Shown: in pieces, positions 1 through 26,905 of the stretch
Layout of the letters: the number at the start of each line of letters is the position of its first letter
Numbering within the stretch: the first letter of the stretch is position 1
From: a virus
Direction: 5' to 3' (one strand)
Length of the DNA stretch: 26,905 bases
Virus record (IMG/VR): IMGVR_UViG_3300047564_003517
Location: 1 to 26,905 of that record
Made by a program: the position numbers and the translations under genes
Notes under the pieces: generated by a model
Told to the model about the DNA's origin: nothing
The model's database searches: none
Seen by the model: only the letters and a program-made list of their open reading frames with translations

Positions 1-1
1 T

Positions 2-358
2 AGAGATTATGATCAACAAATTGAATATAAATTTATTGGTCTATTCCCATCCGATATAAGTCCAATTGCTGTTTCATATGTAAGTTCAGAAATTTTGAAA
101 GTTAGTGTTACTTTTAAATTTGATCGTTACATTGCAGGCAGATCAAATAGTGTGAATGAATTTAGAGGTGATGACAACAACAACGAATCTACCCAAACTT
201 CACAACAACCACCAGCACCAGAAAGAGAAACACTTGTCCCAATTTCTGCTGGTTCTGCTGCCGCTGGCGGAGTTCGTTTTGTAAGAAGAAACGCTACACC
301 ATACCAGAGAGCAACCGAACAATTCTTTGACTCTCAAGGGAATCGTAGAGCACCATAA
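2..358 (+). CDS. Tail-tube/baseplate protein of the gp19/gp54/gp48 fold (C-terminal part)
   Basis: The gene enters from outside the window; the last 118 codons are visible and end at TAA 356-358. The sequence FIGLFPSDISPIAVSYVSS followed by VSVTFKFDRYI resembles the C-terminal half of the T4 gp19 tail-tube fold, which is also present in the baseplate-tube proteins gp48 and gp54. The last 60 residues are a hydrophilic Gln/Pro/Asn-rich tail, as in baseplate-tube junction proteins rather than the compact tube subunit. Being directly upstream of gp26 and the hub genes favours gp48 or gp54 over gp19. The visible part cannot decide between them. The first in-frame Met in the window (position 95) is internal and not a start. 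A late-promoter motif overlaps the stop codon. Confidence 0.7.
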   Translation, partial: RDYDQQIEYKFIGLFPSDISPIAVSYVSSEILKVSVTFKFDRYIAGRSNSVNEFRGDDNNNESTQTSQQPPAPERETLVPISAGSAAAGGVRFVRRNATPYQRATEQFFDSQGNRRAP

Positions 359-361
359 ATA
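354..361 (+). promoter_or_regulatory. Late promoter motif CATAAATA
   Basis: This matches the NATAAATA late-promoter motif of T4-like cyanophages (T4: TATAAATA). It sits 27 nt before the gp26 start and contains the TAA stop of the upstream gene. Confidence 0.75.
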
Positions 362-387
362 ATTTTAACTGAATTTTTTGGGTTATT

Positions 388-1107
388 ATGCCTTTACCAA
401 CAATCGCTACGCCAACGTATGAGTTGGAAATTCCTTCTATAAAAAAGACAATTAAGTATCGTCCATTTCTTGTAAAAGAAGAAAAAATTCTTGTGATTGC
501 AATGGAGAGTGAAGATCCAAAGCAAATTGCAGAAGCAGTAAAGACGGTCATTTCAAATTGCATTATGACCAAAGGTGTAAAGGTAGATCAACTATCTACT
601 TTTGATATTGAGTATCTTTTTCTCAACATTCGTGGTAAGTCTGTTGGAGAAGATGTTGAAGTTCTAATTACCTGCCCCGATGATGGCGTAACTCAGGTTC
701 CTGTAAGTATTAATCTAGACGATATCAAGGTTGTAATTAAAGAAGAACATAGTCGTGATATTAAACTTGATGCAAACTTAACTCTTCGTATGAGATATCC
801 ATCAATGCAAGAGTTTATTAAAACTAATTTTGCTCTAGAATCATCTGTAAGCGTTGATGATACATTTGATATGATTTGTTCTTGTGTTGAACAGATTTAC
901 AGTGAAGAAGAATCTTGGTCTGCTTCTGATGTGACTAAGAAAGAACTTACAGCATTCATTGAACAACTAACTTCTTCTCAATTTAAAGAGATTGAAAAGT
1001 TCTTTGAAACAATGCCCAAACTTTCTCATAAGTTTAAAGTTAAAAATCCAAACACTGGTGTTGAAAATGAAGTTGTTCTGGAGGGTTTAACATCTTTTTT
1101 CGGCTAG
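388..1107 (+). CDS. gp26: Baseplate hub protein gp26-like (T4_baseplate family)
   Basis: This 239-aa protein matches the T4 gp26 family (Pfam T4_baseplate). Its N-terminus PTYELEIPSIKKTIKYRPFLVKEEK and the region RYPSMQEFIK are typical of the family in cyanophages. In T4, gp26 is needed for assembly of the central baseplate hub; the cyanophage protein is assumed to act in hub or tape-measure assembly. The start at 388 follows a late promoter by 27 nt. The gene ends with Phe-Phe-Gly-stop, and the two Phe codons lie in a T_TTT_TTC run. An internal GGAGGG lies before this run and a stem-loop after it, so a share of ribosomes may slip -1 and extend the protein into the next ORF (see the fusion entry). 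The gene precedes a tape-measure-like gene, the usual place for tail assembly chaperones. Confidence 0.85.
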   Translation: MPLPTIATPTYELEIPSIKKTIKYRPFLVKEEKILVIAMESEDPKQIAEAVKTVISNCIMTKGVKVDQLSTFDIEYLFLNIRGKSVGEDVEVLITCPDDGVTQVPVSINLDDIKVVIKEEHSRDIKLDANLTLRMRYPSMQEFIKTNFALESSVSVDDTFDMICSCVEQIYSEEESWSASDVTKKELTAFIEQLTSSQFKEIEKFFETMPKLSHKFKVKNPNTGVENEVVLEGLTSFFG

Positions 1108-1283
1108 CGATGGCGCACGAAGATCTTGCGTCATACTACAAGACTAACTTTGCTCTCATTCAGCATCATAAATACTCTTTGACGGAACTTGAAAATATGA
1201 TTCCGTGGGAGAGAGAAGTTTACGTTTCCTTACTACAACAATACATTGAAGAAGAAAATATGAAGCAAAGCACCAATGGATAA
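388..1283 (+). CDS. Predicted gp26 frameshift fusion (-1 at 1101), tail chaperone-like
   Basis: If ribosomes slip -1 on T_TTT_TTC, the product is gp26 residues 1-238, then Arg-Leu-Ala, then the 57 residues of the downstream small ORF, about 298 aa in all, joined as 388-1101 plus 1101-1283. Many phages make a short and a frameshifted long tail assembly chaperone (lambda gpG/gpGT, P2 E/E') from genes directly upstream of the tape measure, and the same geometry is seen here. The fusion is inferred from sequence alone. It would be wrong if the 57-aa protein is made only as an independent product. Confidence 0.55.
1080..1134 (+). promoter_or_regulatory. Predicted programmed -1 frameshift signal
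   Basis: Three elements occur in the right order. An internal Shine-Dalgarno-like GGAGGG (1080-1085) is 9 nt before the heptamer. The slippery heptamer T_TTT_TTC (1095-1101) is in the correct phase of gp26 (codons TTT 1096-1098 and TTC 1099-1101). After an 8-nt spacer, a stem-loop follows: 1110-1117 pairs with 1127-1134 (8 bp, one G-U) around a 9-nt loop. The zero-frame stop TAG (1105-1107) comes one codon after the heptamer. This is the layout of the E. coli dnaX frameshift site. The -1 frame is open from the heptamer to 1283. The stem also covers the ATG at 1110. Confidence 0.7.
1110..1283 (+). CDS. Small gp51-like/tail chaperone-like ORF
   Basis: This 57-aa ORF starts 2 nt after the gp26 stop and overlaps the next gene by 8 nt. 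Its sequence (LASYYKTNFALIQHHKYSLT then ELENMIPWEREVYVSLL) has the 'ENM-P-E-E-Y-LL' character of short tail assembly chaperone domains. The same small ORF follows gp26 in related cyanophages, where it is sometimes called gp51-like (recalled, not searched). The ATG has no good Shine-Dalgarno and lies in the predicted frameshift stem-loop, so it may be translated mostly as the C-terminal domain of the gp26 fusion. An independent small protein remains possible. Confidence 0.7.
   Translation: MAHEDLASYYKTNFALIQHHKYSLTELENMIPWEREVYVSLLQQYIEEENMKQSTNG
1167..1174 (+). promoter_or_regulatory. Possible late promoter motif CATAAATA
   Basis: A full NATAAATA match lies inside the small gp51-like ORF, about 100 nt upstream of the tape-measure-like gene. 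It could boost that gene and the hub genes. Its intragenic position makes it less certain than the intergenic copies. Confidence 0.45.
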
Positions 1284-2562
1284 TTACGACTCACCTTTAA
1301 TTTCCATTCAAGGTCAAATTGATGGTATTCGTTCGGACATTTTTGGACTGAATGCTGGTCTGACGAATATTAGTGTTTTGCTTCAAAATGATAGAATTGA
1401 AGAAAAAGTTAGATTACAACAAGAAGAACAACAAGAAAGAGCGTTAGCTCAACAACAAATTAAAGTTGGCAAAGAAACTGAAATTGAGAGAAAAGTTACA
1501 GATTCTATTGCGACTCCAATTAAAAAAGTTGAAAATAAAATATCAAATACTTTTAGTGGAATAACTGAATCACTGAGAGGATTATTTGGAACAATCTCAA
1601 CGCTTGGTATTATAGGATTAGGACCAAGAGTTTCTGTATTAGGCAAAGCTATTAATGGAACTAAGTCTCTAATTGCTAATTCTCTACGTTTAGTAACTGG
1701 AGCATTATCATCTCTTGGATCTGGTTTTGGATTTGTTTTTCGTTCTATTAATGGTCTCACAAAGAAAGTTTCAGATATTATATTCAGACTTGCCTCTTCA
1801 CCATTCAAGGCAATTGCAAATGCTTTTAAGTCTGTCTTTAGTTTAGGTGGAGGTGGTGCTGCCAAGGGAGCAGGAGCAGTAGCAGAAGTTAGTGGTGCTG
1901 CACTTTCTACATTTGGAAAACTTTTAACTGGTCTTGCAGGACCAGCAGTTGCAGTTGGTGCAGATATTGCAACTGGAGAAAAACCACAAAGAGCAGTTGC
2001 AGGTGGAGTCGGTGGTACTGTAACTGGTGCTGTAACTGGCGCTGCTGCTGGAAGTGCTTTTGGACCTGCTGGTTCTCTTCTTGGTGGTATTGGTGGTTAT
2101 TTTCTTGGTTCTTCTCTTGGCAAATCTGCTTTTGATACCGCTAAGACAAGTGGAATGACTTTTGAAATACCAAAGGTTGATCTAAACTTGGGACAAACAT
2201 TTGAGCAGTTATCAAAAGGTTCTCAGAGTTTCATTGCTAATGTAGGTTCTTTGATGCCTGGGTCTGCTGAACCTAATAAAACGATGCCTGCACCAATGAC
2301 TAACATACCAAAACCTGAGGTTACGGCACAACCAAAAATTGCACCACCAGCAGTTCAACCAACCAAACCACCAGCGCCTGCAAAAGATTTGAAGTTACCA
2401 GAACCAAAACCTGATGTAATTTACACATCTACGGTAGCAGAGCAACAGCAACAGCAAGCACCTGTAATGACTTCACCTGAAGACATTCCTTTTATATCTT
2501 CCGCGAATCCTAATAATTTTTACGTCTTGTATTCACAACTCAACTATAATGTGGTGATGTAA
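1276..2562 (+). CDS. Tape-measure-like tail protein
   Basis: This 428-aa protein has no motif that names it directly. Residues 30-75 are charged and Gln/Glu-rich, probably coiled coil. Residues 95-190 are amphipathic with hydrophobic stretches. Residues 190-290 are Gly/Ala-rich with many small-xxx-small steps, the glycine-zipper type seen in membrane-inserting tape-measure proteins. Residues 335-400 are a Pro/Gln-rich linker, followed by a short hydrophobic end (FYVLYSQLNYNVV). It sits directly after the putative frameshifting chaperone genes and before hub genes, the usual tape-measure position. It may share the job of T4 gp29 with the next gene. The start overlaps the upstream stop (ATGGATAA). 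Confidence 0.55.
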   Translation: MDNYDSPLISIQGQIDGIRSDIFGLNAGLTNISVLLQNDRIEEKVRLQQEEQQERALAQQQIKVGKETEIERKVTDSIATPIKKVENKISNTFSGITESLRGLFGTISTLGIIGLGPRVSVLGKAINGTKSLIANSLRLVTGALSSLGSGFGFVFRSINGLTKKVSDIIFRLASSPFKAIANAFKSVFSLGGGGAAKGAGAVAEVSGAALSTFGKLLTGLAGPAVAVGADIATGEKPQRAVAGGVGGTVTGAVTGAAAGSAFGPAGSLLGGIGGYFLGSSLGKSAFDTAKTSGMTFEIPKVDLNLGQTFEQLSKGSQSFIANVGSLMPGSAEPNKTMPAPMTNIPKPEVTAQPKIAPPAVQPTKPPAPAKDLKLPEPKPDVIYTSTVAEQQQQQAPVMTSPEDIPFISSANPNNFYVLYSQLNYNVVM

Positions 2563-2563
2563 G

Positions 2564-4585
2564 ATGGCGGTAAATCCATTAGTTCCAATTTCAAAAACAC
2601 TGGGTGTTGTAAAATATACCGCTGGATTGACTCAAAGAACACTACGTGGAATGTCCACCATTTTGTCTGAAAAGAGAGCAGACAGAAGAGTTATATCATC
2701 AAATATTAAAATTTTAAAGCAAAGAAGAATTCAAGATACTAAAAGAAAAAATACACAAGAAGTAATTTCAGCACCCACTCTTGTTACCAGATATAAAGGT
2801 CCAGCTTTACTTGCACAGAGAAGCGATAATACCAGTTTTACAAGTCGTATTATGGGTTTTCTTGGTTATCTTGCTGCTGGTTGGGTACTTAGAAATTTAC
2901 CAACTTGGACTTCAATTGGCAATCAACTTATAAAAAGAATAGGTGAGACCAGTACAGTAATGGTACAACTTGGTTCAACAATTCAAAATTTCATTTTTGA
3001 TATTGGTGGATTGTTCAATGCTGCCTTTTTAAATCTTAAGCAATTTGATTTTACAGACAGTTCTGGTCGATTAAGATCGTCTTTAGATGAATTATCTGGG
3101 ACCATTATGACAATGGGTAATCAGTTAGAAGAAGCTCTTTCAATATTAACTCAACCATTTCTTGATGTGCCACCATTAGGATCTCGTTCAGAAAAACCAA
3201 GTGCCTATGACAGAAAACCTGAACCACCAACTCCTCCTAGTGGAGGAGGTAGTGGAAAATGGAAACCATTATTAGATTTAATTTCTTCTGGAGAATCTGC
3301 TGGTGGAGGTTATTCTGCAATGTATCCAGGAGAATCTCATCCTCAAATATTAAATATGAGTGTTGCTGAGGTTATTCAATTTCAAAAACAAAAATTAAAA
3401 GATGGAAGAAAATCAGCAGCAATTGGTAGATATCAAATGTTATATCCTGAAAAATATGCAGCGGCTGCTGGTCTTCCTTTAACTGCTAAGTTTTCTCCTG
3501 AAAATCAGGATAAAATGGCTATAGCATATTTGAAAAAAAATAGAAAACTTGCAGAATGGGAGCAAGGAAAAATAAGTGATGAAGCTCTTAGTGAAGAACT
3601 AGCAAGAGAATTTGGAGCTTTTAGAAGTGCTAGTGGATATGTTTTACCCGGAAATACGGGAAGTATTGGATTTAATAAGTTAAAACCAGTTTTACAAAAA
3701 GTAAAATCTCAACCAGCATCTGTACAGACAACTCCCACTGCCCCCTTACCATCAGGATTTGATCCAGATAAAAGATATAGAAAAGATCAAAAAGTTCCAT
3801 CTGGTGCTGGTGTTGGTGCAGTTGTTACAAGTCGTAGAGGATGGAGATGGGGTAGAATGCACGGGGGTATTGATGTAGCAATGCCTGTTGGAACGTATAT
3901 AACTTGCAAATATCCTTGTGTTATTAGAGAGGCAAAATATGAATATGGGTATGGTTATTATATGGATGTTATTATCCCAGCATTATCAATTCGTATTAGA
4001 TTAGCACACCTCTCACCAAGGTCATATTCTTTTAAAGGATACCCAAGTGCAGTAAATGGTTTAAACATTGATTGGCCAGCAGGAAAACCCTTAGTTAAAA
4101 GTGGTCAAACTGGAAGAGTTACAGGTCCACATCTTCATTTAGAAGCAACAAAAAATATGAAAGGTGTTGCAAATGGAGCATCCGATCCAAATGCAGTTGA
4201 ACCAGATCCTTATGTTGATGCTTTCATCTACTCTTCGAATCCTCCTGGTGGTATTGAACCTATAATTGATGGAAAAAATTTAAAAGGAAATCAAAGTGCA
4301 ACATCTACCACATCAGTAGATGGTTATTCAACAAATGTTGCAACCTCGGCGGGAGAACTTCAAATTGATTCTGCATCACTTGCAACTTTTGGTAAGTTGA
4401 TGGAAAGTTTAACAACTCAACAAAAAGGTAGAAAAGTTGTAGTAATTGATGATAGAAAACCAATATCACCACCAATGATACTTTCTGCTGGTGGTGGTGA
4501 TATAATTTCTTCTGGTGTGGATGAATTTACCTTGGTAAATAACTTTATGAAGAATAAACTTCTCTTAGATTTAACTTACCTATAA
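2564..4585 (+). CDS. Tail protein with lysozyme-like and M23 endopeptidase domains
   Basis: This 673-aa protein carries two predicted peptidoglycan hydrolases. Residues 1-200 are a basic helical structural part with a hydrophobic segment near 97-113. After a Pro/Gly linker, residues 233-330 look like a phage tail muramidase: LLDLISSGESAGG with E244 as the likely catalytic acid, then AIGRYQMLYPEKY. Residues 415-555 form an M23 (LytM-type) metallopeptidase, with zinc and catalytic residues in place: H433 and D437 (HGGID), H482 (AHLS), H523 and H525 (HLHLE). A flexible Ser/Thr-rich part and a hydrophobic end (LLLDLTYL) follow. It probably opens the cyanobacterial wall during DNA entry and so replaces the lysozyme domain of T4 gp5, which the neighbouring gp5-like protein lacks. 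The stop overlaps the next start (TAATG). Confidence 0.8.
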   Translation: MAVNPLVPISKTLGVVKYTAGLTQRTLRGMSTILSEKRADRRVISSNIKILKQRRIQDTKRKNTQEVISAPTLVTRYKGPALLAQRSDNTSFTSRIMGFLGYLAAGWVLRNLPTWTSIGNQLIKRIGETSTVMVQLGSTIQNFIFDIGGLFNAAFLNLKQFDFTDSSGRLRSSLDELSGTIMTMGNQLEEALSILTQPFLDVPPLGSRSEKPSAYDRKPEPPTPPSGGGSGKWKPLLDLISSGESAGGGYSAMYPGESHPQILNMSVAEVIQFQKQKLKDGRKSAAIGRYQMLYPEKYAAAAGLPLTAKFSPENQDKMAIAYLKKNRKLAEWEQGKISDEALSEELAREFGAFRSASGYVLPGNTGSIGFNKLKPVLQKVKSQPASVQTTPTAPLPSGFDPDKRYRKDQKVPSGAGVGAVVTSRRGWRWGRMHGGIDVAMPVGTYITCKYPCVIREAKYEYGYGYYMDVIIPALSIRIRLAHLSPRSYSFKGYPSAVNGLNIDWPAGKPLVKSGQTGRVTGPHLHLEATKNMKGVANGASDPNAVEPDPYVDAFIYSSNPPGGIEPIIDGKNLKGNQSATSTTSVDGYSTNVATSAGELQIDSASLATFGKLMESLTTQQKGRKVVVIDDRKPISPPMILSAGGGDIISSGVDEFTLVNNFMKNKLLLDLTYL

Positions 4586-5928
4586 TGTCTATTCAAAGGT
4601 CTATATTTGAAGAACTTATTTTACAATCAAACGACGGCAAAAGAACGGTTGATATCAAAACTGGTGCGATCTCCATTGACTATTATGAGGACATTTTCTC
4701 ACCAACAATCACTGCAAGAATTCAGGTAGTCAATGATGGTAATACAATTCCATCAGCAAAAAATCCAGATGGTGAAAGACAATCAATCTACAATGGTTTA
4801 CCATTAAGAGGTGGTGAAAGAGTATCTCTTAAGATTTCAGGAAATTCTACAACAAACCCAGGTTTAAATTTTTCAGAAAAACCATCTGATTACCTTTATG
4901 TTTCAAGTATCACTGATGTGATTTCACAATCACTCAGAGAAACTTTTACTCTACATTTAGTTTCAAGAGAAGCAATTACGAATGAAACATCAAGAGTATC
5001 AAAGAAATATCCAACAAGTTTATCTATTGATCAATCTGTAAATAAGATTCTAGCAGATTACCTCAAAGCAAATAAGGTCGGCACATTAGATAAGTCATCA
5101 AATAAGTATGGTTTTATTGGTAATATGAGAAAACCATTTACCGTTCTAGTTTGGTTAGCATCAAAAGCAGTTCCAGAATCTTCAGGTGATGCAACTGCTG
5201 GTTTTGTATTCTATCAAACTCGTGATGGATTTCAATTTAGAGCAATTGATTCGTTGTTAGACCCAAAGAAGAATCCTAAGAAAGCAGTCTATACTTATTA
5301 TCAAACGATGGTAAGTTATGATAATGATGGTAAGAAAGTCAATAATGATTTCAAGATTCTCAAATATCTTACAGATAAAAATCAAAATCTAGTAGAGAAA
5401 TTACGTCTTGGAACGTATGCAAGTCATAGAATGTTTTTTAATCCGTATGACTTCAAGTTTTCAAAGTACGAAGAAGGATTGTTTAGACAAAATGACTATA
5501 TTAATAAGTCGCAAAATCTTGGTGAAGATTTAAAACTACCACCACTGGGAGATGGAACTGATAGAACTCTTGGTGATGTTCCATCTAGAATTATTACGGC
5601 AATTTATGATGTTGGAACGTTAGAAAAAGGAGTTTCAACCTCAATTAACTCAGACCAAAAGAAATATCAATCACAGTCGTTAATGAGGTATAATACATTA
5701 GTCACACAAACTCTCAGTATTACAGTTCCATCTAATACTAATTTGAGAGCGGGTGATTTAATTGAATGTAGATTTCCTAAGATTTCTAGATCTGATACAA
5801 CTGAGTATGACACCGAAACCAGTGGTCTATATATGATAAAGGAATTATGCCATCATTTTGATGTAGAGCGTTCTTATACATCAATGAAATTAGTCAGAGA
5901 TACTTTCGGAATTAATAAAGCAGCGTAA
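4585..5928 (+). CDS. gp27: Baseplate hub protein gp27-like
   Basis: At 447 aa this is somewhat longer than T4 gp27 (about 390 aa). The first 120 residues (TVDIKTGAISIDYYEDIFSP; FTLHLVSREAI) fit the tube-like hub domain shared by T4 gp27 and the N-terminal part of VgrG. The C-terminal part has TLVTQTLSITVPSNTNLRAG, DLIECRFPK and GLYMIKELCHHF, typical of hub proteins that clamp the spike to the tube. It is placed directly before the gp5-like gene, as expected for the gp27-gp5 complex. It starts at the ATG overlapping the upstream TAA, which implies translational coupling. The assignment rests on fold-level resemblance and order. Confidence 0.8.
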   Translation: MSIQRSIFEELILQSNDGKRTVDIKTGAISIDYYEDIFSPTITARIQVVNDGNTIPSAKNPDGERQSIYNGLPLRGGERVSLKISGNSTTNPGLNFSEKPSDYLYVSSITDVISQSLRETFTLHLVSREAITNETSRVSKKYPTSLSIDQSVNKILADYLKANKVGTLDKSSNKYGFIGNMRKPFTVLVWLASKAVPESSGDATAGFVFYQTRDGFQFRAIDSLLDPKKNPKKAVYTYYQTMVSYDNDGKKVNNDFKILKYLTDKNQNLVEKLRLGTYASHRMFFNPYDFKFSKYEEGLFRQNDYINKSQNLGEDLKLPPLGDGTDRTLGDVPSRIITAIYDVGTLEKGVSTSINSDQKKYQSQSLMRYNTLVTQTLSITVPSNTNLRAGDLIECRFPKISRSDTTEYDTETSGLYMIKELCHHFDVERSYTSMKLVRDTFGINKAA

Positions 5929-7872
5929 ATGTTAGACCAATCATTACTTAAGAGTCATTTTATTGGTAGAGATGGATTCCGTTGGTGGATAGGGCAGATT
6001 GCCCCTATTAATGCTTGGAAAGAACAAGTAGAAGGTGGTGGATGGTCTTATCGATACAAAGTTAGAATACTTGGTTATCATCCTTATAGCACTGCAGAAC
6101 TTTCAAATGAGGATCTGCCCTGGGCACAAGCACTTCTTCCCACCACTGCTGGCACAGGTTCTGCAAACTGTGCAACGGGAGTTCAACTTCAACCAGGTGA
6201 TGTTGTTGTTGGTTTCTTTTTAGATGGTGACGATGCTCAGATACCAGTTATTCTTGCAGCATTTGCAAATACAACTCAAAGACCAAGTACATCTTATAGT
6301 TCACCATTTGTTCCTTTTACTGGGTTTAATGAATTTATTGAAAAGAACAACAAAACAACTCCAAGTCAAGCATCACAACCAACATCAGATGCTCAACGCT
6401 CACCTGCAGATTTAACAGATGAGCAAGCGAAGAAATTATCTCAACAAGTTGGTCAGCAAGTTGTTTCAACTAACTCTGCAATTGGAGATAGTGTTCACCT
6501 AGCAAACACAGTTAGAAATAAACAGATTGATAAGATTCAGGGGACAGTTAGAAATCTTCTGAAAAAAATTAGAAAGTTTCAAGGTGATGTAGAAAAAATT
6601 AAAGCAGAAATTGATAAGGCAGTTGATAAAATAGTCACCTATTGCAATGAATTTGTTGGTGGATTATTTGATTATTTGATTTATGGTGATAAAGATAAAG
6701 GGGGATCTTTTCCTGGTTTAATTGGTATTTTAAAAGAAGGATTAACTTCTTTATATAAGTTAGTTTATGCTCAGGTTTTGGCAGCAACTGCTAACCCAGC
6801 AGCAGCACATCTTGCTGGAGTTGCAGCACAGCAAGCAATGGTAGTGCCAGTAAAGAAACTTGAAGAGGCATTTGGTTGTATTGCTGGTGCAGTGATTGAT
6901 AACTTGAAGTCTGCTGTTTCTGATATTTTAAATTCTGTTGTATCAAATGTTGATAGATTTGTAACTTGTGCAGCAGAGCAATTTACAGGATCACTTTTGA
7001 ATACAATTATTGATACGATTGAAGTATTAATTGAAGGACCTTTAGAGGGAATTCAAGAAATTCTACAATTTTTCTCAGATTTCAATGTTGGAAAGATAAT
7101 GAGAAAAGGTATAGAATTGCTTGCTGATCTTGGTGTTACGTTTGCTTGCAATCAGAATATGGATAACTTTAAGGACTTAGTAAGCAATTGGGTTCTTGGG
7201 TATGGACCTGCTTCTGATGCAAAAGCAGCATATGATATTGTACAAGAAATGACAAATTATATCGCATCTGGTCAAGCTTTGAATAACATTGTTGAATGTT
7301 TCACTGACGCATTAGACTTTGCAAGCCCACCAACGATTAATATCTTTGGTGGTTTGGGTGCTGGCGCAACAGCAGTTCCAATTTTTGGTAATGTAACTAC
7401 AGATTCTTCTGGTAATACCACAGCAAGTGTGATTGGTGTTCAAGTTACAAATCCTGGATCTGGTTATACTTATCCACCGTTTGTTGAAATTGTTGATGAT
7501 GCTGACCAAGGTTATGGTGCAGTAGCACGAGCAATCATTAGAGATGGACAGGTAAGTTCCATTTATATGGTATCGGAGGGTGAGAATTACTCTGTTGGCG
7601 ATATTTCTCAATACTCAGTTCTCGGTGTTCTTGTTGAAAATGGTGGCAACGGTTATGAAGATGCAATTGTAACCGATAATCTTGGCAATACCTACAATTC
7701 TCAAATTGTCGATGGTCGTATCTATCAGGTTGAACCTCTAAATAATGTTGTGGATGTTCTTCCAACTCTCAAAGTTACATCTAATACAGGAACAGGGGCA
7801 ATTCTCCGACCATTGCTTGGCGATCCTAAGTTCACTGGTGAAGTAGAAACAGTTGTAAATTGTGTAGTGTAA
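5929..7872 (+). CDS. gp5: Baseplate hub gp5-like protein with OB domain, no lysozyme domain
   Basis: This 647-aa protein starts right after the gp27 stop. Residues 15-115 (FRWWIGQIAPINAWK; VRILGYHPYSTAEL; LPWAQALLP; LQPGDVVVGFFLDGDDAQIPVI) form the OB-fold domain of gp5, which sits between gp27 and the spike. Residues 140-460 are long helices and hydrophobic stretches with no T4 lysozyme motif. Residues 465-645 are glycine-rich beta repeats around NPGSGYTYPPFVEIVDD and GGNGYEDAIVTD, which resemble elements repeated in other cyanophage virion proteins. It differs from T4 gp5, which is OB-lysozyme-beta-helix in one chain: here the lysozyme is in the 673-aa protein and the spike tip in the next gene. 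It presumably acts as a structural hub. Confidence 0.8.
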   Translation: MLDQSLLKSHFIGRDGFRWWIGQIAPINAWKEQVEGGGWSYRYKVRILGYHPYSTAELSNEDLPWAQALLPTTAGTGSANCATGVQLQPGDVVVGFFLDGDDAQIPVILAAFANTTQRPSTSYSSPFVPFTGFNEFIEKNNKTTPSQASQPTSDAQRSPADLTDEQAKKLSQQVGQQVVSTNSAIGDSVHLANTVRNKQIDKIQGTVRNLLKKIRKFQGDVEKIKAEIDKAVDKIVTYCNEFVGGLFDYLIYGDKDKGGSFPGLIGILKEGLTSLYKLVYAQVLAATANPAAAHLAGVAAQQAMVVPVKKLEEAFGCIAGAVIDNLKSAVSDILNSVVSNVDRFVTCAAEQFTGSLLNTIIDTIEVLIEGPLEGIQEILQFFSDFNVGKIMRKGIELLADLGVTFACNQNMDNFKDLVSNWVLGYGPASDAKAAYDIVQEMTNYIASGQALNNIVECFTDALDFASPPTINIFGGLGAGATAVPIFGNVTTDSSGNTTASVIGVQVTNPGSGYTYPPFVEIVDDADQGYGAVARAIIRDGQVSSIYMVSEGENYSVGDISQYSVLGVLVENGGNGYEDAIVTDNLGNTYNSQIVDGRIYQVEPLNNVVDVLPTLKVTSNTGTGAILRPLLGDPKFTGEVETVVNCVV

Positions 7873-7873
7873 A

Positions 7874-8443
7874 ATGGCAGCAAGAAAGAAAAACTTATAC
7901 AAGAGACAACTAATTAGTTTTAATCCAAACTTCAGGATTGATACTGCCAATCCTGAAATGGGTGGGTCGGGAACAGATGTTTATAAGATTTATGGTGTCA
8001 CTGATAGTGGAGATAATCAATCATCAATTAGTTTAAGTAGTGGTGGTTTATTTTCAATCTATAATGACCATACGATTCAAATATCTGGTGGAACCAATAA
8101 CGAAAAAGGTAGAGAAGATGTAGTTATTATTGGTAAAAATGGAAATGTTTCTGTCTCTGCTGACGGAACAGTTCGCATTTATGCCACAAATATTATGCTT
8201 GAGGCAGAAGAAGATATTCACCTAAAAGCAGGTAGAAACATTAATCTCAAAGCAGGTTCTGGTAGATTAATGTTAGATGGTCAAAGAGTAGATGTTAAAG
8301 GCACAAGCGGTAATCTGATTTCTATGCTTGGAATGGATTTTACCAAAAAAGTTTTTGAAGGTAGTTTTGTAGGCACTGATGCGATTGATGGTTTGGTTGG
8401 AGATATCGTTGGTAGTATAGTTAATAACTTAGTGGGTGGATAA
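7874..8443 (+). CDS. Spike-tip beta-helix protein (gp5 C-terminal-like)
   Basis: This 189-aa protein starts 1 nt after the gp5-like stop. Residues 90-170 contain repeating short beta elements (VSVSADGTVRIYATNIMLEA, EDIHLKAGRNINLKAGSG, RLMLDGQRVDVKG) like the VgrG/gp5 trimeric beta-helix. It probably forms the membrane-piercing needle that T4 encodes as the C-terminal part of gp5. Residues 1-85 contain GLFSIYNDHTIQISGG and probably attach it to the hub. I see no PAAR-type metal tip motif. The function is inferred from the repeat and the position. Confidence 0.65.
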   Translation: MAARKKNLYKRQLISFNPNFRIDTANPEMGGSGTDVYKIYGVTDSGDNQSSISLSSGGLFSIYNDHTIQISGGTNNEKGREDVVIIGKNGNVSVSADGTVRIYATNIMLEAEEDIHLKAGRNINLKAGSGRLMLDGQRVDVKGTSGNLISMLGMDFTKKVFEGSFVGTDAIDGLVGDIVGSIVNNLVGG

Positions 8444-8448
8444 AAGTT

Positions 8449-9288
8449 ATGTCTAAGTATTATGGTGAGGAATCATATTTTAATGAAAATGCAACGTTTT
8501 ATAAACAAATAAATGTTTATGGTGAACTTCTTGATGCTTCTGGCAACCAAATAACAGGATCTGGTGCTCAAGGTATTCAAGGTATATCAGGAGTACAAGG
8601 TATAACTGGAATACAAGGAACACAGGGTGTTCAAGGAATCAATGGTGCTTTTGTAGCACAAGGAATACAAGGTATTACAGGATCTCAAGGTACAGCAGGA
8701 TCTCAAGGTACTACAGGTAGTCAAGGTACTACGGGCACTCAAGGTACTATGGGCACTCAAGGTACGAATGGTGCTTTTGTGGCACAAGGTATACAAGGTA
8801 TTCAGGGATCTCAAGGTACGGCAGGTCCATCAACACTAATTAATGCGACAGATACAACTACCAATGCTACTTTTTATCCAGTATTTGTTGCTGCTGCAGG
8901 TTCAAACCAGACTGCAAATGTAAGAACAACAGCAACAGCATTTACATTTAATGCTAGCACTGGTGACTTAACTGCTACCGGAAATGTAATCGGATATTCG
9001 GACATTGCAATTAAAGATAAAATTGAAGTTATTGAAAATGCTTTAGAAAAATTAGATAAAATTAGAGGAGTTACTTATATAAGAACAGATTTAGAGAATA
9101 CTGAAAAGAGACACGCTGGAGTAATTGCTCAGGAAGTAGAGAAAGTACTACCAGAAGTTGTTGGACAAAATCAAGATGGAATTAAAACAGTATCTTATGG
9201 AAACTTAATTGCACTTTTAATTGAAGCAATTAAAGAGCAGAAAAAACAAATTGAAGCATTAAAAGATATAATCAAAGATAAAATATGA
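8449..9288 (+). CDS. Collagen-like tail fibre with S74 chaperone domain
   Basis: A 279-aa fibre protein. Residues 1-40 are an attachment segment. Residues 41-128 are a collagen-like run of Gly-x-x triplets, mostly GIQ, GTQ and GSQ, interrupted twice by the same NGAFVAQGIQGI block. Residues 130-180 are a Thr/Ala-rich beta part. Residues 183-279 are a Peptidase_S74 intramolecular chaperone: S184-D185 with K189 five residues on (the Ser/Lys spacing of the self-cleaving dyad), then HAGVIAQEVEKVLPEVV, then a coiled coil (LLIEAIKEQKKQIEALKD). The chaperone trimerises the fibre and is then likely cut off before S184. The stop overlaps the next start (ATGA). It is probably an accessory fibre contacting host surface glycans. 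Confidence 0.85.
   Translation: MSKYYGEESYFNENATFYKQINVYGELLDASGNQITGSGAQGIQGISGVQGITGIQGTQGVQGINGAFVAQGIQGITGSQGTAGSQGTTGSQGTTGTQGTMGTQGTNGAFVAQGIQGIQGSQGTAGPSTLINATDTTTNATFYPVFVAAAGSNQTANVRTTATAFTFNASTGDLTATGNVIGYSDIAIKDKIEVIENALEKLDKIRGVTYIRTDLENTEKRHAGVIAQEVEKVLPEVVGQNQDGIKTVSYGNLIALLIEAIKEQKKQIEALKDIIKDKI
8560..8832 (+). repeat. Collagen-like short tandem repeat tract
   Basis: A tract of degenerate 9-nt units of the type CAAGGTATT/CAAGGTACA encodes Gly-x-Gln triplets. Two larger copies of the block encoding NGAFVAQGIQGI lie about 130 nt apart within it. Such tracts are prone to recombination and length change. Confidence 0.8.
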
Positions 9289-10124
9289 CTTTACCATCTT
9301 CTGGTGCAATTAGTCTTTTAGATATCCAAAATGAATTTGGAGGTTCAAATCCAATTGGTATAAATGAGTATTATGGTATAACTACAGGAATTCCCCTTAG
9401 TGGAACTATCAGCCTTGCTGATTTTTATGGAAAATCTGCAATAACAACCAATGGATTAATATCAAATTGGAAACCATCCAGTTATTCCGGAACTGGTAAC
9501 TGGAATGATTCTTATACTGCAGATCCAACTGGCAATAACTATATGATTAAAGTTGGTAGTCCTACATATACCAGTGGAACACCATCTTACTTTACAACAT
9601 CCAATAATAATCATTGGGAAGTTGCCGATGTTGCTAAACCCATCGGTTCTTATGCAGCAGCATCTATTCTTTTCTGGTTATATCAAACTTCTGGAACAAC
9701 AATTCAGGGTGGATTAGAGAATAGATATGGAAGTGGTACTCAATTTGGATTGGAAATACAAACAACAGGTAGTTTGGGTAGAATTGGTTATTTTTGGAAT
9801 GATAATGCATCAAATACTTGGGGATACAATACTACACTTACATTAAATGCAAATACTTGGTATTTGGTAGGTCTGACGCTTGATTCTACGGAAGTAATTT
9901 TTTATAGAGGAACTGGTAGTACACTTAGCACTAACACTAGAACATTTACACATACTGCTCAAACCATTGCCAGTAATAATAAATTTTACTATGGTGGTGA
10001 TCCTGAAAATACTGGTAGAGGTTTTCAGGGTAGGTTAGCTGAATGCTGGTTTTATAATCGTAAACTTAGCAACAGTGAAGTTACTGCTATTTACAATAAT
10101 ACAAAAGCAACTTATGGATTTTAG
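9285..10124 (+). CDS. LamG-like lectin-domain virion/fibre protein
   Basis: This 279-aa protein starts with the cyanophage virion motif SSGAISLLDIQNEFGGSNP, followed by a second short copy (LSGTISLADFYGK), which probably forms the attachment end. Residues 60-279 look like a LamG/concanavalin A-like jelly roll: ASILFWLYQTSG, NTWYLVGLTLDSTEVIFY, and the typical ending GFQGRLAECWFYNRKLS-NSEVTAIYN. Such domains bind carbohydrates, so a receptor-binding role is likely. The start overlaps the end of the collagen-like fibre gene (ATGA). The stop TAG shares bases with the stop of the converging minus-strand gene. Confidence 0.8.
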   Translation: MTLPSSGAISLLDIQNEFGGSNPIGINEYYGITTGIPLSGTISLADFYGKSAITTNGLISNWKPSSYSGTGNWNDSYTADPTGNNYMIKVGSPTYTSGTPSYFTTSNNNHWEVADVAKPIGSYAAASILFWLYQTSGTTIQGGLENRYGSGTQFGLEIQTTGSLGRIGYFWNDNASNTWGYNTTLTLNANTWYLVGLTLDSTEVIFYRGTGSTLSTNTRTFTHTAQTIASNNKFYYGGDPENTGRGFQGRLAECWFYNRKLSNSEVTAIYNNTKATYGF

Positions 10125-10438
10125 ATCCAAGGTAATCCGGATGCTTTGGTTGGATTTATAACTTCATTCAATTTTTGTTCCAAGTCTGCTTTGATGGATG
10201 TAAGTTCATCTCCAAGTTCTGATTCAATCCAACTAATTACGAGTTCTTCTGTCAAATCTTCATAAGGAATTAGTGTTTGTGATCTAGAAAAATTTACACT
10301 TCCACTGTGAATAAATTCTCTTGTAAGACCATCACTATCAACATCACTACAAGTTAAAGTATACGAGGCATTGTAAACGTATCCATCACTAAGTTCTCTC
10401 ATCAAATTTGTTATAGACCAAGTAAAAGTATTGCTCAT
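10121..10438 (-). CDS. Small conserved phage protein (DUF7936-like), only minus-strand gene
   Basis: This 105-aa protein starts MSNTFTWSITNLMRELSDGY. The rest (VYNASYTLTCSDVDSDGLTR, then PYEDLTEELVISWIESELGD) recalls a small family found in many T4-like phages; I give DUF7936 from memory. I chose the ATG at 10438 because it starts the family-like sequence. An upstream in-frame ATG (10504) would run across the promoter region and add 22 unrelated residues. A late motif TATAAATA on the same strand lies 23 nt upstream. The function is unknown; in fibre clusters such proteins are often small virion or assembly factors. Its stop TAA overlaps the TAG of the converging gene by 2 bases. Confidence 0.75.
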   Translation of the reverse strand: MSNTFTWSITNLMRELSDGYVYNASYTLTCSDVDSDGLTREFIHSGSVNFSRSQTLIPYEDLTEELVISWIESELGDELTSIKADLEQKLNEVINPTKASGLPWI

Positions 10439-10460
10439 ATATCTTGTAATTGATTCTTGA

Positions 10461-10468
10461 TATTTATA
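10461..10468 (-). promoter_or_regulatory. Minus-strand late promoter TATAAATA
   Basis: A perfect T4-type late promoter element on the minus strand, 23 nt before the start of the minus-strand gene and back to back with the forward sigma-70 promoter at 10484. Confidence 0.7.
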
Positions 10469-10483
10469 ATTTGACCCAACCCC

Positions 10484-10512
10484 TTGACACCTGACCCAAG
10501 GCACCCTATAAT
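10484..10512 (+). promoter_or_regulatory. Consensus sigma-70 promoter (early type)
   Basis: TTGACA (10484-10489), a 17-nt spacer and TATAAT (10507-10512): a perfect bacterial consensus. The -10 box begins 32 nt before the ATG of the 69-aa gene. It probably drives the small genes and the first tRNAs with host RNA polymerase. Confidence 0.85.
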
Positions 10513-10538
10513 ATGGGGGTAATCAACGGAACCACCAA

Positions 10539-10748
10539 ATGAGCACCGCACAAGAGACCGTCCAAGGCATTGTGATTGATGTTTGCACCCGCAGTTTTCT
10601 TCTTCTCAGCGACCAGGGCAGTGAGCGCCTGGTAGAGTGTGAGACTGTTCAAGAGTTTATGAACGTGCTGGAAGTTGTCACTGCTCAACTTGACCCTGAG
10701 CAGATTGAGTATGCTGACCTCGCTATCTATGGTCAGGACAATAACTAA
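10539..10748 (+). CDS. Hypothetical small early protein (69 aa)
   Basis: I do not recognise this protein. It is acidic, with VIDVCTRSFLLLSDQGSERL giving a likely beta-hairpin and an alpha-helical middle (VQEFMNVLEVVTAQLD). Base composition is richer in G+C than in the flanking late genes, like the helicase region. It is the first gene behind the consensus sigma-70 promoter, so it is probably expressed early. An antitoxin-like ORF begins 13 nt after the stop, in the same transcript. Confidence 0.7.
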   Translation: MSTAQETVQGIVIDVCTRSFLLLSDQGSERLVECETVQEFMNVLEVVTAQLDPEQIEYADLAIYGQDNN

Positions 10749-10761
10749 ATAAAACACAAAA

Positions 10762-10935
10762 ATGGAAGTTTTCACTGTGGCAGAATTTCAAGAACGTTTT
10801 GACGAACTGATTGAAAGAGTGGAAAACGGAGAGCATTTAGGAATAGTAGACGAGAATGGTAAGGCAGCAGTTATGATACCTGCGGATGATGACTTTGTGC
10901 GAATACACACTGAGTGTAATAACGAAGCATCATAA
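10762..10935 (+). CDS. Phd/YefM-like antitoxin, no toxin partner
   Basis: This 57-aa protein reads MEVFTVAEFQERFDELIERV then ENGEHLGIVDENGKAAVMIP. It follows the Phd/YefM antitoxin pattern: a short beta strand, a helix 'ARxxFxELLxxVExGE', then a strand ending in 'G(K/R)xxAVxIP'. The family is a DNA-binding antitoxin that neutralises Doc, YoeB and related toxins. Here the C-terminal toxin-binding tail is short (about 15 acidic residues) and no toxin gene lies next to it; the next feature is a tRNA. It may protect the infected cell against a host toxin, or act as a repressor of the islet promoter. The family call comes from the pattern and has not been searched. Confidence 0.65.
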   Translation: MEVFTVAEFQERFDELIERVENGEHLGIVDENGKAAVMIPADDDFVRIHTECNNEAS

Positions 10936-10941
10936 CCGCAA

Positions 10942-11013
10942 GGGAGCATAGCTTAATGGTTAGAGCGGCCTGCTTATAACGGGTTAGTCTGGGTTCAACT
11001 CCCAGTGTTCCTA
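10942..11013 (+). tRNA. tRNA-Ile (anticodon UAU)
   Basis: A 72-nt cloverleaf. The acceptor stem pairs GGGAGCA (10942-10948) with TGTTCCT (11006-11012), with A at 11013 as discriminator. The D stem is GCTT/GAGC, the anticodon stem GCCTG/CGGGT with loop CTTATAA, and the T arm CTGGG-TTCAACT-CCCAG. The anticodon TAT is at 10975-10977 and reads AUA. Most bacteria read AUA with a CAU tRNA modified to lysidine, so UAU is uncommon. CCA is not encoded. Confidence 0.85.
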
Positions 11014-11097
11014 TTGGGTACAACAAGGAACGTTGTATTAAACGAAGGGTCCCCTCTGCTGAATCGTAGATTATCGTGGTCAGACACCCTCGCCCAA
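11014..11097 (+). other. Structured 84-nt spacer between two tRNAs, possible decayed tRNA or small RNA
   Basis: The ends pair: TTGGGT (11014-11019) with GCCCAA (11092-11097). Inside are ACAAC/GTTGT (11020-11024 with 11032-11036, 7-nt loop), AGGGT/ACCCT and a hairpin TCTGC/GTAGA around TGAATC. The length and end pairing resemble a tRNA, but no T-loop sequence of the GGTTCGAATCC type exists, so it is not called as a tRNA. Confidence 0.35.
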
Positions 11098-11100
11098 AAT

Positions 11101-11173
11101 GCTGGTTTAGCTCTCTGGCGAAAGCACTGCCCTCATAAGGCAAGACAGGTCGGTTCGATCCCGACAACCAGCA
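11101..11173 (+). tRNA. tRNA-Met (anticodon CAU)
   Basis: A 73-nt cloverleaf. The acceptor stem GCTGGTT pairs perfectly with AACCAGC (11166-11172); the discriminator is A at 11173. The anticodon loop is CTCATAA with CAT at 11134-11136, and the T arm is GTCGG-TTCGATC-CCGAC. A G-C pair at 1-72 argues against an initiator tRNA. It could be elongator Met or a lysidine-modified Ile; a UAU tRNA is present already, which favours Met. The 27-43 pair is a C-A mismatch. CCA is not encoded. Confidence 0.88.
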
Positions 11174-11174
11174 C

Positions 11175-11203
11175 TTGCCGTGGTTCATAACTTATGATAG
11201 AAT
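11175..11203 (+). promoter_or_regulatory. Possible sigma-70 promoter downstream of tRNA-Met
   Basis: TTGCCG (11175-11180), a 17-nt spacer and TAGAAT (11198-11203) match the consensus at 4/6 and 5/6. The transcript would begin before a small hairpin at 11218-11233 and run toward tRNA-Leu. Confidence 0.4.
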
Positions 11204-11217
11204 CCAGTGGGGCATCT

Positions 11218-11233
11218 ATCAAACGGTTTTGAT
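11218..11233 (+). other. Small hairpin in the non-coding stretch before tRNA-Leu
   Basis: ATCAAA (11218-11223) pairs with TTTGAT (11228-11233) around CGGT. The 127-nt stretch 11174-11300 holds this hairpin and two promoter candidates and no ORF that I can support. Confidence 0.35.
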
Positions 11234-11258
11234 TTAGTCTCACAAACACACGGCATTC

Positions 11259-11287
11259 TTGACCACTACAACTCTTTGAGTTATAAT
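11259..11287 (+). promoter_or_regulatory. Sigma-70 promoter for tRNA-Leu
   Basis: TTGACC (11259-11264), a 17-nt spacer and TATAAT (11282-11287). The expected transcription start (about 11294) is only a few nt before the tRNA-Leu 5' end at 11301. Confidence 0.8.
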
Positions 11288-11300
11288 GGTCTCACATCAC

Positions 11301-11386
11301 GGGCGAGTGATGAAATTGGTTAGACATCTCAGACTTAAAATCTGACGGGCATTGCGCCCATGCGGGTTCGAGTCCCGCCTCGCCTA
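11301..11386 (+). tRNA. tRNA-Leu (anticodon UAA)
   Basis: An 86-nt class II tRNA with a long variable arm (CGGGC/GCCC around 11346-11360). The acceptor stem GGGCGAG pairs with CTCGCCT (11379-11385), with discriminator A at 11386. The anticodon stem is TCAGA/TCTGA with loop CTTAAAA, TAA at 11336-11338. The T arm is GCGGG-TTCGAGT-CCCGC. It reads UUA, a codon common in the AT-rich late genes. CCA is not encoded. Confidence 0.92.
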
Positions 11387-11398
11387 TTGTAAGGTTAA

Positions 11399-11406
11399 AA
11401 TAAATA
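11399..11406 (+). promoter_or_regulatory. Possible late promoter AATAAATA
   Basis: A NATAAATA match 22 nt before the start chosen for the acidic 101-aa protein. Confidence 0.5.
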
Positions 11407-11427
11407 TAAGATATGGGAGTAAGTCCT

Positions 11428-11733
11428 ATGTCTTATCGTATCGATCACGCATACTGCTGGTATAACAATGGCAGTATGATCGTGAAAATGTATTTTATCA
11501 ATCACATTCCATTTACATTTGACGAACTTCCAGAAGGACATTTGTACGATCACGATCTTTGTAGAGCAGCAGATAAAGAAAGAACTTTTGAACCAGAAGA
11601 CTTATATCGAAACTCTTTTTATCTCATAGATGAAGAAGTACATCCTTGTTTCTTTCCAGTTGAGTTAGAGAATCCTGAAGACCTTCCTGATGACCTTGAA
11701 TTTGAGTATGATGAGGAAGATTTGACTTCATAA
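11428..11733 (+). CDS. Hypothetical acidic protein (101 aa)
   Basis: I do not recognise this protein. It begins MSYRIDHAYCWYNNGSMIVK and becomes very acidic at the end (ELENPEDLPDDLEFEYDEED). I chose the ATG at 11428 rather than 11413 because GGGAGTAAG lies 6 nt upstream as a Shine-Dalgarno and would otherwise be coding. It is the last gene of the tRNA islet, preceded by a late-type motif. Its TAA lies inside the next late promoter. The acidity suggests an interaction partner of a basic protein or a DNA mimic, but nothing in the sequence proves either. Confidence 0.7.
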   Translation: MSYRIDHAYCWYNNGSMIVKMYFINHIPFTFDELPEGHLYDHDLCRAADKERTFEPEDLYRNSFYLIDEEVHPCFFPVELENPEDLPDDLEFEYDEEDLTS

Positions 11734-11736
11734 ATA
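11729..11736 (+). promoter_or_regulatory. Late promoter motif CATAAATA
   Basis: A full match 30 nt before the large fibre gene. It contains the stop codon of the upstream gene. Confidence 0.75.
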
Positions 11737-11765
11737 TATGATAAGAAGGGCTCTGTAAGAAAAAA

Positions 11766-14700
11766 ATGCCATTAAACAAGCTTGATAATTTCATTAAGAA
11801 CACTGAAGGTCGCATTTTATATGTAAATCCAAATGACCTTGATGCAACAGATGCAATTACAAATCAAGGCAATTCTCTTGCTCAACCATTTAAAACAGTT
11901 CAGAGAGCTCTTTTAGAAGCGGCAAGATTTTCTTATATCAAAGGAAGTAATAATGACCTAGTAGAAAAAACCACAATTCTACTATTTCCTGGCGAACACT
12001 TAATTGATAATAGACCTGGTTATGCAATTTATGATAATGGTGGTTCTGCTTACGCAGTTTCCAGAGCAGGCGGAACTGGCGTTTTAGCCTCATCAGTTTT
12101 ATCTTTGGGTCTTGATTCTAATTTTGATCTGACACAAGAAGATAATATCCTTTACAAGTTTAACAGTTATTATGGTGGTGTAGTTGTACCTCGTGGAACA
12201 TCTATTGTTGGTCTTGATTTAAGAAAGACTAAACTTCGTCCAAAGTATGTTCCAAATCCAACTGATTCAGCAGTAACAAAATCGGCAATCTTTAGAATTA
12301 CTGGTGCTTGCTATTTCTGGCAATTTTCATTGTTTGATGGTGATGAAACTGGTCTAGTTTATACAAATCCAGATAATTTTGGTGCAACTTATCAATCAAT
12401 TCCATCATTCTCTCACCATAAACTCACTTGCTTTGAGTTTTGTGATGGTGTAAACAATGTCGGTACATATGGTCTTACTGACCTTGATATGTACTATAGT
12501 AAAGTATCAAATGCTTATAATGCAGTTCGTGATATTGACCAAAAATTCCCAACAAATGAACTTGGATTTGCCAAGCAACGTTCAGAATGGGAGATTGTTG
12601 GTGCATTTGCCGCAGATCCTATAACTGTTTCATCTATCATCTCTGGTAATGGTTCTGTTGCAAGTTCTGTTGTTACAGTTACAACTTCTTCAGAGCACGG
12701 TTTAAATGCTGGTACACCAATCAAAATTAAAGGTGTATCAGGTTCTGGTGTAACATCACCTTATAATATCTCAACTAAAGTTCAGAATGTTCTGAGCAGC
12801 ACTCAATTTACTTATCTGCTACCTGGTCTTGCATCGTATCCAAATATTAATCCAAGTCCAAGTGCATCATCAGCATCGGTAACAATTGAAACTGACACGG
12901 TTTCTGGTGCATCCCCTTATATCTTTAACATCTCCCTACGTTCTGTGTGGGGTATGAACGGTCTTCACGCTGATGGTAACAAAGCATCTGGTTTTAGAAG
13001 TACCGTTGTTGCACAATTTACTGCAGTTTCTCTACAAAAAGACGACCGTGCATTTGTAAAATATAATAAGTCTTCAAGAACTTATCAAGGTGTAAGTGTA
13101 ACCCCAGTTTATGGTGCATCCTTACCAGAAGGTGCATCTCAAACAAATTCAGATCAAGTCTATCACTTAGATCCTGATGCTGTTTATCGTCAAGGTTGGG
13201 AATCAAGTCACATTAAGATTTCCAATGACGCTTTCATTCAAATCGTTTCTGTATTTGCGATTGGTTTCAATAAGCACTTTGATGCTGAGTCTGGTGGTGA
13301 CGGATCAATCACCAACTCTAACTCAAACTTTGGTCAAATATCACTAAATTCTTCTGGATTCAAGAGAGAGGCATTTGACAAGGATAATAATGCGTTCATT
13401 ACATCAATTGTTGCACCAAGAGCAATTGATAGCACTGAGGAAGATGAGATTGATTGGTTATCACTGGATGTTGGACTTACAACATCTGTAGGTATTTCAA
13501 GTCATCTGTATATTGCTGGTTTTAGTGCTTCCGATAATCCACCATCAGCACTGACTCAGGGTTATCGTATTGGTGCTAGATTGAATGATAAGATTTACTT
13601 TGTTGGTTCTGGTACGACATTCTCCGCCAACATTTATATGTGCGATAATGTTATCGCAACTAGTGGTTTTACAACAGCATTAGGTTCTGCAAGTGCTGTA
13701 AAGAGTTATGATGTTTCTTCTGTCGCTTCAAGCACTCTCACAATTGGAACTCATAACTTACAAACTGGCGAAAAGATCATCATCTTAAGTGATGATGGAG
13801 ATTATCCAGAAAATGTAGAAGCACATAAAGTCTATTATGCAGTTAGAACAAGTTCTACACAGATTAAACTTGCTACTTCATATACAAACGCTGTTCTTGG
13901 TGATACTGTTACCATCTATGGTGGAACGAATCTTCATATTCTAAGTCGTGTATCTGATAAAGATTCGGGAGATATTGGTTCTCCAATTCAATACGATCCT
14001 GTTAATTCTAACTGGTTTGTTCATACAAATGCAGGAAATGCTATCTATAGTGCATTTTCTTCTGGTGGAACCGCAACATATGGATCTGTAACAGATCTGG
14101 CATATGTGAAGAGAATTGCAGATGAAAGAAGTCTGGATGAAAAACTTTACAAACTTCGTGTTGTAATTCCAAAAGAACTTTCAAATGCAAAAGATCCAGA
14201 AAATGGATTTATCATTCAAACATCAAGTTCAACTGGTGCCAGAAATAATGCTGACTTTACTAGAACAAGTATTGCTAGCACAGATTATGGTTACAATAAG
14301 AATCCAAGATTTATTAGCACTTGCTCAGTAAGTTCAAATAGAGTTACTGTTGTATCTGAACTACCACATAACCTACAAACGGGTGATATTGTTGTTGTTA
14401 GAAAAGTAACAAGCACTGACAACACAACTGGTGAAGATAATTTAGGTTACAATGGTAGATTTGAGGTTGCTGTAACCGATGATGTAACCTTCAATTATTC
14501 AACCACTGATACATTTGGTGTTGCACATACACCAGGAACTTTCACAAATGATGTAAATGTAAGAGATACAAATCTCCCAAGATTTGAAAGAAATGATCTT
14601 CAAGGTAACTTCTATATTTACAGAAACGAAGTTATTTCTCCATACATTTACAATACACAAGATGGTATCTATCATCTTTATGTTCTAGATGCAAGTAATA

Positions 14701-17081
14701 CAATCCCAACAGAATTTACAAGTCTTGAGTATAGTCAGTCGCCAGTAGATCTCTATCCTCAGTTAGATAGAGACAATGCTAATGATAACCCACTCCCAAC
14801 AAAAACATTTGCAAAGCGTTTTCCAATTGGTGATGTTGTAACTAATGATCTTAAAAAGAGCATTACTAAAGAATCAACTGACTTACTCTTAAAAAATGTT
14901 GGTATTGGTCTAACAATTTCTTCTGTATCTTCAACAAGTGGTATTGCAACAGTCACATTTGGAAGAAATCACGGTCTTTCTGGTATTGTAACTTATAGTT
15001 CATTGACTGCTGGTGCTTCTTATACCAATGGAACCTATTATAATGTAAAACTTCTCAATGGTTCTCAAACAGGATCTTGGAATGGTGCAACTGCAAAAGT
15101 TGTAGTTAGTGGTGGTTCAGTAGTTTCTGCTGATGTTATTGCACCTGGTTCTGGTTATAGTGCTGGTGCTCTTTACTTTGATCAAACCAAGATTGGATCT
15201 GGTGACGGCGCAGCTAGATTTAATGTAGTAACCACTGGTATTTCAACAAACATTGGTGATGTAATTCAATTCACTGGTGCTGGCACAACATCAGATGCTT
15301 ATTACAGAATTACTTCTGTTGGTTCTGCAACCACAATCTCTATTGCTAAGACTGCTGGAGACCCATCAATTCTATCAAGTCAGTATGGTTTTGTAGTTGG
15401 TCCTTCAATTCGTATCACTGGTACATCTTATAATTCTGCAACTGGAATATCTACATTTACTTGTGCATCTTCTCACGGTTTAATTGCTGGTAATAGATTC
15501 AGAGTCATTGATTCAAGTAATAATAATCTTGGCGATTTCTTAGTTCTTGAAAAGACTCACGTAACTCAATTTACTGCGGTTACGAATCAATCTATTTCTG
15601 CAACAAATGGTTATATTTTAAAGCACGGTCTATCTGCAAATGATGCTCTTTCAGATGCAGGTGGTGAAAGCATCGGAACCAGGACAGTTCCATTCTACAA
15701 TAATGATACTTTCACATTAACCTCCACCATCACCAGTGAAACCACATTTAACATTACTGGTGTTGGCGCAACTGCAAATAGACTGCCACTTGGAACTTAT
15801 ATTCAAGTTGATAATGAAATTATGAGAGTTACGAGTAGTGGTAATGCTACTCAAGTTAGTGTAATTCGTGGTGCTCTTGGTACTCGCCAAGAAAATCACG
15901 ATGCAAATTCTCTGATTCGTAAGATTGAACCAGTTGCTGTTGAATTCCGCAGACCATCTATTCTAAGAGCATCTGGTCATACCTTTGAGTATCTTGGTTA
16001 TGGACCTGGTAACTATTCAACTGGTCTGCCACAAGTTCAAGTTAGAACTCTAACTGAAAGAGAAGACTTCTTAGCACAATCTCAAGAGCGTTCTTGCGGT
16101 GTTGTTGTTTACACTGCGATGAACAGCAATGGCGATGTATTTAATGGTAACACTAAGACAACAGCATCTAGTGGAGAAGTTATTTCTTACGATATCCCAA
16201 CTCCAACAGTAACTGGACAAGATCCATCAAAACTGAGTGCTGTATTTGATGAAGTTACAGTAAAAGAAAGACTTCTTGTTGAAGGTGGCGCATCTGGTCA
16301 AGTTTTATCACAGTTTGATGGACCAGTCAATTTCAACAAAGATCTTAGAATCAAGGCACAATCAACCTTCAGCAATACTGTAAGACTCACTCAAGGAACA
16401 CAATCTACTTCTACTACAAGTGGAGATCTAATTGTTTCTGGTGGTGTTGGAATTGGTAAAAATCTTTATGTTGGTGGCAATACTAACATTACAGGTAATA
16501 CAAGTATTACTGGAACTCTGACAGTCTCTGGAGCAATTACTAATTCTGGAGAAACAACATTTGATACAGGAATTGTACCAGATGTAGATCTTGGTGCTTA
16601 TGTCGGCACATCATCAAAGAGATTCAGTGAAGCATATTTTGGCAATATTAGAATTGCAGTCACGGATGATAATACAATCAATACTTCATCTGGTAATCTA
16701 ATTCTTGATGCTGCAAGTGCAATTGCTATTAATAAGACTACTACAATTACAGGCGACTTAAATGTAACTGGTGATATCACTGCATTCTATACTTCTGACG
16801 AAAGATTTAAGGATAATGTCACACCAATTGAAGATCCACTTGCTAAGGTTCTTTCAATTAGTGGTAATACTTATACTTGGAATGAAAAATCAGGTAAAGA
16901 AGGTAATGATGTAGGTGTAATTGCACAAGAAGTTCTTGAAGTTCTTCCAGAAGCAGTCACAACTCGTGATAATGGATATCTAGCAGTTGATTATCAGAGA
17001 CTTGTCCCACTTCTTGTAGAGGCAATTAAAGAACTTTCTGCAAAAGTTGAAAATCTTGAACAAAAACTCACAGATAAATAA
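11766..17081 (+). CDS. Large virion/tail-fibre protein with S74 chaperone domain (1771 aa)
   Basis: This is the largest gene of the window. The N-terminus MPLNKLDNFIKNTEGRILYV then NPNDLDATDAITNQG, QPFKTVQRALLEAA, is a pectate-lyase-like beginning found on a conserved cyanophage structural protein; it is likely the virion-attachment end. The middle is repetitive beta-rich sequence with many SSEHGLNAG/ASSHGLIAG and TVxxxLPHNLQTGDxVxV modules, plus one glycine repeat (APGSGYSAGA) similar to those in the gp5-like protein. The C-terminal end (about 1677-1771) is an S74 chaperone: S1677-D with K five residues later, DVGVIAQEVLEVLPEAV, and a terminal coiled coil. Self-cleavage before S1677 after trimerisation is expected. 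It probably forms a long tail fibre or a baseplate-attached fibre. Confidence 0.8.
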   Translation: MPLNKLDNFIKNTEGRILYVNPNDLDATDAITNQGNSLAQPFKTVQRALLEAARFSYIKGSNNDLVEKTTILLFPGEHLIDNRPGYAIYDNGGSAYAVSRAGGTGVLASSVLSLGLDSNFDLTQEDNILYKFNSYYGGVVVPRGTSIVGLDLRKTKLRPKYVPNPTDSAVTKSAIFRITGACYFWQFSLFDGDETGLVYTNPDNFGATYQSIPSFSHHKLTCFEFCDGVNNVGTYGLTDLDMYYSKVSNAYNAVRDIDQKFPTNELGFAKQRSEWEIVGAFAADPITVSSIISGNGSVASSVVTVTTSSEHGLNAGTPIKIKGVSGSGVTSPYNISTKVQNVLSSTQFTYLLPGLASYPNINPSPSASSASVTIETDTVSGASPYIFNISLRSVWGMNGLHADGNKASGFRSTVVAQFTAVSLQKDDRAFVKYNKSSRTYQGVSVTPVYGASLPEGASQTNSDQVYHLDPDAVYRQGWESSHIKISNDAFIQIVSVFAIGFNKHFDAESGGDGSITNSNSNFGQISLNSSGFKREAFDKDNNAFITSIVAPRAIDSTEEDEIDWLSLDVGLTTSVGISSHLYIAGFSASDNPPSALTQGYRIGARLNDKIYFVGSGTTFSANIYMCDNVIATSGFTTALGSASAVKSYDVSSVASSTLTIGTHNLQTGEKIIILSDDGDYPENVEAHKVYYAVRTSSTQIKLATSYTNAVLGDTVTIYGGTNLHILSRVSDKDSGDIGSPIQYDPVNSNWFVHTNAGNAIYSAFSSGGTATYGSVTDLAYVKRIADERSLDEKLYKLRVVIPKELSNAKDPENGFIIQTSSSTGARNNADFTRTSIASTDYGYNKNPRFISTCSVSSNRVTVVSELPHNLQTGDIVVVRKVTSTDNTTGEDNLGYNGRFEVAVTDDVTFNYSTTDTFGVAHTPGTFTNDVNVRDTNLPRFERNDLQGNFYIYRNEVISPYIYNTQDGIYHLYVLDASNTIPTEFTSLEYSQSPVDLYPQLDRDNANDNPLPTKTFAKRFPIGDVVTNDLKKSITKESTDLLLKNVGIGLTISSVSSTSGIATVTFGRNHGLSGIVTYSSLTAGASYTNGTYYNVKLLNGSQTGSWNGATAKVVVSGGSVVSADVIAPGSGYSAGALYFDQTKIGSGDGAARFNVVTTGISTNIGDVIQFTGAGTTSDAYYRITSVGSATTISIAKTAGDPSILSSQYGFVVGPSIRITGTSYNSATGISTFTCASSHGLIAGNRFRVIDSSNNNLGDFLVLEKTHVTQFTAVTNQSISATNGYILKHGLSANDALSDAGGESIGTRTVPFYNNDTFTLTSTITSETTFNITGVGATANRLPLGTYIQVDNEIMRVTSSGNATQVSVIRGALGTRQENHDANSLIRKIEPVAVEFRRPSILRASGHTFEYLGYGPGNYSTGLPQVQVRTLTEREDFLAQSQERSCGVVVYTAMNSNGDVFNGNTKTTASSGEVISYDIPTPTVTGQDPSKLSAVFDEVTVKERLLVEGGASGQVLSQFDGPVNFNKDLRIKAQSTFSNTVRLTQGTQSTSTTSGDLIVSGGVGIGKNLYVGGNTNITGNTSITGTLTVSGAITNSGETTFDTGIVPDVDLGAYVGTSSKRFSEAYFGNIRIAVTDDNTINTSSGNLILDAASAIAINKTTTITGDLNVTGDITAFYTSDERFKDNVTPIEDPLAKVLSISGNTYTWNEKSGKEGNDVGVIAQEVLEVLPEAVTTRDNGYLAVDYQRLVPLLVEAIKELSAKVENLEQKLTDK
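17073..17080 (+). promoter_or_regulatory. Late promoter motif GATAAATA
   Basis: A match to NATAAATA 17 nt before the next gene, overlapping the last codons of the 1771-aa gene (GAT AAA TAA). It probably drives the 633-aa fibre gene and the halogenase. Confidence 0.65.
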
Positions 17082-17097
17082 CTAAAAACCATATAAG

Positions 17098-18999
17098 ATG
17101 GCAAATTATAGAAAGTCATTTAACCTACGAAATGGTGTCCAAGTTGATGAAGATAATTTTCTTGTAAATGCAAATGGATTGGTTGGAATTGGAACGTCAG
17201 TTCCAACCGAAACTTTAGATGTTCGTGGGTCAGTTAAAGTTGTAGGTGTTGTTACTGCATCAAGTGTTTATACCCCAAATATGGTTGTAACTGGGGTAAC
17301 AACTCTTACTCAATTAAATGTAGGAATCACCTCAATCAAATCTGGAATTATCACTGCTTCGTCAGGAATTATAACCTACTATGGTGATGGTTCTGGTCTT
17401 GTTAATATTCCAACTTCTCAGTGGGTAGATGTAAATCCAGGGACGGGATACTCAAGCATCTATGCTGCAGGAACTGTCGGCATTGCAACAACGATGCCTT
17501 ATTATTTCTTACAAGTTGGTGGTAATCCTGATGTTACCAATGGTATCGGTATTGGTATTAATTCAACTGGCGATGTAAAGACAACTGGTATTGTTACAGC
17601 AGTGATCTTTAGTGGTTCTGGTATAGGAATCACTCAAATTAATGCAAGTAATATTGAGTCTGGTACTTTATCAAACAATAGATTACCAACAATTGATAAC
17701 TCTAAGTTACCATCAAATATTAGTGTTTCTGGAGTTATTACAGCGACAACTTTTGTAGGAAATCTAACTGGTAATGTAACTGGTTCTCTCACAGGAATCG
17801 CACAAAGTGCATCATCACTTACAGGAATTCCAAATATTAGCGTTGGTGTAATTACAGCGACTCGTATTATAACTGACACTATTGATGTTATTTCTTCACC
17901 TGCTGGTGTTACAACTGTCGCAACAACATTGAATGTTGGGACGGGTGGAACTGGTTTTACTGCCCTGAATACTGGTAGAGTTGGTGTTGGAACTGCAATA
18001 CCAACATCAGAATTCCAAATTAGAAAACCAATTGCAACACTACTTGAAGTTGTATCTGATACAAGTAGTGCTAGAATCAGCGTCGGTCAGTCTGTTGGTG
18101 CTGGTAAGAGCACTGCAGTTTTAAGATTTGGTGATACTCTCAAAAACTTTGACATCATTAATAATGATACTGGTAGTATCAATATGTACTTACATAATGG
18201 TCCTTCTGGTGTAGGAACGGGAAGATTCTCCTGGATTTACGGTCAAAATAATAATGAACTTGTCTCTCTAACTTATAATGGTAATTTTGGTATTGGAATT
18301 ACAAACCCATCCAGTAATCTACACGTTGTAGGAACTTCTACTGTTACCGGTAATGCAAATTTTGGTAGCAACGTAACCATCACTGGAAACTTAGTTGCTG
18401 GTTCAATTTCACTACCAAGCGTTATAAGTGGTTCTAACTTAAATAATTCTAGTGGTGTTAGCACAGTCACAAATCTATTAGTTGCTCCAGTTGGTGTCGG
18501 ATCAATTGGTATCAATACAACAGATGCAATTGCTGGTTTAGATGCAAGAGCTGTAGATGGATTATTCAGTAGAGTTGGAATCAATACTAGTTCTTTCGGC
18601 ACTGAATTACTCAACGTAAATGGTGCATCCAGATTTGGAAGTATTGGTATTGGAACTGCTGCTTCTACTACTGGTATTGGTTTAGTTATTACAAATGAAA
18701 TTCAACAATTCAATTCAACCACAACACTGACCAACTCAATTCTTTATGTTGCGGGAACTTCTGGTGTAGGTATTGGAACAACTTCTGTTCGTGCTGCACT
18801 AGATTGTGCTGATGCTGGTAAAATTAATCCAGGTCTATTGCCTGGTGAAGGTACAGGATCAAGAGCATACTTCTTACCTCCAAGATTAACAAATACACAA
18901 AGAACGGGTCTTACGACAGAAGCAGGGGCGATTATTTACAACACGAGCACAAATAAACATCAAGGTTGGAATGGCACAACTTGGAATGACCTTTATTAA
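17098..18999 (+). CDS. Repeat-rich tail-fibre/virion protein (633 aa)
   Basis: The protein starts MANYRKSFNLRNGVQVDEDN, a conserved beginning of cyanophage fibre proteins. It is built from repeats of the type VGIGTxxPxxxLxVxG (VGIGTSVPTETLDVRG, VGVGTAIPTSEFQIR, FGIGITNPSSNLHVVG), with spacer blocks of IxSGxITATxFxGNLTGNVTG, patterns typical of beta-helical phage fibres. The C-terminus (TGLTTEAGAIIYNTSTNKHQ, then GWNGTTWNDLY) is a small domain that often ends phage fibres and may fold the tip. No S74 domain is present, unlike the upstream fibre. The halogenase begins 11 nt after the stop with no promoter between, so the two are probably co-transcribed. Confidence 0.75.
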   Translation: MANYRKSFNLRNGVQVDEDNFLVNANGLVGIGTSVPTETLDVRGSVKVVGVVTASSVYTPNMVVTGVTTLTQLNVGITSIKSGIITASSGIITYYGDGSGLVNIPTSQWVDVNPGTGYSSIYAAGTVGIATTMPYYFLQVGGNPDVTNGIGIGINSTGDVKTTGIVTAVIFSGSGIGITQINASNIESGTLSNNRLPTIDNSKLPSNISVSGVITATTFVGNLTGNVTGSLTGIAQSASSLTGIPNISVGVITATRIITDTIDVISSPAGVTTVATTLNVGTGGTGFTALNTGRVGVGTAIPTSEFQIRKPIATLLEVVSDTSSARISVGQSVGAGKSTAVLRFGDTLKNFDIINNDTGSINMYLHNGPSGVGTGRFSWIYGQNNNELVSLTYNGNFGIGITNPSSNLHVVGTSTVTGNANFGSNVTITGNLVAGSISLPSVISGSNLNNSSGVSTVTNLLVAPVGVGSIGINTTDAIAGLDARAVDGLFSRVGINTSSFGTELLNVNGASRFGSIGIGTAASTTGIGLVITNEIQQFNSTTTLTNSILYVAGTSGVGIGTTSVRAALDCADAGKINPGLLPGEGTGSRAYFLPPRLTNTQRTGLTTEAGAIIYNTSTNKHQGWNGTTWNDLY

Positions 19000-19010
19000 T
19001 ATTTGATTTT

Positions 19011-20468
19011 ATGAAAAAATTCATTGTTCTCGGTTCTGGAACCGCTGGATTGATTGCTGCAGGTATGATAAAGAGATACTGGGGCGATAAAGTCCAGGTC
19101 TCTTTATATTATGATGCTTCTAGAAAAAACATAGCAGTTGGTGAAAGCACAACACCCATAATTCATTTGTTTTTGAACGCTATGGGTCTCACCACTGCCG
19201 ATTTAATTCGAGATTTGAATGTAACTGTAAAATTAGGAATTAATTTCAAAGACTGGATTCCTGGTACAGAATATTTTCACGGATTTCAAGAAGTTGCTTT
19301 CTATGGAGAACCCGATAACTCTACTGCAATCTATTCAATTCCAAATGATTGTTATGATGGTGGGTTATTATACAATGAAGCGACTACTACCCTACCACAG
19401 AAACAATTTGAGTATATTCACGCTCTACACATAGACACTCAAGATTTTTCAAATTATATGTTTGAAAAACTGAGCGATGAAATTGATTTCATAGATGATG
19501 TTGCCGAAAAGATTAACATCAAAGACAATAAGATTGAAAGTATAGACTTTAAAAATAATGGTAACGTAACCGCTGACTTTTATATTGATTGTTCTGGTTT
19601 TAGTTCACTTCTTATCAAAAATCTAGAACCAAAGTGGGTTGATATCCTAGAATATTTGCCTATTGATAGGGCAATTCCACAACAAGTTCCTTATGATTTT
19701 GAAGAAGTTCCATCATATACACTGGCAGAAGCGACAGATAATGGATGGATATGGCAAATACCAATCGGTAATCGTTATGGAACTGGTTATCTTTACTCTT
19801 CCAAATTTACAACTGATGAAGAAGCAAGAGAAAAATACAATGCTTGGTTGTTAGAACGATTTGGAGTTGAACTAAAGACCGACAGAATTATTCATTACAA
19901 ACCTGGATATTATGATCAAGCGTGGATGAGTAATTGCTTGGCAGTAGGTTTATCAAGTGGTTTTGTTGAACCATTAGAATCGACAGGTATTCATATTATC
20001 GTAAAACAATTGCACGATTTTATTGAACTAAACTCTAATCTAACTTTTTTAGAGCACAATCGAAAAAGATTTAATGAAAATAACTTAAAGACTTATGAAA
20101 CCATAGTTGATTTTATTTGTCTTCACTACAATACTAACAGAACTGACTCTGAGTTCTGGAAATATATGACTATTAATAAGAAAAAGTGGGTAAAAGACTT
20201 TGACGAGAAATGTAAAAATGAGTTCTTAGATAGATTTGGTTTGGGAGATAATCCATCTAATTTCTTTTGGCCACTTGATAGTTTTATTCAAGTTGCTAAT
20301 GGTCTGCAAATGTTTAACAAAAAATCTATTTGCGAATATCTAGATTCAAAAAGTACCAAAAATGAGATCTTAAATATGGTAAAAGAAAATTATTCGTATA
20401 ATCAACTGAAAAAATCTGAAAACCAGAGAGTATCACATAAAGAAATTATAGACTCAATTCATAAATAA
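19011..20468 (+). CDS. Flavin-dependent halogenase (Trp halogenase family, VirX1-like)
   Basis: This 485-aa protein is a complete flavin-dependent halogenase. The FAD-binding GxGxxG (GSGTAG, residues 8-13) is at the start. VGESTTP (43-49) and K74 in TVKLGINFKDW match the active-site Lys of PrnA/RebH (K79). The family motif WxWxIP is at W246-I-W-Q-I-P251. PLESTG (321-326) carries the Glu (E323) equivalent to PrnA E346. FICLHYNTNRTDSEFW near 368-383 is also typical. These enzymes use FADH2, O2 and halide to form HOX, which Lys carries to the substrate. A viral member, VirX1 of cyanophage Syn10, is known to iodinate varied substrates. The gene lies between fibre genes, in the same late unit, and all key residues are intact. 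The substrate cannot be told from sequence. Confidence 0.92.
   Translation: MKKFIVLGSGTAGLIAAGMIKRYWGDKVQVSLYYDASRKNIAVGESTTPIIHLFLNAMGLTTADLIRDLNVTVKLGINFKDWIPGTEYFHGFQEVAFYGEPDNSTAIYSIPNDCYDGGLLYNEATTTLPQKQFEYIHALHIDTQDFSNYMFEKLSDEIDFIDDVAEKINIKDNKIESIDFKNNGNVTADFYIDCSGFSSLLIKNLEPKWVDILEYLPIDRAIPQQVPYDFEEVPSYTLAEATDNGWIWQIPIGNRYGTGYLYSSKFTTDEEAREKYNAWLLERFGVELKTDRIIHYKPGYYDQAWMSNCLAVGLSSGFVEPLESTGIHIIVKQLHDFIELNSNLTFLEHNRKRFNENNLKTYETIVDFICLHYNTNRTDSEFWKYMTINKKKWVKDFDEKCKNEFLDRFGLGDNPSNFFWPLDSFIQVANGLQMFNKKSICEYLDSKSTKNEILNMVKENYSYNQLKKSENQRVSHKEIIDSIHK
20460..20467 (+). promoter_or_regulatory. Late promoter motif CATAAATA
   Basis: A full match 18 nt before the adhesin-like gene, overlapping the final codons of the halogenase (CAT AAA TAA). 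Confidence 0.7.
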
Positions 20469-20485
20469 AGAAAAAACAGGATTTA

Positions 20486-21571
20486 ATGTCTGCCGCAGTA
20501 ACAAAGGCTGGTCCTTACTATTCTTCTGGTTCTATATCCTTTAGTTCTTTAAGGGCAAACTTTAAAGAGACATCTTCTGGTTCAATTAGTGCCTCAGAGT
20601 TAAGAAGAAACACCACAACTACAAATACAAATCCTGTTGTTCCAGATGCTACGGAAAATGCTTCTATCTCTACTTCAAGCAATCTAGCATTATCTCAATT
20701 TAGAAATACAATTAAGTATTATTATATCACACAAACAGGAACAGATACTAACTTTGATATTGATGCACAATCTTGGAATAGTAATTTAAACAAAAACATT
20801 CGTAAATGGATGTATATTAATGGAACTTGTGGTTCTACTAGCACATCACTAGCTGCTGCTTCTTTTGATTTTACATCTTATAATTTAACAGTTGATGTTT
20901 CTGGATATATTTACGGAGCAGGTGCTGCTGGTGGAACATCATCAACTATTAGTGGTGGTTCAGGTGGTGCAGCATTATCAATGGCTTCATCTGGTGGAAA
21001 TAATATTGTAGTTTTTGTTAGATCTGGTGCTCAGATTTATGGTGGCGGTGGTGGTGGAGAAAAAGGTGCTACTGGTGCTACTGGTTCATCAGGAACTTGT
21101 GTAAACACAACAGAAACAGCAGGTTGTGGTGGTGCTCCAGGATGCCCTGCTGGATATTATCAAACTGGATATAATGGCAACTGTGGTGGATGTTGCCAAA
21201 CGTATTCTTGTGGATGGGGTGGAACTTGCTGCTCTCAAAATAGACAGTGTAGATATTGTCGCCAAGAATATACAGTATCTGGTGGTGCAGGCGGTGTTGG
21301 TGGTGACGGTGGACCAGGAAGAGGATATAATAATTTTTCAGGTTCTTTATCAGGCGCTGCAGGCGCTGCTGGGGGCGCTGGAAATGGTTGTGGTTCTACA
21401 AGTGGTAGTAATGGCGAAAGTGGTGCTAGCGGCGGAGAATGGGGCACTAACGGTGGAGATACAACAAATACAGGAGTTGGGGGATCTGCTGGAAGAGCAA
21501 TTACGGGTTCAAACTATTCTGTAACAGGCACCATTAACTCCAGCACAGTGAAAGGTGCTTATAACCCCTGA
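20486..21571 (+). CDS. Glycine-rich, cysteine-rich fibre-tip adhesin-like protein
   Basis: A 361-aa protein. The N-terminus has two copies of SGSISxSxLRxN (residues 14-42) and a looser third, a motif related to the attachment end of the LamG-like protein. Residues 140-200 and 265-340 are polyglycine-rich (GGGGGGEKGATGATG; GGAGGVGGDGGPGRG), similar in kind to the T-even gp38 adhesins, where glycine runs support variable receptor-binding loops. Between them, residues 205-258 hold 11 of the 13 cysteines, including CGGCC, CC and CRYC. This cluster is unusual for a phage protein and may be a metal site or a disulfide knot. The gene follows the halogenase with its own late promoter. The adhesin role is inferred from composition. 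Confidence 0.65.
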   Translation: MSAAVTKAGPYYSSGSISFSSLRANFKETSSGSISASELRRNTTTTNTNPVVPDATENASISTSSNLALSQFRNTIKYYYITQTGTDTNFDIDAQSWNSNLNKNIRKWMYINGTCGSTSTSLAAASFDFTSYNLTVDVSGYIYGAGAAGGTSSTISGGSGGAALSMASSGGNNIVVFVRSGAQIYGGGGGGEKGATGATGSSGTCVNTTETAGCGGAPGCPAGYYQTGYNGNCGGCCQTYSCGWGGTCCSQNRQCRYCRQEYTVSGGAGGVGGDGGPGRGYNNFSGSLSGAAGAAGGAGNGCGSTSGSNGESGASGGEWGTNGGDTTNTGVGGSAGRAITGSNYSVTGTINSSTVKGAYNP

Positions 21572-21577
21572 TAAATA
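21570..21577 (+). promoter_or_regulatory. Late promoter motif GATAAATA
   Basis: A match 21 nt before the next gene; it begins within the TGA stop of the adhesin-like gene. Confidence 0.65.
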
Positions 21578-21598
21578 TTTTTAACTGAAAATATTAAA

Positions 21599-21934
21599 AT
21601 GTCTGACGAAAAACAGTATCCTTCTCTTGGGCAACAAGCAAAAAATCTTGCTAATTTTTCTTGGGAACTTGTAAAGTATATCCACGAAAATCATAATAAT
21701 GTGTTATTTGTATCTGATGATGTTTATAAGCAAAGAACTCAGATTTGCAAGTCTTGTGAAAGATTTGATGATATGGAAAATAAATGTATGGAGTGTGGTT
21801 GCTACATTCCTGCAAAAGCAAGAGTTATTCTTGATTCTTGTCCATTGAATAAATGGGGTGCTGATGAAAATGCTTGGCAAGAAAAGTTTGAAAAAATAAC
21901 TGACGAACTTGACAAGAAGCAAGAAAATCAGTAG
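21599..21934 (+). CDS. Small zinc-ribbon protein (111 aa, DUF6171-like)
   Basis: The protein has a helical N-terminal part (LGQQAKNLANFSWELVKYI) and a cysteine cluster CKSCERFDDMENKCMECGC followed by C-PLNKW about 15 residues on, which fits a rubredoxin/zinc-ribbon knuckle (CxxC...CxxCxC...C). Proteins of this form occur in many T4-like cyanophages; I recall the family name DUF6171 without having checked it. It lies behind a late promoter at the end of the structural cluster and before a strong terminator. Its function is unknown; a small metal-binding assembly or packaging factor is possible. Confidence 0.75.
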   Translation: MSDEKQYPSLGQQAKNLANFSWELVKYIHENHNNVLFVSDDVYKQRTQICKSCERFDDMENKCMECGCYIPAKARVILDSCPLNKWGADENAWQEKFEKITDELDKKQENQ

Positions 21935-21979
21935 AATATCTTTGCTAAGGTTGGACACAAGGTTTTAGGACACTTTAAG

Positions 21980-22013
21980 AACCGTCCACTGGGTCGCACC
22001 AGGGGCGGTTTTC
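21980..22013 (+). terminator. Rho-independent terminator after the late cluster
   Basis: AACCGTCC (21980-21987) pairs with GGGCGGTT (22003-22010, one G-U pair). An inner stem CTGG/CCAG (21989-21992 with 21999-22002) extends it, and TTTTCT follows. The left flank TTTAAGAA gives a weak A-tract for the opposite strand. It separates the late cluster from the early region. Confidence 0.8.
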
Positions 22014-22022
22014 TGCTATAAT
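22014..22022 (+). promoter_or_regulatory. Extended -10 promoter for the helicase gene
   Basis: TGCTATAAT (22014-22022) is an extended -10 with no good -35 at the expected place. It starts directly at the end of the terminator T-tract. The transcript would begin near 22029, only about 7 nt before the ATG, so the leader is very short. Confidence 0.65.
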
Positions 22023-22035
22023 AGTCCTATACGCA

Positions 22036-23271
22036 ATGAGGTCAGTGATTCAACTCCGTCCCCACCAGCAACGTGCTCTGGATGCCTTGCTGCAGTATCG
22101 TAAGGGTCAGGTAATTATGCCGACTGGTTCTGGCAAGACCAATGTTGCCATCTTTGATGCTCTGCGTGAGTTTCAGTCTGATGCTCCTAAGACCATTGTA
22201 GTAGTTGCTCCTCGTATTCTGCTTGCTGAGCAACTGTCTTCTGAATTTCTTGAGTTTATCACGACTGCTGCTGTTCTGCACGTCCATAGTGGTGAAACTC
22301 ATCATCAAAGCACGACCAAACCCTCTGAGATTTACAACTGGTCCCGTCGTGCCTACAAGCATCAACTGATCTTCACTACTTATAATTCTCTTCAGCGTCT
22401 TCAGCAGGCAGATATTCACGTTGATACCATCTACTTTGATGAGGCACACAACAGTGTTCAGCGTCACTTTTTCCCTGCTACGGAGCACTTCGCTGCTAAT
22501 GCTGACCGCTGCTATTTCTTCACTGCTACTCCTAAGCATTCTGCTACGATTTCCAAACCTGGTATGAATGACGCTGCCGTTTATGGCAACGTGATCTGCA
22601 ATGTACCTGCTCCTGAACTGGTTGAGGGTGGTTTCATCGTTCCTCCTAAGGTTGTGGTTCAGCAGTTTGAGATGCTTTCTAAAGGTCAGATTGTTGCTGA
22701 TGTTGACTGTGAGAATCTGATTCAGACGATTGATGCTCAGGAGGTGGGCAAGGTTCTGATCTGCTCTAAGGCAACCAAGCAGATTGTTTCTCTGGTTTCT
22801 CAGACTGACTTCTGCACTCAACTGGAGGATCGTGGTTTCTCTTGGATGTATATCACGTCTAAGACTGGTGCTGTGATTGATGGTCAGAAGGTCAACCGTG
22901 AGGTGTTCTTCGATACTCTGAGTGCTTGGGGTAAGGATGACTCTAAGAAGTTCGTGGTTCTGCACCACAGCATCCTGAGCGAGGGTATCAACGTGTCTGG
23001 TCTGGAGGCAGTGCTGTTTATGCGGTCTATGGACTACATTGGCATTTCTCAGACCATCGGACGGGTGATCCGCCTGCACAAGGACGACGCAGAGGGTCTC
23101 AGCAGCGGCAGGATCGCCCCTGGCGCCCTTGTAGACTACACCAAGTCGTTTGGGTTGGTCTGCATCCCTGTCTACTCTTCTGTGGGCATCAGCACCGCTA
23201 AGAAGGTGCAAGCGGTGGTAGACACCGTGTTTAATCAGGGTCAACCTGCAATCTCTGTCGTTAAGCGTTAA
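22036..23271 (+). CDS. SF2 DNA/RNA helicase (DEAH type)
   Basis: A 411-aa superfamily 2 helicase with all core motifs: a Q-like RPHQQRALDAL start, Walker A PTGSGKT (29-35), motif II DEAH (135-138), motif III TATP (163-166), motif V-like ILSEGINVSGLEAVLF (313-328) and motif VI QTIGRVIRLH (339-348). The order and short length resemble UvsW and type III restriction Res-subunit helicases annotated in cyanophages. T4 UvsW is longer (about 587 aa) and unwinds R-loops and recombination intermediates; a similar role is possible. G+C content and codon choice (cgt, ctg) differ from the late genes, where aga and tta prevail. It is the first gene after the terminator and has an extended -10 promoter, so early or middle expression is likely. 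Confidence 0.85.
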   Translation: MRSVIQLRPHQQRALDALLQYRKGQVIMPTGSGKTNVAIFDALREFQSDAPKTIVVVAPRILLAEQLSSEFLEFITTAAVLHVHSGETHHQSTTKPSEIYNWSRRAYKHQLIFTTYNSLQRLQQADIHVDTIYFDEAHNSVQRHFFPATEHFAANADRCYFFTATPKHSATISKPGMNDAAVYGNVICNVPAPELVEGGFIVPPKVVVQQFEMLSKGQIVADVDCENLIQTIDAQEVGKVLICSKATKQIVSLVSQTDFCTQLEDRGFSWMYITSKTGAVIDGQKVNREVFFDTLSAWGKDDSKKFVVLHHSILSEGINVSGLEAVLFMRSMDYIGISQTIGRVIRLHKDDAEGLSSGRIAPGALVDYTKSFGLVCIPVYSSVGISTAKKVQAVVDTVFNQGQPAISVVKR

Positions 23272-23276
23272 TTTCA

Positions 23277-23420
23277 ATGAAGTACAAAGTTCAACTCTAT
23301 GTCGGCGGTCAAACTTGGTGGTTTGAGTGCTATGCTAACAGTATTCAAGAGGCAAAACAAGTTGCTTCTGCTCAACATCCAAATGCTAAAATTATTGGTG
23401 CAACTGCCACTTTTCTATGA
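23277..23420 (+). CDS. Hypothetical small protein (47 aa)
   Basis: MKYKVQLYVGGQTWWFECYA followed by NSIQEAKQVASAQHPNAKII. I recognise no family. It looks like a beta-hairpin plus helix and strand, a compact fold common for T4-like accessory proteins. It starts 5 nt after the helicase stop, and its TGA overlaps the next ATG (ATGA), which supports it as a real gene in the operon. Confidence 0.7.
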   Translation: MKYKVQLYVGGQTWWFECYANSIQEAKQVASAQHPNAKIIGATATFL

Positions 23421-23647
23421 ACACTCAAAACGAAGGTATTCTGAATCCTAAACCAGGAGATCCCAATGGTTATGTGACTAAGGATGGTATGTGGGCAGCA
23501 GTTCCTTGGGGTAAGAAGTTTGTTATTCTTCACAATGGACAACAGGTTCATACTGCTAATAACTATACAACTGCTAAGTCTTACATTTTGAAACAAGTTA
23601 AGGCATCTAAAAAGAAAACCTCAACTGTTGAACAGTTTTTCAGTTAA
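23417..23647 (+). CDS. Hypothetical small protein (76 aa)
   Basis: The middle (GYVTKDGMWAAVPWGKKFVI then LHNGQQVHTANNYTTAKSYI) predicts a small beta sheet plus helix. The end is Lys-rich with a C-terminal VEQFFS. That last piece resembles a PIP-like sliding-clamp motif (QxxFF), though with an incomplete hydrophobic position, so it is no more than a hint. The start is coupled to the upstream gene by ATGA. Confidence 0.7.
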   Translation: MNTQNEGILNPKPGDPNGYVTKDGMWAAVPWGKKFVILHNGQQVHTANNYTTAKSYILKQVKASKKKTSTVEQFFS

Positions 23648-23670
23648 ATAGTACAACTACGTTACACATT

Positions 23671-23841
23671 ATGGAAGAAACTCCTGAAGTCAAATGGAAT
23701 CGTGGTCTTGATCTGTTTATTGAGAGTGTTCATAAACCAGACCACGAACTTCGTCAATGTGCTCACAATCAGAAATGCTATCACGAATTGATGGCAGTGC
23801 GTGAGCACGTGTTAGACTATCTAAAAACAATCAGACGATGA
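23671..23841 (+). CDS. Hypothetical small protein (56 aa)
   Basis: MEETPEVKWNRGLDLFIESV then HKPDHELRQCAHNQKCYHEL. It is mostly helical with two Cys and several His (C30, C36, H31, H38), so metal binding is possible but not shown. It overlaps the next gene by ATGA. It is too short for the usual ORF cut-off and is supported by coupling and codon use. Confidence 0.6.
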   Translation: MEETPEVKWNRGLDLFIESVHKPDHELRQCAHNQKCYHELMAVREHVLDYLKTIRR

Positions 23842-24074
23842 CTTATTACGCTTGGTTTATCGTATTTGCAGTAGTGGCATATTTCATCGCAACGGATGAA
23901 AGTGTCGCTGCTGCTTTTTATTATGTTACAAGGATTATTAAAAACAAGTATTTAATTTTTCAATGGTGGTTGATTCATAATCCTGCAACACCTTGGGCAA
24001 AATATTCAATGTGGAGACGCTCAAATAAACTTGCAAAAGAACTAATGAAAGAGTTAGAATCAAGAAATAAATAA
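23838..24074 (+). CDS. Small membrane protein (78 aa)
   Basis: The first 20 residues (TYYAWFIVFAVVAYFIAT) form a membrane helix. The rest is basic and aromatic (KYLIFQWWLIHNPATPW), ending in a charged helix (KLAKELMKELESRNK). This suggests an inner-membrane anchor with a cytoplasmic tail. It could be a superinfection-exclusion or host-envelope factor, as with many small early phage membrane proteins, but nothing specific is seen. It starts at ATG 23838, overlapping the upstream TGA. Confidence 0.65.
   Translation: MTYYAWFIVFAVVAYFIATDESVAAAFYYVTRIIKNKYLIFQWWLIHNPATPWAKYSMWRRSNKLAKELMKELESRNK
24066..24073 (+). promoter_or_regulatory. Possible late promoter AATAAATA
   Basis: A NATAAATA match across the stop of the membrane-protein gene, 21 nt before the next ATG. 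If real, it would give late expression to the two following genes, including the putatively packaged HiPIP-like protein. Confidence 0.5.
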
Positions 24075-24094
24075 CACTATATCTGGTAATTCTT

Positions 24095-24412
24095 ATGCTC
24101 TCTACGCAGTATCGGTTGAGACTGGAAGCAATCTGTGAGAAGATTGTTCTTCACGAAGAGGTAAGTTTATCCGACATCATATGGGCAGAGAAGTTGGCAA
24201 AAGCAAATCGGTCTGCTGGGACTATGCTCCGTCAGGCAAGACGTAAAGCAGAAAATCCCAATATGGATGAGATGGATGATTTTCTAAACTCAATGGACAT
24301 TGGTGGTTTAGGACACGAAAGATTTGGTAGAAGAGGATTTGATAGCCCTGATGAACTACACGATTGGTTTAAGCGTGATGATGACGAAACCGATTGGAGG
24401 ACTCGGGACTAA
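24095..24412 (+). CDS. Conserved hypothetical protein (105 aa)
   Basis: The N-terminal 50 residues (YRLRLEAICEKIVLHEEVSL then SDIIWAEKLAKANRSAGTML) are helical with a basic patch (RQARRKAE). The C-terminal half is acidic (FKRDDDETDWRTRD). Similar proteins are common in cyanophage small-gene regions, without assigned function. Its TAA shares its last base with the next ATG (TAATG). Confidence 0.75.
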   Translation: MLSTQYRLRLEAICEKIVLHEEVSLSDIIWAEKLAKANRSAGTMLRQARRKAENPNMDEMDDFLNSMDIGGLGHERFGRRGFDSPDELHDWFKRDDDETDWRTRD

Positions 24413-24615
24413 TGAAGTCATTTCAAGAGTTTCTATCGGAAGAAGAAAAAGCATCAAAAACAACAGCAAAGTATCAGAATGAACCAAAGGGCAATGAAAA
24501 ATGCTCTAATTGTAATATGTGGAGAGAACCTAATGCCTGCACCGCTGTAAAAGGTAAGATTTCACCTGATGGTTGGTGTAAGTGGCATCAGTATGATAGA
24601 AAGAATAAGACTTGA
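24412..24615 (+). CDS. HiPIP-like iron-sulfur protein with T4-type capsid-targeting N-terminus
   Basis: A 67-aa protein from the ATG at 24412 (an upstream in-frame ATG at 24394 lies in the preceding gene and would hide the leader). The start MKSFQEFLSEEEKAS closely matches the capsid-targeting leader of T4 internal proteins (MKTYQEFIAEA), including the LxE/IxE-type site cut by the gp21 protease; here LSE is residues 8-10. Residues 20-60 resemble high-potential iron-sulfur proteins: C31-x2-C34-x8-C43-x6-I-x3-G-W-C56. This fits the HiPIP signature except for His instead of an aromatic residue at the end. HiPIPs bind one [4Fe-4S] cluster and carry electrons. It may be packaged with DNA and injected. 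Neither the cluster nor packaging is proven. Confidence 0.6.
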   Translation: MKSFQEFLSEEEKASKTTAKYQNEPKGNEKCSNCNMWREPNACTAVKGKISPDGWCKWHQYDRKNKT

Positions 24616-24640
24616 CAAGATCTGAGAAACCCTTTATAAT
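24612..24640 (+). promoter_or_regulatory. Consensus sigma-70 promoter (early type)
   Basis: TTGACA (24612-24617), a 17-nt spacer and TATAAT (24635-24640). The -10 box starts 27 nt before the ATG at 24662, the same distance as at 25803/25830. It overlaps the stop of the HiPIP-like gene. Confidence 0.85.
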
Positions 24641-24661
24641 ACCCGCATATACACTCTGATT

Positions 24662-24865
24662 ATGGACTACAAACCCTATAGTATGGAATGGAGTCGGCGG
24701 CGGTATCTTGCCGAAGCAATCCAACAATACTTTGACACTGATGCGTCTCTGAATGTTGTTCTGGATGATATTGTTGGTGTGCTTGAAGAAAATGTAGAGC
24801 ATCACAGGAGTCGTGCTGAACGCTTTCAAGAAGTTCTGAATGGTGTTAAGTCGCTTTCCAAGTGA
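24662..24865 (+). CDS. Conserved hypothetical early protein (67 aa)
   Basis: MDYKPYSMEWSRRRYLAEAI then QQYFDTDASLNVVLDDIVGV. It is mainly helical, with a heptad-like C-terminal part (VLEENVEHHRSRAERFQEVL). I know it only as a recurring cyanophage protein of unknown role. It is the first gene behind a consensus sigma-70 promoter, so it is probably early. The next ATG follows its stop by 1 nt. Confidence 0.75.
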   Translation: MDYKPYSMEWSRRRYLAEAIQQYFDTDASLNVVLDDIVGVLEENVEHHRSRAERFQEVLNGVKSLSK

Positions 24866-24866
24866 T

Positions 24867-25055
24867 ATGAAACCCAACTTCCGTAAGGTATTGGAGATGG
24901 CACTGGAAGAAGGTGTCCGTTATGGGTACAACCGTGCCCATAAACACGTTGAAAATCCAAGTGAGGGTGCCATTGTTGACAGCATTGTAGAACAAGTTAT
25001 GAACTCTCTGTATGAATGGTTTGACTTTGAGGAAAACAATAATGAAAGTCTGTAA
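24867..25055 (+). CDS. Hypothetical small protein (62 aa)
   Basis: Start chosen at MKPNFRKVLEMALEEGVRYG, immediately after the previous stop, rather than the longer upstream ATG at 24840, which would overlap it by 26 nt. It is helical with a long amphipathic stretch and an acidic end (EWFDFEENNNESL). No family recognised. It overlaps the next gene by 14 nt. Confidence 0.7.
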   Translation: MKPNFRKVLEMALEEGVRYGYNRAHKHVENPSEGAIVDSIVEQVMNSLYEWFDFEENNNESL

Positions 25056-25206
25056 TATTATCTTTTATTCTCTTGTTGGAGTTTGTATTGGTGGTATGGT
25101 GTATTACAACCTTACGCCAGAAAAAACCCTACATCATACATCTACTGTCTCTGGATCTTCTGGTGACCTTAAATGTACCACATCTTGTGTAATTAAAGAA
25201 CAATGA
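25042..25206 (+). CDS. Small secreted or membrane-anchored protein (54 aa)
   Basis: Start at ATG 25042, which has GAGGAAAA as Shine-Dalgarno; the longer ATG at 25012 lies inside the previous gene. Residues 5-23 (NIIFYSLVGVCIGGMVYY) are a membrane helix or uncleaved signal. The polar remainder is Ser/Thr-rich with C-TTS-C near the end, possibly a periplasmic disulfide. A role in the host envelope, such as superinfection exclusion, is only a guess. The next gene overlaps (ATGA). Confidence 0.6.
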   Translation: MKVCNIIFYSLVGVCIGGMVYYNLTPEKTLHHTSTVSGSSGDLKCTTSCVIKEQ

Positions 25207-25475
25207 ACCTATTTAATCTTAAGCATCGTTATGACTTTGGACACGAATGGTATATCCAACTATTTTTCACAAACCGTTGGGCACTTCTTCAATTCTCTGT
25301 GAGTTGGTGTGATTATGCTTCTTGGCCTTATATTCAAATAAATTCTGGAAGTAATGGTCTTTTGGGTATTTTGTTCTGGGCATATAAGTTTGGACTTGAT
25401 ATTGATTTGATTTCCCGCACTTGGAGATGGGATCACCTGGAGGAAGTAGATGAAGACGAAACTGAACTGGTTTGA
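25203..25475 (+). CDS. Conserved phage hypothetical protein (90 aa)
   Basis: The protein is very aromatic: FGHEWYIQLFFTNRWALLQF, then SWCDYASWPYIQINSGSNGL and GLDIDLISRTWRW. The pattern of Trp and Tyr on predicted strands suggests a compact beta protein. Similar proteins occur in cyanobacterial and other T4-like phages without a function. It starts by ATGA coupling and overlaps the next gene by 26 nt. Confidence 0.7.
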   Translation: MNLFNLKHRYDFGHEWYIQLFFTNRWALLQFSVSWCDYASWPYIQINSGSNGLLGILFWAYKFGLDIDLISRTWRWDHLEEVDEDETELV

Positions 25476-25797
25476 ATACTGGATTGGTCACTGCTGGATG
25501 ACAGGATGGCAGAGTATGCGAATGACATTTCGCATCTGGGTTGACCTGATGACATCTAACTATGATAACTATGCTCTCCCCAGAACAGTAGAAGATCCAG
25601 AAGAGGAATGTAGAGATTGGTTCTGGGCATCACTGAATGAAGATGATGTTTATGATAAAGAGTTTCTGGAATATCTTCTACAAATGGTGGAAGATGTTGA
25701 ACTTGGTAAGGTAGAAACATATTCTATGGATGAAGTAATGGATAAAGTGCGTGACACTTTGGAAACTGGCACAGAAGACGTTGAAGACGCCTCCTGA
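25450..25797 (+). CDS. Hypothetical protein (115 aa)
   Basis: The start at 25450 has a strong GGAGGAAG Shine-Dalgarno inside the previous gene. The N-terminal part is aromatic and basic (FEYWIGHCWMTGWQSMRMTF) and could be a membrane-associated helix. The C-terminal 70 residues are strongly acidic and helical (EECRDWFWASLNEDDVYDKE). No family recognised. Its stop overlaps an ATG at 25797, but the better start of the next gene is at 25830. Confidence 0.7.
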   Translation: MKTKLNWFEYWIGHCWMTGWQSMRMTFRIWVDLMTSNYDNYALPRTVEDPEEECRDWFWASLNEDDVYDKEFLEYLLQMVEDVELGKVETYSMDEVMDKVRDTLETGTEDVEDAS

Positions 25798-25808
25798 TGC
25801 CTTATAAT
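25781..25808 (+). promoter_or_regulatory. Sigma-70 promoter in the early gene cluster
   Basis: TTGAAG (25781-25786), a 16-nt spacer and TATAAT (25803-25808). The sequence after the -10 (TATAATACCATCATA) resembles that at 24635 (TATAATACCCGCATA), and the distance to the ATG is again 27 nt. Confidence 0.7.
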
Positions 25809-25829
25809 ACCATCATACGAAGCACCCCT

Positions 25830-26087
25830 ATGACTCTCAAAGAGAAGAAGGCACTACTCAAACGCCTTGAGCAAGCAGGCACCACCTGTATGGATTGTGG
25901 GCAAAAGTATGGAGTCTATTCAGTCGGTTGTTCATCTGTCTGGAATGGTAAATGTGGTGTCTGTGGTGAAGAGAAACGGGTAACTGAATCCCGTGACTTT
26001 GCTTACTTTATTACTGGTATTCGCAAACTGAAACTGGAGATCCAAAATGAGAAGAGTAACAGTCAGACCCAAAAGCAAGAAGGCTAA
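25830..26087 (+). CDS. Small zinc-ribbon protein (85 aa)
   Basis: Start chosen at ATG 25830, because a sigma-70 -10 box (25803) lies between it and the upstream ATG at 25797 and has the same 27-nt spacing as the promoter at 24635. The longer form may still be made by coupling to the upstream stop. The protein has a basic helical N-terminus (LKEKKALLKRLEQ) and CMDCGQKYGVYSVGCSSVWN with C20-x2-C23, then C42-x2-C45: a four-Cys zinc ribbon, as found in small phage transcription or DNA-binding factors. Target unknown. Confidence 0.7.
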   Translation: MTLKEKKALLKRLEQAGTTCMDCGQKYGVYSVGCSSVWNGKCGVCGEEKRVTESRDFAYFITGIRKLKLEIQNEKSNSQTQKQEG

Positions 26088-26241
26088 GAACCGTCTTGCG
26101 AATATGATGGACAACAATCCTATCTGTATTGTGGAACAGGACAAAGGTGATGGTATGCTGTTTCTCGCATCAGAGAATCAGAAATACTTTTTCTGGGTGA
26201 ATATTAATGATTTCTGGGAATGTGATTGGGAGGTGCTCTAA
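26047..26241 (+). CDS. Conserved small phage protein (64 aa)
   Basis: A basic start MRRVTVRPKSKKAKNRLANM then DNNPICIVEQDKGDGMLFLA. The C-terminal half is predicted beta strands ending in the aromatic YFFWVNINDFWECDW. Small proteins with this sequence style are common in T4-like phages; I do not know the role. GGAG lies 7 nt before the start, which overlaps the previous gene by 41 nt. Its stop overlaps the next start (TAATG). Confidence 0.7.
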   Translation: MRRVTVRPKSKKAKNRLANMMDNNPICIVEQDKGDGMLFLASENQKYFFWVNINDFWECDWEVL

Positions 26242-26432
26242 TGTCTTTGATTGATACTTTAGAATACTTTATAAAAGACCAAGAAGGGCACCTACAATGT
26301 CTTGAATGGGACATTAGGGAGCAAACCAATCACGAAGTCAATGATCTTGACTGGTATTGTGAAGAGTATGACATTGCCAAACAAAGAGTAGAAGACCTCA
26401 AACAAATCAAAACTATCTTGGAACAACAATGA
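26241..26432 (+). CDS. Hypothetical small protein (63 aa)
   Basis: Start at MSLIDTLEYFIKDQEGHLQC, coupled to the upstream stop by TAATG and preceded by a strong GGGAGGTG Shine-Dalgarno; the in-frame ATG at 26226 lies before it. It is acidic and helical, probably coiled coil (DIAKQRVEDLKQIKTILEQQ). No family recognised. It overlaps the next gene (ATGA). Confidence 0.7.
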   Translation: MSLIDTLEYFIKDQEGHLQCLEWDIREQTNHEVNDLDWYCEEYDIAKQRVEDLKQIKTILEQQ

Positions 26433-26641
26433 CCTACGACCAACTCTACGAGCACATTACTCATTACGTTGCTCACCCTCATACTACAATTGTAGAGCAC
26501 GATAAGAAACGTGCTTGTCTGATTCTTGGTTCTTTTATGGAGTTTATTCTTGACTGCCAAGATGAAGGTGTGGATGTGAATAAGATTCATATTACTGATT
26601 TTGTGAATGAAAAACTTGATGAGTTGGAGGAAACCAAATGA
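26429..26641 (+). CDS. Hypothetical small protein (70 aa)
   Basis: MTYDQLYEHITHYVAHPHTT then IVEHDKKRACLILGSFMEFI. Predicted helical, with an acidic C-terminus (FVNEKLDELEETK). No recognised family. Coupled to both neighbours by overlapping ATGA sites. Confidence 0.7.
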   Translation: MTYDQLYEHITHYVAHPHTTIVEHDKKRACLILGSFMEFILDCQDEGVDVNKIHITDFVNEKLDELEETK

Positions 26642-26814
26642 ACTATCTTTGCCTGGTTGATGGACTTATAGAGTATGCCAGCACTTCTGAAAGTAGTTTT
26701 GCTCACTATCAGTTGGTGTATGCCGAAGAACATAAAGATGCTGATGTTCAGTATCTGACTCTCACTGATGAAGAGTATGATGAAATGTTCCCTTATGAAG
26801 AGGATGAAGAATGA
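26638..26814 (+). CDS. Hypothetical acidic small protein (58 aa)
   Basis: MNYLCLVDGLIEYASTSESS then FAHYQLVYAEEHKDADVQYL. It has a strong Shine-Dalgarno GGAGGAAA and a very acidic end (DEEYDEMFPYEEDEE). No family recognised. Coupled by ATGA to both neighbours, which supports it although it is short. Confidence 0.65.
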   Translation: MNYLCLVDGLIEYASTSESSFAHYQLVYAEEHKDADVQYLTLTDEEYDEMFPYEEDEE

Positions 26815-26905
26815 GATTTCGTGATATTGAGTTCCGTTGGTGTAAATTCAACAACAAATATGAACTCGTTAAGTGGCATGAATGTGAGGGCAAAGAGTAT
26901 TGTTA
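26811..26905 (+). CDS. Partial small protein, runs off the window
   Basis: The ATG at 26811 overlaps the upstream stop (ATGA). Thirty-one codons are visible (MRFRDIEFRWCKFNNKYELV then KWHECEGKEYC), beta-like and rich in aromatic and Cys/His residues. The end lies beyond the window, so the family cannot be told. Confidence 0.55.
   Translation, partial: MRFRDIEFRWCKFNNKYELVKWHECEGKEYC

Follow-up and report, generated by a model that had tools for sequence, protein, structure and literature searches.

A HiPIP-family protein behind a capsid-targeting-like leader in a T4-like cyanophage: a candidate packaged and injected electron carrier

Why does a T4-like cyanophage encode a small HiPIP-family protein whose N terminus reads like the leader of a T4 internal head protein, and might that leader take the protein into the virion? 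We addressed this question in a 26.9 kb virus record (26,905 nucleotides, taken whole and called the window here) from a T4-like, freshwater-type cyanophage, whose nearest isolate is the Synechococcus phage S-SRM01 (Kyanoviridae, Serangoonvirus) from a Singapore reservoir. Taken as a whole, the best explanation, to which we assign a probability of roughly 0.6, is a T4-type packaged, cleaved and injected HiPIP with a protective redox role. The preliminary description of this DNA had placed the gene at 24412-24615, and direct reading of the window confirmed these coordinates, with an ATG at 24412, a stop codon at 24613-24615 and MKSFQEFLSEEEKASKTTAKYQNEPKGNEKCSNCNMWREPNACTAVKGKISPDGWCKWHQYDRKNKT as the encoded protein. 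The locus comprises the following features:

24095..24412, + strand: upstream open reading frame (ORF), the stop of which overlaps the HiPIP ATG (ORF reading)
24396..24401, + strand: GGAGGA ribosome-binding site of the HiPIP gene (direct reading)
24412..24615, + strand: HiPIP-family gene, 67 aa, with N-terminal leader (ORF, ribosome-binding site, Pfam, PioC match, dN/dS)
24412..24441, + strand: capsid-targeting-like leader MKSFQEFLSE, residues 1-10 (T4 match; L8/E10 conservation; pLDDT ~52)
24451..24591, + strand: HiPIP domain, residues 14-60 (pLDDT ~90; best PDB matches all HiPIPs)
24472..24474, + strand: Tyr21, equivalent of the conserved HiPIP tyrosine (invariant in 24/24, alignment A2)
24502..24504, + strand: Cys31, predicted cluster ligand 1 (invariant)
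24511..24513, + strand: Cys34, predicted cluster ligand 2 (invariant)
24538..24540, + strand: Cys43, predicted cluster ligand 3 (invariant)
24577..24579, + strand: Cys56, predicted cluster ligand 4, with W55 before and W58 after it (invariant GWC; HiPIP-like aromatic pair)

Translational coupling to the upstream ORF (24095-24412) is possible, and sequence similar to this ORF is present in many, but not all, homologous loci. Against the best explanation stands the position of the HiPIP gene, which lies outside the late structural block and adjoins small genes. A T4-type late promoter (NATAAATA) occurs within 300 bases upstream of the gene in 3 of 49 distinct loci and is not conserved, and thus lends no support to late timing. 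Elsewhere in the window, an orthologue of an annotated flavin-dependent halogenase (19011-20468; QPX48017 in S-SRM01) sits among the tail-fiber genes, a small ORF downstream of an adhesin gene (21599-21934) shows a four-cysteine pattern, CKSCERF...CMECGCYI, with spacing that is not HiPIP-like, and three tRNA genes (Ile-TAT, Met-CAT and Leu-TAA; 10942-11386) are found beside an ORF resembling a Phd-type antitoxin (10762-10935).

Sequence and predicted fold both place the window protein genuinely within the HiPIP family. The preliminary description had noted an almost complete HiPIP cysteine signature, and this observation proved sound: the Pfam HIPIP profile (PF01355) scored the protein at 23.3 bits against a gathering cut-off of 22 (E 8e-5) and was also above cut-off in 6 of 7 related phage records, and the spacing of Cys31, Cys34, Cys43 and Cys56, C-x2-C-x8-C-x12-C with GWC at the end, is identical to that of PioC from Rhodopseudomonas palustris TIE-1 (6xyv). 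PioC, the smallest known HiPIP (PMC7462912), is also the closest solved relative, with an E value of 8e-10 from the single sequence and 5.7e-17 from a profile of 24 phage sequences, where it was followed by 3h31, 1isu and 1hlq, all of them HiPIPs. No PHROGs profile matched the protein. The four cysteines are invariant among 44 close and 24 diverse sequences; across the 24 diverse phage sequences Tyr21, V46, G54 and W55 are invariant as well and W58 is conserved, W55 and W58 together matching the aromatic pair that HiPIPs have around the fourth cysteine, at Cys4-1 and Cys4+2/3 (PMC7462912). The structure prediction that had been suggested as a check agreed with the sequence matches. An AlphaFold2 model reached a pLDDT of ~90 over residues 11-60 and ~52 over the leader, which lies outside the fold; in a Foldseek search of the PDB its best 18 matches were all HiPIPs, and VIA-align gave Z scores of 7.5 to 1isu (49 residues, 1.1 A) and 7.3 to PioC (54 residues, 2.1 A), with unrelated rows dropping to 3.2. 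The HiPIP family is defined by a [4Fe-4S]3+/2+ cluster with a potential of +50 to +500 mV, and from what is known of the family we consider it highly probable that the cysteines of the window protein hold a [4Fe-4S] cluster.

The gene is conserved, leader included. S-SRM01, a cultured phage of Synechococcus KCZYC6, carries an orthologue that is 86% identical and has the same leader (QPX48026; BFVD A0A879R316); it is listed as hypothetical in GenBank and under an automatic HiPIP-profile name in UniProt, and we found no published discussion of it. Among isolate records such proteins are very few overall, S-SRM01 being the sole clear case by tblastn. A scan of IMG/VR identified 87 relatives, and in the 80 of these that were retrieved all four cysteines are kept, as is the leader except in one sequence cut at a contig end. 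Across 50 distinct nucleotide sequences, dN/dS was 0.048 for the gene and 0.055 for leader residues 2-13, low values that indicate a conserved gene in which selection on the leader is about as strong as that on the HiPIP domain.

The leader stands where a cellular HiPIP would carry its export signal. HiPIPs are assembled in the cytoplasm and then exported through the Tat pathway (PMC7462912), and most of 21 cellular relatives from a genome collection have a twin-arginine signal directly before the HiPIP domain, whereas in the window protein, which lacks an RR motif, MKSFQEFLSE occupies this position. In other stand-alone phage relatives the protein begins directly at the domain, which makes the leader an addition. 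Cellular relatives in a scan of bacterial and archaeal genomes were mainly Proteobacteria and Campylobacterota; none was titled cyanobacterial in that pattern-limited scan. Three control genomes, Synechococcus elongatus among them, did show some signal with the HIPIP profile, although only one of the three exceeded the cut-off, so the domain may also be present in host genomes.

The resemblance to T4 that the preliminary description had pointed out was borne out against the T4 genome (NC_000866), in which the leaders of the internal proteins IPII and IPIII both read MKTYQEFIAEA. Over the ten residues of MKSFQEFLSE, six are identical to MKTYQEFIAE and the other four are conservative; IPI, as read from the same genome, starts MKTFKEFTS and has ITEA later on. 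In T4, this capsid-targeting sequence brings proteins into the prohead and is removed by gp21, and it also works on foreign proteins (PMC9958956, PMC3012670, PMC7411985). A prohead-protease cut is predicted after Glu10 (L-S-E) in the window protein. Conservation of the leader, too, held up beyond the low dN/dS among close homologues: a set of 10 divergent HiPIPs with leaders has Glu10 throughout and Leu8 in almost every member, the one from L141 (FTE) lacking the leucine, but varies elsewhere in the leader (FLNE, FLEE, LLTE, FLAE, LLEE), as would be expected of an L-x-E protease site. One difference counts against the best explanation, as T4 IPII and IPIII have an alanine after the cut whereas the window protein has a glutamate after the predicted one.

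A search for the same leader on other genes, which had also been proposed, was run on S-SRM01 and returned three genes besides the HiPIP gene. Of 353 called genes, 4 begin with a strict form of the leader, which is absent from all 70,859 interior positions; the other three carriers are QPX48173, QPX48223 and QPX48235. QPX48173 (102 aa) lies within the terminase/sheath block of S-SRM01, and its orthologue in a second phage contig begins with MKSFKEFLSE. QPX48223 is a cytidyltransferase with the leader MKNFHQFITEA, the S-SM1 orthologue having MKKFSAFLNEA, and this T4-GC190 cytidyltransferase has been detected in purified S-SM1 virions (PMC3037559). At the gp21 position of S-SRM01, QPX48181 (MW015081 135233-135883; L290:5334-5984) is annotated as a primosomal protein; by PHROGs it is the head maturation protease, and it is 60% identical to S-SM1 gp21. 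In two further contigs, L211 and L204, the HiPIP gene is found among small ORFs with leaders such as MSFKQFVTEA, MSFKQFFTES and MNKDAQFLAEAY. The small-ORF runs there (L211:2856-6351 and L204:2901-7557) share short leaders over their first 10-15 residues (MINKDAKLLAEAY and MNKDIHLLFEAY alongside the first of these), and, judged from sequence, they are likely clusters of packaged internal proteins.

HiPIP-like domains in other phages provide a second connection to virions. A DNA pattern for the HiPIP motif, run on IMG/VR, gave at least 111 open-frame matches; these counts are lower bounds from a biased sample that contains near-duplicates, and shares within it should not be taken as rates. Those of the matches listed that have the HiPIP tyrosine ahead of the first cysteine divide into 25 members of the close family, 32 further small proteins and 46 located in longer ORFs; the tyrosine is missing in 8, most of which are chance matches. 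Among the matches listed, the domain is found on phrog_5939 tail proteins in 13 contigs, many of them closely related (L111, L112, L113, L122, L123, L129, L132, L133, L140, L144, L159, L191 and L196), and is fused to portals (L104, L154, L166), prohead proteases (L108, L121, L173, L208) and cytidyltransferases (L127, L169, L176), with one case each of an RNA polymerase beta homologue (L155), an HNH protein (L136) and a kinase/phosphatase-like protein (L139). No functional family was assigned to several of the long HiPIP-bearing ORFs, and two contigs, L118 and L139, have a cytidyltransferase gene next to or close to the HiPIP-bearing one. The fusions to virion proteins link the HiPIP domain to virions by evidence that does not depend on the leader.

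Some of these proteins have architectures of their own. The phrog_5939 tail proteins carry the HiPIP-like domain at the extreme N terminus (e.g., MSFVVHRVSKSAARYTDAGGREKCGYCRFF) and no capsid leader, an apparently common arrangement. Giant polyproteins in L127, L169, L174, L176 and L212 combine cytidyltransferase, ParB-like and HiPIP domains, to which L169 adds an amidoligase-like one, and the RNA polymerase beta-like protein of L155 (377-5242; more than 1600 aa) contains a LAGLIDADG insertion as well as its HiPIP-like domain, which lies around residue 271. Matches in Eggerthella phage PMBT5 and in DSL-LC01, a phage of Actinomycetia with a HiPIP-like domain in a protease, fell below the Pfam HIPIP cut-off and are weak analogues only. 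The preliminary description had offered the tuning of redox poise in a photosynthetic host as one role for the protein; we do not favor a role specific to photosynthesis, since phages of non-phototrophs, DSL-LC01 (below cut-off) among them, have HiPIP-like domains as well, fused to proteases, portals and tail proteins.

We propose that the gene encodes a HiPIP converted into an internal head protein of the T4 type. Its first 10 residues would serve as the capsid-targeting sequence by which the folded protein is taken into the core of the prohead, and a gp21-type protease would then cut after L-S-E to leave a 57-residue HiPIP. The mature protein with its [4Fe-4S] cluster would lie among the packaged DNA and enter the cell together with it, and the cluster would serve as a high-potential one-electron acceptor or donor, in the cell or already in the head. 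In the weakest step of this scheme, it would protect either the DNA or the initial stage of infection from oxidative damage. We infer packaging, cleavage, injection and the cluster from T4 and HiPIP biochemistry. Packaging in particular is likely, given the leader match to T4, the gene-start statistics, the virion-detected cytidyltransferase, the conservation of L-x-E, the leader standing where cellular relatives mostly carry a Tat signal, the gp21-type protease gene of S-SRM01 and the HiPIP fusions to virion proteins; the protective redox role is a tentative suggestion about which we are rather doubtful. The main text of the S-SRM01 paper contains no virion mass spectrometry, and we found no virion proteome for S-SRM01 or the window phage.

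The main rival accepts packaging and takes the HiPIP fold to be a compact module, stapled by its cluster, that has a structural or docking role in virions and does not carry electrons. It draws on the occurrence of HiPIP-like domains on very different virion proteins (tail, portal, prohead protease and cytidyltransferase polyprotein) and on the structural Fe-S clusters known in phage tail-tip proteins; the window protein, however, is stand-alone and keeps the redox-tuning Tyr21, W55 and W58 together with the PioC spacing, and we judge such a module unlikely here. Zinc, or no metal at all, in place of the cluster would make the protein no redox protein, and small C-x2-C proteins do often bind zinc, but with a HiPIP match that is specific in both sequence and fold, and no zinc protein among the top fold matches, this is very improbable.

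The two other alternatives turn on what the leader and the cargo do. An ordinary auxiliary metabolic gene would supply an unpackaged cytoplasmic electron carrier during infection, its leader bearing a resemblance without a targeting role; cyanophages carry many redox genes, with ferredoxin, glutaredoxin and peroxiredoxin genes in S-SRM01, and the HiPIP gene lies outside the structural block. Against this, the leader evolves at a dN/dS of 0.055, is found in S-SRM01 at 4 of 353 gene starts and at no interior position, occurs on a family with a virion-detected member and keeps its LxE in divergent HiPIPs, which leaves an unpackaged carrier with little probability. Slightly less probable still is that the packaged protein acts like T4 IPI and inhibits a host defense or enzyme, its HiPIP fold providing no more than a scaffold. 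T4 internal proteins have only their leader in common and are diverse anti-restriction proteins (PMC3012670), and leadered small ORFs cluster in L204 and L211, but internal proteins engaged in an arms race diversify, whereas the HiPIP gene has a dN/dS of 0.05 and keeps its cluster site. We therefore retain the packaged, cleaved and injected HiPIP as the preferred reading. A wider extension of it would have the virions of tailed phages generally equipped with HiPIP-type redox modules, stand-alone and injected in the cyanophage, fused elsewhere to portals, prohead proteases, tail proteins or packaged enzymes. The virion would then have an electron-transfer or redox-sensing function of its own, acting on DNA or the cell at infection; this extension is speculative and on balance improbable.

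In the open-access literature that we searched, no paper on a phage HiPIP was found (the matches were unrelated), nor were the two elements that we regard as new, the combination of leader and HiPIP and the recurrent fusion of HiPIP to virion proteins. If the preferred reading is true, a phage HiPIP with a capsid leader in place of its export signal would be, to our knowledge, the first electron carrier found to be packaged, and the repeated fusion of HiPIP to head and tail proteins suggests that redox chemistry in virions has been overlooked. T4 internal proteins are present at ~360 copies (PMC9958956); packaged at that number, with four Fe atoms per copy, the HiPIP would contribute more than a thousand Fe per particle, which bears on the iron content of phages.

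HiPIPs are periplasmic carriers of bacteria, and PioC shares with the window protein the fold, the C-x2-C-x8-C-x12-C spacing, the tyrosine and GWC, the two domains being ~40% identical. In photoferrotrophy, PioC serves as an electron carrier at +450 mV (PMC7462912). HiPIPs reach the periplasm by Tat export, whereas the window protein has a capsid-targeting-like leader and lacks a Tat signal. The internal proteins of T4, which are textbook knowledge, have an N-terminal leader of ~10 residues (MKTYQEFIAE in IPII and IPIII) like that of the window protein. They are small, non-essential, packaged and trimmed by gp21 (PMC9958956, PMC7411985); the T4 reviews consulted do not present the mature portions as Fe-S proteins, whereas the cargo of the window protein, for which we infer packaging, is a HiPIP. 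The T4-GC190 cytidyltransferase of cyanomyoviruses has a leader similar to that of the window protein and is fused or adjacent to HiPIP domains in other contigs, although its own domain is a nucleotidyltransferase unrelated to the Fe-S protein. Siphophage tail-tip proteins such as lambda gpL also place Fe-S clusters in virions, but they differ in fold and location, being parts of tail assembly, whereas the window protein would be a small HiPIP packaged with the DNA.
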